The notes below the pieces were generated by a model, which made no database searches, had not been told where the DNA came from, and worked only from the letters and a program-made list of their open reading frames with translations. Positions 1 to 64,000 of a DNA stretch of 64,000 nt are shown in pieces. The first letter of the stretch is position 1. The number at the start of each line of letters is the position of its first letter. This DNA comes from Methanolobus sp. (lineage in GTDB: Archaea; Halobacteriota; Methanosarcinia; Methanosarcinales; Methanosarcinaceae), in contig NZ_JADQBY010000014.1 of NCBI RefSeq assembly GCF_016278385.1, positions 62,001 to 126,000 of the forward strand, written 5' to 3'. The position numbers and the translations under genes are program-made.

Positions 1-1840
1 GTTTTATAGTTTCTTTGAGTTTTTCCATCTCTGAATCACTTACAATAACAGGAGTGTGCAGATATATTGGGATGCTTTTTTCTGAAGCGATAGCAATTGC
101 AGATTTCCACCCGGCGTCCTGTAAACCGATCCTGTCACTGTCAAGGTACAGCAGGTCCGCTCCTCCGTTGATTGCAGCCATAAGAACCTCAGGATTGTTG
201 ACACTTACAGAGAGCAGCGCTCTTTTTTCAGAATTCACCTGCTTCTTTTCATGTTCCTCGGGAATGATGTCCTGAATTGCGTGTCTGACGTGTGCCGGTC
301 TTCTCCACTTCTCACTTCTTTTAATCTCAAGTTCTGATATTGCTTCAGTCCTTGCGTTGTTAAGTTCTTTTATTGGTATGAATGCGTCATCTGGGATATC
401 TATACTGATATCCAAGGGTTGAAAAACCGTATTACCTGTCTTAGACAACTGTTTTTCCACATCTTCTGCTGTAGTTGGTCTTTTCTGGGATCTCTCCACA
501 ACATAGTCGGAAGTGATAGTTGAAACATTGTTCTCATTATCGGTAAATGAGAGTTCCATTTTCTGGCCGATATGTGCCTTCAGGTTGATTGAAACCGGTA
601 TTTTACGTATTGGTGAAGGAGAAGTGAATGAACTCTGGAGTGTTTTCATCAGGGAATCATCCAGTGTCCTGTAAACTATAGTTCCTTCCTTTAGCACTTC
701 TTCAAAATTGGTGGAAATAATGTCACCATTTCCCGCATTTTTCACAGGCATATTATTAATATGCATCCCTCTGATAACGGTTCCTGATTCCCGGTAACCT
801 TCAAAACCGATTCCATCTCCAATTTCAAGTTCCCCGCTGAGTTCTATTAAAAGGCTGCTGCGGTTCTGATTGTATCCGCTCACCTTTCCAACAATTATTC
901 CCTGGTTGTGTGGTCTTTCCCGGCTCATGAGTTCACTTGCAGGGTCACTTTTGAAATAGCCGGTTGTGAATTCCCGGTTGAAAAGCTGCTCAAGTTGTGC
1001 GTTTTCTTCCTCAGTTACAAAATAATTGTCCGAATCTTCTGCAAACCTGTCTATAAGGCGGCGATATATGTTTACGACCCCGGCAACATATTCAGGACGT
1101 TTCATACGACCTTCTATCTTGAGTGAATCAATTCCGGATTTAATAAGGTCAGGCAGTATCGCTGAGGTATTGAGGTCCTTTGGACTCAAAAGATAGCTTC
1201 CCTCTGTTTTTACTTCCATGCCATCCTTTAGCAGTCTGTACTGTTTGCGGCATGGCTGGGCGCAGTGCCCACGGTTGCCGCTTCTGCCACCGATCATACT
1301 GCTCATGAGGCACTGGCCGGAGTAACATATGCAAAGGGCACCGTGTACAAAAGCCTCAATTTCCACTCCGGTTTGGTTTTTGATCTCTGTTATCTTATCC
1401 CGTGAAAGTTCCCTTGCAAGGACTATCCTTTTCACATCCATTTCCTTCAGGAAAAGAACACCTTCAGTGTTATTTATGGTCATCTGGGTGCTTGCGTGCA
1501 CCGGTAGTGTAGGGACCATTTTCCTTGCAAGTGTTAATAGACCCATATCCTGCACTATGATGGCATCTGCTCCCAGCTCATCCAGTGTGTACATGAGTTC
1601 CAGAGCCATTTTCATCTCGCTGTCCTTGATGAGTGTGTTCATGGTGACGTAGACTTTCACCCCTCTGAGGTGGGCGAAGTCAAGTGCTTCCCTGAATTCC
1701 TCTATTGTGAAATTGCCTGCGTAAGCCCTGGCGCTGAAATCCTTGATTCCAAGATAGACTGCATCGGCACCGTTCTCTACGGCAGCTATGAGTGATTCCA
1801 TATTTCCGGCGGGGGCTAAAAGTTCAGGAGTTTTAAGCAT
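1..1840 (-). CDS. Peptidase U32 family protein, 3' end beyond window
   Basis: The reverse strand is open from an ATG at 1840 to the window edge (at least 613 codons). The N-terminus begins MLKTPELLAPAGNMESL, the typical U32 start (ELLAPAG). Around residues 170-205 lies the family Cys cluster (CYSGQC, then HCAQPC after GGRSGNRG). A long C-terminal extension follows, as in large U32 proteins with a DUF3656-like tail. Characterised relatives (RlhA, TrhP, UbiU/V) are Fe-S proteins that hydroxylate RNA or quinone precursors, and older annotations call them collagenase-like proteases. A role in RNA modification is inference. A TATA-like stretch (about 1865-1878, read on the minus strand) precedes the gene. 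The stop lies outside the window. Confidence 0.88.
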   Translation of the reverse strand, partial: MLKTPELLAPAGNMESLIAAVENGADAVYLGIKDFSARAYAGNFTIEEFREALDFAHLRGVKVYVTMNTLIKDSEMKMALELMYTLDELGADAIIVQDMGLLTLARKMVPTLPVHASTQMTINNTEGVLFLKEMDVKRIVLARELSRDKITEIKNQTGVEIEAFVHGALCICYSGQCLMSSMIGGRSGNRGHCAQPCRKQYRLLKDGMEVKTEGSYLLSPKDLNTSAILPDLIKSGIDSLKIEGRMKRPEYVAGVVNIYRRLIDRFAEDSDNYFVTEEENAQLEQLFNREFTTGYFKSDPASELMSRERPHNQGIIVGKVSGYNQNRSSLLIELSGELEIGDGIGFEGYRESGTVIRGMHINNMPVKNAGNGDIISTNFEEVLKEGTIVYRTLDDSLMKTLQSSFTSPSPIRKIPVSINLKAHIGQKMELSFTDNENNVSTITSDYVVERSQKRPTTAEDVEKQLSKTGNTVFQPLDISIDIPDDAFIPIKELNNARTEAISELEIKRSEKWRRPAHVRHAIQDIIPEEHEKKQVNSEKRALLSVSVNNPEVLMAAINGGADLLYLDSDRIGLQDAGWKSAIAIASEKSIPIYLHTPVIVSDSEMEKLKETIK

Positions 1841-1958
1841 GATATTTGCTCAGATGAGGTTAGAATATATAAAAGCCCCCTTTCATCTATCGTCTTTAAA
1901 TTTGATGGCATCTATCTAAAAAATAGATCTTAAATTTAGAACCTTCGAGGAGTATCCT

Positions 1959-2410
1959 GTGAACAGACAACGTTTAAGAAAATTGATTCTTTTAATTTCG
2001 TTCATTTTGTTTCCGCTGACTATCTTCTATTTCTCTCCCTACCTGATTATCGAGGCCACATCGGTGGGAATAGTTTCGGGAAGCATGATTGTCTTCGCAT
2101 TTCTTTTCCTGTCATCACTGGTATTTGGCAAAAGAGCAGGATGCCATTATATTTGCTGGATGACTCCATTCATGTCAATCGGGAGGAAGATAAGGAACAT
2201 CCTGAAGTACCCTTCTTTGAGACTCAGGTAGGATACTGAAAATGTGTTGACTGCAAAAAATGCACAAAAGTGTGTCCCATGAGTATTGATGTACACGCTG
2301 TGGTACGCAGCAGCAAAATAAAGAATTTGGAATGTATCCTCTGCGGGGAGTGTGTTGACACATGTCCGAAGAACATGATAAGAAACTCATTCAGTTCCGG
2401 TACTGAGTAG
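1959..2410 (+). pseudogene. 4Fe-4S binding membrane protein (NapH-like), broken by TAG and a one-base indel
   Basis: GTG start at 1959 after a GAGGAG ribosome site. The first 90 residues have two membrane segments and a Cys-rich segment (GCHYICWMTPFM), ending PSLRLR at TAG 2229-2231. The same frame continues DTE. Adding one A to the run at 2239-2242 joins it to CVDCKKCTKVCP and CILCGECVDTCP, two ferredoxin CxxCxxCxxxCP clusters, ending at TAG 2408-2410. So two lesions separate the halves: an amber codon and a missing A. The likely role was membrane-anchored electron transfer. Methanosarcinaceae can read TAG as pyrrolysine, but the extra frameshift means readthrough alone would not restore the protein. 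It is either a pseudogene or contains sequence errors. Confidence 0.7.
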
Positions 2411-2413
2411 ATT

Positions 2414-3121
2414 TCACTTTTTTACGCAAAGGTAGGTTGCCATGAATCCATCCTGGTAATGAGATTCCTCTATCCTGAAACCTGCTTTTTCAATTAATCC
2501 TTCCATGACCCAGTCAAATGTTGAGAATTCTTCTTTTATGTGAAGTACCATTGCATTGACGATATCATCTCCGGTTTCAGAGGACATATTTTTGAATACC
2601 TGCGATAAATAGGTATCGAAGTCCTGTATATCTGACGAAAAGACAACGTCCTTCAGGTAGAACTTCCCGCCAATCTTAAGCATTGAGTTTATATTCTTCA
2701 ATGCAGTAAGTTTCCAGAAATCCGGGAGATGGTGCAATACAAGCTGGGTTACCACTGCATCGAATTCTTTCCCTTTTGGTTCGAATGTCAGAAATCCTGC
2801 GTTGCCATATTTAATTTTCTCCCTGCTTCTTTTATTTGATTTCTCCGTGGCAAAGTCAAGCATCCCCTGGGAAATATCCAGAGCAAGAACATGTTCACAA
2901 TATTTTGAAAGCTCAATTGAGAATTAACCCATTCCACATCCGATCTCCAGTACATTATGGTTCGGCTGGAGGTCAATGAGCCTTATCATGGTCTCGGCCT
3001 CTTTGGCTATGTTCCTAATAGTTTTCATTTTCCTGTCATATTTCTGTATCTCTTCTTGGCTTGTGTAGTCCGTTCCTATCTGGATTAACTCATCGTAGTA
3101 CCATTCAGGCAATTCTTTCAT
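2414..3121 (-). pseudogene. Class I SAM-dependent methyltransferase with in-frame TAA in motif I
   Basis: A 236-codon frame runs from ATG 3121 to the stop at 2414 with one internal TAA at 2924-2926. Before it the protein reads MKELPEWYYDELIQIG and reaches the SAM-binding motif VLEIGCGMG. Immediately after the TAA it continues FSIELSK and LALDISQGMLDFA (the motif II acidic region), then the motif IV-like region FDAVVTQLVLHHL and the C-terminal GFMATYLCVKK. The frame is otherwise intact, so one base change explains the break. Substrate is unknown; small-molecule methylation is the usual role of such proteins. It ends four bases from the convergent broken ferredoxin gene. Confidence 0.75.
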
Positions 3122-3253
3122 AGTGGATCCTTCGATTAGAACAGATTCAATATTTTTACGCTAATAAGTAATTATTGCCCTGTCTGAAACACAGAGATTG
3201 TACGAAAAAATGAGAATAAAAAATAGAAGGTGAAAGTGGAAAAGAAGGTTATA

Positions 3254-3544
3254 TCACTTCTTTTCCTTTGTCAGCAGGTATCTGTTGAGGATGAACAGTC
3301 CGATGACTATCACTAATACATAGTACAGTGATCTGAAGATTGGTCTGTACTGGTATTCGAACCATGTGCTAATTATGTTATCAACTGAGAAATATAGCTG
3401 AAGTGTGGCAAGGGCAATGATAATGCCTACAAGGGCAAGCATTCCACTTCTGAAATAATCCTCATTTGACCTTTCCTTCTTTACTTTTGGAGGAACAGTT
3501 AACTTTTCATCTTTTGTTTCCTCGATGGTCTTTTCATCGTTCAT
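3254..3544 (-). CDS. Small two-helix membrane protein
   Basis: 96 residues. A charged N-terminal 30 residues rich in Lys and Glu is followed by two hydrophobic segments (about 35-52 and 70-88) and a basic end (LLTKEKK). Its ATG overlaps the stop of the upstream lipoprotein gene in an ATGA, so the two are translationally coupled and probably act together at the membrane. I do not recognise a named family. Confidence 0.7.
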   Translation of the reverse strand: MNDEKTIEETKDEKLTVPPKVKKERSNEDYFRSGMLALVGIIIALATLQLYFSVDNIISTWFEYQYRPIFRSLYYVLVIVIGLFILNRYLLTKEKK

Positions 3545-4515
3545 TGTGATCTCCTCCTTATGATGTATAATGCTGTTATCAGTGATATTGCTGTGAATAT
3601 GGTTGTGAATCCCGGACTTTCTTCTGCATATTCAGATTCAGTATCCTCCGCGTATGCCCCATCAAAGTCGTCCTCTACTACAAAGTCAGCCGTATTCACA
3701 TTCTTGTTTTGTACCAGTTGGTCCCTGTCAATTACCTTTTCAGGATTCAGCTGTACGTAATCCTCTCCGGTCATGACAACGGTGTTTCCGTCCCAGACAC
3801 TGACCTCTACAATGTAATTGTAGTTGTCAGGAACAGTTAGGTTGACACTTCTGATGATTGTGTCTTCGGGTTCTATCTCCCCTGAACTTATCCACTTCTT
3901 GTCTGCGATGAGCCTTGCATCCATTTCCCTGGCCTTCACAAGAATACGATAATCTTTGGTGGTGTCCACGCCTTCATTCTTGAGATAGATGTCATTCTGA
4001 ATGACAACTCCATTGGAGTTTGCTGCCCTTGCTATGAAGTCGATGCCCTCTATCTGGATGCCTGTTTCCTGCTGGTCCGTTGGCAGTCTCTCAAGCCCTG
4101 AAAGTGTCATCCAGCGGTCATATCCCATCTCACCATCGTTGACGATGGTAGCGCTTATTCGATAACTTCCACTATTTGGAAGACGTATGATCTGGTTTAC
4201 TGCCTTGGTCTCGTCCTTATCCATCGGGCCGATGTCTGCTTCCTGCTTCAGTTCAAGCAATCCGGTCTGTTCGTTGAAAGCCTTTAGCATGACCGTTGCA
4301 TTGCCATCGCTGTCAGCTCCCAAGTTCTCTACATATGTTGTCACATTGAGCCACACATAGGTGCTTTTGACACTATCTGCTGACATCTCAATGTCCCTTA
4401 TTCCCAATTGTGCATCCGGTTCATCGAATTCACGCAGGCATCCGCTGGATGCTGCGAAAGATATGACAATGAGTAAAATAAGGATGAAACTGATTTTGTT
4501 GTATTTCTTTGTCAT
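3541..4515 (-). CDS. Surface lipoprotein with PGF-CTERM-like C-terminus
   Basis: 324 residues. The N-terminus has a signal sequence ending in a lipobox (AASSGC at about 22-27). The body is predicted beta-rich, with two repeats of a CARDB/DUF-type extracellular module (segments around VWLNVTTYVENLG and GVVIQNDIYLKNEGVDTT). The C-terminus is acidic, then SPGFTTIFTAISLITALYI and RRRSQ, matching the PGF-CTERM pattern (PGF, hydrophobic helix, Arg cluster) of archaeosortase substrates. It therefore carries both a lipobox and a sorting-like tail. The downstream 96-residue gene overlaps it. The function is unknown; an exposed binding or sensing role is inference. Confidence 0.75.
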   Translation of the reverse strand: MTKKYNKISFILILLIVISFAASSGCLREFDEPDAQLGIRDIEMSADSVKSTYVWLNVTTYVENLGADSDGNATVMLKAFNEQTGLLELKQEADIGPMDKDETKAVNQIIRLPNSGSYRISATIVNDGEMGYDRWMTLSGLERLPTDQQETGIQIEGIDFIARAANSNGVVIQNDIYLKNEGVDTTKDYRILVKAREMDARLIADKKWISSGEIEPEDTIIRSVNLTVPDNYNYIVEVSVWDGNTVVMTGEDYVQLNPEKVIDRDQLVQNKNVNTADFVVEDDFDGAYAEDTESEYAEESPGFTTIFTAISLITALYIIRRRSQ

Positions 4516-4872
4516 GGATTTCCCTCTCTAAATAACATTACAAAAAGATACGATTTAAATATTATTGGTGTATGTGCTAAAAAATAATATAAGAAAGGGA
4601 TTGATTGTTTTGGAGTACCCACCATAAAGCTATCGATCAAAATCTAATTTTTTTCTCAAATATTTTGATGAAATACAGGTATGATTCTGGATTACTTCCG
4701 CAATTTATCTTTTTAAATGTAGGTCCGCAAAAGAGTTTTTTGAATCTATAAGGATTAAAGGCTAGAATAAGGATTGAAGGGCTTTTTAACAGATAAAGGG
4801 ACTCAAAAAAGTTACAAAAGGTTAAATAGGGCTACAATAGTCTCTATTTACCACAAAGGAGCTCGTTGTAAT
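4516..4872. other. Intergenic region between divergent lipoprotein and CDF genes
   Basis: 357 AT-rich bases holding the promoters of two divergent genes. No ORF with coding character was seen. The ribosome site AAAGGAG at about 4855-4861 sits 12 bases before the ATG at 4873, which I chose for the CDF gene over an upstream in-frame ATG at 4774. Confidence 0.5.
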
Positions 4873-5769
4873 ATGCAGAATGAAGATGGAAGAAGCAAAA
4901 CTGCGGTGAAAGTGACTGTAAACGGAATGATATTGAATATCTTCCTTACTGTTTTTAAGTTCATTGCCGGAATCTTAGGCAATAGTGCGGCAATGATTGC
5001 AGATGCTGTTCATTCTCTTTCTGATTTTATTACTGATATCGTGGTTATTTTTGGACTCAAAGCTGCAGGGAAACCTGCTGATCAGAATCATCACTATGGT
5101 CATGGCAAAATCGAGACCATATGCGCAGCTTTTGTGGGTATTGTGCTATTTATTATTGGAATAGAGATTTTTGTAAGCGGTTTAGGTAAAATCATTTTGG
5201 TAATCAATGGTGGAAATCTGGAACAACCTAGGATTATAGCTTTTGTCGCTGCAGTCGTTTCGATTATTACAAAGGAATGGTTATACAGATATACATTGAA
5301 TGCTGCTAAATCGATAAAAAGTGATGCCATGATTGCAAATGCGTGGCATCATCGTTCAGATGCATTTTCCTCTGTTGGGACAATGATAGGTATCGGCGGG
5401 GCAATAGCCCTTGGAGGCAAATGGTCAGTCCTCGATCCTCTTGCAGCGGTTATACTGAGCGTCTTCATATTCAAGGTGGCATTTGATATCTCTTATAAAA
5501 GTCTCAATGAACTTACAGAGGCAGCTCCCGAAAAAGATATCGTTGAAGACATAAGCCACATTATTGTATCTACGGAAGGTGTTAAGGACTTCCACAAGCT
5601 CAAAGCAAGAAAGGTCGGCAATAATATCGCTACAGATGTGCACATTCAGGTGGACAGGACCCTCAGTCTCATCGAGGCTCATGACATATGTACTGAAGTT
5701 GAGAATCGCTTACGTGCAAAGTATGGAATGGAAAGCATACTTTACATCCATTGTGAACCTGATATTTAG
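4873..5769 (+). CDS. Cation diffusion facilitator family transporter
   Basis: About 298 residues from ATG 4873 (MQNEDGRSK), chosen because AAAGGAG lies just upstream; an upstream ATG at 4774 would add 33 residues with no family similarity. The core holds six membrane segments. The metal-site motifs are DAVHSLSD in the second helix and HHRSD in the fifth, with HHYGHGKIE in the loop. The C-terminal cytoplasmic domain (HKLKARKVGNNIATDVHIQVD) is the usual dimerisation and metal-sensing ferredoxin-like fold. CDF proteins exchange Zn, Fe, Mn, Co or Cd for protons across the cytoplasmic membrane, normally as efflux. The metal cannot be read from the sequence. Confidence 0.92.
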   Translation: MQNEDGRSKTAVKVTVNGMILNIFLTVFKFIAGILGNSAAMIADAVHSLSDFITDIVVIFGLKAAGKPADQNHHYGHGKIETICAAFVGIVLFIIGIEIFVSGLGKIILVINGGNLEQPRIIAFVAAVVSIITKEWLYRYTLNAAKSIKSDAMIANAWHHRSDAFSSVGTMIGIGGAIALGGKWSVLDPLAAVILSVFIFKVAFDISYKSLNELTEAAPEKDIVEDISHIIVSTEGVKDFHKLKARKVGNNIATDVHIQVDRTLSLIEAHDICTEVENRLRAKYGMESILYIHCEPDI

Positions 5770-5787
5770 ACAGACAGATATAGTAGT

Positions 5788-6074
5788 TCAGTCCGTACAG
5801 ATGCATGGATTCTTCCTGCATGTAGGACACTTATCAGGATATTTTTCAAGGAAAGCAGCTTCAAGGTCAATATCATAGAGATTTGCCAATGCTCCTATCC
5901 AGGCAAAACAGTCTGCAAGCTCCTCCTTGATATTATCCATTCGTCCCTGCGGATGGCTTCTGCAAGCTCACCAATCTCTTCCACAAGCCAGAGAGTGGTA
6001 GCTGGTGCACCTCTTCTCCTGTCGTTGTGGGCGTAGAGGTCATACATGCATTTTTGGAATTCTGATATTTCCAT
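5788..6074 (-). pseudogene. MazG-like nucleotide pyrophosphohydrolase, one-base frameshift
   Basis: From ATG 6074 the frame reads MEISEFQKCMYDLYAHNDRR, then TTLWLVEEIGELAEAIRR, with the EExxE signature of all-alpha NTP pyrophosphohydrolases. The frame then breaks at the CCC run 5945-5947 (GGG on the coding strand). Adding one G gives RRGRMDNIKEELADCFAWI with the second metal-binding motif (KEELAD), then YPDKCPTCRKNPCICTD to the stop at 5788. It lies 18 bases after hisF on the same strand, and the related fold in HisE acts in histidine synthesis, so a linked role is possible but unproven. A sequence error is as likely as true loss. Confidence 0.75.
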
Positions 6075-6092
6075 GTATTTTGCCTCTTTGTC

Positions 6093-6914
6093 TTAGAGTC
6101 TTACAGGAATGTCCTTTTTCCTGAGGTATTCCTTGGTGTCGTTGACAGTGTACTCGCCGAAGTGGAATATGCTTGCCGCAAGTGCCGCATCGGCTTTCCC
6201 TTTTGTGAAGCCTTCGTACATGTGTTCTGGATTGCCGACACCGCCGGATGCGATGATGGGTATTTCAAGCTCATCGGAAAGCTTTCTTGTGATTGGGACG
6301 TCAAAACCGTCATAGGTTCCGTCCTTGTCCATGCTGGTGAGCAGTATCTCTCCTGCACCGAGTTCCTCTACCTTCTTTGCCCACTGGACAGCGTCTATCC
6401 CTGTTGGCTGTCTGCCGCCGTAGATGACAACCTCATACCATGCAGGGGTGCCGTCTTCAAGTTCAAGGATCGTCTTGTCAGGATGGTCCTTAACGTTTTT
6501 ATTCCTCTTGCAGTCGATGGCTGTGACGATGCACTGGGCACCAAATATCTCGGATGCTTCCTTGATAAGGTCAGGATTCTTTATGGCGGCGGTGTTTATG
6601 GATACCTTGTCCGCACCTGCCCTGAGTATCTGGCGTATGTCTTTGATGGAGTTTATTCCCCCGCCAACGGTGAGCGGGATGAAAACCTCATCTGCGGTCC
6701 TTTCGATGACTTTGACCATAGTACCTCTTCCTTCATGGGACGCTGTAATGTCAAGGAAAACAAGCTCGTCTGCTCCCTGTTCATTGTATCTCTTGGCAAG
6801 TTCCACAGGGTCCCCTGCTTTTCTCAGGTCTACAAATTCTATTCCCTTGACAACGGTTCCGCCTTCTTCGTCAAGCGTAACATCAAGACATGGTATGATC
6901 CTTTTTGTGAGCAT
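6093..6914 (-). CDS. hisF: Imidazole glycerol phosphate synthase, cyclase subunit
   Basis: 273 residues, a full-length (beta/alpha)8 barrel. HisF condenses PRFAR with ammonia supplied by HisH to make imidazole glycerol phosphate and AICAR in histidine biosynthesis. The catalytic aspartates are visible in RIIPCLDVT (residue about 11) and VTAIDCKRN (about 130). Phosphate-binding loops include LTVGGGI and IIASGGVG. HisH is not in this window, so the his genes are dispersed. The downstream gene on the same strand is the broken MazG-like frame. A minus-strand TATA-like element lies around 6978-7010. Confidence 0.97.
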
Positions 6915-7153
6915 GTGATATTGTCCCTTTCACTGCATTTGATTATCTGTATCTGCAAGGCACGATGGCAGATGGTATATTTAATAAGAAGATATCGAGT
7001 TTTTATTTAATACTTGTTGTGGGGACGAATGTCATGGATTTCAAAATGAAAGATGTGCTAATTTGAACAATTCACAATCAATAGGATTAGAGAAAATGAA
7101 TGAATGGAAGAAAGCAATAAAGGAATAATAAAATCAAACATTTCTCTTCTTTT

Positions 7154-7861
7154 TCAAACCAACAACACCGCAATAACCCCTGCCAAAAACACCCCGTCAA
7201 AAGTTCCCGCACCACCAATACTCACAACAGGAGCGCCCATCTTTGTGATGGCGCGCATGTTCAGCAGGTCGGCACCTATCAGGGTGCCCAGGGTGCCGCT
7301 GATATAGGCTACGGCGAAAATCATATCGTGATTAATCTGGCTTACGGAGACAACAAGAATAGAGCTCAGAGCAGCGGCTATTGGCGGGAGTAATGCCGGG
7401 GATACGATTCCCACGCCAATGACTGGTCTGGCAACTGCTTTTGTTATAAAGGCAACCATCAGAGTTGCGTAGAGGACAGCGGTGGTTGCGCCGGGGAAGA
7501 GGAACAGCAGGTAGAAGGAGACTATCATGGGGATGAGTGCTCCACCCACGTTAATAGCTACGGTTGTCCTGGTGATGTGTGTCTTTTTGAAAGGAATTCT
7601 GTATGAGACTCCGAATACCTTCACGTATTTGTGATCCTCAATTGGAGTTTCGGATTCGATTGTCTTCATGGGTATATTGATATTGCTTCCAATAAGAGAT
7701 GCAAGAAGCAGTATAAGGGCATCGTTCCATGAGAATCCAATTTTTGCAAAGGCGGTGCTTACAACGCCGTAAAAGAGAATGGATATGCTGAACGCCAGCA
7801 CAAAAGTGAGTATCAGCGTAAAAACGAATGTAAATGGGTTATAAAGTATCCGATGCCTCAT
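7154..7861 (-). CDS. DUF1614 family membrane protein
   Basis: 235 residues, strongly hydrophobic, with about seven predicted membrane segments starting MRHRILYNPFTFVFTLILTF. Conserved segments include LLASLIGSNINIP and the Gly-rich helix VSIGGAGTFDGVFLAG near the C-terminus, typical of DUF1614 proteins in archaea. The function of the family is unknown. It lies 47 bases downstream of the bifunctional-nuclease-like gene on the same strand, so the two may be co-transcribed. Confidence 0.82.
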   Translation of the reverse strand: MRHRILYNPFTFVFTLILTFVLAFSISILFYGVVSTAFAKIGFSWNDALILLLASLIGSNINIPMKTIESETPIEDHKYVKVFGVSYRIPFKKTHITRTTVAINVGGALIPMIVSFYLLFLFPGATTAVLYATLMVAFITKAVARPVIGVGIVSPALLPPIAAALSSILVVSVSQINHDMIFAVAYISGTLGTLIGADLLNMRAITKMGAPVVSIGGAGTFDGVFLAGVIAVLLV

Positions 7862-7908
7862 AGAGTATTGTCCGGGTTAACAGTATATCCTTTTTTCGAC
7901 ACAACGGT

Positions 7909-8367
7909 CTATACAAATCCTGTAATTGCTTTGGAACCCAGGAAATTTTCCTTGCTGATAGCGTCAGTGCTGAAAACATCCTCATTGATCATAATTGATG
8001 CATTGTTTCGCAGGGCAATTGCAATACAATCGCTGGGCCTGGCATCAAACTCCATAGTGGTGCCATCTTTTTTCAGCGTGATACGAGCATAGTAGATGTT
8101 ATCGATCTTCTCATCTATTAATACCCTCTCAACCTCAGCATCCAGCCGCGTCAGTATGGCTACGATAAGGTCGTGTGTCATAGGTCTTGGCATGGTCTCA
8201 TTCTTCATCACAGAATTAATGGACAATGCCTCAGACTGGCCTATGTGAATAGGCATCATGAGGCCCTCTTCATCTTCAAGCATCACAGCCGGCACAGCCC
8301 GGCCGAAGATATTGATCATGAACACTCCCTTAACAGTAACTTCCTTTATTTTGCTTGCAGAATTCAT
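7909..8367 (-). CDS. Bifunctional nuclease family protein (DUF151)
   Basis: 152 residues. The BFN/DUF151 domain covers almost the whole protein: VMLEDEEGLMMPIHIGQSEA, then RPMTHDLIVAILTRLDAEV and the conserved DARPSDCIAIALR. Plant relatives were reported to have DNase and RNase activity; archaeal members are uncharacterised. The gene follows the large hydantoinase gene by 68 bases on the same strand and precedes the DUF1614 gene. Confidence 0.9.
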   Translation of the reverse strand: MNSASKIKEVTVKGVFMINIFGRAVPAVMLEDEEGLMMPIHIGQSEALSINSVMKNETMPRPMTHDLIVAILTRLDAEVERVLIDEKIDNIYYARITLKKDGTTMEFDARPSDCIAIALRNNASIMINEDVFSTDAISKENFLGSKAITGFV

Positions 8368-8435
8368 ATTTTTGTCACAGTACTTCCTTTTTGAGTGTAA
8401 ATTCTATAAAATGCACAGGTGCTTTATCAGTAGGT

Positions 8436-11400
8436 TTACTTAATACTTTTCTTTTTACCAAATCCGCCTGCACCGGGAGTCTTAACTACGAATAACTCTC
8501 CTGCCTCCATTTCAACAAGGGCTCTCCCATCAAGCTTCTCTACATCCCCACCGGCCCTGACAACGTAATTATGCCCGGATTTCCCATCTTCTCCACCGTT
8601 TAAACCCTTTGGTGGAAACTTCCTGTGACTTGAAATGATGGCTGCTTTCATTGGTCTGAGGAAACGTATCTTTCGTACAACGCCACAGCCTCCATTATGT
8701 GCTCCTTCACCACCGCTATCTTTCCTGATAGAGAACTCCTCAAGCCTCACCGGGAATCTCCACTCCAGTACCTCAGGGTCGGTAATTCTTGAATTTGTCA
8801 TGTGGGTCTGTACTGCATCCGTTCCATCAAAAGCATTTCCTGCACCCGAACCACCACAAATAGTCTCATAGTACTGGAATTCCTCATCCCCGAAAGTGAA
8901 GTTATTCATGGTACCCTGGGAACCAGCCATCACTCCAAGTGCTCCGAAAAGTGCATCAACTATATACTGTGACGTTTCAACATTTCCCGCAACCACTGCC
9001 GCAGGATATTCTGGATTCAGCATGCTCCCTTCAGGAATGCTTATATCAAGCGGCTGCAGGCATCCTTCATTAAGCGGGATATCTTTCTCCACAAGTGACC
9101 TGAACACATACAGAACCGCAGCCTTACACACAGCCACAGGAGCATTAAGGTTCCCCTGATGCTGCCTGGAAGTTCCTGTGAAGTCGATGTGTGCTGATCT
9201 CTTCTCGCGATCAATGCGCACTTTCACGCAGACAACTGCTCCATCATCAAAGGAAAGTGAGTATTCCCCACCCTTCAGAACCTCGATCACCCTTCTCACA
9301 GACTCCTCTGCATTGTCCATCACATGCTTCATGTACGCCTGAACCGTTTTCATGGAAAAGTGCTCTACAAGTTTTTCAAGTTCTCTGACACCTTTTTCAT
9401 TGGCAGCCACCTGTGCCTTCAGGTCTGCAACATTCTGGAATGGGTTTCTTGCAGGGTACTTGCCTGAGGTCAGCCACTCATTTACTTCATCTTCAAGGAA
9501 TTCCCCAGACGAAACGATTCTCTGCCCGCTGGTAATAACACCTTCCTCTTCAATATGCCTGCTCTCAGGAGGTATAGAACCAGGGGTAATTCCTCCAACA
9601 TCTGCATGGTGGCCCCTTGATGCCACATAGAATGCAACATTTCCTGCATGGAATACAGGAGTGATAACTGTAATGTCCGGAAGATGTGTCCCGCCTTCAA
9701 ATGGTGAATTGAGCATAAAAACATCCCCTGGTTCCATGTCCGGGAACTTTCTGATAATTGCCCTCACACTCTCACCCATGGATCCAAGATGCACAGGAAT
9801 ATGAGGTGCATTGGCTATGAGATTTCCTTCACAGTCAAAAAGAGCACATGAGAAGTCAAGTCTCTCCTTAATATTAACAGAGTAAGCTGTATTCTGAAGC
9901 GTGTACCCCATATGCTGTGCAATGGACATGAATCTGTTATTGAATATCTCAAGCATCACAGGGTCAGCTTCTGTACCGATGGATTCTCTCTTTGGCAGAG
10001 GGATGGTCCTTTCAAGCACAAGTTCCTGATTCTCAGTAACCTCAGCCTGCCATCCCGGTTCTATCACAACGGTGGTGTTCGCTTCAACAATTATTGCGGG
10101 TCCGTTAACTTTTGTTCCAGCAATTGCTTCCCTTCTGTAGACTGGTGTTTTATGGAAATCCCCACATGTGTAAATAGTCGTATCTGGCAGCTTCCTTGTT
10201 CTATTTCTTGGATCTTGCGCCATGATGAATCGGTGCATCTCCTCACCTGCACCAATTATCTCCGTAGAAACAGCCTCGATAACAAGTTCCTTGTTATCTA
10301 TAATAAAGCCGAAGCGGTTTTTATGCTCATTCTCAAAGGATTCTCTTATCTCTTCCTCGTTCTCAAGGTCAGCAATGATAGAGGTTCCAGCATCCATATA
10401 CTTTACATGGACCTTATGCAGTGCCGTTATCTCTTCCTCGGAAACACCCTGCATACGCATCTCTTTCCTGCCACTCTTTTCAAGCTCAGCAGCAATGTCC
10501 CGGATTTCTGCTATAAGCTCTCTTCCGAGTTTCTTCTCTACAGCATGCTCTTTCATTATACGCTGGTCCGCAAGTCCCATTCCGTATGCAGAAAGCACCC
10601 CTGCAAAAGGATGTATCAGTATTTTCTTTATTCCAAGTGCGTCAGCAACACCACATGCATGCTGAGCCCCTGCCCCTCCAAAACAGCAAAGTACGTAGTC
10701 TTTAGTGTCATACCCACGCTGGATGGAAATTTTCTTAATGGCATTTGCCATGTTCTCAATGGCAATTTTCAGAAACCCTTCGGCAACCTGTTCAGCACTG
10801 TGCTGTTCTCCTGTGAATACACTAACTTCTTCTGCAAGTGCGGAGAATTTCTCCTTCACGATATCAGCATCAAGTGGCATGTCTGCCCCGTGACCAAACA
10901 CATGAGGAAAGTGTTGTGGATCTATCTTGCCAAGCATCAGGTTGCAGTCGGTAATTGTGAGTGGTCCATCTTTTCGATAGCATGCAGGTCCCGGTTCAGA
11001 TCCGGCTGAATCAGGTCCCACTCTGAATCTTCCCGCATCAAAGTGAAGTATTGAACCACCACCAGCCGCTACAGTATGAATATAGAGCATTGGTGAGCGA
11101 AGATGAACACCAGCTATCTCCGTTTCAAAACTTCTTTCGTATTCACCACTGTAATGTGCTACATCAGTGGAAGTCCCGCCCATATCAAAAGTGACAACCT
11201 TTTCAAAACCTGCTGTTCTGGATGTTTCCACAGCTCCGACAATCCCACCGGCAGGTCCCGACAGGATACAGTCTCTGCCCCTGAACTGCATTGCATCAAC
11301 CATTCCGCCGTTGGACTGCATAAAGATGAGTTTTGTATTGTCTCCTCCGGCTTCAAGGGTGCTGGCTATCATATCTATATACCTTCTCAGAACCGGGGAA

Positions 11401-12053
11401 AGATAAGCATCTACAACAGTTGTTTCTCCGCTGCTTATGAGTTTCATAAGAGGGCTGACTTCGTGTGAAAGTGATATCTGGGTAAAGCCAATTCCCTCTG
11501 CAATTTCCCGAAGCTGTAGTTCATGTTCAGGATAACGATATGCGTGCATCAGTACAATGGCAATCGAACGTATTCCTGATGAGTAAATTTTCTCAAGTTC
11601 ATTGCGGGCACTTTCTGTATCAAGGGTCACCAGTTCTTCACCCGCTGCACTGTAGCGTTCCTTTATCTCAATGACCTCGTCATAAAGTAAATCAGGCAAC
11701 TCAATATTCAAAGCAAAAATGTCAGGACGGTTCTGGTATGCAATTCTCAGTGCATCCTTGTAACCTTCCGTTATTACAAGTGCAGTAGCTTCTCCCTTGC
11801 GCTCAAGTAATGCATTGGTCCCAACGGTTGTTCCCATTTTGATAGATTCTATTTCCTCTGTAGGCAGTGTAGCTTCTGGCTCAATTCCAAGTATGGTCCT
11901 TATTCCATGCATTGCAGCATCAGCATAATGCTTCGTGTCAAGGGATAGGAGTTTATGGGCAATAAGCTGTCCGTCAGGTTTTCTGGCAACAACATCAGTG
12001 AATGTGCCTCCTCTATCTATCCAGAATTGCCACTTTTCATCTTTTGAGGACAT
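8436..12053 (-). CDS. Hydantoinase/oxoprolinase HyuA-HyuB fusion (5-oxoprolinase-like)
   Basis: 1205 residues. The N-terminal hydantoinase A half (about 10-500) starts with the ATP-binding motif WIDRGGTFTDVVAR and later has VTFDMGGTSTDVAHY and the Gly-rich FGGAGAQHACG. The C-terminal half is hydantoinase B (about 655-1195), with MLEIFNNRFMSIAQHMG, the metal-binding region ASRGHHADVGGITPGS and PGAGGFGKK at the end. Whole-length fusions hydrolyse 5-oxoproline, hydantoins or related cyclic amides with ATP; the fusion is close to the roughly 1,280-residue eukaryotic 5-oxoprolinase. Substrate is not certain: pyroglutamate salvage is the best inference, and acetone/acetophenone carboxylase relatives also exist. 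A TATA-like element lies upstream around 12105-12115. Confidence 0.9.
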   Translation of the reverse strand: MSSKDEKWQFWIDRGGTFTDVVARKPDGQLIAHKLLSLDTKHYADAAMHGIRTILGIEPEATLPTEEIESIKMGTTVGTNALLERKGEATALVITEGYKDALRIAYQNRPDIFALNIELPDLLYDEVIEIKERYSAAGEELVTLDTESARNELEKIYSSGIRSIAIVLMHAYRYPEHELQLREIAEGIGFTQISLSHEVSPLMKLISSGETTVVDAYLSPVLRRYIDMIASTLEAGGDNTKLIFMQSNGGMVDAMQFRGRDCILSGPAGGIVGAVETSRTAGFEKVVTFDMGGTSTDVAHYSGEYERSFETEIAGVHLRSPMLYIHTVAAGGGSILHFDAGRFRVGPDSAGSEPGPACYRKDGPLTITDCNLMLGKIDPQHFPHVFGHGADMPLDADIVKEKFSALAEEVSVFTGEQHSAEQVAEGFLKIAIENMANAIKKISIQRGYDTKDYVLCCFGGAGAQHACGVADALGIKKILIHPFAGVLSAYGMGLADQRIMKEHAVEKKLGRELIAEIRDIAAELEKSGRKEMRMQGVSEEEITALHKVHVKYMDAGTSIIADLENEEEIRESFENEHKNRFGFIIDNKELVIEAVSTEIIGAGEEMHRFIMAQDPRNRTRKLPDTTIYTCGDFHKTPVYRREAIAGTKVNGPAIIVEANTTVVIEPGWQAEVTENQELVLERTIPLPKRESIGTEADPVMLEIFNNRFMSIAQHMGYTLQNTAYSVNIKERLDFSCALFDCEGNLIANAPHIPVHLGSMGESVRAIIRKFPDMEPGDVFMLNSPFEGGTHLPDITVITPVFHAGNVAFYVASRGHHADVGGITPGSIPPESRHIEEEGVITSGQRIVSSGEFLEDEVNEWLTSGKYPARNPFQNVADLKAQVAANEKGVRELEKLVEHFSMKTVQAYMKHVMDNAEESVRRVIEVLKGGEYSLSFDDGAVVCVKVRIDREKRSAHIDFTGTSRQHQGNLNAPVAVCKAAVLYVFRSLVEKDIPLNEGCLQPLDISIPEGSMLNPEYPAAVVAGNVETSQYIVDALFGALGVMAGSQGTMNNFTFGDEEFQYYETICGGSGAGNAFDGTDAVQTHMTNSRITDPEVLEWRFPVRLEEFSIRKDSGGEGAHNGGCGVVRKIRFLRPMKAAIISSHRKFPPKGLNGGEDGKSGHNYVVRAGGDVEKLDGRALVEMEAGELFVVKTPGAGGFGKKKSIK

Positions 12054-12140
12054 AGTTCTTTCACATCAAAAATGATTTTTATAAAATATGCTACGCTCAA
12101 TGCGAACGATATTTAAAGTATTTTTGCAGACGAGTAGCTC

Positions 12141-12809
12141 TTACCTGTGTCCTCTTTTGCTATCATATTGTTTAAAACCATGATAACCGACCAGGGGAAC
12201 AAAGATCACTCCACCCCAGTCCTGTTTTGTAACCTCTCCATCCAGCGATTTCCTGATAATGTACAGATGCTGGTAGCCTTCACCTTCTGGCAACACCATA
12301 ATACCTCCGGGTTTTAGCTGTTCTATCAGCGGTTTAGGTGTATCGGGTGCAGATGCAGTGACACATATTCTGTCATAGGGTGCATGATCTGGCAGGCCAA
12401 GGGAACCGTCTGCAAGTGTCACCTTCACATTGGAGTATCCGGTCTTTTGCAGGTTATCATGTGCAAAGACGGCAAGTTTCTCAAGTCGTTCAATAGAATA
12501 GATCTGTCCTTTCTGGCCAATTATCTCTGCCATCACGGCTGCATTGTAGCCAGAACCTGAACCTATTTCCAGTATTTTCTGGCCTTCTTCAAGTTCAAGA
12601 AGGTCACACATCATGGCAACCATATGTGGTGCTGATATTGTCTGAGCGTGTCCTATTGGCAGCGGGCTGTCAACATAAGCCCGTGATATGTGTATAGAAG
12701 GTACGAAAAGATGTCTTGGTACCTTCTTCATTGCTTTGAGGGTTTTGTCACTGACTCCCTGGTTTGCGAGAGACCTTATCAGTAGCGACCTTTCCCTTTC
12801 ATACTCCAT
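12141..12809 (-). CDS. pcm: Protein-L-isoaspartate O-methyltransferase
   Basis: 222 residues. Pcm uses SAM to methylate isoaspartyl residues in aged proteins, starting their repair. The family pre-motif is present (FVPSIHISRAYVDSPLPIG, HAQTISAPHMVAMM), followed by SAM motif I ILEIGSGSGYNAAVMA and the motif III-like YDRICVTASAP. Its start overlaps the upstream zinc-ribbon gene by 31 bases, so they form one operon. The overlap and full length support the ATG at 12809. Confidence 0.95.
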   Translation of the reverse strand: MEYERERSLLIRSLANQGVSDKTLKAMKKVPRHLFVPSIHISRAYVDSPLPIGHAQTISAPHMVAMMCDLLELEEGQKILEIGSGSGYNAAVMAEIIGQKGQIYSIERLEKLAVFAHDNLQKTGYSNVKVTLADGSLGLPDHAPYDRICVTASAPDTPKPLIEQLKPGGIMVLPEGEGYQHLYIIRKSLDGEVTKQDWGGVIFVPLVGYHGFKQYDSKRGHR

Positions 12810-13429
12810 TGGGTTCTTCCCTCACCCCATCCTCTTTTCACGACATCCTCTGCAAATATTCTTTTGATGAACTTTGCTTCTACTGCAGTGCCGGTACGTG
12901 ATTCAAGACTACCGTCCCTTATCTTTATTTTTTTGACCCTTACACTGGTCCTATCCACAGTTTCCTCTTTTCCTACGATAAATTCATATCCTCCAGGAAC
13001 TCTTTTTCGGAGAGCCTCTGTGTTTTTTCCCCGGTGAACGGCAATTTTAACGACAACTTCGTCGATAGCCCTGCCCCATATAGTAGTTATCTCTGAAGGA
13101 TTGGCTTTTTGCAGTCTCTTATCTCCGGATTCAATGGCAGTTATTAAAATAGGAAATACTTCGTCAGATTCCCCGTCATCGACAATTATGTCCTCATCTA
13201 CGTAAACATCTTCTTCTGATGTCATTTTGGTCATCTGGGTAAAAGACTCTTCACCTTTGCTGATTATTACTTTAATATTGAAAGTCTTTGGTTTTTCAAT
13301 TTTTGTCGGGTGGACGTTTCCACATTCCTGACACTGGACAACTGGATTCTGTCCCAATTTCAAAACATCATGCAATACACTCATTTTAGGTGAGCATGAT
13401 GGACATATTACTTCAATTTCATCGTACAT
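12779..13429 (-). CDS. HVO_0476 family zinc-ribbon protein
   Basis: 216 residues. The N-terminal zinc ribbon has CPSC at about 10-13 and CQEC at about 33-36. A basic beta-rich region follows, containing IWGRAIDEVVVKIAVHRG and VKKIKIRDGS. The C-terminus overlaps pcm. This is the HVO_0476 family of archaeal zinc finger proteins, whose biochemical role is not established; the conserved pairing with pcm is the main clue. It is divergent from the histidine kinase at 13644 across a 214-base promoter region. Confidence 0.85.
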   Translation of the reverse strand: MYDEIEVICPSCSPKMSVLHDVLKLGQNPVVQCQECGNVHPTKIEKPKTFNIKVIISKGEESFTQMTKMTSEEDVYVDEDIIVDDGESDEVFPILITAIESGDKRLQKANPSEITTIWGRAIDEVVVKIAVHRGKNTEALRKRVPGGYEFIVGKEETVDRTSVRVKKIKIRDGSLESRTGTAVEAKFIKRIFAEDVVKRGWGEGRTQWSMKGKGRY

Positions 13430-13643
13430 ATTCTCAATGATGTCATTGTCTGGAGAATGTAAATAATTAACTGCATAGTCGTTGGGTTAGGGTTGGTTAA
13501 CCTGGCAAAATATGGAAAAGTATATTGTGTTCAGGATTCATCCATATATTCTTCTGTTTTTCATCATTTTTGAAGGTAAGTTTTCAAAGATTGATTTTTA
13601 TATGTGATGTACATATAAAATAAGGTACAACAATTGCTCATAT

Positions 13644-15959
13644 TTGTACAGGAATGATACTACTTTGAAACCAAAAATCCTTTTAGCTAAAAATGGACTT
13701 GGCAATAAGAGTTTATTTCAGAGTATTATTGAAAATGATTTTGATGTAGTGGAAGTACATCCGCAAAAGACTGCTTTTGAGATGCTGCAAACAGTTATTC
13801 CTGATCTTGTAGTTCTGGAAGGAGATCCCAAAGATCCTGAAGCATACGAAACATGCCAGCAGATCAAATTTTCTGATAAATATTATTTTATACCGTTAAT
13901 CTTTACAGGCCCGGTATTTTCCCCGGAAGATAACGTAAAATTGATTGAATCAGGTGCAGACGGTTATTTACTCGAGTCCGTTGATACCATCGGCACGATG
14001 GCTTATTTGAGAGCACTTTTGAAAAAGAATCAGCATTATAAATCTCTGGCTGAAAAGTATGACCAATTGGTAAAAGAATGTTCCGCTGAAAAAGAAATTC
14101 CTCGTGAAAGTACAAATCAGGAGGATGAAGAGCTTTTCAGGATTACCTTTGAACAGTTTGCAGTGGGAATTGCCAGGGTTGATGTAAATGGCAATTTTCA
14201 AAAAGTGAACAATCGTTTCTGTGAGATTGTTGGTTATACAAAGGAAGAACTGTTGTCAAAGAACTTTCAAGATCTTACCTATCCTGATAGCAGAGATATT
14301 GAAGATAAATTGATAGCCAGCGTCCTGGCAGGTGAGATCGACTCATTTGAAGTTGAGAAAAGATATATACATAAAAGGGGTCACCTCATATGGGTAAAAT
14401 TATATTCGAGTGTTGTCAGGGATGAGTCCGGTTCTATCAAATATGCCATCGCTGTAGTAGCAGAAATTTCGAAACAAAAGAAAGCGGAATCATTACGTTA
14501 TGAAAGTGAGGCTCTCTTCAGGTCAATGTACGAATCAAGTGGTATTGGTATTGTCCGAATGTCCGTTAACGACAAAATAATAGAACAGGCAAACACTGCT
14601 TTCTGCAGGATGCTTGGATATACTGAAGAAGAACTCATAGGTAAAACTCTCAGGGAAATCAGTTATGCTGAAGACCTTCCAGAGAATATTGCGCAGCAAA
14701 AGAAATTGGCTTCCGGTGAAATCAATTCAATACAAATGGAAAAGCGATACCTGCATAAAGATGGTCACCACGTATGTTGTTTACTTCACGCAAATCTGAT
14801 ATATGATGAACAGGGAAGTCCTCTATATTTTATAGGAAATGTTCTGGATATCACGGAAGCCAAGAAATCACAAAAGCTTCTTAAAGAAAGTGAAAAAAAA
14901 TACCGTACATATGTAGATAATTCCCCTCACCCTATTTTTGTCGCAGATGCTTCCGGTAGATATCTTGATTTAAATCAGGCAGCTTGTGCTCTTACAGGTT
15001 ATTCCAGAGAAGAACTTCTGAGCATGAATATTGCAGACCTGTGTGCCCCTGAATATCTGGAGGGAGCAGGAATGCATTTTGGAACGGTACTAAATCAGGG
15101 TAAAGCCTCCGGTGAATTTCAATTCCTTAAAAAAGATGGAACACGTTTCTACATGCAGGTGGAAGCTGTTAAGCTAAATGAAAACACTTTTCTGGGGCTT
15201 TGTGTAGAGACAACTGAGTGTAAGATGGCTGAGAAATTGCTTATCGAAGCAAAGTTACTTGCCGAAGATGCTTCGAAATCAAAAAGTGAGTTCGTGGCAA
15301 ATATAAGTCATGAATTGCGCACACCATTGAATATTGTGATTGGATATTCCGATCTTCTTCTAAGTGGAACAGGAGGGGAACTAAATGAAAAACAGACCAA
15401 ATTTGCAAGTAACATAAAAGATGCAGGTTCAAACCTGTTGGAAATTGTCAATTCGCTGATATATATTGCAGAAATTGAAGGTGGAAACAGTGAGTTCGAA
15501 ATTACAAAATTCAATTTAACTCCATTGATTGCTGGTATGGAAAAAATTACCAGTCTAATTGCCTCTAAGAGAGGTATATCAATTGAATTTGAAATTGAAA
15601 CTGGTATTGATACTATAACCGCAGATGAGTCTAAATTCAAGGTGATACTTCATCAGTTAATAGGAAACTCTATAAAATTCACTCCCAACAACGGTTCTGT
15701 AAAAGTGAGTATCAATCAGGATGATAACAATCTCTGTGTCCATGTGAGGGATAATGGTATTGGTATTCCGGAAGAAAAACAGGCACAACTATTTGATCCA
15801 TTTGTCCAGCTTGAATGGTCGCATGCCCGGAAATACGGCGGTGTAGGCATTGGTCTGGCTCTTGCAAAAGGCCTGGTCGAGATGCATGGTGGCAATATCA
15901 GTCTGGAAAGTAAAGTTGGGGAAGGAAGCACTTTTACTTTTACCATACCACAAAACTAA
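13644..15959 (+). CDS. PAS-domain sensor histidine kinase with degenerate receiver domain
   Basis: 771 residues from TTG 13644; a TTG at 13665 is an alternative start. Domains in order: a receiver-like fold (about 8-130), three PAS domains (about 150-275, 285-400 and 405-520, each with a GYTxEEL-type segment), HisKA with the phosphoacceptor His556 in ISHELRTP, and a HATPase domain with NSIKFTPNNG, DNGIGIPEE and GVGIGLALAK. The protein lacks membrane segments, so it is a cytoplasmic sensor. In the receiver domain the usual acidic pair is replaced (KILLAKNG) and the phosphoacceptor Asp is Glu59 (VVLEGDP), so it should not accept phosphate. No cognate regulator is adjacent. TATA-like sequence lies at about 13611-13620. 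Confidence 0.9.
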   Translation: MYRNDTTLKPKILLAKNGLGNKSLFQSIIENDFDVVEVHPQKTAFEMLQTVIPDLVVLEGDPKDPEAYETCQQIKFSDKYYFIPLIFTGPVFSPEDNVKLIESGADGYLLESVDTIGTMAYLRALLKKNQHYKSLAEKYDQLVKECSAEKEIPRESTNQEDEELFRITFEQFAVGIARVDVNGNFQKVNNRFCEIVGYTKEELLSKNFQDLTYPDSRDIEDKLIASVLAGEIDSFEVEKRYIHKRGHLIWVKLYSSVVRDESGSIKYAIAVVAEISKQKKAESLRYESEALFRSMYESSGIGIVRMSVNDKIIEQANTAFCRMLGYTEEELIGKTLREISYAEDLPENIAQQKKLASGEINSIQMEKRYLHKDGHHVCCLLHANLIYDEQGSPLYFIGNVLDITEAKKSQKLLKESEKKYRTYVDNSPHPIFVADASGRYLDLNQAACALTGYSREELLSMNIADLCAPEYLEGAGMHFGTVLNQGKASGEFQFLKKDGTRFYMQVEAVKLNENTFLGLCVETTECKMAEKLLIEAKLLAEDASKSKSEFVANISHELRTPLNIVIGYSDLLLSGTGGELNEKQTKFASNIKDAGSNLLEIVNSLIYIAEIEGGNSEFEITKFNLTPLIAGMEKITSLIASKRGISIEFEIETGIDTITADESKFKVILHQLIGNSIKFTPNNGSVKVSINQDDNNLCVHVRDNGIGIPEEKQAQLFDPFVQLEWSHARKYGGVGIGLALAKGLVEMHGGNISLESKVGEGSTFTFTIPQN

Positions 15960-16119
15960 GTCTCTATTTTTCGAACAGACACTTATTTTCAGCTCGCCAT
16001 TTATTTTCTAATTATTCGATGCCTGTACTATAATTGTTAATCTGCGCCAGCACTAATTTTATTGAAATGTAGTAACTGGAAGCTAAAAAAAGCAAATAAT
16101 GCAAACCTGAATTTTAGAT

Positions 16120-16644
16120 TCAGAAATATTTTCTCATGACAATAGCATCGGAGTTGTCATCGTCCTCAAAAAAACCGATTATTCTCTGAATCTCCAGGAA
16201 TCCACTGCTTTCGTATATTTTCTTTGCAGCATCCCAATTCACTGAAACTATGAGAATTATGCTGGCTATTTTGTAGCTGCTGCTAATTCGTTCTATCAAT
16301 TTTGAGAACAGCATTTTTCCATAGCCTTTGGCACGATATTTTGTCAGGATGCCTATGGATGAGATATAGAGTTCTGAGCCGTCACTTCTGTGAACGTCTG
16401 CTATGGTGTGGTTCAGGCGGAACCTTTCCGTATCGATATTTTCAGAGTGTCCCCACATCTCCGAGGAAATATAACCTCCAATTTCTCCGTCAATCTCCAT
16501 AACCAGAAATCCTTCAGGAAATACCTTCATTCTATCAAAGAACACATCCCTGCTCTCTGCTATGTTCTCATGGAATGAATCATTCTCTACGAGCAGTATT
16601 ATCTCGATGTCACTCTTTTTAGCATTCCTTATGGATATTTTCAA
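16120..16644 (-). CDS. GNAT family N-acetyltransferase
   Basis: 174 residues. The acetyl-CoA pyrophosphate-binding motif A is clear: ISSIGILTKYRAKGYGKML (R/QxxGxG/A), with the following helix FSKLIERI and the motif B-like region AKKIYESSGFLEIQRI. The N-terminus ISIRNAKKSDIEII is typical of the fold. The substrate (protein N-terminus, polyamine, antibiotic or amino acid) cannot be told. It is convergent with the histidine kinase gene and 76 bases downstream of the agmatinase gene on the same strand. Polyamine acetylation is only a guess from that neighbour. Confidence 0.88.
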   Translation of the reverse strand: MKISIRNAKKSDIEIILLVENDSFHENIAESRDVFFDRMKVFPEGFLVMEIDGEIGGYISSEMWGHSENIDTERFRLNHTIADVHRSDGSELYISSIGILTKYRAKGYGKMLFSKLIERISSSYKIASIILIVSVNWDAAKKIYESSGFLEIQRIIGFFEDDDNSDAIVMRKYF

Positions 16645-16720
16645 AGAATCACCAGCATATATTAAAAAAGGAATGATTGGAAGTTGCAGAGTGTTCTTTG
16701 CGGAAATTCAAAGGTACTGC

Positions 16721-17590
16721 CTATCTTTCACTTGCGGCATGTGATGCAATGAATTCCCTGAGCAGTTTCGTTCCAAGCAGTGCGCTCATCCCGTTGTCGT
16801 ATTCAGGAGCGATTTCAACAACATCAAAACCAACGGATACAGGTGCAAATGAACGAATTACCTCACGTACCTCAATGTCAGTAAGTCCGAATGGTTCGGG
16901 GGTCCCAAGGCCAGGTGCATATGCAGGATCAAGAGCATCCATATCCAGGGAAAGATATATCTTTTTACACCCGAGATATTCCTTAACCTCTGAAATGACC
17001 TGTTTGATACCCATTTCTCGTACATCATCTGAAGTATAGTATTTGATGCCATTCTCTTTTGCATAGACCCATTCTTCCTTTGGGCCGCTGCGGACTCCTA
17101 TGGTCACATAGGTATCAGTGATATCGTCCAGTATGTGTCTTGAAACGCATGCGTGGTTGTTCCTGATGCCTCCGTATTCTTCCCGAAGGTCAAAGTGTGC
17201 ATCCATTACAACAAAACCGATATTCTCTCCTGCTTCCTCTGCACATGCTTTTACACATGGGTAAGTAAGGGAATGCTCGCCACCAAGCATAATAGGGATT
17301 TTTCTATCCTTTGCAATTGGTTTCACAGCGAGGTAAAGCTCTTCGAGTGTCTCATCAACAGATGAATAAGGCTCAAGGTTTCCTGCATCATGGATAAACA
17401 GGTCCTCAAAATCAATATCAAAATAATCATTATAGGTTTCAAAGTTCGCAGAGGCTTTCCTCATGGCATCCGGGGCCCAGCGACTTCCTGATCTGTATGA
17501 AGAAGTAGCATCAAAAGGGACACCGAATATCACATACCTTGCAGAATCATAATCTGCCATGGCATCCATCATATCGGGTTTGTAAAACAT
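16721..17590 (-). CDS. speB: Agmatinase
   Basis: 289 residues of the ureohydrolase family. Binuclear Mn ligands are visible in GGEHSLTYP, VMDAHFDLR and SLDMDALDPAYAPGLGTPEP. The family converts agmatine to putrescine and urea, feeding spermidine synthesis. It lies 43 bases downstream of the aIF5A gene on the same strand. aIF5A carries deoxyhypusine or hypusine built from spermidine, and this gene pair is common in archaea, so co-transcription links polyamine supply to the factor that needs it. Arginase is less likely given the motif spacing and the context. Confidence 0.93.
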   Translation of the reverse strand: MFYKPDMMDAMADYDSARYVIFGVPFDATSSYRSGSRWAPDAMRKASANFETYNDYFDIDFEDLFIHDAGNLEPYSSVDETLEELYLAVKPIAKDRKIPIMLGGEHSLTYPCVKACAEEAGENIGFVVMDAHFDLREEYGGIRNNHACVSRHILDDITDTYVTIGVRSGPKEEWVYAKENGIKYYTSDDVREMGIKQVISEVKEYLGCKKIYLSLDMDALDPAYAPGLGTPEPFGLTDIEVREVIRSFAPVSVGFDVVEIAPEYDNGMSALLGTKLLREFIASHAASER

Positions 17591-17633
17591 AACTGTAAGA
17601 ACTGAAAATAAGAAAAAACGATCAGAGATATGA

Positions 17634-18017
17634 TTATCTCAGATCGAATTTTAATTTGCCCATTGCGGTAAGGAATGAAACCTCTTGGCCTTCAATGACC
17701 CTTTCCTTGTACTCATCAGGGACCTTCATTTCGAATGTTGAGAAGTCTCCCATGTCCATAAGTTGCGCAACATCGCCTGAAATGGAAAGTACCTGTGCAT
17801 TCTTTCTTTCGACAACTGGAACGTAGATCTTATCGGATACAGGACCTATTATTGATCTCTTCTGTCCGTCAAAAAGTCCGATAACATCGATTCTTGCTTT
17901 TGCTGAACCGTGCTTTCCTGGTTTTGATTTGGATATACTTTTGATTGTACAGGGTTCATCGTCTACAATGACGTACTTTCCCTCTTTAAGTTCTTTAATT
18001 TCAACTTGTATTTTCAT
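17634..18017 (-). CDS. eif5A: Translation initiation factor 5A (aIF5A)
   Basis: 127 residues, the usual length. The N-terminal SH3-like domain carries the hypusination loop SKPGKHGSAKARID, where the central Lys is converted by deoxyhypusine synthase. The C-terminal OB-fold ends SFLTAMGKLKFDLR. It helps ribosomes through stalled motifs such as polyproline. A strong ribosome site (GGAGG, at about 18022-18027 on the minus strand) precedes the ATG. The first gene of an operon with agmatinase; the promoter lies in 18018-18198. Confidence 0.97.
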   Translation of the reverse strand: MKIQVEIKELKEGKYVIVDDEPCTIKSISKSKPGKHGSAKARIDVIGLFDGQKRSIIGPVSDKIYVPVVERKNAQVLSISGDVAQLMDMGDFSTFEMKVPDEYKERVIEGQEVSFLTAMGKLKFDLR

Positions 18018-18198
18018 TTAAAATCCTCCATAATCGTAACAATTATTTATGAGCTTAAAAGGTATATGGGTATAATTCTTAATGCTATATATGAACTTAA
18101 CCTCTGATTCTGCATTAATAGGAGGTAATAATAGAGGTTTCAAGTATAAATGTATTTATATCCTTTAAATTCTCAAATGAAACATGTTTTATTTGTCT

Positions 18199-19899
18199 TT
18201 ATTTAAGACTCAATTCCTTCAGTTTTTCTTCGCCGGGCACACCATCATCATTCCATTCCCTGAAGTGGTAATAATCTGAAATTGCCTTTTTAAATTCTTC
18301 TCGGCTGATTGCGTCCTCGCCAAAGAATCTCTCAGGAAGCACGTCATCCTTCGATGAAAATCCTGCTTTTAGGTTGAACATTCTTTCAAGGTTGTAGATT
18401 CTCTCCCCTGCAAGTAGCATGTATTCAGCAGAATATTCTTCTCCTGTCACATGGCTTAATATTACAGCGAGCTCTACCTCTCCTATTGCAAGCATAGAGA
18501 ACGGACACATAACAAGTGAATCAATTACCGCAGTGAGGTTCTGGAAATGTTGTACAAGGGCAGCTTTTCCGTCATATGAGTTCCTGTCAAGCAGGACAGG
18601 CTTCCCCATTATTTCCGGTGCAGCCATAAAAGCGCTAAGATGTGACCCTCCAGTGTTGGATGTTGCATAAGCTATAGCCATACCTGCCATTTCCCTGGGA
18701 TCATATCCTGGAAGTTCCAGACCCTTAACTGAGGTTGTATATTCTTCCTTTTTAACAGAGCAAAGGTATGCATGTGAGCCTTTGCATACTTCATGTTTGC
18801 CATTGCCTATTTCAAGGACAATACCTTTCACTTCGTCCATCTCCATCCATGGGTTTACTTCCATGTATGCCGCAATGGATGCACCACAGGACAGTGGATC
18901 CAATCCATAATCAAAACAGATTCCATCTATTTCTCTTATAAGTTCCAGATCATCATTGCCTATATTCGGACCGAAAGCCCATATTGAATCATAATCAGGG
19001 ATTGGCCTTCCGTCTTCTGCAGTTCTCCTGCAACCAATTGGGCATGAATAGCATGGTTGCGGCTGTATTTTGTATTTCTGATTGATGTGCTCACCTGAGA
19101 GTTTTTCTGCTTCGGGATATTTCCTTTCATTGAAATTTCGTGCAGGAAGCGTTCCCATATAATCAAGGAGGTCTGTAATAACAGAACTTCCATATTTTTC
19201 AAGTCCCTTGGATGCAGGAGGATTTGCCACAAGCAGTTTTTTTATCATCTCAACATCCTTCTCGAAAGCCTCAGGTTCCGCGATCTGGACTTTATTTGTT
19301 CCTTTAACAACAATTGCTTTCAGGTTCTTTGAACCCGCTACTGCACCATGTCCTCCACGACCACTGGAATAGATGCGGTCGTTGATGATATTTGCCATAC
19401 TGACAAGTTTTTCTCCTGCTTTGCCTATGCATGCAACCTTTCCCTTTGTTCCAAGTAATGCGGTAGTTTCTACGGTGTTCTTTCCCCACAGATGTTCAGC
19501 AGGCAATATTTCCACCTCTTCATCATAGATGCTAAGATAAACAGGCTTTTCAGACTTTCCTTTAATTATAAGGGCATCAATACCTGCAAATTTCAGTTCA
19601 GCGCCGAAGTATCCACCGGTATTGGAACTGAAGATTGTTGAAGTTAAGGGGGACTTGGATGTGACTGTGAAGTGCCCTGACATGGGGGACGATGTTCCTG
19701 TGAGTGGTCCGGTTGTGAAAATAAGTGGATTTTCAGGACTTAAGGGGTTGATCTCAGGGTCTGCAAACTCCTTCATCAATCTGCATCCAAGTCCACGACC
19801 ACCAATAAACTGGTCTGCAAACTCCTTTTTAGTCCTGGTCTCGGTGACCGCTTTCCTTTTAAGGTCTACTATTACAGTTCTTCCTGTCCATCCAAACAT
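18199..19899 (-). CDS. aor: Tungsten-type aldehyde ferredoxin oxidoreductase
   Basis: 566 residues. The N-terminal pterin domain starts MFGWTGRTVIVDL and contains IGGRGLGCRLM. Cluster-binding Cys lie in CYSCPIGCRR (CxxCxxxC), with a likely fourth Cys in LVMCPFSM. Family enzymes oxidise aldehydes to acids with ferredoxin, using a tungsten bis-pterin cofactor. Segment YATSNTGGSHLSAFMA is also typical. The physiological aldehyde is unknown; removal of amino-acid-derived aldehydes is the common inference. The moeA-type gene at 59.4 kb could supply the cofactor. No ferredoxin gene is adjacent. Confidence 0.93.
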   Translation of the reverse strand: MFGWTGRTVIVDLKRKAVTETRTKKEFADQFIGGRGLGCRLMKEFADPEINPLSPENPLIFTTGPLTGTSSPMSGHFTVTSKSPLTSTIFSSNTGGYFGAELKFAGIDALIIKGKSEKPVYLSIYDEEVEILPAEHLWGKNTVETTALLGTKGKVACIGKAGEKLVSMANIINDRIYSSGRGGHGAVAGSKNLKAIVVKGTNKVQIAEPEAFEKDVEMIKKLLVANPPASKGLEKYGSSVITDLLDYMGTLPARNFNERKYPEAEKLSGEHINQKYKIQPQPCYSCPIGCRRTAEDGRPIPDYDSIWAFGPNIGNDDLELIREIDGICFDYGLDPLSCGASIAAYMEVNPWMEMDEVKGIVLEIGNGKHEVCKGSHAYLCSVKKEEYTTSVKGLELPGYDPREMAGMAIAYATSNTGGSHLSAFMAAPEIMGKPVLLDRNSYDGKAALVQHFQNLTAVIDSLVMCPFSMLAIGEVELAVILSHVTGEEYSAEYMLLAGERIYNLERMFNLKAGFSSKDDVLPERFFGEDAISREEFKKAISDYYHFREWNDDGVPGEEKLKELSLK

Positions 19900-19932
19900 G
19901 TTCTACACCCTGTATGAAATTCTGTTGTAATA

Positions 19933-20313
19933 TTATTCATCCTTTTCTTTATAACTGGCTTCCATCTCAAGCATCTTTCTTTTCAGCTCGACTTTCTCTC
20001 CACATGTCTCTCCGCAAAACCCACCTATTCCTGAAGATGATACTACGCGGTGACAGGGTATGATTATAGGATACGGGTTTTTGGCAACTGCACCACCGAC
20101 CGCCCTGGCAGCACCTTCGTTACCTATGCGGCAGGCAAGTTCCTGATAGGTTCTTGTTTCACCGTAGGGAATCTTTCTTACTTCTTCAAGGACCGTGCGT
20201 TGGAACTCTGTAAGGTCTGAGAGGTCAACTTCGTAATCAGAAAAATCTGCAATTTCACCGGCAAAGTATCTCAAAATACCCTGGAAAATGGTTTCATTTT
20301 TTATATTCTTCAT
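19933..20313 (-). CDS. ogt: Methylated-DNA--protein-cysteine methyltransferase
   Basis: About 126 residues from ATG 20313 ([12 protein letters not shown]), chosen because GAGG lies nine bases upstream; the frame is open further to 20391. The active-site motif [13 protein letters not shown] contains the acceptor Cys, and [20 protein letters not shown] is the helix-turn-helix DNA-binding region. It removes O6-alkyl groups from guanine in a single-turnover reaction. The start overlaps the end of the metalloprotease gene by 20 bases. The N-terminal domain is short, as in ATL or compact Ogt proteins, but the active Cys is present. Confidence 0.93.
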
Positions 20314-21010
20314 CGTTGAAAACCTCATCTTCAAGTATTTTTCTCTTTTTCTTGTAGTGGAACCAGCCGGTGGTGTGGTATAAAATAACAACGATAGCCA
20401 AAATTATAAGTATCAAAAGCAAAGGCCACGTGGATTGAAGTAGCAGGGGGTTCAGATTATCTTTGCTATCATATGTGGGGTACATAATGTCATCCTTGCT
20501 ATTACTATGTCCAAGTCCAAGTGCATGTCCCAGTTCATGCGTAGTTATGTCCTGCATGGTAGTGTCCCCATATTGAACCCATGAGTAACCCTGGTAATTC
20601 CCTGTTTCCAGTACAATATCAGCATGCTCAAATCGACCATTTGTTACGTATGGCCTGGTAAAACCGGCAACACCATTCTCCACTCCTGCATCATTCTCGA
20701 GATTTTCCACCCACATAATACGTATATCAGCGTTATCGGTATCCACTATATCAAAGTCCACTTCATATACCAGTTGTCCGTTGCCACCACTTTCCCAATA
20801 CTCAAGGGCATTTTCCACATCTGTCCTGTAGCTTGGACTGTAATGATCCGGTATATCTGCATTATCGATATAAACAGTAATAGGGATGTGGTCCCAAGGT
20901 TCTGATATAAGAATTTCCGTTTCTAAGTCGGAGTATTTCCGGTTTTCCGATACAAAAGCTATTGCGATAAGAATTATCAGAGCAATTATTATTCGGTTGG
21001 TTTTGGTCAT
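20294..21010 (-). CDS. Matrixin-type zinc metalloprotease, membrane anchored
   Basis: About 238 residues from ATG 21010 ([13 protein letters not shown]), with an alternative start at 21079. An N-terminal hydrophobic segment exports or anchors the protein. The catalytic domain has [11 protein letters not shown] (HExxHxxGxxH, three Zn ligands) followed by the Met-turn IMYP. A second membrane helix ([15 protein letters not shown]) and a basic tail follow, so the protease domain faces outside. It is an M10-like peptidase of metzincin type. Substrates may include surface proteins. It overlaps ogt downstream and is divergent from the HAD gene. Confidence 0.88.
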
Positions 21011-21122
21011 GTTGCTTAGCCTGAAAATTGTAGTTGTTTGCATATTAGTCATTTGGCACAATTTCATTTCAGATGTCACAGTTTATGACCAGATGTATAT
21101 TCGATAAGGCAAATCAATATTT

Positions 21123-21941
21123 ATGGGAAAACGTGTTGCTGTTGTCTTTGACAGTGCTGGGACACTGTTACATATGTATCGTGTTGCAAAGGAAATGAGT
21201 ACCGGGTCTATTCTTGAAGATGTACAGACAACTCTTCTGGTAGCACAAAAAGCCAACAGGGCACTCATTGTTTTGCGAACACGCTTTGATGAACTCAGGC
21301 AGTGTGATCTGGAAATGGAATTGCACGATTTTATCGAGATGCACAATATAGAGCTCGGTATAAGTTGCTCAAGCAGTCCTTTTCATCTGGATGATGTCTA
21401 CGGTATAATAAAACATAATAGGACAAAGGTAAGTGATATCAATGATGTGGTAAGTCTTGTAAAAGGTCGCTGCCCTAATGTTTTCTATATTGCTGCCGGT
21501 CTCATAGTAGATTCCCGGGAAAATGTCGTTCCCTATGTTCTGAGTACGGGGGGACAAATGTACTCCGACACATTTGTAACGGTTAAACTTTTGAGGGAAC
21601 TTGGTATTGATATTTACATAGCTTCAGGAGACGACGCACAGAACCTTAATATTCTTGCTTTATCTCTGGATATTCCTATGAATTCTGTTTTTCCAGTTGC
21701 CACAACGCACGACAAAGAGCGCATAGTCAACGATCTTAAAAAAACGTACGATTTTGTTTTCATGGTAGGGGATGGTATGAATGACATACTTGCTTTAAGG
21801 GCTGCAGATATGGGTATTCTAACCTCTCAGCAGGGGGATGAAAGGCCACAGGTTCTCATGGATGCAGCAGACGTTATCATAGGAAATATCATCGATGTAG
21901 TGGACATTGTAAGGAAAATAAACAACCAAGTCACTTCATAA
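21123..21941 (+). CDS. HAD family hydrolase next to the atwA/mmp operon
   Basis: 272 residues. Motif I is VVFDSAGTLL (DxxGT, like P-type ATPases rather than DxDGT), and motif IV is FMVGDGMNDILALRAADMGI. The part between (YIASGDDAQNLNILA) matches the P-domain of P-type ATPases, but there are no membrane helices. A soluble phosphatase or phosphonatase-like role is likely. It sits upstream of atwA in the same direction, but a strong hairpin terminator at 21946-21966 separates them, so it is probably a separate unit. Confidence 0.82.
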   Translation: MGKRVAVVFDSAGTLLHMYRVAKEMSTGSILEDVQTTLLVAQKANRALIVLRTRFDELRQCDLEMELHDFIEMHNIELGISCSSSPFHLDDVYGIIKHNRTKVSDINDVVSLVKGRCPNVFYIAAGLIVDSRENVVPYVLSTGGQMYSDTFVTVKLLRELGIDIYIASGDDAQNLNILALSLDIPMNSVFPVATTHDKERIVNDLKKTYDFVFMVGDGMNDILALRAADMGILTSQQGDERPQVLMDAADVIIGNIIDVVDIVRKINNQVTS

Positions 21942-21945
21942 AATC

Positions 21946-21966
21946 GGCGCGATGCGCCATTTTTTA
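21946..21966 (+). terminator. Hairpin terminator after HAD gene
   Basis: Stem GGCGC/GCGCC with a three-base GAT loop (21946-21958), followed by an A/T-rich tract with six T. It lies five bases after the stop of the HAD gene. It is a GC-rich stem in an AT-rich context and should isolate HAD from atwA transcription. Confidence 0.6.
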
Positions 21967-22088
21967 GAAGTTAACAGTGCGAAGCAGATGCGTTACGTTT
22001 ATGTATTGAGTTCAATAATCCAACAGTAATTCTTTAAAATGATTACTAAAAAGTTATTATCAGGTTTGTATGGGTTCTAATATGGCTA

Positions 22089-22111
22089 GTTTTGTATCTT
22101 ATCTACAAAAC
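22089..22111. repeat. Inverted repeat upstream of atwA
   Basis: Perfect 8-base arms GTTTTGTA and TACAAAAC around a 7-base spacer, about 78 bases before the atwA start. Its position near the promoter suggests an operator or a leader hairpin; no regulator is known. Confidence 0.4.
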
Positions 22112-22188
22112 CATTAAGTAATTTGAGTAGATATGCATATCAGTATTAGTGCAAAAGACTCTATGCATCCCTGTGCGGAGGAAATCAA

Positions 22189-23805
22189 ATGGCATTATTC
22201 ATTGAAGTCAAAAACCTGACACTTGAATTTGATGGGGTCAAAGTTCTCAAAGATATAAACCTGACCATCAACGAGGGAGAAGTTCTCGGTATCCTTGGAA
22301 GAAGCGGTTCCGGGAAAACAGTATTGATGCACGTCCTGCGTGGTGCTGAAGAGTATGAAGGTATTAGTGGAGAGGTAATCTACCACCTTGCAAGATGCGA
22401 TAAATGTGGACACATCGAACCGCCGAGTAAAGTTGGAAATGAATGTCCTGATTGTGGCAAGGATACCCTCAAGCCATTTGAAGCAGATTTCATAAAAACT
22501 TCAGTTCATGATCCTGAAAGACGAGAGATCACTAAAAGAATCGCTATTATGCTTCAGCGTACCTTTGCTCTCTATGGTGATGACAGGGTTATTGTAAATG
22601 TCGTAAACTCTCTTACGGAAATAGGTGTCAATAGTGAGACCGCTCTATCTCGTGCTGTGGAACTCCTGGAAAAAGTACAGCTTTCACACCGTATGATGCA
22701 CATAGCCCGCGATCTGAGTGGTGGCGAGAAACAGAGAGTAGTACTTGCCCGTCAACTTGTAAGGGACCCAATGCTTCTTATCGCCGATGAGCCAACCGGT
22801 ACGCTTGATCCCAGAACTGCAGACGTTGTACACGATGTGATTGCAAAGGCCGTCAAGGACTATAACATGACAATGGTCATTACATCACACTGGTCTGAGG
22901 TAGTGGAAGACTTAGCTGATAAAGCTATTATTCTTGAAGATGGGGCAATTGTAAAGGAAGGTTCTCCGTCAGAGGTCGCAAAAGAGTTCATGGAACTTGT
23001 ATGTTCTGTGGAAAAGAAATGTGATGTTGTTGTTGGTGACCCTCTTATCAAGGTAGATAATCTTGTTAAGAAATATATCTCTGTCAGCAGAGGTGTTGTT
23101 TACGCTGTTAATGATGTCTCCTTTGATGTAAAAGAAGGTGAGATATTCGGTCTTGCAGGTACCAGTGGGGCAGGAAAGACCACCACATCTGAAATTATTA
23201 TGGGTATTGTGCAGCCTACAAGTGGCGAAATACAGGTACGTGTCGGAGATGAATGGGTCGACATGAAGAAACCTGGTCCTGAATGCAGGGGTCGTGCAGT
23301 CAAATACATGGGCATACTGCATCAGGAATATGGACTTTATACCCATAGGACAATCATTGATAATCTCACTGAATCAATAGGTATAGACCTTCCATATGAA
23401 CTTGCTGTCAGAAAGGCCATAAATACTATGATAGCAACTGGATTTACTGAGGCGAAGGCAAAATCTATATTATCAAAGATGTCAGATGAGATTAGTGAAG
23501 GTGAAAGGCACAGGGTTGCATTGGCTCAGATTTTAATGAAAGAACCTAATATTATTATAATGGATGAGCCAACAGGTACAATGGATCCATTCACTAAGAA
23601 AGAGGTCACAAAGTCAATTCTGGAAGCACGTGAGAAGATGGGGGATACTTTCGTCATTGTCTCACATGATATGGACTTCCTCGAAGAGATATGTGATCGT
23701 GTAGCTCTTATGAGAGATGGTAAGATCGTTAATGTAGGGGAACCAGTTGCTGTTCTATCACAGCTTACCGATGAAGAGCGTATGGAAGTAGCAGCAGAAC
23801 CCTGA
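22189..23805 (+). CDS. atwA: Methyl-coenzyme M reductase system component A2
   Basis: 538 residues with two ABC ATPase domains. Domain 1: Walker A GRSGSGKT, signature LSGGEKQR, Walker B LLIADEPTG. Between Walker A and the signature lies a zinc-ribbon insert (CDKCG, then CPDCG), typical of this protein. Domain 2: GTSGAGKTT, ISEGERHR, IIIMDEPTG. Component A2 uses ATP in reductive activation of methyl-CoM reductase to the Ni(I) state. No membrane segments are present. It begins after a GGAGG site (about 22176) and is the first gene of the marker operon. Recent work on the activation complex places A2 with several marker proteins encoded here; that is outside knowledge, not seen in the sequence. 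Confidence 0.96.
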   Translation: MALFIEVKNLTLEFDGVKVLKDINLTINEGEVLGILGRSGSGKTVLMHVLRGAEEYEGISGEVIYHLARCDKCGHIEPPSKVGNECPDCGKDTLKPFEADFIKTSVHDPERREITKRIAIMLQRTFALYGDDRVIVNVVNSLTEIGVNSETALSRAVELLEKVQLSHRMMHIARDLSGGEKQRVVLARQLVRDPMLLIADEPTGTLDPRTADVVHDVIAKAVKDYNMTMVITSHWSEVVEDLADKAIILEDGAIVKEGSPSEVAKEFMELVCSVEKKCDVVVGDPLIKVDNLVKKYISVSRGVVYAVNDVSFDVKEGEIFGLAGTSGAGKTTTSEIIMGIVQPTSGEIQVRVGDEWVDMKKPGPECRGRAVKYMGILHQEYGLYTHRTIIDNLTESIGIDLPYELAVRKAINTMIATGFTEAKAKSILSKMSDEISEGERHRVALAQILMKEPNIIIMDEPTGTMDPFTKKEVTKSILEAREKMGDTFVIVSHDMDFLEEICDRVALMRDGKIVNVGEPVAVLSQLTDEERMEVAAEP

Positions 23806-23838
23806 TATCCTGAGAAGTTACGGAGGAGTTTGGCACGA

Positions 23839-25382
23839 GTGGCGAAATAACGATAGAGATCAATGGAAAGGAACTGAAATTACCAGAAAGTTCGACCCTT
23901 GAGGACGCCATTAAGGTGTCAAACGCACCTTATAAGAAGGGAACAGCAATTGGAATACTTATTGAAAAAGAGGATCTTAAATCACAGGCTTCAGTGGAAT
24001 ACCTTGTGAAAACATCCAAAGGTGAGTTTAAGATCGAACTTCTGGATGAATTCTCCTCTTCTTCAAAAAAATGGCACTCTATTTTTAATGAATTTACTGA
24101 TGTACCTGTTCGCTGGATCAGTAAAGATGCTCTGGCATTCGGACCATTCAGCACGGATATGGAACCGGTCCGCAGCAGTACTGATATGGATAGGTTCACT
24201 TTGCTTTTTGGTGCAGGTGGCGGAGATGCTGCAAATACTCATATCATTATCAGCAAGACCAAACATGCTTCAGAGTATGGCGCTCCTGAAGATGGTGTTT
24301 TTGCAAGGCTAATAAGCGGCAAACATGTTCTCCGTGATCTTGTGAAGGGTGACAGGATACTATCAGTAGAGCCTGTAATTGAATGGGAAAAGGCAGGAGA
24401 ACATATTTCTACAACTGATCTTTCAATAAAACTTACTGCTGGTTCAAGGATATTCACATACGTGGAAATTGAGATAGACCCTCTGTCTCCGGAAGGCGCT
24501 GAATTTTTATTTAGTGTCATCAAGGATGGGACTTTCCACATTGATTTTGTCTCATCTTCATTTATATCCGATCATCGTTTTCAGAGTGAGCTTGTAGCCT
24601 ATGAAAATTTCGAACCACGATCCACTGGCTCTGTTTTTGTAAGGACCGTGGGATATGGAGCAGGAAAACTGTATATCTCAACGGATGACCGTCCATCTTC
24701 TATCATGCATTCTGTCATAGGGCATGTGGTAAAGGGTATCGAACTTGCCAGGATGGTGGAAAGCGGACAGAAGGTCATGGTGGAATCAATTCCTGATCCC
24801 ATAATGCTTCTTGGTAAGACCAATGCTGATGCTGAAGATGAAATGAAATCTCTTGATATTGAGTTCATCAGGGAAGGTTATACGGCGGATGATGCTTTCA
24901 TAGTCCAGCAAGTACCTGCGACAACAATCGGGATTCTGCAGGAAAAAAGGGTCACTGTGCAGGGGGTTGACCCTGAGATGCTAGTGACGATCGAACTTTA
25001 CGATGATCTTGCACCCAAAACCCTTGCTTTCTTCAGGCATGCAGTTGGTTTGCAGTATCATCCTGTAGGTGTGCTTCCTATAATGATGACCTATGAAAAT
25101 ACTTACATCTTCAAAGCCGAAAAGCCGGCTGAGTCATACAAGGAGATATTCCCTGAAAATACTCCGAAAATGACGATAGCAGGTGAAATTGGCGTTACCA
25201 ATCAGGCTGCTAAAAGAGCTGGTATGATAGGTGTCAAGACCATAGATGATGATCTTTTCGGGCCTGCAGGTGAAAGATTTTCAAATACTAATATTATTGG
25301 AAAGATACTTGAAATTGAGAAACTCAAGCATTTCAAGGATGGGGATATAATATATATCTTAGAGAGCAGCAAGGAGGAATGA
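23839..25382 (+). CDS. mmp3: Methanogenesis marker protein 3, N-terminus split by one-base frameshift
   Basis: The open frame with a usable start covers 23916 (GTG)-25382, 488 residues, and it matches marker protein 3, which has a cyclophilin-like C-terminal region (VTIELYDDLAPKTLAFFRHA). But the same frame runs upstream without ATG, GTG or TTG and encodes the family N-terminus (ITIEINGKELKLPESSTLED). A GTG at 23839, 12 bases after GGAGG, reads GTG GCG AAA and then TAA. Adding one A to the run 23845-23847 yields MAKITIEINGKEL, the expected start. So the annotated gene probably has a missing A. Role: part of the McrA activation machinery, exact function unresolved. Confidence 0.9.
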
Positions 25383-25384
25383 GA

Positions 25385-25819
25385 ATGGCTGAAGGTAATG
25401 AAGACGTCATAACAAAACTCGTTGTCACAGGTTCCGATAGTGTGTTGCCAATTGACGCTGCTATGCAGATATACGAATCTAATACTGATATTGTCATAAA
25501 AGAAACATGCTTTGGCACCATGGTCACAGGTCCCAGGGAAGCAGTGGACAAAGTGGTGAAAGAAGTTGTTGGCCTTGATAAGAATCATATCTTTGTAAAG
25601 GAGAGAGGTTTTCCTCCAGGGGATGAAAGACGTTGCCGTGCTTCCCGTGGTGGTGGGGCAAGGCCTGGTTTTTATTTCCTTAAGGAAGAGTCAATGATGC
25701 TTCCAATGATTGGAAAAGCCCTCGATAAATATGACAAAAACATCCCTCTCAAGGAAACCGAACACAAGAAACGGCTTGAATTGAAAGATCTTCAGGATAT
25801 AATCGAATCCACCCAATGA
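25385..25819 (+). CDS. mmp6: Methanogenesis marker protein 6
   Basis: 144 residues from ATG 25385; AGGAGG sits seven bases upstream, better than the ATG at 25379 that is only two bases away and overlaps the stop of mmp3. Conserved features are VPID-like strand LPIDAAMQIYESN, GTMVTGPREAVDKVV and the motif GFPPGDERRCRASRGGGARPG. Known only as a conserved protein of methanogens and related ANME. Likely part of methyl-CoM reductase maturation. Confidence 0.92.
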   Translation: MAEGNEDVITKLVVTGSDSVLPIDAAMQIYESNTDIVIKETCFGTMVTGPREAVDKVVKEVVGLDKNHIFVKERGFPPGDERRCRASRGGGARPGFYFLKEESMMLPMIGKALDKYDKNIPLKETEHKKRLELKDLQDIIESTQ

Positions 25820-25828
25820 GGCAATACA

Positions 25829-26290
25829 ATGGCAAAAGTTATCATATACCCTACAAACAGTCTGATCCTTTCTGACCTTGTCCAGAGGTTCGGCCACAAA
25901 CCCATTGCAATGATGGAAAAGATCAAAGAAAAGATATCAACTGTTGGTGTAGATTCACCTCCCCTGAATATCACTTCGGAAGAACCAAAAAGAGGTCTGA
26001 AATATGCGGCTGTAGAAGTCCCGGCAGGTGTCAGGGGCAGGATGGCGATAGTAGGACCCATGATCGAGCAGGCAGAAGCTGGTATAATTGTTGGTGAAAC
26101 ACCCATGGCATTTGGTTGTATGGGATGTGCCCGTACCAACGAGCTTACAAAATTCCTCATAAGGGACCGTGATATGCCAATCCTTGAACTTGATTTTCCG
26201 GAATCTGATGATGAGGGTCAGGAATTTGTTTACAAGATTGCTGAGTTCCTGAAATCATTGCCTGAAAAGACAGAGGTGGCAACAGAATGA
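25829..26290 (+). CDS. mmp5: Methanogenesis marker protein 5
   Basis: 153 residues, starting nine bases after mmp6 ends. The Cys-containing motif [14 protein letters not shown] (residues about 91-104) could bind metal. It starts [17 protein letters not shown], typical of the family. Function unknown; present in all methanogens with this operon. Its stop overlaps the mmp15 start by four bases (ATGA), so translation is coupled. Confidence 0.93.
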
Positions 26291-27528
26291 AAGAGGAGGC
26301 CGTTGTAAAAGTTGCACTTATTTCATGTGGTTCTGAATATGCAGGCGTTCAAGGGGAGCTTGATTCAGTTGCAGCGAGTGTTAATGCCAAACTGATATAT
26401 CCTGAGATTGATGTCAATGTCCTTGACACTATCGGAAAGGATTTTGGTCTGGAGGCTGCAAGTCCTGATCTTCGTCTTTTGATGGCAAGGGCAAAGGCTG
26501 TTGTGGAAGGCATCTCGGATGTCGATGGCGTATTCATCACTTCATGTTTCCGGTGTGCTGAAGCAGCTATAGTCCGAAACGAAGTGCGTCGCTACATTAA
26601 CAAATACTCAACCCTTCCGGTTATAAGTTATTCTTTTACAGAGCGTACAACAGCAGCAACCCTGCTGACCCGTATGGAAGCTCTCACCACCATCGCAAGA
26701 CGTCGCCACCTTCTTGCAAGAGAGAAACAAAGCGGACTCACCGCAGGTATTGATTCCGGTTCAACAACCACAAAGGCAGTCATCATGAAGGACAACAAGA
26801 TAATAGGTTCAGGATGGGTGCCTACTATCAAGGTTATCGACAGTGCTACTGAAGCTTTCGATAAAGCTCTTGAAGAAGCTGGTGTCAAAAAGGAAGATAT
26901 CCAGGCAATAGGTACCACAGGATATGGCCGTTTCCTGATAGGGGAGCACTTCAATGCCCAGCTCATCCAAGAAGAGATCACTGTCAACTCAAAGGGAGCT
27001 GTTTATCTTGCAGGTAAACAGAAAGGCTCTGCGACTGTAATTGATATTGGTGGAATGGACAATAAGGCGATATCCGTGGAAGACGGCATTCCAGGAATGT
27101 TCACAATGGGTGGTATCTGTGCAGGAGCATCCGGACGTTTCCTGGATATGACCGCAAAAAGGCTCGGTGTAGACATTACCGAACTTGGTGCCCTTGCTGT
27201 GAAGGGTATGCAGGAAAAGGTCGATATGAACAGTTATTGTATTGTTTTCGGTATTCAATCACTTGTTAACTCCCTTGCGAAAGGCTCAACTCCAGAGGAT
27301 GTTGCTGCTGCTGCATGTCACAGTGTTGTGGAACAGATATTTGAGCAACAGCTTCAGGAAGTTGATGTTAAGGAACCACTGATCCTTGTAGGAGGTTCTT
27401 CTCTTATTGAAGGTGTTCCAAAGGCACTTGGTGAGTTGCTTAAGATCAATGTTCTTGTCCCTCCTAACTCTCACCTCATAGGTGCTGTTGGAAGTGCTTT
27501 GCTAGCATCAGGATACGTGGAGGAGTAA
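26287..27528 (+). CDS. mmp15: Methanogenesis marker protein 15, BadF/BcrA-type ATPase
   Basis: 413 residues. The C-terminal two thirds is an actin-fold ATPase of the BadF/BadG/BcrA/BcrD family: phosphate-1 motif [15 protein letters not shown], phosphate-2 [11 protein letters not shown], and [13 protein letters not shown] with the Cys that binds an Fe-S cluster at the dimer interface in activators of 2-hydroxyacyl-CoA dehydratases. The N-terminal 150 residues contain another Cys pair (SCFRCAE). The fold suggests ATP-driven low-potential electron transfer, fitting reductive activation of methyl-CoM reductase. Overlaps mmp5 by four bases. Confidence 0.93.
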
Positions 27529-27533
27529 TTCTT

Positions 27534-28130
27534 ATGGAATCTCTTGAGACTTTCATTGTAGAGTCCACTGTTCCGGAAGAAGGTGATGCATACAAAGGCA
27601 TAGTCGCTGATATCATTACAGAACTGGTTCTTGGTGGTGCTATTGGAAGAATAAAGGTTGTTGTAAGACCGGAAGATTCTCTTTACCTGATGGCCGTTAT
27701 TCTCAGGGGTAGCCAGCCCACAGTGAAAGTATCTGATATGGCTAGTATCGAGGTATCCAATTATCTTAAAAATGAACTCACTATTTCTATTGAGCAGGAA
27801 AAGTATCTTCCGGATTTACTAGAAAAACTCTGGGCAAGGTATGGCCGTACCAAAGTATACCAGCCTGAAAGAAATACTCTGAAAATGAATGCTGAAGACG
27901 TAAACGCTGAGGTAGAGTTCCTTAAGGATATGGTGGTTGCAGACCCTCGCAGTACACTTCAATCAAGGCTGGTGGAAATGGCCATCAGGGCCACACCTGA
28001 AGGGTTCAGGGTTCGTTACCATTCAATGGACGGTCATAGATTTGTTTTTGCGGCAAGCGAGGATATCCTGAAACCTGAATGGATACAGGAAGCCCAGGAC
28101 ATTGCCAAAGAACTCATGGAGGATGAATAA
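27534..28130 (+). CDS. mmp17: Methanogenesis marker protein 17
   Basis: 198 residues. Starts MESLETFIVESTVPEEGD after GGAGG (about 27521-27526). Soluble, without Cys clusters. Its last base overlaps the mmp7 start (TAATGG), so translation is coupled. Reported as a component of the McrA activation complex with A2, Mmp3 and Mmp7; I cannot see function in the sequence. Confidence 0.92.
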   Translation: MESLETFIVESTVPEEGDAYKGIVADIITELVLGGAIGRIKVVVRPEDSLYLMAVILRGSQPTVKVSDMASIEVSNYLKNELTISIEQEKYLPDLLEKLWARYGRTKVYQPERNTLKMNAEDVNAEVEFLKDMVVADPRSTLQSRLVEMAIRATPEGFRVRYHSMDGHRFVFAASEDILKPEWIQEAQDIAKELMEDE

Positions 28131-29068
28131 TGGCGGCAATACTGGAGCCATATATTTATGAGGGTGGTATACACAAGCATACTCTTATAACTGAACTTCT
28201 GGAGGACCTCGGAGGCTACTTGATTCAGAAAGTTCCGGCAGCTACGGAAGTTACACTTGTCATGCTTATTCCTAGGGATGATGTTCATCTTATTGAAGAG
28301 CTTGGAAAGAAGCTTCTGGGTAAACTTACCAGGGCTCCTCTTACAGGAACTGAAATTGCTATTGTTTCCCCCACGCTTGCATCCCACCATCTTCCTCATT
28401 CAGCATGTGATGTAGCTGAATTTATGCGCAGAGGTGGTTCTAATACAAATATGATAGGACTTGCAAGGGGAATGGGCAGAAGGGTATCTCTTTCTGACAA
28501 CTATGAAAGGAAGCTTATCAATGAACACGATCTTGCGGTTTTTTCGTTTGGTACTTTCAGTGATTGTATCAAGAATAAGAAGCCAAAACTGCTGGAAGGC
28601 ATAATCATTCCAAAAATAGTTGCAGGAGGTCCTATTGATCTTAAGACCGAAGATGTCGCAAACGCAGATCTGTATGTTGGCGGTATTGGAAGGGTAGCCC
28701 ATCGTATGAGGAAAAGCGGGGAACTCAGTGCACTTGATATCCTGCTGGAGAAAGTTGTTGGAGTAGTGGAAAAAATGCGTGAGGATCTTGCAAAGGACCC
28801 TCTTGCTGTATTGCCTGCAAGGGTCATGAAAGAGATACACGAACAGATTCCTGAAATATTTGATGTATTCTCTCCTGCTCCTGTTACACTTCAGCTTGAC
28901 GGGTTGCGTGTAAAGCTTCCATACGAGCAATTCCATGAAAAAGTGGAAGGTCTTGAGTTTGATGAGGGTGTAAAGCTTTCCGATATGGCTGATATCACTC
29001 TGTCAAAAATGAAAAATTATATATTGGTCAAGATCAAACGTGAATCTGAGGTGGGATTCACCGCATGA
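28130..29068 (+). CDS. mmp7: Methanogenesis marker protein 7
   Basis: 312 residues. The N-terminus MAAILEPYIYEGGIHKHTLI and the internal LPHSACDVAEFMRRGGSNTN and IPKIVAGGPIDLKTEDVAN match the marker 7 family. Only a few Cys are visible (for example SACDV and FSDCIKNK). Part of the methyl-CoM reductase activation module encoded by this operon. Starts at the end of mmp17. Confidence 0.92.
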   Translation: MAAILEPYIYEGGIHKHTLITELLEDLGGYLIQKVPAATEVTLVMLIPRDDVHLIEELGKKLLGKLTRAPLTGTEIAIVSPTLASHHLPHSACDVAEFMRRGGSNTNMIGLARGMGRRVSLSDNYERKLINEHDLAVFSFGTFSDCIKNKKPKLLEGIIIPKIVAGGPIDLKTEDVANADLYVGGIGRVAHRMRKSGELSALDILLEKVVGVVEKMREDLAKDPLAVLPARVMKEIHEQIPEIFDVFSPAPVTLQLDGLRVKLPYEQFHEKVEGLEFDEGVKLSDMADITLSKMKNYILVKIKRESEVGFTA

Positions 29069-29099
29069 TTTCCTGCCAGCTATTACTTATGGGGTTATT

Positions 29100-29564
29100 A
29101 TGAATCTGAAAGAAATAAAGGAGATTCTCGACAAGGAGCCTAATGAGGCTGTCGAAGATATCCTGGCAGATGTTGAGAAGCGTTATGGTGAGATTCCTTA
29201 CATAATTAATTTCATGAAGGATATGCCGGAACTTTTCGTATCACGCATGATATATGAGAATAGTGTCATGCGAGAGTTCAAACGCATGGATCCTAAGACT
29301 GTGGAACTCATCTGCATAGCTGTGGCATCAGCTCTGCGTTGTGAACACTGTATGAAGACTCATGTGAGGGTTGCTAAAAGACTTGGCATTTCAAAGGAAG
29401 AGATATTCGATTCAATTTTGATAGCAAGCACCATTTCAACAGCTGCTGTTCTTGCAGAGGGCACGCGTTCTGTGGATTCAGAGTTCAATGAATGCAATTC
29501 AGGGGGGTCTACTTCTAATTGTGCTATATGCAATATCAATTCCGAACTGCCGGAAGAGGATTAA
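29100..29564 (+). CDS. Carboxymuconolactone decarboxylase (AhpD-like) family protein
   Basis: 154 residues from ATG 29100 (MNLKEIKEILD); an upstream in-frame ATG at 29040 lies inside mmp7 and is not used in my view. The AhpD-type redox motif is CEHCMKTHVRVAKRLG (CxxC near His). Family proteins are alkylhydroperoxidase-like, helical oligomers. It is 31 bases after mmp7 on the same strand and ends at a terminator, so it is the last gene of the marker operon. A role protecting the oxygen-sensitive activation machinery is inference. Confidence 0.88.
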   Translation: MNLKEIKEILDKEPNEAVEDILADVEKRYGEIPYIINFMKDMPELFVSRMIYENSVMREFKRMDPKTVELICIAVASALRCEHCMKTHVRVAKRLGISKEEIFDSILIASTISTAAVLAEGTRSVDSEFNECNSGGSTSNCAICNINSELPEED

Positions 29565-29576
29565 AAAAAAACATAA

Positions 29577-29602
29577 GGCCTTTTGATCAAGGCCCTGTTT
29601 TT
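29577..29602. terminator. Bidirectional hairpin terminator
   Basis: Arms GGCCTT and AAGGCC with a six-base loop, followed by five T on the plus strand and, on the other side, a run of nine A (29562-29570) that gives T on the minus strand. It lies between the convergent AhpD-like and presenilin-like genes, and can stop both. Confidence 0.6.
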
Positions 29603-29610
29603 AAAAAGGA

Positions 29611-30534
29611 TTAGTAGAAGGGTGTTCCCTGCCCGGAGGCCAGTACGCCCACTATGTATCCGAGTATGACACCACTGTTCAGAAATGGTAATCCTGCCTG
29701 TGGTTTTCCTTTCATGACCAGTATGGTCAATGCCATGAATCCTACGATTGTTCCTATCATTGCACCCAGTGCCGGATAGGATATGAATCCTATATAGTTC
29801 AGTGTTGCTTTCTGTACAAGGAATACATTTGCTGATACTACCAGTATGGTTGGCATTATAGCATCCCCAAGTCCCATGAAGAACGCTTCTCTCTCCTGCC
29901 CGTCTTCTTTTTTGAACGAGTCCTCAATGAATGAGTATTTTAGGTGTTTCGGGATTACGAACAATATGGGCAGGCGGAGGTCCATTACTCCTTCTGCAAG
30001 GTCTATCATGTGTTTTGTCTTGTAAACGGATATTGCATCATATATTGCAAGCAATAGAAGAAGCACTATTACTGGAAGAATGGATAATGATATTCCGAAA
30101 ATGGCGCTGGCTCCTGCTCCTATTATAAGTCCCACAGTGTCGATAATGTACCATTCCGGGAACTTGTAGAGCAGTATTGTAAGGGCGGCTGCTAGCAGGC
30201 CGGATACGACATTGTTTGTCATTATTGACACATCTGCAATGGACAGCAAAGCGTAGAACACATAGTACATGGTAGCTCCTACTGCAAGTAATATGGTAAG
30301 CTGTATAATCCATTGCATGTTTCTTTTAATGGCCATCAGTAACAGGAATGTGAATACAAGGATGACTCCTATGTAATATATGGCATTTGCAGTTGAATCA
30401 GGGTTTTCAAATGCCTGCATATCATTTGCATCCATAGGGCTTGCTAAAAGCAGGGCTGTGATTTGTACTGTAAGTATGATGGCTGCCATCACAATCATTG
30501 GTAGATACTCTTTAATGCCTGTTTCTGAACTCAA
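29611..30534 (-). CDS. Presenilin-like A22 family intramembrane protease
   Basis: 307 residues with about nine membrane helices. The two catalytic aspartates are in LLAIYDAISVYKTKH (YD motif) and AFFMGLGDAIMPTILVV (GxGD motif), and the PAL-type motif reads AGLPFLNSG near the C-terminus. This is the archaeal presenilin/signal peptide peptidase family, which cleaves membrane segments after signal-peptide or regulated release. Substrates are unknown. Confidence 0.93.
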   Translation of the reverse strand: MSSETGIKEYLPMIVMAAIILTVQITALLLASPMDANDMQAFENPDSTANAIYYIGVILVFTFLLLMAIKRNMQWIIQLTILLAVGATMYYVFYALLSIADVSIMTNNVVSGLLAAALTILLYKFPEWYIIDTVGLIIGAGASAIFGISLSILPVIVLLLLLAIYDAISVYKTKHMIDLAEGVMDLRLPILFVIPKHLKYSFIEDSFKKEDGQEREAFFMGLGDAIMPTILVVSANVFLVQKATLNYIGFISYPALGAMIGTIVGFMALTILVMKGKPQAGLPFLNSGVILGYIVGVLASGQGTPFY

Positions 30535-30681
30535 CGGTGCAACTCCATTTATATAAATTAACGCATATTATATATGTTTGTAGTAAATATCTTGTTCACT
30601 ATTTAAGTGATTCTCTTTTAAAAAAATAAAGTTAAATAATATAAATAGCAAAACAGCCCATATTAGTAATGAGGGATTAGA

Positions 30682-31005
30682 ATGGAAACCAGGGACATAT
30701 TATTTTCAGTTGTAATGGTAGTATCTTCATTTGTATTAACATATGAGTGGCTTGGAAGGTTCAAATACAGTCCGGCAAATGCCTTGATCATATTGGCCGC
30801 CATGGTCATGGTGGGTGCACTTGCTGCGATGATCCTGTCTGTTGACATCCGTCTTCGCAAGATTGACCATATGCTTGAGGCAAAAGAACGTTCTTTAAGG
30901 ATAAATATCCAGAGTGTTGAGAATAATCTCAATTCCAGGATGAATGAGGTTATTATAAAGATGGATGATATCATAGACTCCATGGACAGGACAAGGTACA
31001 GGTAA
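30682..31005 (+). CDS. Small membrane protein with coiled-coil C-terminus
   Basis: 107 residues. Two N-terminal hydrophobic helices (LLFSVVMVVSSFVLTYEW and ANALIILAAMVMVGALAAM), then a charged helical stretch with heptad-like spacing (LRKIDHMLEAKERSLRINIQ, VENNLNSRMNEVIIKMDDI). Topology suggests a membrane-anchored helix in the cytoplasm. Not recognised. It is divergent from the presenilin-like gene and has AT-rich TATA-like sequence around 30625-30645. Confidence 0.65.
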   Translation: METRDILFSVVMVVSSFVLTYEWLGRFKYSPANALIILAAMVMVGALAAMILSVDIRLRKIDHMLEAKERSLRINIQSVENNLNSRMNEVIIKMDDIIDSMDRTRYR

Positions 31006-31109
31006 ACAGTTAATAATAATATATACAGTTGTATTTTAATCCCGAAAACCATATTAACTAGGTTGCTGTAGGATGTAGAGATATATTTCTCTCTATAAGA
31101 GGTGCGTAC

Positions 31110-31424
31110 ATGCGCATTAATTTAGAACCGATAGGTATAATAAAGAAAGCCGGAAAATGTTCTGAAATTTTAATCTACTCTGACTTTGAGCAGCTTGTGA
31201 AGAACGTGATGTCAAAGTTAGGTAAGAATAATGGTGATCAGCATAGCCTTGTGGTAATTCACAAAAATAAAGATTCCAGTGACCTCCACCAGGTGCAGAT
31301 AACGAAGACACAGTTTATTGATAGGGTGGGAAATATTCTCAAAGTAGGAAAGATAGATGCGAATGACGATTCTGTTATTGATGTAAGACTTGAGTGCAAT
31401 GGACTTATAACACGTGAATTTTGA
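31110..31424 (+). CDS. Short TsaA/TrmO-like protein
   Basis: 104 residues. The N-terminus MRINLEPIGIIKK and the C-terminal TQFIDRVGNILKVGKIDAND, SVIDVRLE resemble the ends of the TrmO/TsaA beta-barrel (a SAM-dependent tRNA methyltransferase), but the catalytic middle is much shorter than the usual 130-160 residues and the family PRQ-type substrate motif is not seen. So it is a shortened relative, perhaps without methyltransferase activity. It is upstream of fen on the same strand, 40 bases away. Confidence 0.65.
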   Translation: MRINLEPIGIIKKAGKCSEILIYSDFEQLVKNVMSKLGKNNGDQHSLVVIHKNKDSSDLHQVQITKTQFIDRVGNILKVGKIDANDDSVIDVRLECNGLITREF

Positions 31425-31464
31425 GTGGTTTTAACTCACTTAGATACTATTGATATGGTTTTAT

Positions 31465-32481
31465 ATGGGTGTTGATATAGGAGAGCTCCTTACGAGGAGT
31501 ACGATTGAGGTATCTGACCTTTCTTTAGATATTGTGGCGATAGACGCCTTTAACACACTTTACCAGTTCTTAAGTATTATACGGCAGAGAGATGGTACTC
31601 CCCTTAAAGATTCGCAGGGTAATGTTACCTCTCATCTGTCAGGCATCCTTTACAGGATGACAAACATTGTGGAAGCAGGGGTAAAACCTGTTTTTGTTTT
31701 TGATGGCAAGCCTCCTGAGTGGAAATCATCCACAATTCAGAAACGTACTGAAACCCGCGAAAATGCAAAGATAAAATGGGCAGAGGCAAAGGAAAAAGGA
31801 CTTGCAGAAGAGGCATATAAGTATGCTCAAGCATCCTCAAAGGTTGATGCTGTAATCGTTGAAGATTCCAAGAAGCTGCTAACTGCAATGGGCATCCCGT
31901 ATGTGGATGCGCCTTCAGAGGGAGAGGCACAGGCCGCATACATGGTTAAGAAAGGCGATTCCGACAAAATAGCCTCCCAAGACTATGATTCCCTGCTATT
32001 TGGTTCTCCTCTGGTTGTCAGGAACCTGACAGTATCAGGTAAGAGGAAGCTCCCGAAAAAGAATATCTACGTTGATGTGAAACCTGAAACAATCAACCTT
32101 AAGGAAAGTCTGGATGTACTGGAGATAAGTCATTCACAGCTTATTGATATTGCTCTTTGCGTGGGCACTGATTATAATGAAGGACTTGAGGGCGTAGGTC
32201 CAAAAACAGCCCTTAAATTAATAAAGGAATACGGAACGATAGAAAAGGTTCTTAAAGCAAAAAGCATTAAAATTCCACATATTGAGGAAATAAAAGAGTT
32301 CTTTAAATCTCCTACTGTAACAGATGACTATTCCCTGAAGTGGAAAAAACCAGATTCACAAGCAGTAGTATCTTTCCTGTGCGCAGAACATGATTTTTCA
32401 GAGGACAGGGTGACAAAGGCTCTGGAACGCCTTGAAGCTTCTTCCGGAAGCGGCCAGAGCACCCTTGATAAGTGGTTCTAA
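31465..32481 (+). CDS. fen: Flap endonuclease 1
   Basis: 338 residues from ATG 31465 (MGVDIGELL), five codons inside the longest frame. The metal-binding acidic residues are in [45 protein letters not shown] and GTDYNEG. The C-terminal PIP box QSTLDKWF tethers it to PCNA. It removes 5' flaps in Okazaki fragment processing and repair. Its stop TAA overlaps the stop TAG of the convergent gpmI gene, leaving no spacer between the coding regions. Confidence 0.97.
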
Positions 32482-34025
32482 TCTTGCGTTTTAATGAGTG
32501 ATATTCCTGTCATCGATTCAGGCTTTTCGATATCCAGTATTTCCAGCATTGTAGGGGCAATATCTGAAAGTTTTCCATCCTGGAGTATCATTTCTTCCTG
32601 TCCATTTACCAAGAGGCACATCACGGGGTTGGATGTGTGTGCAGTATGTGGTTTTCCGGTATTGTAGTCAATCATTTTTTCAGCATTGCCGTGGTCTGCA
32701 GTTATTATGGCAGCACCCCTTTTTTCAATAATTGCCTCTACTATTTTTCCCACACATTCATCTATAGTCTCAATGGCCTTGATGGCTGCATCAACAATTC
32801 CTGTATGGCCTACCATATCCATGTTGGCAAAATTGAGAATAATAACATCATAATTATCAGAGCGTATCTTCTCTACAAGTTCATCAGTGACCTCATAGGC
32901 ACTCATCTCCGGTTTAAGGTCATATGTGGCAACATCTGGCGATCTTATCATGCATCTGTCCTCGCCTTCGTTCTTCTCTTCCACACCACCGTTGAAGAAA
33001 AATGTCACATGGGCATACTTTTCAGTCTCAGCTATACGGAGTTGTTTTTTGTTATGCCTGCTTAGCACTTCTCCGAGCGTGTCTTCTATTGCCTCAGGTG
33101 GAAATGCAATCGGTACATCGAGTTTTTCGTCATATTCTGCCATGCAGACATAATGGACATCAGGTGCTACTTTTCTCTCAAAACCATCAAAATCCCTGTC
33201 AACAAATGCGTATGTCATCTGTCTTGCCCTGTCCGGACGGAAGTTGAAGAAAATAACTGAGTCCTTGTTTTTGACAGTTGCAATAGGTTTTTCATCCCCA
33301 TCTGTGATAACAGTTGGTTTGACAAACTCGTCATTCTCGCCCCTGTCATAGGCATGGCTAACTGCTGATACTGCGTCCTCAGCAAGGATTCCCTCGCCAA
33401 GTGTGAGTGCATCGTATGCCAGTTTAGTACGTTCCCATCGCTTATCCCGGTCCATTGCATAATACCTGCCACTGACTGTCGCAGTCTTTGCTATACCTGT
33501 ACTTCTGCAGAACTCCTCATGAGCTTTCATATCCTCAAGGGCGGTCTGTGGGGGAACATCCCTTCCATCCAGGAATGCGTGGATGTAAACTCTTTCAAGG
33601 CCTTCATTTTTTGCCATTTCCACAAGAGCTCTCATGTGGTCCATATGGCTGTGTACGCCACCGTATGAGAACAGTCCCATAAGGTGCAGTGAGGAGTCAT
33701 TTTGCTTTGCCTGCTCCATTGCTTCAAGAAGCACCTGGTTTTTGAAAAAAGAACCTTCTTTAATGTCTTTGTTGATACGTGTGAGATCCTGATAAATTAT
33801 CCGGCCTGCACCAATGTTAAGGTGGCCTACCTCAGAGTTCCCCATCTGTCCTGCAGGAAGTCCTACACCTTCTCCTGAAACTTGTAGTAAGCATGTGGGA
33901 TATTTCTCTATCAGTGAGTCAAGTACAGGGGTATTTGCAGCCATAACTGCATTCCCATGCTTTTCTGTGGTGTATCCCCAGCCATCAATTATCATCAGTA
34001 AAAGTGGTCCGTTCTCATATGACAT
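32478..34025 (-). CDS. gpmI: 2,3-bisphosphoglycerate-independent phosphoglycerate mutase
   Basis: 515 residues from ATG 34025 ([17 protein letters not shown]), the usual family start; the frame is open to 34094 but that part overlaps the neighbouring MATE gene. Motifs: IDGWGY with the metal-binding Asp, the phospho-Ser site [17 protein letters not shown], the substrate pocket HSHMDHM and the metal site [11 protein letters not shown]. It interconverts 2- and 3-phosphoglycerate in glycolysis/gluconeogenesis with Mn. Stop is TAG. Confidence 0.96.
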
Positions 34026-34074
34026 GGATTGTAGAATTGTCCTGAAGGTTTTTAAATGCGTTGTCTTACTTTCC

Positions 34075-35513
34075 TTAGGATGCGATACTTTCACCCATGT
34101 TTGTTAATATTTTGAATTCCCTGAGCACCATCACAAGAGTTAGGAGAAATGAAAGACTGTCTGATAATGGAAATGCCATCCATACACCGGTTAGCTGGAA
34201 GAAATGGGGAAGTATTATGACCAGGGGTATCAGGAACAATAATTGGCGACTCATGGCAAGCACAAAGGACGGACGTGTTTTTCCTATGGCCTGGTAGAGG
34301 GATGCTCCAACTACCTGAAAACCTACAAGTGGCAGTGCCATTACCATTATGCGTGTTGCAGATTTTCCCGATGAGATCAGTTGCTGGTCTGTGGTAAATA
34401 TACTGAACAATTGTTCAGGGAAAACAAGTAGCAGTGCGAATCCAAGGATTACCATGGCAGTTGTGATGAGCATTGATAGTTTTACTGAATCCATCACACG
34501 GGAAAAGTTTCTGGTGCCATAGTTGAATCCGACAATCGGTTGCAATCCCTGTACAATACCATACATTGGCATGAAAGTGAACATGAATCGGTTGGCGACA
34601 CCAAATAGTGCTATGGCAACGTCACCTCCTCCATAGGCAAGGAGTATGTTGTTCAGTACTATTACCATAAGGCTGCTTGATGCATTTCTTGCATGGGGGC
34701 TCATTCCTATTGCAATGCTTTCCTTTGCAATGTCCCATTTTATTTTAGGTATTTAGTATGGAATCTGAGACTGGAGTTTCCTGATGCAAAATACCACACG
34801 AGGAACAAAGCTCCGGTTATCTGAGCAATAACAGTTGCAATAGCTGCTCCTTTTACTCCCAATCCAAAACCGTAAATATGCAGTGGTTCAATTATAATTC
34901 CGAGCTTATTTGCGAGAAAATTGAATTCTATATCTCCTGAATTGAAGATGAACAGAGGGTCAATTATGATATTCACAAAGGCTGAAATAAGCATTGTATA
35001 CATTGCTACTTTTGCATTTCCTTCCGAACGCACAACGTTGTTCATTGACAGGGTAAACATGAAAAATATTGATCCGTAGAGTATTACGCTCAGGTAATCT
35101 ACGGCATAAGGCATGATTGTGTCAGTAGCCCCGAACAACCGTAGTATGGGTGTGATGAATACGCTTCCAACTATGCATATGAATGCACTTGTTATCAGTA
35201 CCATGAAGAGCACATTCCCCATTACGTTCTCAGCTCTGTCATGGTTCTTTTCACCGAGACTGCGTGATATCATGGACGCTCCACCTATTCCTATAGCAAG
35301 GGCTGTCGCCATAATTATCATCATGACAGGGAACGCAACTGCTATTCCCCCTATGGCCTGTATACTGTTATCACCAAGTGCCTGTCCTACAAAAGCAGTA
35401 TCTACCAGGTTATAGAGTGCCATGACTAACATCCCTACTGTGGCGGGTGCAGATAGTTTGAAAAGGAGCTTGCCTATGCTTTCGTCAGCTAATAATCTAC
35501 TTCGTTTGTGCAA
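34075..35513 (-). pseudogene. MATE family efflux transporter, one-base frameshift
   Basis: Two adjacent frames together make one MATE protein of about 480 residues. The first (35513 to stop at 34740) encodes the N-terminal six helices, including LVDTAFVGQALGDNS and SEGNAKVAMYTMLISAFVNI. The second (into 34075) carries on PKIKWDIAKESIAIGMSPHA and the C-terminal half (GIVQGLQPIVGFNYG). Adding one A to the four-A run (34743-34746 on the plus strand are T) joins them as YLKIKWDIAKESIAIGM. The transporter would exchange cations for drugs or metabolites. Either a recent inactivation or a sequence error in a homopolymer. Confidence 0.85.
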
Positions 35514-35638
35514 TGAATGTGGCTTCTTCCCTGAAAAGAGGGATGCAACTAATAGACAGGATATTTGTATTTATCTTTTTCTTTCATTGTGTATAGACAC
35601 TTTTTCCCGGTTTATTTATATGTGTTTATATTCCTGAT

Positions 35639-35968
35639 TTAAGCTGTCCCTATATGTTTGAGCATAAGGTTGAACAGAAGCAGGAGGTTGCTTTCAAAAA
35701 AGATAATCTCACTGCTGCTTCTATCCTTACCGGTTGCAGTAAGCAGGGTGAACTCGAGGTCCTTTTCAGCTTCAATGCGTATTCTTGAATAAGGATCCAG
35801 AGTTTCAGTTCTTTCATCTGATATGGTCCTGGCAACTGAAAATGGGTCCAGATATTTGTTAACCCAACAATTGAGTTCCTTTCTGTATCTTACAGAAAGG
35901 GACATGTTCTTTATTCTCTTCAATGCACTCTGCTTGTTGTCTTCATAGTATGCTATCCAATCAGACAT
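35639..35968 (-). CDS. Hypothetical protein
   Basis: 109 residues, soluble, with acidic and basic clusters. It starts MSDWIAYYEDNKQSALKRIK and has LNCWVNKYLDPFSVARTIS. The codon use and start context look real, and it is followed by the MATE promoter region. I do not recognise a family. Confidence 0.6.
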   Translation of the reverse strand: MSDWIAYYEDNKQSALKRIKNMSLSVRYRKELNCWVNKYLDPFSVARTISDERTETLDPYSRIRIEAEKDLEFTLLTATGKDRSSSEIIFFESNLLLLFNLMLKHIGTA

Positions 35969-36438
35969 TGAATCTCCCCTTTATTTTCCCGAATAATTGA
36001 ACTAATCCAATGAATTAATTTGTTAGTTCTGCAATATTAACTTTCTCAGAAATAATATATATATTTATCTCCCTATTTTATCATGGACTGTGAGTTTATC
36101 CAATTATTTCCAGAAACTTCTTTCTTTAAATCTGTCCTGTATTTCTGTAATAACTAGCAGTTGATATGCTACTAACTTAATCGAAAATAGAGTTTTATTC
36201 ATGAGGCAGGCCAAATTTGTTATATTTGTAGCTACTGTGCCTCCCAAAATAAAAGTAGGGGAGTTTATGAAACAGAATCGGTATTTAATCTGAAATTCTA
36301 TTAGACGGCTTCAAGTTGTGCAACAACTATACGCTAGTTTCCCTCCTGCACAGAGACAAGCAGATATGCAATAGCGGGTAACTCTCTCAGACGATATAAT
36401 TCTGTTTACAACACCTATTTTATCACAGGTATTTGAGA
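35969..36438. other. AT-rich region beside WbqC island
   Basis: 470 bases with no convincing ORF. It holds the left arm of an imperfect direct repeat (36091-36120). The second arm is at 37281-37310, on the other side of the wbqC-like gene. TATA-like sequence (about 36050-36065) and a 24-codon frame (36084-36158) are present, but the frame has no start context and was not called. Confidence 0.5.
36091..36120. repeat. Left arm of degenerate direct repeat flanking wbqC-like gene
   Basis: Thirty bases, starting TGAGTTTATC, that match 37281-37310 at 26 of 30 positions by eye; similarity continues weakly downstream of both arms. The two arms enclose the WbqC-like gene, which suggests a duplication or insertion of that segment. 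Confidence 0.45.
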
Positions 36439-37149
36439 TTACTGATGTATAATATCATAACAATTCAAGTAATGTTTGATGTTGTCCAGAGAATTGAACA
36501 TCATGACGTCAACTATTGATAAGGAGGGTATAAACTCACTATTAAATTGTTGATATTCAATATTTTGCGTATTTATAAAACCAAGTTCAATTCCCTCTGA
36601 TTCAAAAAACTCACTCTTGTAAAGTTCAAGTCCGCCAATTGGATTCAAATATGAAGTGGCTGACATTTTTTTGCATATTTCGAGAACTTTATGTTCACGC
36701 TTTAAAGAATGATCCATATCTATAGTTGATAAAATAGTAATTTCAGTATCTATCTCCAGATATTTTGAAACTGTTTTTATGGAGTTTAATAGGAAGTCAA
36801 ACAGATTTTGTTCTTCACAGTAAATACATTTTTCTATTATTGGCATAGCCTGTTCAAAGTATGGTGCTTTGAGGTAAGCCGCTTTTATTCTTCGGAAAAG
36901 CTTGTCTGCATCTTTTTCAAAATATTGCTCTGATATTTGTATATCGCAAATATTTGAATAATTAGAACCAGATTTAACAGGTACACTAAAAACGTCCTCT
37001 TTTCCATTATTCAAAAATCGATTGCGCCTCATCCACCCTTTTTTAGTGAATTGTAGGTTGTCACCAATTACAAAATTATCAACTACATTCAAAAGTTGCC
37101 AGTAACCAATATATGGCAAGAAGTATGGTTGCATTATACCCAATTTCAT
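36439..37149 (-). CDS. WbqC-like family protein
   Basis: 236 residues. It begins MKLGIMQPYFLPYIGYWQLL, the WbqC signature (MQPYFxPYIGYxQL). Later TKKGWMRRNRF and FIPSLSIVDVMMFNS are also typical. WbqC proteins are often in O-antigen or glycan loci but their enzyme activity is undefined. The gene stands alone, in AT-rich surroundings flanked by imperfect direct repeats, so lateral acquisition is plausible. Its end is preceded by a region of no coding signal. Confidence 0.85.
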   Translation of the reverse strand: MKLGIMQPYFLPYIGYWQLLNVVDNFVIGDNLQFTKKGWMRRNRFLNNGKEDVFSVPVKSGSNYSNICDIQISEQYFEKDADKLFRRIKAAYLKAPYFEQAMPIIEKCIYCEEQNLFDFLLNSIKTVSKYLEIDTEITILSTIDMDHSLKREHKVLEICKKMSATSYLNPIGGLELYKSEFFESEGIELGFINTQNIEYQQFNSEFIPSLSIVDVMMFNSLDNIKHYLNCYDIIHQ

Positions 37150-37280
37150 CTAAATTCTTCCGTTTTTACCATGTAAAGTAGTAAGAATTCACACAATAAT
37201 TTTCACAATAGTACATATTTACTGAAAGTATGTCTGACAAATGTATATGTACTTTACGGCAGACAAGAGTGTCCAGGAAG

Positions 37281-37310
37281 AGAGTTTATCTAATTAGTTC
37301 CATAAACTTC
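37281..37310. repeat. Right arm of degenerate direct repeat flanking wbqC-like gene
   Basis: Partner of 36091-36120 (26 of 30 identical by eye). It lies in the msrB upstream region. Confidence 0.45.
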
Positions 37311-37412
37311 TTTTCCTAATTAGAAAGCTCCAATGTAATTTTTGTGAATTATCTGCTGGTTCACGTCATCTATTTATGTTAATATGGGCATTTTTTTATG
37401 GGGAGTTTGAAA

Positions 37413-37811
37413 ATGGAAGGATCTATAAAGAAGACTGATGAGCAGTGGAAGGATACACTGACCAAGGACCAGTTTATCGTACTGCGCCAGAAAGGCACAG
37501 AAGCACCTTTTACGGGTAAGTACTATGCAAACAAGGAGAAGGGCACTTATCTGTGTGCAGCATGTGGGCAGAAGTTATTCAGCTCGGACACCAAATATGA
37601 TTCGGGAAGTGGATGGCCAAGTTTCTTCAAACCTGTATCTGAGGGAAAGGTCGCACTCAAAGAAGATAATAGTAATTTTATGAAGAGGACGGAAGTTGTA
37701 TGTAGTCGATGCGGAAGTCATCTGGGTCATGTTTTTGATGACGGACCTGCGCCTACAGGGGAAAGGTTCTGTATAAATTCGGTTTCACTGGATTTTAAAA
37801 AAGAAGATTGA
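37413..37811 (+). CDS. msrB: Peptide-methionine (R)-S-oxide reductase
   Basis: 132 residues from ATG 37413 (MEGSIKKTD), preceded by GGGAG at the proper distance; an ATG at 37398 is also in frame. Zinc ligands CAAC and CSRC are present; the catalytic Cys is in [11 protein letters not shown], and the substrate-binding GSGWPSF is intact. It reduces methionine-R-sulfoxide in proteins, a defence against oxidative damage in an anaerobe. It ends at a bidirectional terminator. Confidence 0.97.
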
Positions 37812-37828
37812 ATTATTTGAAATAATTA

Positions 37829-37850
37829 TTTGAGGCCAGAAAGCCTCAAA
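37829..37850. terminator. Bidirectional hairpin between msrB and cupredoxin-like gene
   Basis: Perfect 8-base arms TTTGAGGC and GCCTCAAA with a six-base loop, between convergent genes, directly before the stop of the minus-strand gene. Confidence 0.6.
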
Positions 37851-37851
37851 C

Positions 37852-38259
37852 TTATCTGACTGTTACTGTGAGTGTCATATCAGGATAATCATCTACACTG
37901 AATGTGTAGGTGCCACTTTCAATGAAGGTGTATGTGTACACATCGTTTGAATCCATTTCATGAGCTTCAAATAGGCCGTCATCACTAACAAGCACATAGG
38001 TGTTCTGTGGTTTGTAGTTTCTCCAGGCTATGGAATCCCCTCTGTTAATCTCAAGTTCAGAAGGTTTCATCATGCCATAATATTCCATCCTTACAGCGTA
38101 GTCCTGTGCTTCACCAACTATTGGTTCTGAATCTGTGGCTGCATCTGTAGTTTCTTCTACTTCATCTACTGCAGTATCTTCTGTATTATCTGTACATCCA
38201 CTAACAAGCACACCTGCAAGCATTAGTATTGTAATCAATATCAGCCATTTTTTTGTCAT
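37852..38259 (-). CDS. Cupredoxin-fold lipoprotein lacking copper ligands
   Basis: 135 residues. The N-terminal lipobox is LVSGC at about residues 18-22. After an acidic Asp/Glu/Thr linker, the C-terminal part is a plastocyanin-like beta fold (GDSIAWRNYKPQNTYVL, then YTYTFIESGTYTFSVDDYPDM). In copper forms His, Cys, His and Met ligands lie in these places. Here the first His site is Thr, the Cys is Ser or Val and the His is Tyr; only Met remains. So copper binding is unlikely. Membrane-anchored on the outside; role unknown. Confidence 0.78.
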   Translation of the reverse strand: MTKKWLILITILMLAGVLVSGCTDNTEDTAVDEVEETTDAATDSEPIVGEAQDYAVRMEYYGMMKPSELEINRGDSIAWRNYKPQNTYVLVSDDGLFEAHEMDSNDVYTYTFIESGTYTFSVDDYPDMTLTVTVR

Positions 38260-38384
38260 ATTTTGCCACCCTATTCTATTTCTATAATTATTGTTAAATT
38301 GGCATTTTCCCGGTTATACTTACTGTTTGCTTCAGTAGGTGTTTTCCGGGATAAATTTATACATCATATCGTGAAATAAAAGCT

Positions 38385-38672
38385 ATGGACACATCCTTTA
38401 TATTTTTTACGTATTTGATGCTCGTAAATTTAGCAGGCTTTGCCATTATGGGAATTGACAAGAAAAAAGCTAAAAAAAATGAGTACAGGATACCTGAAAA
38501 AACCCTTTTTATGTGGGCTATTGTTGGCGGCAGTATTGGTTCTATAATTGGAATGTACTTTTTCCGTCATAAGACCAGACATCTATCTTTCCAGATAGGA
38601 ATGCCTTTGATCCTGTTGGTCCAGATATACATTTTTATTCGTTTTATGATTCCACTTTATGTTCTGAGCTGA
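38385..38672 (+). CDS. DUF1294 family membrane protein
   Basis: 95 residues with three membrane helices. Features of DUF1294: NLAGFAIMGIDKKKAKKN, RIPEKTLFMWAIVGGSIGS and GMYFFRHKTRHLSF. Function unknown; related domains in bacteria are fused to cold-shock domains. The ATG at 38385 follows a TATA-like sequence (about 38352-38362). Confidence 0.9.
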   Translation: MDTSFIFFTYLMLVNLAGFAIMGIDKKKAKKNEYRIPEKTLFMWAIVGGSIGSIIGMYFFRHKTRHLSFQIGMPLILLVQIYIFIRFMIPLYVLS

Positions 38673-38687
38673 TGCGTAAGGTGGAGT

Positions 38688-39047
38688 TTAGAACTCCAAC
38701 CTTTCCATTTCTTTTAGTATTTTCGGGGTGAAATCGGTAAAGTTCTGTATTCCGCCAGTCCATGCTGCGATCATCATGGCATCTTTTACTTCCTGAGCAG
38801 TTGCGCCAAACTTCTTCAATCTCTGGAGTATCTTTACGGCACTCTCTGTCTTCAGGTTAGAGCAGGCAATGGTAAAAACGAGTAAATGCTTGTCTTTCTT
38901 GGAAAGCCCGTTCTCCCTTTCAGCCCATACGGCACTGTAGAATCCGGCCAGTGCATCTGCAAATCCGTCATCCAGTTTTTTCGCATACACAACAGACCTT
39001 GGCTGGAATCCTTTGACATCTAATGCATCATTTTTTTCTTCTGACAT
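38688..39047 (-). CDS. Carboxymuconolactone decarboxylase-like family protein without Cys pair
   Basis: About 119 residues from ATG 39047 (MSEEKNDALDVKG), with a longer frame starting at 39101. Helical AhpD-like fold: WAERENGLSKKDKHLLVFTIA, then KFGATAQEVKDAMMIAAWTGG. The redox CxxC of AhpD is absent (only one Cys, in IACSN), so peroxidase-type activity is unlikely. Second member of this superfamily in the window, unrelated in position to the one after mmp7. Confidence 0.8.
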   Translation of the reverse strand: MSEEKNDALDVKGFQPRSVVYAKKLDDGFADALAGFYSAVWAERENGLSKKDKHLLVFTIACSNLKTESAVKILQRLKKFGATAQEVKDAMMIAAWTGGIQNFTDFTPKILKEMERLEF

Positions 39048-39106
39048 ATTTATCAATAGATATCTGGCAGGAAATGATTTAATGCTTTCTTTGCAAATCA
39101 TTTCAC

Positions 39107-39244
39107 ATGCAGGATAGGAATGATTTCCATGACATTCCTGATAAAGGAGTCTATTACCTTGTATTTAAAAACAGGGATTGCACAGTTGCTGCAATAGTTC
39201 TCAAAAATATTGAATGTATGATTGTTCATTTTAAAGAGGATTGA
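39107..39244 (+). pseudogene. Fragment of GIY-YIG DUF123-type nuclease
   Basis: A 45-codon frame: MQDRNDFHDIPDKGVYYLV, then FKNRDCTVAAIVLKNIECM. The KGVYYLVFKNRDCTV part resembles the start of archaeal DUF123 GIY-YIG proteins, but the YVGSA-type core is missing and the rest does not fit, so I read it as a remnant left by deletion. No clear ribosome site. It is divergent from the CMD-like gene. Alternative: a real small protein. Confidence 0.35.
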
Positions 39245-39297
39245 GTTAACAGTTCATAATAGAAAACCTTTAATTCAGGCGCAGAGTAAGTTTCATC

Positions 39298-40335
39298 ATG
39301 TCTCTGGAAAATTATAGTGTCTTAAAAGGGAAAATCAAGGACTGCAAATGTGGGAAAGGCAAGTATGATCATTATCAGATACTTGTTCATGATGGAAAAA
39401 ATGAGCATCGCATTGCTGTTAATGTCAGTTCAAAGGTCTCTCCTTCTGATCTGCTGTATTTTGTTGATGATAATTTTAGTCACCCAATGACTGAAAAGCT
39501 TGAAAAGCTTGAAATGGGGCACAAAAGACTTGATGATACTAGAAGGGATATACGCCTTGATTATATTCGTGGCGGCCTTTTTGATGCTTCAAAGATGGTA
39601 CCTTTAAAGTGCGATGTCCCCGGTCCTTTAAATGACCTTAATGACCTCATACAGAAATATGTGAAGCAAGCTATTCGAATGAGCAGCAGCATGATATATG
39701 CTTTTGGTGAAAGATGGGGTCCGGAATCATTCCTGCCGGACAGCTTTTTTGGTTTCAGACCTGGCAGCGGTATTCATGATGTCCATATGAATCAGGGTAA
39801 TTCCAAGAAGTGGCAAGGTGACGATGCTCCTAATCAGGATGGTGGCTTGCTAATTCATTTGCCGGAAGAGAACAGGTGGGTAGCTATTTTCCTGGCATTC
39901 CAGTCCCAATGTTTCGATACAGATGATCTAACTGGTCATTGCCTGTCGAATGCACACAGGATTGTCTCAGAACCTTGCTATGAAATTGAGCAAATCCCGG
40001 AAAAGACGGTTTTAGGGGGTTCCGTGAAAATAGTCGGAGCACTTGTCGATCCAATAGGTGTTGATGCGGGCAAAGAAGCAGTTACCATTTTCAATGCTTC
40101 TCCGAATGAAATTGATCTTGATGGCTGGTTTATTCAGGACGGACATGGGAGAAAATCCTTGCTTAAAGGTGATATTACTGCAGGTTCTGGTACACGCGTA
40201 CTGCTTTCTGGGAAAGGTGTAATACTTTCCAATAATGGAGGCCAGATCAGTCTTTACGATAATAAGGGTGCATTGATGCATGAGGTAAAATATACTAGCA
40301 GGGAAGTCAGATCAGGCTGGACCCTTGTCTTCTGA
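39298..40335 (+). CDS. DUF2278 protein with C-terminal lamin-tail domain
   Basis: 345 residues. DUF2278 covers about 1-230: YSVLKGKIKDCKCGKGKYDHYQI, VNVSSKVSPSDLLYFVDDNF, RLDYIRGGLFD and IHDVHMNQGNS. The C-terminal 110 residues are a lamin-tail-like beta domain (EIDLDGWFIQDGHGRKSLLKG). Family members are predicted secreted or cell-surface-related; activity is unknown. A damaged copy of its second half lies at 43384-43941, after the first large surface gene. That puts it in a duplicated block with the surface proteins. Confidence 0.85.
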   Translation: MSLENYSVLKGKIKDCKCGKGKYDHYQILVHDGKNEHRIAVNVSSKVSPSDLLYFVDDNFSHPMTEKLEKLEMGHKRLDDTRRDIRLDYIRGGLFDASKMVPLKCDVPGPLNDLNDLIQKYVKQAIRMSSSMIYAFGERWGPESFLPDSFFGFRPGSGIHDVHMNQGNSKKWQGDDAPNQDGGLLIHLPEENRWVAIFLAFQSQCFDTDDLTGHCLSNAHRIVSEPCYEIEQIPEKTVLGGSVKIVGALVDPIGVDAGKEAVTIFNASPNEIDLDGWFIQDGHGRKSLLKGDITAGSGTRVLLSGKGVILSNNGGQISLYDNKGALMHEVKYTSREVRSGWTLVF

Positions 40336-40508
40336 CTTTGACATTTTTTCTATTTTCCTTTTTCTTTTTATTGCATGCTTCCTTGGTTCTAGACAACAGT
40401 GTGAAGCTTAAGTCTTCTATCTTTATACAGATTCACAGGTATGCGTGGACTAAGATATCATTATCATTATCATCATCATTTTAATTTAGTTAGAACGTTT
40501 TTGGCAAG

Positions 40509-40518
40509 TTATATATAG
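40509..40518 (+). promoter_or_regulatory. TATA box of surface gene A
   Basis: TTATATATAG. It ends 74 bases before ATG 40592, the same distance as in surface gene B. The leader that follows shares TTTTACATTC, CTGTCATA and the GCAGAGG ribosome site with gene B. Confidence 0.55.
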
Positions 40519-40591
40519 TCATTTTACATTCCTAAAAGAAATCTAATCTGTCATATGTTGGGTATATTTGATGGCAGAGGTGGCACACAAT

Positions 40592-43177
40592 ATGAAAACG
40601 TTGGATATAGGCGCGCAAGCTATTATTTCTTATATTGGAAAGTTGACATTTTCAGCAAAGTTACTATGCATATTTACAATTTTACTTCTTCTAATGAGTA
40701 GCATTGCATCTGCAGATGATACTATTATAACTGTGGATGATGATGGCGCAGCAGATAATATAAGTCAGGTTCTTACTGCAAAAATTAACTATATTTCTCC
40801 TCATGATTTTCCTCAAGGTACCAAGGTAAGATTTTCAGGGACAGGCAATGCATCATATGGTGAAATTGTTGGATATAAATGGACCTCCTGTCGTAACGGG
40901 GTATTGAGTTCGTCTGACAGCTTTAGCTTAAATACTTCGAATCTTAAAATTGGTGGACATACTATCTCTTTCAGTGTCAAGGGTGACCAGGGAGAATGGT
41001 CAGAAGTAGCCATTGGATATATTCACGTTCTTGTAGCCCCGTCTGCGACCATCACTTCAATTAGTCCTAATCCTGCTACAGAAGGAACAGAAGTAACATT
41101 TGTAGGAAATGCAATAGACCAGGATGGAACGATAAAGGCATACAGCTGGAAAATTGATGGAAATCAAATCAGCAACCAAGCAACGTTCACGAATTCAGAT
41201 ATTTCAGTAGGAGATCATACGGTAGCATTCAGTGCAATGGACAATAACAGCCTATGGTCAGAAGAAGTAACAAAAACACTTAAAATTACTGAAGTTCAAA
41301 ATATAGCACCAGTAACAAACATTGTATCAATTAGTCCTAATCCTGCGACAGAAGGTACGGAAGTAACATTTACAGGAAATGCAACAGACCAGGATGGAAC
41401 AATTGCAGCATACCTATGGACAGTAGATGGAAACACGGTAAGCACAAACGAAACTTTCACGAATTCAGATATTCCAATCGGAGAACATACGGTAGTATTC
41501 AGTGCAATGGACAATGACAATGAATGGTCAGAAGAAGTGAACACAATTCTGACAGTTACCGAAACTCCAAATATTAAACCAGTAACACACATTGTATCAA
41601 TTAGTCCTAATCCTGCATATGAAGGTACGGAAGTAACATTTACAGGAAATGCAACAGACCAGGATGGAACAATTGCAGCATACCTATGGACAGTAGATGG
41701 AAACACGGTAAGCACAAACGAAACTTTCACGAATTCAGATATTCCAATCGGAGAACATACGGTAGTATTCAGTGCAATGGACAATGACAATGAATGGTCA
41801 GAAGAAGTGAACACAATTCTGGCAGTTACCGAAACTCCAAATATTAAACCAGTAACAAACATTGTATCAATTAGTCCAAATCCTGCCACAGAAGGTACGG
41901 AAGTAACATTTTCAGGAAGTGGAAATGATACAGATGGTACAATTGCAGCTTATAACTGGACATCCAGCATTGATGGTAACCTTAGTAACTCTGCAAGTTT
42001 CAGTACCGCAGATCTCACAGTAGGTACTCACACCATTTACTTCAGTGTCTGTGACAATAATGGAGAATGGTCTTCTAAAGTATCCAAATCCCTGACCGTC
42101 AACAAAGCTCCGGTCCAGAAAGGTGACGATTCAGCATCTGCTGTGTTTGTAAGTGTAAGTCCTGCAAGTGGTTCCACACTTGCTGCAGGTACAAGTTCTG
42201 CCAATATCATTTTCAACTACAATGATACTGAAACTGGAGTTAATACTGATTCCGTGGTATTCATATTCGATTATGTTGACGTAACTGATGATGACAATGT
42301 AACCATTACAAGCACCTCTGCTCAGTACAATGCAATCGGTCTTTCTGCAGGAAGTCATATTGCATCTGTGTACGTTGTGGATACTGCAGGTAATTCAGCT
42401 ACATTCTACACAAACTTCACGATAGCTGAAAAGAGCAGTTCCATTTCCTCATCCGGTTCTTCTTCCAGCTCTTCCTCCTCCGGTGGCGGGGGCGGTAGTG
42501 GAGGCGGCACAACTGGAGAGAAGTACGAGAATGTTCTTGTAAAAGAAGTGGAAAGCATATTTGTCATTAAAGGCTCGCATGTCAGTTACGAGTTTACTGA
42601 TGAGGGCAATGCTATTTCCTCAGTCCAGTTTGATTCCCTGAAGAACTCCGGATCGATACAGACGATTATTGAAGTAGTGAAAGACAGATCATCGTTCGCA
42701 AAAACCGATGCTCCTGGGCAAGTCTATCAGCAGATGAATATCTGGGTAGGCAAGTCTGGATTTGTAAGACCGGAAAATGTTGAGGACCTGCTTATTACCT
42801 TCAAGGTTGAGAAATCCTGGCTGACAGAGAACAACATCGAAGCTGACACAGTAATGCTGTATAAGTATGCAGACAGTTCCTGGAATAAACTATCAACCAC
42901 TGTTACCGGAGAAGACGATGAGTACGTGTACTTTGAGAGTGAAACTCCTGGTTTTTCACCATTTGCAATAGCATCTGAAAGCGAATCTGAGTCTGCTGGA
43001 GATGATACATTGCAATCTGTGGTTGATGATATTGCAGGTTCTGTTGCAGCAGAAGAACAGGTGTCTGAAGTAGAAACAACATCCAATGGCTTTAGCACTA
43101 CAGGTATTTTGCTTATACTGGGACTTCTTGTAGCAGTTCTTGTAGGCGGATATATTCTGTACGGGAAACGAAACTAA
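40592..43177 (+). CDS. Surface protein A: PKD repeats, PGF-pre-PGF domain
   Basis: About 861 residues from ATG 40592, chosen because it matches gene B, where GAGGGGG precedes the ATG and the upstream ATG is out of frame; here GAGGTGG does the same. Signal peptide ends SSIASA. Then comes TVDDDGAAD, the start of a NosD-type helix, but no helix follows. Five PKD-like domains, the third and fourth 98% identical DNA copies, then an extra beta domain, a Ser/Gly linker and the PGF-pre-PGF domain (SIQTIIEVVKDRSSFAKTD). The C-terminus has one membrane helix and GKRN. Likely a cell-envelope adhesin or S-layer-associated protein. Confidence 0.88.
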   Translation: MKTLDIGAQAIISYIGKLTFSAKLLCIFTILLLLMSSIASADDTIITVDDDGAADNISQVLTAKINYISPHDFPQGTKVRFSGTGNASYGEIVGYKWTSCRNGVLSSSDSFSLNTSNLKIGGHTISFSVKGDQGEWSEVAIGYIHVLVAPSATITSISPNPATEGTEVTFVGNAIDQDGTIKAYSWKIDGNQISNQATFTNSDISVGDHTVAFSAMDNNSLWSEEVTKTLKITEVQNIAPVTNIVSISPNPATEGTEVTFTGNATDQDGTIAAYLWTVDGNTVSTNETFTNSDIPIGEHTVVFSAMDNDNEWSEEVNTILTVTETPNIKPVTHIVSISPNPAYEGTEVTFTGNATDQDGTIAAYLWTVDGNTVSTNETFTNSDIPIGEHTVVFSAMDNDNEWSEEVNTILAVTETPNIKPVTNIVSISPNPATEGTEVTFSGSGNDTDGTIAAYNWTSSIDGNLSNSASFSTADLTVGTHTIYFSVCDNNGEWSSKVSKSLTVNKAPVQKGDDSASAVFVSVSPASGSTLAAGTSSANIIFNYNDTETGVNTDSVVFIFDYVDVTDDDNVTITSTSAQYNAIGLSAGSHIASVYVVDTAGNSATFYTNFTIAEKSSSISSSGSSSSSSSSGGGGGSGGGTTGEKYENVLVKEVESIFVIKGSHVSYEFTDEGNAISSVQFDSLKNSGSIQTIIEVVKDRSSFAKTDAPGQVYQQMNIWVGKSGFVRPENVEDLLITFKVEKSWLTENNIEADTVMLYKYADSSWNKLSTTVTGEDDEYVYFESETPGFSPFAIASESESESAGDDTLQSVVDDIAGSVAAEEQVSEVETTSNGFSTTGILLILGLLVAVLVGGYILYGKRN
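41321..41860 (+). repeat. Two 270-base tandem repeats encoding PKD domains
   Basis: Copies 41321-41590 and 41591-41860 differ at six positions by eye (about 98% identical). A third, diverged unit follows at 41861. Each encodes one 90-residue PKD domain starting IVSISPNPA. Confidence 0.85.
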
Positions 43178-43189
43178 AACTTCGTTTCC
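43164..43189 (+). terminator. Terminator hairpin containing the stop codon of gene A
   Basis: Arms GGAAACGAA (43164-43172) and TTCGTTTCC (43181-43189), perfect over nine bases. The stop TAA (43175-43177) lies in the eight-base loop. A T-rich stretch follows. Same arrangement after gene B. Confidence 0.6.
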
Positions 43190-43383
43190 ATTTCTCTTTT
43201 GATTAGATTTTTGTTTCACTTTGAATTATTTCTATCCCAAGTTTGACAGTCAAAAGTAATAAATGTGTTCTTTATTTTGTTGTATTCGACCAAGAATGCA
43301 GACAAAAATAAGAACATATGACACTATTCCAAATGACAATATATGCTTTCTTATCGGGACCATTCTGGCTGTAAATGAACTTT

Positions 43384-43941
43384 ATGATGTCCATATGAAT
43401 CAGGGCAATTCTAAGAAGGCAAGGTGACGATGCTCCTAATCAGGATGGTGGCTTGCTAATTCATTTGCCGGAAGAGAACAGATGGGTAGCTATTTGCCTG
43501 GCATTCCAGTCCCAATGTTTCGATACCGATGATCTAACTGGTCATTGCCTGCCGAATGCACACTGGATTGTCTTAGAACCTTGCAATGAAATTGAGCAAA
43601 TCCCGTAAAATGCGGTTTTAGCGGGTTCCGTGAAAATAGTCGGAGCACTTATCAATTCAATAGGTGTTGATGTGGGCAAAGAAGCAGTAACCCTGTTCAA
43701 TGCTTCTCCGAATGATATTGATCTTGATGGCTGGTTTATTTAGGATGGACCTGGAAGTAAATCTTTGCTCAAAGGTGATATTACTGCAGGCTCTGGTACA
43801 CGTGTACTGCTTTCCGGGAAAGGTGTAATACTTTCCAATAATGGAGGCCAGATCAGTCTTTACGATAATAAGGGTGCATTGATGCATGAGGTAAAATATA
43901 CTAGCAGGGAAGTCAGATCAGGCTGGACCCTTGTCTTCTGA
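43384..43941 (+). pseudogene. Truncated, decayed copy of DUF2278/lamin-tail gene
   Basis: Matches 39776-40335 (second half of the intact gene). It has lost two bases in AAGAAGTGGCAAGG (now AAGAAGGCAAGG), and has a stop at CCG TAA and another where the intact gene reads TTT ATT CAG (here TAG). The last 126 bases, ending at TGA 43941, are identical to the intact gene by eye. The first half is absent. So it is a dead 3' fragment from duplication, with the very end possibly kept identical by gene conversion. Confidence 0.9.
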
Positions 43942-44140
43942 TAATTCTCTGCTCATTTTTCATTTTTAAGATTTTTGCGTTTAATTCATTGTTCCAGGGT
44001 ACTCGAGCTTGCTGGTGTATATGATAGCTTATTATATAGCTTGGTGCAACTTATTTTAGGGTAGATTTTTCAAATTCAAAAAGTTAAATAAAAAATATCA
44101 TATATTAATAATTTAGATTTAATTCTATATTTTTCACAAT

Positions 44141-44150
44141 GTTTATATAG
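44141..44150 (+). promoter_or_regulatory. TATA box of surface gene B
   Basis: GTTTATATAG, ending 74 bases before ATG 44224. Followed by the leader shared with gene A. Confidence 0.55.
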
Positions 44151-44223
44151 TTTTTTTTACATTGTATTCGTTATTCAATTCTGTCATAAATAGGGTAAAG
44201 GGTATGGCAGAGGGGGTACACAC

Positions 44224-47200
44224 ATGAAAGCTTTAAAGAAAGGGTTGAGATTAGTTAATACTACTAACAAGAAATATAATTTAAACACCAAATTATACCT
44301 TATTGGTATAATTTTTGCTTTTCTTCTACTAATGAGCAACGTCGTATCGGCAACTTCTCTTGAAGTGGATAGTATTGTGCAGTTGACTACTAACGATGGA
44401 GATGAACAGAATCCTGTCTGGTCACCTGATGGCACTGAAATTGCATATTCCAGGGATGGCAATATTTACAAGATGTCTTTGGCAGATTCAAGTGAGGTTA
44501 CGCTAACAGATGATTCTTACAGAAAAAGCGGCTATAGCTGGTCACCTGATGGTACTCAAATGATTTTTCAAAAACAGAACGACAGCAGCATTTATAGTCT
44601 TTGGCTAATGAACGAGGACGGTTCTTCACAAAGACAAATACCTAATACAAATGGTGAAATAGATTCTTTTGCATGGTCTCCGGATGGATCAAAAATTGCT
44701 TATACACAAGGTATTGAGTTGACATTAATAGAGCCTGATGGTTCAAATAAACAGGTAATCTATACAAATCAACCAGAATATCCTGGCGATAATAGCGAAT
44801 GGGCAGCGGCTCTTTATGATGTAGCATGGTCACCTGATTCATCTAAAATAGTGGTTGAGGAATCAATAGGTGTGGAGGGTGTAGTTCTTCTTAAGGTACT
44901 AAACACAGATGGTACGAATCCAATATATATAACTGATGCTTTGCCAATAAATGACCATAACACCATTACCCCGCAGACTCAATCCTGGCAAAGTCAGGTA
45001 TGGTCGCCTGACGGCTCAAAGATCGTTTTTGAAACTTACAATTTCCATGAAGGTCTAGCCTCCCAAGCATCAACTGTAGATTTAGATGGAACCGATGCAA
45101 TTATACTTACTGAACAAGGTGCCTCCTACCCATCATTCTCTCCGGATGGAAGCAAAATCGTCTATGAATATTATGATTTTGGCAAGGATGCAAACGATGT
45201 GTGGATGATGGATTCTGATGGAAGTAATAAAACCCGGCTAACAACAAACTTTACAGGTGACCACCGTCCTGTATGGAGTCCCGATGGAAGTAAAATAGCT
45301 TTTATGTCTGCAAGTGCAGGTAACCGGGACATATGGGTAATGACACTGAAAGAAGTATCAGGAAATAACAATGTGATTACTGTTGATGATGATGGTGGGG
45401 AAGACTACAATACAATACAAGATGCCATTGATGCTGCCAAACATGGTGACACTATCCTTGTGTCTCCGGGTACATATTATGAAAATGTCAATGTTTATAA
45501 ATCGGTTATTATTGAATCAACTAATGGTGTTGAGGTGACAAACGTAATTGGTACCTCAGAGTATTATCCTGTATTCTATGTTTCAGCATATAAATCTACT
45601 ATCAAGGGATTCAGTATAAGTCCTAGCGGTGAGAGTTATTCTAATGGTATACATATTTTAGAGTCTGATTATAACACGATTACTGAAAATAAAATAACAT
45701 CAGACAAAGGTAGCGGTATCTACTTGGAATCATCAGAACACAATACAATAAAGAATAATAAAGTATCTGGTGACTCATTTGCTGCTATTTGGGTGGTTGG
45801 TAATGAAAACACAGTCATAAATAACAATGCATCCGCAACTGTTCATGGTACATATATCAGTGGCAATAATAATTTACTGAGTAATAATAATGCAGAAGGA
45901 ATGGAATCTAGTGTTTATGTACGCGGAGACGATAATACTCTGGACTACAATACAATCTATTCACATAATATTGGGATAGACGAGAGTGGTAACAATAACA
46001 ATATTGTTAACAACATCATATCAAACTATGACAGCGGACTAGGTGTACTAGTATTCTCATCCAGCGGAAGTATACTTTCCAATAATACCATCGAAGGAGG
46101 TTCTATAGGAGTTTCTGTATACGAATCTGAAAATATCACCTTAGATAGCAATTCATTAAGTACAGCTGGTTACGGTGTAATTCTATCTGATGCCAGCAAC
46201 AACTTGATCTACAACAATTTCTTCAACACCGTAGTAAATGTTGAATTTGAAGGTACAAACACCGGTAATCAGTGGAATATCGAAAGGACCGCTGGCAATA
46301 ACATCATGGGCGGTTCGTATCTTGCCGGCAACTACTGGGCAAAACCAGATGGAACCGGATTCAGTCAGAATGCTGTTGATACGGACGGTGATGGTATCAG
46401 TGAATCATCCTATGAACTGGATGCTGACAACATCGACTACCTTCCACTGACAGACAATGTAGTTCTAAATCAGCAACCTACTGCAACAATTGCTTCTATT
46501 TTCCCGATCTCCGCAACAGAAGGAGAATCTGTTTCTTTTGCAGGAAATGGTACTGATATCGATGGTACAATTACTGGATATAAGTGGGTGTCTAGCCGTG
46601 ATGGTGACCTGAGTGCTTCTGCAAGCTTTAGTACTACTGGTCTTTCAGTCGGAACTCACACCGTTTCCTTCAGTGTTCAGGACAATAATGGAGCATGGTC
46701 AGCTGTAGTATCATCATCCCTGAATGTCAGTGAAGCTCCGGTCCAGACAGGTAACGATTCAGCACCTGTACTTGTAAGTGTCAGCCCCACAAGCGGTTCA
46801 ACACTTGCTGCAGGTACAAGTTCTGTAAACATTAATTTCAGCTACAGTGATAATGAAACAGGTATTGATACGAGCTCTGTTGTATTCATATTCAACTATG
46901 TTGATGTAACTGCTAATGGCAATACAACAATAGCAAATACATCTGCTCAGTACAATGCAACTGGTCTTTCCGGAGGTAGCTATAATGCATCTGTGTATGT
47001 TGTGGATACTGCAGGCAATTCAGCTACATTCAACACAAATTTCACGATAGCTGAAAAGAGCAGTTCATCATCCAGTTCTACTTCTAGGTCTTCCTCTTCA
47101 TCCTCCGGTGGCGGTGGTGGCGGTACTACTGGTGAAGCATATGCAAATATTGCTGTAAAAGAAGTGGAAAGCATTTTTGTCATTAAAGATTCGCATTTCA

Positions 47201-47790
47201 GTTACGAGTTTACTGATGAGGGCAATGCTATTTCCTCCGTTGAGTTCGATTCCCTGAAGAACTCTGGATCGATACAGACCATAATTGAAGTTGTGAAAGA
47301 CCGTTCATCGTTTGCAAAAACTGATGTTCCAGGGCAAGTCTATCAGCAGATGAACATTTGGGTAGGAAAGACTGGTTTTGTAAGACCGGAAAATGTTGAA
47401 AATCTGCTCATAACTTTCAAAGTAGAGAAATCCTGGCTAACCGAGAATAATATTGAAACAGATACGGTAATGCTGTACAGGTATGCAGATAGTTCCTGGG
47501 ATAAACTATCAACAACTGTAACCGGAGAAGACGATGAGTACGTGTACTTCGAGAGTGAGACTCCTGGTTTTTCACCATTTGCAATAACATCTGAAAGTGA
47601 ATCAGTATCTGCTGAAGAAGATATATTGCAATCTGTGGCTGATGATACGGCAGATTCTGTTTCAAAAGATCTTGTTTCGGATAACGAAACAAAATCGACC
47701 GGTTTCAGTGTCACAGGTATTCTGCTTGTGCTGGGACTTCTTGCAGCAGTTCTTGTAGGTGGATATGTTCAGTATGGGAAACGAAACTAA
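44224..47790 (+). CDS. Surface protein B: TolB-like propeller, NosD beta-helix, PKD, PGF-pre-PGF
   Basis: 1188 residues. Signal sequence to about 44 (NVVSATSLEVD). Then seven TolB/PD40-like blades, each with a W/F-SPDG or SPDS motif (about 60-375). A NosD-type right-handed beta-helix follows (about 385-745), starting TVDDDGGEDYNTIQDAIDAA and full of NN/NT ladder repeats. Then one PKD domain, a beta domain shared with A and C, a Ser/Gly linker, PGF-pre-PGF (about 970-1130), and a C-terminal helix with GKRN. Predicted extracellular; the modules suggest polymer binding or a structural envelope role. Start follows GAGGGGG. Confidence 0.9.
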   Translation: MKALKKGLRLVNTTNKKYNLNTKLYLIGIIFAFLLLMSNVVSATSLEVDSIVQLTTNDGDEQNPVWSPDGTEIAYSRDGNIYKMSLADSSEVTLTDDSYRKSGYSWSPDGTQMIFQKQNDSSIYSLWLMNEDGSSQRQIPNTNGEIDSFAWSPDGSKIAYTQGIELTLIEPDGSNKQVIYTNQPEYPGDNSEWAAALYDVAWSPDSSKIVVEESIGVEGVVLLKVLNTDGTNPIYITDALPINDHNTITPQTQSWQSQVWSPDGSKIVFETYNFHEGLASQASTVDLDGTDAIILTEQGASYPSFSPDGSKIVYEYYDFGKDANDVWMMDSDGSNKTRLTTNFTGDHRPVWSPDGSKIAFMSASAGNRDIWVMTLKEVSGNNNVITVDDDGGEDYNTIQDAIDAAKHGDTILVSPGTYYENVNVYKSVIIESTNGVEVTNVIGTSEYYPVFYVSAYKSTIKGFSISPSGESYSNGIHILESDYNTITENKITSDKGSGIYLESSEHNTIKNNKVSGDSFAAIWVVGNENTVINNNASATVHGTYISGNNNLLSNNNAEGMESSVYVRGDDNTLDYNTIYSHNIGIDESGNNNNIVNNIISNYDSGLGVLVFSSSGSILSNNTIEGGSIGVSVYESENITLDSNSLSTAGYGVILSDASNNLIYNNFFNTVVNVEFEGTNTGNQWNIERTAGNNIMGGSYLAGNYWAKPDGTGFSQNAVDTDGDGISESSYELDADNIDYLPLTDNVVLNQQPTATIASIFPISATEGESVSFAGNGTDIDGTITGYKWVSSRDGDLSASASFSTTGLSVGTHTVSFSVQDNNGAWSAVVSSSLNVSEAPVQTGNDSAPVLVSVSPTSGSTLAAGTSSVNINFSYSDNETGIDTSSVVFIFNYVDVTANGNTTIANTSAQYNATGLSGGSYNASVYVVDTAGNSATFNTNFTIAEKSSSSSSSTSRSSSSSSGGGGGGTTGEAYANIAVKEVESIFVIKDSHFSYEFTDEGNAISSVEFDSLKNSGSIQTIIEVVKDRSSFAKTDVPGQVYQQMNIWVGKTGFVRPENVENLLITFKVEKSWLTENNIETDTVMLYRYADSSWDKLSTTVTGEDDEYVYFESETPGFSPFAITSESESVSAEEDILQSVADDTADSVSKDLVSDNETKSTGFSVTGILLVLGLLAAVLVGGYVQYGKRN

Positions 47791-47810
47791 AACTTCGTTT
47801 CCACTTTTTT
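47777..47810 (+). terminator. Terminator hairpin containing the stop codon of gene B
   Basis: Perfect nine-base arms (47777-47785 and 47794-47802) identical to those of gene A, with stop TAA in the loop and six T from 47805. Confidence 0.65.
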
Positions 47811-47920
47811 ATTTTGATCTATGGTTCAGATATATAAAATAATGAACATAATTCAATAATACGCCCGCAGAATTAATTATTTGGTATGTCCTATATTAAA
47901 GTTTTAATTTATCTGCATAG

Positions 47921-47930
47921 ATATAAATAG
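47921..47930 (+). promoter_or_regulatory. TATA box of surface gene C
   Basis: ATATAAATAG. Ends 71 bases before ATT 48001, close to the 74 bases between TATA and ATG in genes A and B. Confidence 0.55.
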
Positions 47931-47976
47931 GATTTTTGCATTCATACCATTTAGTTCAATCCATCTTTAATAATTA

Positions 47977-50796
47977 ATGATACGATTGGGCGGTGGTACG
48001 ATTAAAGCGTCAAAAAAAGATATCCGATTAGCTAGCTCTGCTGCTAGTAGTATAGTCCATAGCATATTTTCTTTCAATTCGAAATATTGGAAAACAATAG
48101 GTTTGGCAGCTATTTTTCTGTTGCTTGTAGGTACTTGTGTGTGTAGCGCCGCAGTGGTAACAGTAGATGATAGTGGTAGTGCAGATTACACTACAATCCA
48201 GGCTGCAGTTGATGGTGCCATTTCAGGAGATACCATCCAGGTATCCCCGGGAACCTACAATGAGAATATTAACGTTAACAAACAAGTATCTATCATTTCT
48301 ACAGATGGTGCTTCTGATACTAGCGTCATTGCTGCATCAGGATATGATCATGTATTTAATGTAACTGCTGCTGGTGTAACTATAAATGGTTTCAGTATTA
48401 GCGGTGCTATTAATGTTGATATGGCAGGTATCTATCTAAGTTCAAACAATAATATCCTGATTAACAACGAAGTTTCTGAAAACTGGCACGGTATCTATTT
48501 GGATTCTTCCAACGATAACGAGGTGAATAGCAACACAGGATCAAACAATATTTATTGTAGTATCTATCTTTCTTCTTCCAGCAACAACAACCTGGGCACT
48601 AACCTGATAGATAATACTGATTACAGTGATTACGGTATTCTGTTGGATTATTCTGACAGTAACACCCTGGTTGAAAACTCAGCTACTCGTTTGGTTCGTA
48701 AGGACATTATCCGTTTGGAACATTCCAATTATAATACGTTAATCAATAATGAAGTAGGGGTTTCTGATGAGGGGAGCGGTATCTATCTTACAGATTCCAG
48801 CAATAATCGATTTACAGGTAATACTGTGATCAATAATTTTAATTCTGGTATCTTTCTTTCTTCTTCTGATAACAACGAGCTGATTGGCAACACCATATTG
48901 AATAACCTTGCATCAGGTCTCTCTTTTTCATCTTCCAGCAACAATCGGATCTACAACAATAATTTCACAAACGATGTCAATGTTGTCCTTGATGGGGATA
49001 ATACAGGTAATTCATGGAACATTGAAAAGACTGCAGGTAAGAATATACTAGGTGGATCTAACCTTGGTGGAAATTACTGGGCACAACCAGATGGAAAAGG
49101 CTTTAGCCAGACAGAAGTTGATGCAAATGGAGATGGTATCTGTGATTCTACTTTCATTCTGGGTGAAAGTAATATTGACAATCTTCCTCTGACCACTAAT
49201 GTAGCTTCAAACCAGGCACCTACAGCCAATATACCATCAATATCCCCAAATCCGACAACTGAAGGTATATCTGTTTCTTTTGCAGGAAGCGGAACTGACT
49301 CTGATGGTACCATTGCTGGTTATAAATGGTCCTCCAGTCTTGATAGTGATCTAAGTACTTCTGCAAGTTTCAGTAGTTCTGAACTTTCCGTAGGCACACA
49401 CACTATCTCCTTCAGTGTTCAGGATAATGATGGTGATTGGTCTGATGTTGTTTCCTCAACCTTGACTATCAATGAAGCTCCTAATCAGAATCCTGTTGCC
49501 CGCATCGGTTCTATTTCTCCCAACCCTGCAACCAAAGGTACTTCTGTTTCTTTTGCAGGAAGCGGAACTGACTCTGATGGCACCATTGCTGGTTATAAAT
49601 GGTCCTCCAGTCTTGATAGTGATCTAAGTACTTCTGCAAGTTTCAGTAGTTCTGAACTTTCCGTAGGCACACACACTATCTCCTTCAGTGTTCAGGATAA
49701 CGCTGGTGATTGGTCTGATGTTGTTTCCTCAACTCTGACAATCAATGCGGCTTCGGAACAGAATGATACTGATTCTACAGGTCCTGTCCTTACAAGTGTG
49801 ACTCCGTCAAGCGGGTCTACCTTTGCTGCAGGCACAACATCTACCGAGATCCGGTTCGACTACAATGATGCCCAGAATGGTATCAACACGAGTTCAATTG
49901 TTTTCACTTTTGACAGTGTTGATGTTACAGATGATGGTAATGCAACAATAACAGATTCATACGCATTCTACAATGCCAATGGACTAGCTGCAGGAAGCCA
50001 TTCTGCATCAGTGCGTGTTGCAGACAATGAAGGCAATTCAGTGGTTTTCAGTACGAGTTTCACAATCAGTGCGCAGAGCAGTTCAAGTTCCTCATCCAGT
50101 TCCTCGTCCTCAGGCGGTGGTGGAGGCGGCACTACCGGAGAGAAGTACGAGAATCTTCTTGTAAAAGACGTGGAAAGTATTTTCGTCATTAAGGATTCGC
50201 ACGTCAGCTACGAGTTCAATGATAAGAGCAATGCTATTTCCTCCGTTGAGTTCGATTCCCTGAAGAACTCCGGATCGATACAGACCATCATTGAAGTCGT
50301 GAAAGACCGTTCATCGTTTGCAAAAACTGATGCTCCAGGACAAGTCTATCAGCAGATGAATATTTGGGTAGGAAAGGCTGGTTTTGTAAGACCGGAAAAC
50401 ATTGAAAATCTGCTTATTACTTTCAAAGTCGAGAAATCCTGGCTGACAGAGAATAACATTGAAGCTGATACGGTGATTCTTTACAGGTATGCAGATGATA
50501 CGTGGAATAAACTCCCCACCACTGTTACTGAGGAAGTTGATAATTACGTGTACTATGAAAGTGAGACATCAGGCTTTTCTCCATTTGCAATAGCATCTGA
50601 AAGTAAGCCTGAACCTATTGTTGAAGAAGAACTGAAGTCTGTAACAGATGAAAGCGCAGCAGCAATAGCAAGCGAAGAGCTTTCAGAAGAGGAACCGAAT
50701 CCTAAAGGAATCAGCACCACTGGTATTTTTGTAATGCTGGGAATATTCTCAGTAGTTCTTATTGGTGCATATGCTCTCTACGGGAAACGAAGTTAA
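47977..50796 (+). CDS. Surface protein C: NosD beta-helix, two PKD, PGF-pre-PGF; possible ATT start
   Basis: 939 residues if ATG 47977 is used. The signal segment ends VCSAAVV. A NosD-type beta-helix (about 60-400) begins TVDDSGSADYTTIQAAVDGA. Two PKD domains with 273-base DNA period follow, then the shared beta domain, a Ser/Gly linker and PGF-pre-PGF (about 725-880), C-terminal helix and GKRS. The ATG has no ribosome site. In B the protein starts MKALKKGLRL; here the aligned codons are ATT AAA GCG at 48001, right after GGGCGGTGG. So the ancestral start has become ATT. It may now start at ATT, or upstream. Confidence 0.88.
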   Translation: MIRLGGGTIKASKKDIRLASSAASSIVHSIFSFNSKYWKTIGLAAIFLLLVGTCVCSAAVVTVDDSGSADYTTIQAAVDGAISGDTIQVSPGTYNENINVNKQVSIISTDGASDTSVIAASGYDHVFNVTAAGVTINGFSISGAINVDMAGIYLSSNNNILINNEVSENWHGIYLDSSNDNEVNSNTGSNNIYCSIYLSSSSNNNLGTNLIDNTDYSDYGILLDYSDSNTLVENSATRLVRKDIIRLEHSNYNTLINNEVGVSDEGSGIYLTDSSNNRFTGNTVINNFNSGIFLSSSDNNELIGNTILNNLASGLSFSSSSNNRIYNNNFTNDVNVVLDGDNTGNSWNIEKTAGKNILGGSNLGGNYWAQPDGKGFSQTEVDANGDGICDSTFILGESNIDNLPLTTNVASNQAPTANIPSISPNPTTEGISVSFAGSGTDSDGTIAGYKWSSSLDSDLSTSASFSSSELSVGTHTISFSVQDNDGDWSDVVSSTLTINEAPNQNPVARIGSISPNPATKGTSVSFAGSGTDSDGTIAGYKWSSSLDSDLSTSASFSSSELSVGTHTISFSVQDNAGDWSDVVSSTLTINAASEQNDTDSTGPVLTSVTPSSGSTFAAGTTSTEIRFDYNDAQNGINTSSIVFTFDSVDVTDDGNATITDSYAFYNANGLAAGSHSASVRVADNEGNSVVFSTSFTISAQSSSSSSSSSSSSGGGGGGTTGEKYENLLVKDVESIFVIKDSHVSYEFNDKSNAISSVEFDSLKNSGSIQTIIEVVKDRSSFAKTDAPGQVYQQMNIWVGKAGFVRPENIENLLITFKVEKSWLTENNIEADTVILYRYADDTWNKLPTTVTEEVDNYVYYESETSGFSPFAIASESKPEPIVEEELKSVTDESAAAIASEELSEEEPNPKGISTTGIFVMLGIFSVVLIGAYALYGKRS
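49271..49735 (+). repeat. Two tandem PKD-encoding repeats in gene C
   Basis: The segment from CTGTTTCTTTTGCAGG at 49271 recurs at 49544, a 273-base period (91 residues). The core of about 190 bases in each copy is nearly identical; the linkers differ. Confidence 0.75.
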
Positions 50797-50817
50797 TACT
50801 TCGTTAACCTTTTTTTT
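50786..50817 (+). terminator. Terminator hairpin containing the stop codon of gene C
   Basis: Arms AACGAAGT (50786-50793) and ACTTCGTT (50798-50805); stop TAA starts in the four-base loop. Eight T follow. Same design as A and B with a different stem base sequence. Confidence 0.65.
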
Positions 50818-50845
50818 ATTTTCAATACACACATATTCAGTTTTC

Positions 50846-53800
50846 TCACGTTGTCAGTCTCTTATACAACAACGGTAGTGTCTCAGGCAGCATCAGAGCA
50901 TCATCGATAATCGTATATCCTACATCGGAAAAGATATTGTCAAGATACTCCCCCGGATTCCTGTCGACGGTTATACAGAAGAAGTGCATTCCACGGGCTT
51001 TTCCTTCACTGATAGCAACCCTTGTATCCTCTTGTGCAAGGTCGCCCTGATAGGAGTCTTCTCCTTTTGATCTGTCATAAGGTTCGCCGTCGGAGAGAAG
51101 TACCAGCATCTTTGTCCTTGCACCTGCATGCTCCAGTTTTTTAATGGAATGACGGATTGCAGGCCCAAGACGTGTATTGGATGCAGGTTGCAGAAGGCTT
51201 ATCCTGCGTGCCACATTATCTGAGAGTTCTTCATCAAAATCCTTGATTACAAAATACTCAACATCATCCCTGCTTTTTCCGGAAAATGCATAGATGGCGT
51301 ACTTGTCTCCTATGCTCTCAAGTGCCTGGCTCATTATTATCAGTGAATCCTTTTCAACGTCCAGTATGCTCCTGCCGTCCGCACCAAGGATCTTGCGTGT
51401 GGAGGCACTGACATCCATAAGGAAAAGGGTTGCTACGTCTCTCTCATGCTTATCCCACCTGAGATAAAGCCCATCATCAGGGTTTATTCCGCACTTCTTT
51501 GCGATAAGTGAGTCTGTGAAAGCATCGATGTCTATTTCAGTTCCGTCATTTTGCCCCTTCATCCTGTGAAAAGCTTCAGGTTTCATCAGGCTGAATGTGT
51601 GTTTCAGAAGAGATATTTCATTCCCGTAGCGTTCCATTGCTTTTGTATAGTAGGATGTAGAACCCCCGACAGGTTCTATTTCATTGACCGTACTCCAGTC
51701 TGACCTGTAATCATTGATAACTGAGTCCCACTCATCGTATTTGTAGCTGCCAAGCACTCTCCAGTTATTGTCCAGTGCATATGTGGGTTTATTGGTAGCC
51801 TTCTCTTTAGGCCTATTCTCCTGAGCAGCAAGGTCGGCCTCGGTTTCGGGAATAAAATTCTTAATGACATTTTCAAAAGGCTTTGTCATCATTGGGTCCT
51901 TTGAACCTGTAGCACCAATATCCATCCCTCGATAACCTATATTTTTTAACATTTCGTATTCTATCGGTTGAAGAGGGCCGAAATATACGTCAAGTATGGC
52001 ATATATCTCAAAAGCGGTCTCAAGTGCTGAAAATGTGCTTGAATCTTCCCTGAATATTGTATCTGCAAGGAGTTCCCCGGTCTTGTCCAGAACCACTCTG
52101 GTAGTTTCACTTATCTTAAATGCAGGCTCATGCCCGGTAGATATCCATAACAATGCTTCCATGAATTCTTCAAGTCCGCCCTTTGTAGCAGGTCTCATCA
52201 AAAGCATCTTATGTCGTACATTTTCAAGGTCAGAACGCACACCTCTGTAGTGCTCCATTATCATGTACTCGACACGTGCATCCTCCAGAACTCCAAGTAT
52301 GGTTGCTGCCAATACCTGGTTTGGGAAAAGTGAGAGTATATTGATGATGGCAACAGATTCCTTACTATGGGTATCTGGTGAAAGCCATCCCTCTTCTTTT
52401 TGAATTGGATACTTTCTAATGATTCTCTCCATGAGCGTAGCACCCTTTTCATAAGGTACATCCATCAAGCTGAAACGGATATGTCCAACCTCATGCATCA
52501 CACTGAGTTTGTAGATCTTGAAATTATCTTCAATATCCTCGTACACCCTCATTTTTGGTGCAAGATAGATAGTATTGCCTGCAATTATCGGGTTCATACC
52601 ATGTGCTTCTTCCTGAAGCGGCAGTGTTGCCATGGAACGTATTACAAAATTAGTATTTGAAAGTCCAAGGGCATAGTATCTCAAAACATTTGCCACTTTT
52701 TTAAGAGCAATTGCACCGGTCAGTTCTTCTATGAACTCGTTGGAGCTTTTCGACTCAAGTGAGAAATATGCCTTTCCTGCAGGTGCTTTATCTTCAATGT
52801 TCTCCAGTCCTTTCAAAGCCCATTCTTCCAGTTCACTGATGTCCAGTTTTTCCAGTATTGGTGGGGAGTGTGAAAAGTAATCAATTGCCACTTTTCTATC
52901 CTTCGCATGGATCTTCATCCCTATATCTGCCCACTTCCTCGCATTTTCCGGTTTTGTGTTCCCTACAAAATGACCTAGATTTTCAAAGAATGCACTGGCA
53001 AGAACACCTTCTTTTCCAAGAAGCCTATTTGCGATTCTGAATATCTCATCATGGTATTGCGGAGAAATTTTGCTTAAAGCTTGAACGGAGTTCACGAAAT
53101 AAGCAGAAGCTAAAGCGGGATCCTGTATTCCGATTCCTTCTCCTGTGCCAGCCCATTCCTCAAAAATTTCGGATCTTAGCAGGATATAAGCCTCTGAAGT
53201 ATTATCAAAATAAGCAGGAATGCATTCCGGCTGGATATCTGCAAGCTGAATAGCTCGGTCTACGAGCACTGATCTGATATTCCGGTCTGTATCTTCAGGA
53301 TGTTTTCCAAGTGCAAGGCTTGCCTGAATGAAAGATCTGAGTGCTTTTTTGTTATTCGGGAAAGAGGCTATGCCTTTATCTTTCCATTCATCCACTTCAG
53401 TTAGTTCCAGTTTGCCAGAATATTGCGCAATTGTGTTCAAAAATAACTTTGCACTTTCGTTATCGGCACTCGCAAGGTCAGTCGCAATATTCATGAGAAA
53501 GGCAAGATCTTGCTCATCAGCCGTCTCCATTATTGTTCCTGCATTCCTGAACAATGCCATTGCAGGTGCTTCACTGAATTTCAGGACATCGTCCATTGAA
53601 ATGAGGAGTTCTTTTCTTCTTTGTGGCTGTACAGCTGGAAGCATCTTTCCTGCCAGATTTATGAGTTCTATTGCAGTGAGCCAGTGGCTTTTGCTTATTC
53701 TTTCCGTGATATGGCAGAACAGGGTTAATTCTTCGCTTTTGAGTAACGAATGAAGCTGGATGAGGTGTTCAAAATAAGCTTCTGAAACCTTTACATTGAT

Positions 53801-54334
53801 ATTTCCAAGTTCCTTTCCTTTTTCTACAAGCTCGTGGAATCTTTCAGGATATGTGGATACGACTACTTTTCCAGTGTATTTGAAATATGCAATTGCCATC
53901 CATTTGTTTTCTTCAGAGAGGGTTATGCCTGTGTTTGTCCAGTTTTCGAGAAGCTCCATACCACCTTTTTTGATGATCGGCATTGATGAGTCAAAGAATC
54001 CTTCACAACAGGACACGCTCAGTTTTGAGATGTTCCTTGCAAGGGAGAGCCAGTTCTCAAATTCATTTTTTCCGATGGACTTGTAGACTTTGGGAGCAGC
54101 ACCCAGGTAGGCGACAAGTACTCTCATGCCACGCCTGAAGGCACCTTTTCCGGCGTGAAGCACTGCTTCTAGTTCTTCATCGTCTAAATCTTCAAACCCT
54201 GCTGTTAATCTGGAAATCTCATAACTGTCGACGGAATCGGTAAGTTTTGAAAAATGGGATGCTATCAGTCCGCTTATCTTTTCCGCTGTGGCAGGGATTT
54301 GTTCATCTCTATCTTCTGCCGGCGTAATATTCAC
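50846..54334 (-). CDS. Giant VWA protein: 37-residue helical repeats, HEVGH motif, C-terminal VWA
   Basis: 1162 residues from GTG 54334. Residues about 94-540 form about twelve units of 37 residues, seen from W at 95, 132, 317, 394, 468, 505 and from aromatic F at 114, 151, 188, 262, 298, 335, 376, 413, 450, 487 and 524: a helical solenoid. HEVGH is at 614-618, with EDARVE at 684-689, like a zinc peptidase-type site. The C-terminal VWA domain has a full MIDAS: DVSAS (974-978), SNTRLG and SDGEP. NorD/CbbO proteins share the last two parts but are shorter. The start overlaps the AAA gene. Probably works with it to load a metal or fold a target. Confidence 0.88.
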
Positions 54335-55161
54335 TCCATTATGGCGGCAATTATCTCATCGATGCTTTTCTGCAGATCGGGATTGTCAGTTATAGGTTTT
54401 GCCATTGCTATTCTGCAGGCTTCTTTAGGCTCGATTCCCTCACGGATGAGTTTGCCTGCATAGATCAACAGGCGTGTGCTTACTCCTTCTTCGAGTCCGT
54501 GGTGTTTGAAGTTCCTGATGCTCTGACCGATTTCCACAAGCAGACCTGCTGTTTTCTCGTCGAGCTGGCTTTCGTGAGCCACGATCTGCTTTTCCAGCTC
54601 AGCAGGCGGGTAATCAAAATCAATTGCAACAAATCTCTGTCTTGTGCTCTGTTTCATGTCCTTGATAATGCTCTGGTAACCGGGATTGTATGAAACTGAG
54701 AGCATGAATTCTTTTGGTGCTTTAACTATTACTCCAAGTTTGTCGATAGGGATTATGCGCCTGTCATCGGTTAACGGGTGTATGACTACTATTGTGTCCT
54801 TTCTGGCTTCCACTACTTCATCAAGATAGCAGATAGCTCCGCCTTTTACAGCTTTTGTGAGAGGTCCGTCGCTCCATTCCACGGATTCTCCCTTGATCAA
54901 AAAGCGCCCTACCAGGTCTGTTGCAGTTAGATCCTCATGGCAGGCAATTGTTATCAGCGGACGCTGCAATTTGTAAGCCATGTATTCTATGAACCGTGTT
55001 TTTCCACAACCGGTTGGTCCTTTCAGGTTAACCGGCAGCAGGTTTTTGTAAGCGGCTGTGAATATCTCGACCTCGTTACCCACAGGAACGTAGTAAGGCT
55101 CTTCCGTTATCAGATATTCATCAACAGGCAGCTCTTCAGATAAAGCGCATTTCATTGCCAT
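54331..55161 (-). CDS. MoxR-type AAA ATPase (CbbQ/NorQ family)
   Basis: 276 residues. Walker A GPTGCGKT (48-55), Walker [13 protein letters not shown], sensor-like [15 protein letters not shown] and an arginine finger region ([11 protein letters not shown]). CbbQ/NorQ proteins pair with a VWA protein to activate metalloenzymes such as Rubisco or NO reductase. Neither is in this window. It overlaps the VWA gene by four bases (stop of AAA and GTG of VWA), so it is made together with it. The minus-strand TATA is near 55201-55209. Confidence 0.9.
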
Positions 55162-55240
55162 GGTATAATTCCTCTTATGATAGTATTCTACCCTGTTCTA
55201 CTTTATATCTGCTGTGCAGGAGAATTGGGAGTATCAGAAT

Positions 55241-55265
55241 CTATCAATTTGATGGAAATTGATAG
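55241..55265. repeat. Perfect 10-base inverted repeat upstream of the AAA gene
   Basis: Arms CTATCAATTT and AAATTGATAG with a five-base spacer. About 80 bases before the AAA start and beyond its TATA, a position for a regulator, or a hairpin. Confidence 0.5.
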
Positions 55266-55483
55266 GTTTCAATAGCTTCAACAGTTGGTTTATATTTTTA
55301 GTTTAATCTTGTGAACAGGAATATGAATCGTACAAAAAATAATATTGCAGTTGGTTTTGGAGAGTGATAAGGCAAGGGGGATGTTGGAAAAAATGTAATG
55401 ATTTTAATCATCTCCCCGTTATTAAATTTATATGCATCTTAGTACATTAAATGGCCGTTGGTGGGGACTTCAGTGGGTTGAGG

Positions 55484-55507
55484 ATTTGATTACAATACAA
55501 ATCAAAT
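55484..55507. repeat. Inverted repeat upstream of ribonucleotide reductase
   Basis: Arms ATTTGATT and AATCAAAT, eight bases each with an eight-base spacer, about 130 bases before ATG 55637. May be an operator site. Confidence 0.4.
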
Positions 55508-55636
55508 GATATCAGTCTTGTTACCAATTCAGTTTTATTAGTATTCGATTGTGGTTTAGAAAATCTTTAAATAAAGAAGAATGATTGCTGACGTATAAAT
55601 GATGAATTTGTTTATTTAATACTATAAGGTAAAAAT

Positions 55637-58036
55637 ATGGGAATAACAACACAATGCAAAACACTTAGTTCCATTGCTGAAGATATCCTTGGTAAAAGGT
55701 ATTATAAGGAAGGGGAGGATTGGAAAGGACTATGCGAAAGAGTAGCACTTGTAGTATCAAATGGTGACAAAGAATTAGCAAATGACTTCTTTGATGTAAT
55801 GTACAATCTTGATTTCTTGCCCAATTCACCTACATTAGCAAATGCAGGTAAAGAAGGTGACAGACAACAGCTTTCTGCATGTTTCATATTACCTGTAGAA
55901 GATGATATGGTTGAAATAATGGAGACCGTCAAAAACACGGCTATTGTTCATAAAAGCGGTGGAGGGACTGGTTTTGATTTCTCTTCAACCAGACCAAAAG
56001 GTTCCCCGGTATCATCAACAAATGGTGTTGCATCCGGTCCTCTAAGCTGGATGAAAATTATCAATGCAACTACAGAAGAGGTCAAACAGGGTGGTATGAG
56101 GCGTGGTGCAAACATGGGGACTCTTCGTGTGGACCATCCGGATATTCTTGACTTCATCCTTTGTAAAAAGAATGATAAGACGATGACAAACTTCAATTTA
56201 TCCGTTGCTGTGTCTGACGTTTTCATGGATTCTGTTGAGAAGGGTGATGATTTTGAACTGATGCATCCTCATAATAAAGAAATAGTCATTGTGGATGCCT
56301 GTGAGATATTTGATATCATATGTGAGAATGCCTGGGAATCCGGCGAACCCGGAATGATATTCATTGATACAGTAAACTCCACTAATCCTGTTCCTCATCT
56401 TGGCGCAATCAAATCATCGAATCCCTGTGGTGAGTTCTTTTTCATTCCTTTTGGTGTGTGTAACCTCGGTTCAATAAACCTGGTCAATATGCTGGAACCT
56501 GCAGAAGATGGATGTTATGTGATTGACTTTGATCGTCTCAGGAAGATCACTGAAATTGCAGTCACATTTTTGGATAAGGTTATTGACATCAATCATTTCC
56601 CATTACCTGAGATACATGATATGGCACACAAGACCAGACCTATTGGATTAGGTGTCATGGGACTTGCAGACATGTTGTTGTACATGAAATTACCGTATGA
56701 TAGTGATGCAGGCCGTGAAATGGTCGGAAAGGTCATGAAGTTCATTGATGATGTTGCATGGGCTACTTCAAACATGCTTGGTCATGAATTCGGCACTTTT
56801 CCTGAGTTCCAGCAGGAAAACCTTCCCTCACAGAAGACTCCAAGAAATTGTCAGATTACAACAATTGCACCAACAGGTACACTTGCAACATTCGCTGGTG
56901 TATCATTTGGAATTGAACCTAACTTTAATTACGTGTATAAGAGGAAGATTGTTGATAGCGAATTCATTCAAGTTCATCCTCTCTTTGAGAAAATGGCGAA
57001 GGAAGGAGGCTTCTACTCTGAAAAACTGATGGAAAAACTCCGGACAACTCCATCTCTGAAGATGCGAGACTTGACTGAAGTCCCAGATCATGTGAAGGAA
57101 TACTTCATCACGGCTTTCGATGTTTCACCGGAAGACCATGTGAAGATGCAAGCTACAGTCCAGAAGTATGTTGACAACGCTGTCTCAAAGACCATAAATC
57201 TTCCTTATGATGCTACACCTGAGCAAATAGGGGAATTGTATATGATGGCCTGGAAACTTGGATGCAAGGGTCTCACAGTTTATCGTGATGGCTCCAGGGA
57301 TGATCAGGTGATCGTTGCTGCAAAAGAATCAAACGAGGATGATATAAAGTTCCTTGAAATATGCGGAGATACGGATTTTGAAGACGCTGATATTGGAGAA
57401 GATATCGCTCCTACTTGTATTGACATCATGAATCCTGATACCCTTGCTTTTGCAATGGAAGGATTATCCCCGGAAGAGAAGTGTGAGCTTCTTCAGAGAG
57501 TAAATCTCTTCAGATTGGATTACAATACAAAAATTGATTTGCATCCAAAGGAAACTGTAAACGGTAAAAGGATAAAGTTCACAACCGGATGTGGTGAGTT
57601 ATATTGCAAATCGTTCGAGAATCCAATAGAAGATGGTAGTGATGCGATTCTTTGGGAGTTGTTCATGACCACTGTTGGTGGTGGATGCAAAGCTCATTCT
57701 GCTGCACTGGCAATTACTGTATCACTTGCATTGCAGGGAAGAGCGAATATCAAGAGTCTTACGCATCATTGGAGTAAGATCCAGTGTGATGCATGTAAAG
57801 GCCGTGATACTGATGGTAAGTCATGTCCTTCTATCGTGGCTAATTACATCAGATCATTAACACAAGGTACGGCTACCAGCACTATACAAAAAGCAATCAA
57901 AGCACCAAAAAGTACTCGAGAAGTTACTAGAGTACAGACATCATTGAAGGGTGTTTGCCCGGAATGTGGTGAAGCTATAAGACGCATTGATGGATGTAGA
58001 AGTTGTTCAGCATGTGGCTGGACAAGGTGTGACTAA
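55637..58036 (+). CDS. nrdJ: Adenosylcobalamin-dependent (class II) ribonucleotide reductase
   Basis: 799 residues. Active-site motifs: RQQLSACFILP (first redox Cys), NPCGE with the thiyl Cys and catalytic Glu, and the second Cys in FGVCNLGS. The TSCPD domain (RIKFTTGCGELYCKSF) lies near residue 650, and the C-terminus ends in Cys pairs (CPECGE, CRSCSACGWTRC), which reduce the active site. It makes deoxynucleotides without oxygen, using B12, which methanogens make in large amounts. No activase is needed, so it fits anaerobes. Preceded by TAAGGT as a weak ribosome site. Confidence 0.95.
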   Translation: MGITTQCKTLSSIAEDILGKRYYKEGEDWKGLCERVALVVSNGDKELANDFFDVMYNLDFLPNSPTLANAGKEGDRQQLSACFILPVEDDMVEIMETVKNTAIVHKSGGGTGFDFSSTRPKGSPVSSTNGVASGPLSWMKIINATTEEVKQGGMRRGANMGTLRVDHPDILDFILCKKNDKTMTNFNLSVAVSDVFMDSVEKGDDFELMHPHNKEIVIVDACEIFDIICENAWESGEPGMIFIDTVNSTNPVPHLGAIKSSNPCGEFFFIPFGVCNLGSINLVNMLEPAEDGCYVIDFDRLRKITEIAVTFLDKVIDINHFPLPEIHDMAHKTRPIGLGVMGLADMLLYMKLPYDSDAGREMVGKVMKFIDDVAWATSNMLGHEFGTFPEFQQENLPSQKTPRNCQITTIAPTGTLATFAGVSFGIEPNFNYVYKRKIVDSEFIQVHPLFEKMAKEGGFYSEKLMEKLRTTPSLKMRDLTEVPDHVKEYFITAFDVSPEDHVKMQATVQKYVDNAVSKTINLPYDATPEQIGELYMMAWKLGCKGLTVYRDGSRDDQVIVAAKESNEDDIKFLEICGDTDFEDADIGEDIAPTCIDIMNPDTLAFAMEGLSPEEKCELLQRVNLFRLDYNTKIDLHPKETVNGKRIKFTTGCGELYCKSFENPIEDGSDAILWELFMTTVGGGCKAHSAALAITVSLALQGRANIKSLTHHWSKIQCDACKGRDTDGKSCPSIVANYIRSLTQGTATSTIQKAIKAPKSTREVTRVQTSLKGVCPECGEAIRRIDGCRSCSACGWTRCD

Positions 58037-58092
58037 CGTCACACCATTTCTATGCTTTAACTATTCCTTACAGGCTTCATTATGGAATTGCT

Positions 58093-58112
58093 AAAAGAGC
58101 CAAGGCTCTTTT
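58093..58112 (+). terminator. Terminator hairpin after ribonucleotide reductase
   Basis: Perfect arms AAAAGAGCC and GGCTCTTTT around a two-base AA centre, followed by TTATTAAA. Lies 57 bases after the stop. Confidence 0.55.
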
Positions 58113-58142
58113 ATTAAACGTCATTAGAGGCTCAAAAGAAAT

Positions 58143-58218
58143 TGGTAGTCCCGGGCGGATTCGAACCACCGTCTTCGGCTCCAAAGGCCGAAAGGATTGA
58201 CCACTACCCTACGGGACT
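58143..58218 (-). tRNA. tRNA-Gln (anticodon TTG), CCA encoded
   Basis: 76 bases. Acceptor AGTCCCG pairs with CGGGACT; anticodon stem TCGGC/GCCGA with loop CTTTGGA gives anticodon TTG at positions 34-36. T-loop GGTTCGAATCC is present, and the 3' CCA is in the DNA. In methanogens Gln-tRNA is made by Glu loading and GatDE amidation. Confidence 0.95.
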
Positions 58219-58283
58219 ACAATGATTAGCAGAATAAATGCATAATAATACTTATTTGTTATGCAGGACAGCCGGTTTGGCTG

Positions 58284-59375
58284 TCACATTGCAATGATAA
58301 GCGTTAGCAGATCCTTATCGTCAAGTACATGGTCAAGGCCTGCCCTCTGACCGGGGTGCTTTGATGATGTGCCCCATATCTGTGAATATCTGAACTTTCT
58401 CCTGAAATCACGGTGCAGATGGTCACATACCTCTCCAACTGTAGTTCCTTTACGTACAATGAGAGGTTCTTCCATGTCAGCAGGTCCGCCCTGTGGTTTA
58501 AGATAAACACGGATAAAGTCCAATGCGTCATATATCAGGTCCTTGACAGCCTCAAGGTTCTCTTCCTTGTCAGCCGAGATATACGTTGCTTCAGGGTACT
58601 CTTCCTTACATTTCTTCAGCACATATTCATCTGCCATATCCACCTTGTTCACAACAACAACGGCAGGGATGTATACCCTGTTGCCCATGATGACATCTAT
58701 CAACTGGTCAACATCGATGCTCTCCCTGATGAGCACATGAGCATTGTGAATCTTATATTCGTTAAGAATTGCCTTTATAAGGTCTTCTGTAAGGTCAAGC
58801 TCCTTAGTACTGCTAATGGTGACGCCACCACGGTCCTGCCTTTTAATGACAACATCAGGTGCTTTCTGGTTCAGGCGTATGCCCGCATCGTTAAGTTCCT
58901 GCGTAAGGACTCCATGGTGATAGTTCTGGAATACGTCCAGCATAAAGATCACAAGGTCACAGTTCCTCACAACAGAAATAACCTCTCGTCCACGGCCTCT
59001 GCCGCTGGCTGCTCCTTTGACCAGTCCGGGTACGTCAAGTATCTGTATAGTTGCATTATTATGTTCAAGCACTCCCGGAATTACATCCAGGGTTGTGAAC
59101 TCATAGGCACCGACCTCTGAATGAGCATCTGTGAGCTTATTAAGTAAAGTGGATTTTCCCACAGACGGGAAACCTACAAGTGTCACCGTGGCATCTCCTG
59201 ATTTTCTCACGGAGTATCCTTCGCCACCACCTGACTTGGCAGATTTCTTGACAACTTCATCGCGAAGGCGTGCAAGTTTCGCCTTCAACTTACCGATGTG
59301 GTGGGATGTTGCCTTATTGTAGGGAGTCTTCTTGATCTCCTCTTCTACTTCCTGTATATCCTCATGTATTCCCAT
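58284..59375 (-). CDS. drg: DRG-type OBG GTPase with TGS domain
   Basis: 363 residues. N-terminal coiled region (EDIQEVEEEIKKTPYNKAT), then the GTPase with G1 GFPSVGKST, G3 DVPGLVKGA and G4 VNKVDMAD, interrupted by a DRG S5D2L insert. The C-terminal TGS domain (about 295-363) ends DDKDLLTLIIAM. DRG proteins bind translating ribosomes and help relieve stalled states. It is downstream of tRNA-Gln on the same strand, but is read away from it. Confidence 0.95.
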   Translation of the reverse strand: MGIHEDIQEVEEEIKKTPYNKATSHHIGKLKAKLARLRDEVVKKSAKSGGGEGYSVRKSGDATVTLVGFPSVGKSTLLNKLTDAHSEVGAYEFTTLDVIPGVLEHNNATIQILDVPGLVKGAASGRGRGREVISVVRNCDLVIFMLDVFQNYHHGVLTQELNDAGIRLNQKAPDVVIKRQDRGGVTISSTKELDLTEDLIKAILNEYKIHNAHVLIRESIDVDQLIDVIMGNRVYIPAVVVVNKVDMADEYVLKKCKEEYPEATYISADKEENLEAVKDLIYDALDFIRVYLKPQGGPADMEEPLIVRKGTTVGEVCDHLHRDFRRKFRYSQIWGTSSKHPGQRAGLDHVLDDKDLLTLIIAM

Positions 59376-59437
59376 TTGAACCTACCATAACGTCAAAATA
59401 AAAAAGGTTTTCCTGATTTTTATAGACTGGATTAACG

Positions 59438-61348
59438 TCAAAAGGAGGATATTATACTGCCGGTCATTTCATACGTATACATTCCAGTTGGAAGTCTTTT
59501 TGAAAAATCTTCAGACCGAAGTGCACTCAGGAATGTCTGTATCTCCTCAATATCCAGAAGGTCTTTACGTATCACGAAATCAAACTCATCCTCTGCAACA
59601 GGGATAAACTCAAGTCCGGCTTCCTCTGCCGCAGCCCTCAGCCCAAAACCAACATCTGCCTTCCTGCTTTTCACAGCATCGCAAACAGACCTGTGGGTCT
59701 TTGATCCTGAATTATAGCCTTTCAGGCTTTTTATTAGCTCACTCCTTGGGATGCCCATATTCTCTGCCAGTATTCCGAGTTCCCTGTCCAGAAGTGCCCT
59801 GGTTCCTGATCCCCGGTTCCTGTTGATGAGATGCAGGCCGCTTATATCTTTCAGTCCATACACATGGTTGTCAGGGCTGAATATCAGTCCCTGCTCACGC
59901 CTGTATCCTTTAACCAGAACAACATCTTCAAGATTCATTTTTGTTATAACTGATGAATTGTAATTGCCTTCGCTGTCAACCATGTTCACGCAGGCAATAT
60001 CTGTAGTGCCGCCTGAAATGGCTGTAAACCCTGCACTTGATCCCATTTTCAAAGTCCTGAATACCAGCCCCGTCATCTCTTCCAGCAAGTCAACTCCCGG
60101 GCATTGTCCTCCAACGAACATCAGATCAGGACTTCTCACGTTGCCGAACATAGTGACCTCTACCTCAGAACCTGCTTCAACGTATTCTGTATGTGCCCTG
60201 ATCTCTATTATTCCGTCAGCATCCGAAAGTGTTGTAATCGCTCCCGATGTTTTGTCTGCAGGGTATGCCTTGCCCCTGACCACGCCTACGGGGAACAGTT
60301 CTTCTCTTCCACCTGAGCGGATACCGGTTCCCATGACCGCAGTGACCTTTGTCTTAAAAGAGGGCTTAACACCAAGTGAATTATATATTATCGGGGCTAC
60401 GAACTCATTGAAAATGCTGAGTGCGGATGTAGGATTTCCTGGCAGTCCTATGGTTGGCACGTTTCCTATCATACCGATTACGACAGGTTTTCCCGGTTTG
60501 ATGGCAATTCCGTGAGTAAGGGTTTCGCCCTTTTCCTCAATTATCATGTACATGATATCTCCAACACCTGCAGAAGTACTTCCTGATGTCAGTACAATGT
60601 TGCATTCATTGATCGCCCTGTCAAGAGCCTCTTCCATCGATGTTGCATCATCAGGCACAATTCCATATATCCATGCAGTTCCTCCGCATTCCTCTATTGC
60701 TGCTGCGATAGCATAGGAGTTAGCGTCATATATCATTCCGGCTTCCAGTGTTTCTCCGGGTTTGATAAGCTCATTTCCCGTTGATATGATTCCCACAAGC
60801 AATCTCTTGACAGGTACTTCATTCATACCTATGGAAGCAAGTACTCCAATTTCACGGGCGCCGATGCGTGTATTCTTTCTCAGGATCCTTTCACCTTTCA
60901 TGATGTCGGTTCCTGCACGCATTATATTCTCGCCAATGTGCACCGGCTGGTAAATAAGGACAGAATCACCTGTTTGCTTTGTATTCTCCACCATAACTAC
61001 AGCATCAGCACCATCGGGAATCGGTGCACCTGTGGATATCTCTATGGTTTCTCCATCGTTTACAAAGAACTTATCTGTGCAACCTGCTGGAATAGACCCT
61101 ATAAATCTCAGTTCCTGCGGTTCTGGTTCACTTGCCTGATAGGTATCTTTTGCCCGAATGGCATACCCGTCCTTGACAGAACGGTTGAATGCAGGTACAT
61201 CCACACCAGAAGGGATGTCATCTGCTATGATGTGTCCTACTGCCTTATCGATAGGTAAAATAATAGTGTCTGGCTGGACTCTGATCTGTTCAACCAGCTT
61301 CCTTGCATCCTCTACGGATGTTAAATCTCTGAATTCCTTGCGTTCCAT
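59438..61348 (-). CDS. moeA: Molybdopterin biosynthesis MoeA fused to periplasmic-binding-like domain
   Basis: 636 residues from ATG 61348 (MERKEFRDLTSVED); the frame is open to TTG 61372. The MoeA part (about 1-405) has VPAFNRSVKDGYA, LTSGSTSAGVGD and GLPGNPTSALSIF. The C-terminal 200 residues match the LysR-substrate/PBP-like domain, with GLHLINRNRGSGTRALLDRE and ADVGFGLRAAAEEAGL. This fusion is common in archaea. MoeA inserts Mo or W into molybdopterin, needed for formylmethanofuran dehydrogenase and the AOR at 18.2 kb. The second domain probably binds the oxyanion, as inference. It overlaps no gene but starts 11 bases after the small membrane gene. Confidence 0.93.
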   Translation of the reverse strand: MERKEFRDLTSVEDARKLVEQIRVQPDTIILPIDKAVGHIIADDIPSGVDVPAFNRSVKDGYAIRAKDTYQASEPEPQELRFIGSIPAGCTDKFFVNDGETIEISTGAPIPDGADAVVMVENTKQTGDSVLIYQPVHIGENIMRAGTDIMKGERILRKNTRIGAREIGVLASIGMNEVPVKRLLVGIISTGNELIKPGETLEAGMIYDANSYAIAAAIEECGGTAWIYGIVPDDATSMEEALDRAINECNIVLTSGSTSAGVGDIMYMIIEEKGETLTHGIAIKPGKPVVIGMIGNVPTIGLPGNPTSALSIFNEFVAPIIYNSLGVKPSFKTKVTAVMGTGIRSGGREELFPVGVVRGKAYPADKTSGAITTLSDADGIIEIRAHTEYVEAGSEVEVTMFGNVRSPDLMFVGGQCPGVDLLEEMTGLVFRTLKMGSSAGFTAISGGTTDIACVNMVDSEGNYNSSVITKMNLEDVVLVKGYRREQGLIFSPDNHVYGLKDISGLHLINRNRGSGTRALLDRELGILAENMGIPRSELIKSLKGYNSGSKTHRSVCDAVKSRKADVGFGLRAAAEEAGLEFIPVAEDEFDFVIRKDLLDIEEIQTFLSALRSEDFSKRLPTGMYTYEMTGSIISSF

Positions 61349-61358
61349 TCTGTTCGGT

Positions 61359-61607
61359 CTACTTTTTGTCAAGATAACCTATAAGTGTTTTGTTAAGTGT
61401 GAACACTCTTGAAGCAACATACCAGAGCCCCATCAAAAATACGATCCATGTTGCAATTGATATCCATTGCAGATTGGGTGTATCGTCAAGTGCTTCAAAG
61501 GTGATTACAAGAGTAACTGGCATAAGAAGTAAGATAGCCATCACGGAATCGTTCAGGTATTTCAGGTTCTCCATTATTACTCTTTCTTTTTCATCCTCTT
61601 TCTCCAT
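61359..61607 (-). CDS. Small two-helix membrane protein
   Basis: 82 residues: charged start MEKEDEKERVIMENLKYLND, two hydrophobic segments (VMAILLLMPVTLVITF and WISIATWIVFLMGLWYV) and a short basic tail. Its TAG stop is just before the moeA start, so the two may be co-transcribed. Not recognised. Upstream ribosome site AGAAAGAG is weak. Confidence 0.65.
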   Translation of the reverse strand: MEKEDEKERVIMENLKYLNDSVMAILLLMPVTLVITFEALDDTPNLQWISIATWIVFLMGLWYVASRVFTLNKTLIGYLDKK

Positions 61608-61736
61608 TCTTAAACCTCATTAATTTCAGTTTCCAATATAATAATCAATGAATATAAGAGGTTACTGGACTAATGCCTAATTAATGTTTTGAAGAAATAA
61701 AAAGACGAAAAGATATGAAGAGCTAACTCTTCATAT

Positions 61737-62615
61737 TTAAGGGAAAATAGGAGTTCCGGTTGTTGTGGTTATGTGCTCAAAAGCTGCGACCATCTTCCCG
61801 GTGATAGGCCCCGGTTTACCGTCACCTATCGGACGTCCGTCGACCTTTACAAGAGGTGCTGCCTCGGCTGCTGTTCCTGTTACGAATATCTCATCAGCAG
61901 TGTAGAGGTCAAACATTCCAAGATTTTCAACGTGGGTGTCAATTCCTATGTCTGCAAGTAGTTCAATTGCTGTTGCTCTGGTTATACCCCTGAGGTTGTT
62001 GATCGTCGGTGGGGTGTAAACCTTTCCGTTCTTGATAATGAATATGTTGTCTCCTGAACCTTCAGAGAGATAACCGTTCTGGTCGAAGAAAATTGCCTCG
62101 TCTCCGCCTTTCTCATTTGCCTCTATCTTTGCAAGGATGTTATTCAAATAGTTCAGTGACTTGATGTTTGGAGAAAGTGCATCACAGGAATTTCTTCTGA
62201 CTGAGACTGTGACACCGGTCAGACCAACTTCATAAAGGTCGCCGTACATAGCCCCCCATTCCTGGGATATGATAAACACATTTGGCTTTGGACATTTTCT
62301 GGGGTCCAGTCCAAGGTCACCAACACCTCTTGAAACAATGGGTCTGATGTAGGCATCTGTAAGGTTGTTTTTCCGGAGCGTTTCCAGAATAGCCTCTTCC
62401 ATCTCTTCCTTGCTCAGTGGTATGTTAAGAGCGATAGCCTTTGCGGAATCATAGAGCCTGTCAACATGTTCACGTAACTTGAAGACACGTCCGTTGTATG
62501 CTCTTATACCCTCAAAGACACCATCCCCATACAAAAAACCATGGTCATAGACGGAGGTTGTGGCTTCTGATTTCGGGACATAGTCACCATTGTAATAAAT
62601 TAATAGTTCACTCAT
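61737..62615 (-). CDS. ilvE: Branched-chain amino acid aminotransferase
   Basis: 292 residues. Fold type IV PLP enzyme: [25 protein letters not shown], catalytic Lys in [16 protein letters not shown], and PLP phosphate site [13 protein letters not shown]. It makes Val, Leu and Ile from their 2-oxo acids with glutamate as donor. No other ilv genes are adjacent. Divergent from the tRNA-Arg region; its TATA is near 62665-62680. Confidence 0.95.
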
Positions 62616-62774
62616 GTGTAAAGCCTCAGCATTGTAATTGTTGTTAATCTTGATGTCAAACTCTTATATATTTGTATTCACATATACATCACACATAATT
62701 TACAAATGTGGCTCCATTCTTACAAAAGGCTTTTATGCTAGAAAACCTATTTCAGACTCCAGTCAATCGTCAGC

Positions 62775-62849
62775 GGTCCCGTGGCTTAGCCAGGATATAG
62801 CATCGGGCTTCTAACCCGAGGGTCGTGGGTTCGAATCCCTCCGGGATCG
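62775..62849 (+). tRNA. tRNA-Arg (anticodon TCT)
   Basis: 75 bases. Acceptor GGTCCCG with CGGGATC (one G-T pair), D-arm GCTTAGCC..., anticodon stem TCGGG/CCCGA with loop CTTCTAA (anticodon TCT), T-loop GGTTCGAATCC. Discriminator G, then CTTATT, so CCA is not encoded, unlike tRNA-Gln in this window. TATA sequence lies upstream near 62725. Confidence 0.95.
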
Positions 62850-63209
62850 CTTATTCTTTTAAAGCATTCATCGTTTTGTTTTTGTTTTTCTCCGTGTCAT
62901 AGCACCGACCAAAAAATGTTTATTGGATGAGTTCCATATAATAAATTGCTGAGTATAGAACGCTTGGAGTTATTAAGACTGTGAGACTATGTTTCAGCTT
63001 TCGATTGGCCCATATCAGAGCGATACTCTGAATGGAATGCGTATGTTTGCCGGTCGGAATATTAAGACGTCAAGAGGGTAATAGGGTATTATAATCTTAG
63101 TCTTCTCTGTTGCCCTCGCATTACTTCCTTTTCTCATAATCTTTTTATCCACAGAAGCGGATGCTTTATTAAGGATAATTCAACAGGATTCAGTATCCTG
63201 CTGTCCTGA
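62850..63209. other. Intergenic region after tRNA-Arg
   Basis: 360 bases with no supported gene. A 30-codon frame (62990-63080, MFQLSIGPYQSDTLNGMRMF) is open but lacks a ribosome site and known similarity. Confidence 0.4.
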
Positions 63210-63657
63210 ATGGGACGGGACAACAGAATAAATGTATGGGATAAAAAACCGTTTATAATGGATTATGTCCCTCAATTATTCCACATTCCATTGCCATTTA
63301 GCTTCAAACGTGCCTTAATGAGGATGTGGCAAAAGGTTCATGTAGCAACTGCCTCTCCTGAAATGGGTGATTTTTTCCTGCTTGCCTACGACCCATCATT
63401 ATGGAAGTTAGAGCTATATATTATTGTCACAAAAAATTCCGGATTCTGAGAACGTAACAATGTCGGGCACTTTTCTCAGCAAGGTTTTTGATGGTCCGTA
63501 CAAGTCAGTACCAAAATGGATCGAAATTATGGAAAAATACATTTCAGAAAAAGGGATGACCGTGAAGAAACATTATTCCATTTTACATATTGCCTCAAAT
63601 ATGCAAAAAAGTACGGTCATAATTGCAATAGTATTCACAGAAGTGGAAGGCAAATAA
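63210..63657 (+). pseudogene. Small unidentified protein, three homopolymer indels
   Basis: The first frame (63210-63449) encodes PFSFKRALMRMWQKVHVATA and SLWKLELYIIVTK. Losing one A from the run 63431-63436 joins it to IPDSENVTMSGTFLSKVFDGP and YKSVPKWIEIMEKY. Two further one-base shifts, near 63576 and 63627, restore YFHFTYCLKYAKKYGHN and IVFTEVEGK. The combined protein is about 148 residues. It looks like a small soluble family, with a likely Cys pair reduced here to one Cys (TYCLKYAKKYG), but I cannot name it. Three indels in 450 bases suggest decay more than sequence error. Confidence 0.65.
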
Positions 63658-63666
63658 ATAGGTTTT

Positions 63667-63792
63667 TTAATCATTCAAGCCCAGGATATTCTTCTTATCC
63701 TTATTTTTTTCCTCTTTCTTTTCGTTTTTACTTGTTTTAACAAATTCAGTGACTTCTTTTATTCTGTGCATATTTGTTTCATCATTTCCCAT
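63667..63792 (-). CDS. Small Lys-rich protein (41 residues)
   Basis: A 42-codon frame with stop: MGNDETNMHRIKEVTEFVKT, then a run of Lys/Glu and NILGLND. A strong ribosome site GGAGGG (63798-63803) sits just upstream of the ATG, which is the main reason to call it. Highly charged; could bind nucleic acid. Not recognised. Confidence 0.5.
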   Translation of the reverse strand: MGNDETNMHRIKEVTEFVKTSKNEKKEEKNKDKKNILGLND

Positions 63793-63971
63793 TTTTTCCC
63801 TCCGGTTTTTAGTTCTTCAATTTATGTAATAGTTCCTTTGGATAAGTAATCTGTCTCACGTATAGTTTCTTTGTTTTGTGGTATATAACCTGGCATCATG
63901 TTATATATAGTATATTTAAATATTAATAATGTCTAGCTATTGTTAAGAATCTATATTATCAGGGATGAATC

Positions 63972-64000
63972 ATGAAAAATCAAATATTGTCATATAATCT
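63972..64000 (+). CDS. Start of a gene running off the window
   Basis: ATG 63972 begins MKNQILSYN, preceded by AGGGA at a suitable distance and by a TATA-like AT tract (about 63901-63920). Only nine codons are visible, so product is unknown. Confidence 0.35.

Follow-up and report, generated by a model that had tools for sequence, protein, structure and literature searches.

We analysed a 64,000-nucleotide stretch of the genome of a Methanolobus species (the window) and found that gene C, one of three tandem surface-protein genes in it, probably starts translation at an ATT codon; we put the probability that this codon is the working start at roughly three in four. Four things support this reading: the homologous position of the codon, the strength of the Shine-Dalgarno (SD) sequence in front of it, a paralogue (C45) that lacks an alternative start, and more ATT cases elsewhere in the genus. 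On the mechanism we propose, the SD-like sequence GGGCGGTGGTAC would place the small ribosomal subunit (30S) at ATT, the initiator tRNA (Met-tRNAi) would accept AUU as a near-cognate start, and the protein would begin Met-Lys-Ala-Ser-Lys-Lys. As judged from the sequence, initiation at this codon and insertion of methionine there are most likely. C45 probably also starts at its ATT.

The window lies in a 2.88-Mb draft assembly of 52 contigs; its genes and its relatives indicate a Methanosarcinaceae methanogen. Genes A, B and C all carry a PGF-pre-PGF domain, and their C-terminal portions are 71-85% alike. Gene C comprises a signal peptide, NosD/beta-helix, PKD and PGF-pre-PGF domains and a C-terminal membrane helix. 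For PGF-pre-PGF (TIGR04213, curated cut-off 28) gene C scored 183.6 bits and C45 189.6 bits. An N-terminal signal peptide and a C-terminal membrane helix were recognised by hydrophobicity only, with the hydrophobic cores LAAIFLLLVGTCVC and ISTTGIFVMLGIFSVVLIGAYALYGKR. The predicted product is an exported surface protein anchored at its C terminus. Between A and B, the gene at 39298-40335 recurs as a partial and decayed copy (window positions 43320-43941), which points to tandem duplication of this block.

Table 1. Features of genes A, B and C (window coordinates).
Feature	Position	Strand	Remarks
ATT, proposed start codon of gene C	48001..48003	+	then AAA GCG
Gene C, counted from ATT	48001..50796	+	931 codons and stop
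Signal peptide region of gene C, IKASKKDIRL...TIGLAAIFLLLVGTCVCSAA	48001..48153	+	
SD-like leader of gene C, GGGCGGTGGTAC	47988..47999	+	GGTGGTAC at 47992-47999
TATA-like box of gene C, GATATAAATA	47920..47929	+	about 80 nt 5' of ATT
In-frame ATG of gene C (ORF-caller start)	47977..47979	+	without SD; out of frame in paralogue C45
In-frame TTG of gene C	47986..47988	+	without SD; C45 has ATA there
Gene A, PKD and PGF-pre-PGF surface protein	40592..43177	+	ATG AAA start at 40592
SD-like leader of gene A, GAGGTGG	40577..40583	+	-11.8 kcal/mol
Gene B, PGF-pre-PGF surface protein	44224..47790	+	ATG start
SD-like leader of gene B, GAGGGGGTAC	44210..44219	+	-10.6 kcal/mol
TATA-like box of gene B, TTTATATA	44142..44149	+	

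An earlier note had described ATT AAA GCG behind a ribosome-like site, and this can be read directly from the sequence, where GGGCGGTGGTACG lies upstream. The same note counted 74 bases (A and B) or 71 bases (C) from the TATA element to the ribosome site; this agrees with our spacing from the TATA-like element to the start codon, which is 82 nt in A and B, 80 nt in C, 77 nt in C45 and 81 nt in C24, a close copy of B that we found on contig C24 by searching with the B leader. At the start position of this shared TATA/SD/start layout, A, B and C24 carry ATG; C and C45 carry ATT. The homologous place reads ATGAAA in another relative, C15, so that ATT occupies the start position of the relatives. 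The N-termini aligned in the earlier note, MKALKKGLRL (B) and IKASKKDIRL (C), are identical at 6 of 10 residues. Just 5' of the SD, CTGTCA could pair with TGGCAG in A (window 40547-40583), B (44180-44216) and C24; in the B leader this pairing had no statistical support when folding was compared with shuffles.

Gene C keeps canonical in-frame codons 5' of ATT, namely an ATG 24 nt upstream and a TTG, the latter overlooked in the earlier note. We computed the duplex energy of the 22 nt preceding each start codon with the anti-SD sequence GGATCACCTCCT, taken from the 16S of a genome of the same genus (G004); the 16S gene is absent from this assembly. The ATT of gene C gave -12.1 kcal/mol, on a par with the starts of A (-11.8) and B (-10.6); this value is matched by 0.55% of random sites in the same genome. 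The ATG gave -4.6 kcal/mol (42% of random sites equal or better), in keeping with the earlier remark that the annotated start has no ribosome site of its own, and the TTG gave -2.3 kcal/mol (83% equal or better). Thus a ribosome-binding site lies at a workable distance from ATT and from neither rival codon. The ATT of C45 scored moderately, at -9.1 kcal/mol (5.8% of random sites equal or better). The gene C leader RNA folds a hairpin over the SD; leader structure was no better than that of shuffles in C (z = -0.73), C45 (z = 0.18) or B (z = -1.0).

Gene C could instead start at the ATG or the TTG without an SD and yield a product beginning MIRLGGGTIKASKK, in which case ATT would be an ordinary isoleucine codon. 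Both lie within the open reading frame of C, and the GxGTIK region is kept between C and C45 at the protein as well as the DNA level. A 2020 review of archaeal initiation, in the passages cited here, allows starts on AUG, GUG or UUG with a leader of any size (PMC7531240). However, an upstream start would put the SD-like GGGCGGTGGTAC within the coding region and would add 8 residues that are absent from A, B, C24 and C15, and neither codon has an SD. The TTG is further disfavoured because C45 has ATA in its place. A start at either codon in C alone would also leave C45 unexplained, and we regard this alternative as unlikely.

C45 lies on a separate contig (contig C45, L021), where ATT at 2378 opens a frame of 1,461 codons that ends in a complete PGF-pre-PGF domain and C-terminal helix. 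Its first 300 residues share 51% amino-acid identity with those of C. The leader and start regions read AATTAATGACACTATAGGGTGTGGTACA then ATTAAATATCC in C45 and AATTAATGATACGATTGGGCGGTGGTACG then ATTAAAGCG in C. Between ATT and an upstream ATG common to both genes lies a 1-nt indel, which throws the ATG of C45 out of frame; there it closes after three codons (ATG ACA CTA TAG). Between the upstream stop and the core of the signal peptide, C45 contains no in-frame ATG, GTG or TTG. The first in-frame canonical codon is a TTG within the hydrophobic core.

Downstream of ATT the indels that separate C from C45 come in multiples of three; upstream of it the indel is 1 nt. Differences at first, second and third codon positions number 14/11/37 (72 codons) and 52/42/111 (212 codons) in the later domains; the N-terminal stretch has a weaker third-position bias, 17/13/20 (52 codons). 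The third-position bias and the frame-keeping indels argue for purifying selection on both proteins. Since C45 has the same ATT and leader, and both frames are intact despite deep divergence, ATT appears to be old and either tolerated or selected. On this comparison ATT is an old state common to the C/C45 pair and no fresh lesion of C. The earlier proposal that gene C had lost its ATG to ATT is therefore well supported as regards a probable ATT start, given its position, SD and counterpart in C45, but not as regards a lesion of C alone. When we searched other species for DNA relatives of the C leader only C45 and C15 matched, and the C/C45 leader type occurs in only one species. The best protein homologues elsewhere (L002 and L003, from other species) have a different signal peptide and start with ATG.

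The same comparison bears on two further explanations. C and C45 may have lost their start codon and be untranslated, or nearly so, either as decaying genes or as silent recombination stores for A and B. A, B, C24 and C15 have ATG, and C-terminal parts as alike as those of A, B and C would permit exchange. However, the intact frames, the third-position-biased differences and the complete anchor domains speak against decay, a promoter and SD are still present in both genes, and the common ATT implies long persistence. We consider this explanation improbable. The other explanation is an assembly or sequencing error, with base 48003 truly a G. ATT differs from ATG by a single base and the assembly is a draft, but the homologous ATT lies on a separate contig in C45 and there is an independent ATT case in another species (G024, below). 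We therefore rejected an error as scarcely credible, and we retain AUU initiation as the preferred reading of gene C.

We determined how often long reading frames lack a canonical start using 513 kb of this genome, a sample with 229 ORFs of 250 or more codons that deliberately included C45. Only 7 of the 229 had no canonical start among their first 35 codons. In four a plausible ATG follows later in the frame; the others are an ORF masked by N, an ORF downstream of an in-frame TAA, and C45. The ORF behind the TAA, a PAS-domain ORF in L124, at first appeared startless and was set aside as an ordinary frame. It lies on the minus strand of L124, at about position 17510 of the reverse complement (G000:C23:160001-180000), and the in-frame TAA splits this PAS-domain-like frame. 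Coding sequence is present on both sides of the TAA; a pseudogene, read-through or a base error are possible.

We also surveyed 60 PGF-pre-PGF genes of related species at their 5' ends. The sequence GGTGGTACN often stands directly 5' of the start codon, which is ATG in L198, GTG in L186, L194, L204 and L207, and TTG in L177. In the same register C has GGTGGTACG and C45 has TGTGGTACA, each followed by ATT. GGTGGTACN recurs just 5' of the starts of signal-peptide genes in L198, L238, L239, L243, L253, L272, L280, L297 and others, some of which were found by the DNA pattern alone. In this genus the leader GGTGGTACN may be a hallmark of one class of exported proteins.

Across 27 genomes GGTGGTACNATT showed no genome-wide excess, with 53 sites versus 71 for the reversed pattern. 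This suggests that ATT usage is rare. Among 35 sites inspected, 6 head an ORF, versus about 0.2 predicted by the rate at which ATT in general does so (P ~1e-7). At three of the six, ATG is the next codon, so those three are evidence only for the leader being a genuine ribosome site. The remaining three are gene C, one gene in G017 and one in G024. The ATT in G017 (L249/L298) is only a possible start, since a TTG occupies codon 3 of the frame; we found no homologues of this gene within the genus. A G001 gene (L257) is likewise only a possible case, with ATG four codons upstream.

The G024 gene is unrelated to C (ATT at 972289 of G024:C1, minus strand; L279, L299). Its start region reads GGTGGTACT then ATT TAT AAA AAC and leads into a typical signal peptide, IYKNISFKLFVVLTLLCAQFYPATAAA, and at least 1,430 open codons. 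The first canonical codon falls inside the hydrophobic core, with none before it.

A family of orthologous surface genes with TTGAGTGGTGGTA in nine species provides a comparison for ATA. Three of the nine have a canonical start just 3' of TTGAGTGGTGGTA (ATG in G021 and G015, GTG in G023). The other six have ATA (L226 in G006, L227 in G013, L229 in G040, L230 in G011, L231 in G014 and L236 in G008), and in these we found no ATG or GTG after the SD-like GAGTGGTGGTA. The ATA is invariant in the register of GGTGGTANN and start, while the codons on either side vary. The motif opens with an in-frame TTG that lacks an SD (-4.0 to -5.6, versus -8.2 at ATA); in the three orthologues with canonical starts this TTG falls outside the reading frame. 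This pattern is suggestive of ATA as a start, and a start at the in-frame TTG is possible.

Gene callers, too, apply the AUG/GUG/UUG rule, and to our knowledge an ATT start has rarely been proposed in archaea and none has been proven. The review of archaeal initiation, in its passages cited here, names AUG, GUG and UUG only as start codons (PMC7531240), and Ribo-seq of small ORFs in M. mazei gave ATG, TTG, GTG and some CTG starts (PMC11456600). The aIF1 of Sulfolobus solfataricus selects against non-canonical starts (PMC8211752, PMC6237735), which we counted against an AUU start. PGF-pre-PGF surface proteins (TIGR04213) of the Methanosarcinales share with gene C the domain, the NosD/beta-helix, the PKD and the C-terminal helix; these relatives normally start at ATG, GTG or TTG.

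Several known systems resemble gene C in part. Escherichia coli infC has an ATT start behind an SD and near-cognate initiation by the initiator tRNA; however, it depends on the bacterial factor IF3 and its autoregulated product is the fidelity factor itself, whereas gene C encodes an archaeal surface protein whose control by aIF1 is our conjecture. In Streptomyces coelicolor, sigR starts at GTC, a start repressed by IF3 that annotation had shifted to a canonical codon upstream (PMC5472188). It resembles the reading proposed for gene C in having a conserved non-canonical start annotated at a nearby upstream canonical codon, with low expression expected. It differs in its codon, its bacterial machinery, its experimental proof and its role as a regulatory gene. 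The tubulin gene atubA of a Kariarchaeaceae (Asgard) archaeon has an ATT start that was likewise inferred from the aligned N-terminus and a plausible ribosome-binding site and is unproven in the native host (PMC13394414); that case concerns a single cytoskeletal gene, with neither a paralogue nor a genus-wide comparison.

Since aIF1 discriminates against non-canonical starts in archaea, we infer that translation of gene C from AUU would be weak and sensitive to this fidelity factor. Such a start would hold C and C45 at low or conditional levels. A broader reading, which we offer tentatively and hold to be possible rather than probable, is that the genus leader GGTGGTANN serves exported-protein genes whose start may be ATG, GTG, TTG, ATT or ATA, and that the ATT and ATA members (C, C45, the G024 gene and the six-species ATA family) would make up a group of archaeal starts that are weak by design and set surface-protein dosage through start-codon fidelity.

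A comparative AUU case, supported by a paralogue lacking any other start, offers a simple way to test by experiment how tightly aIF1 and aIF2 of archaea control the choice of start codon. If the reading is true, the annotated N-termini of several surface proteins would change.
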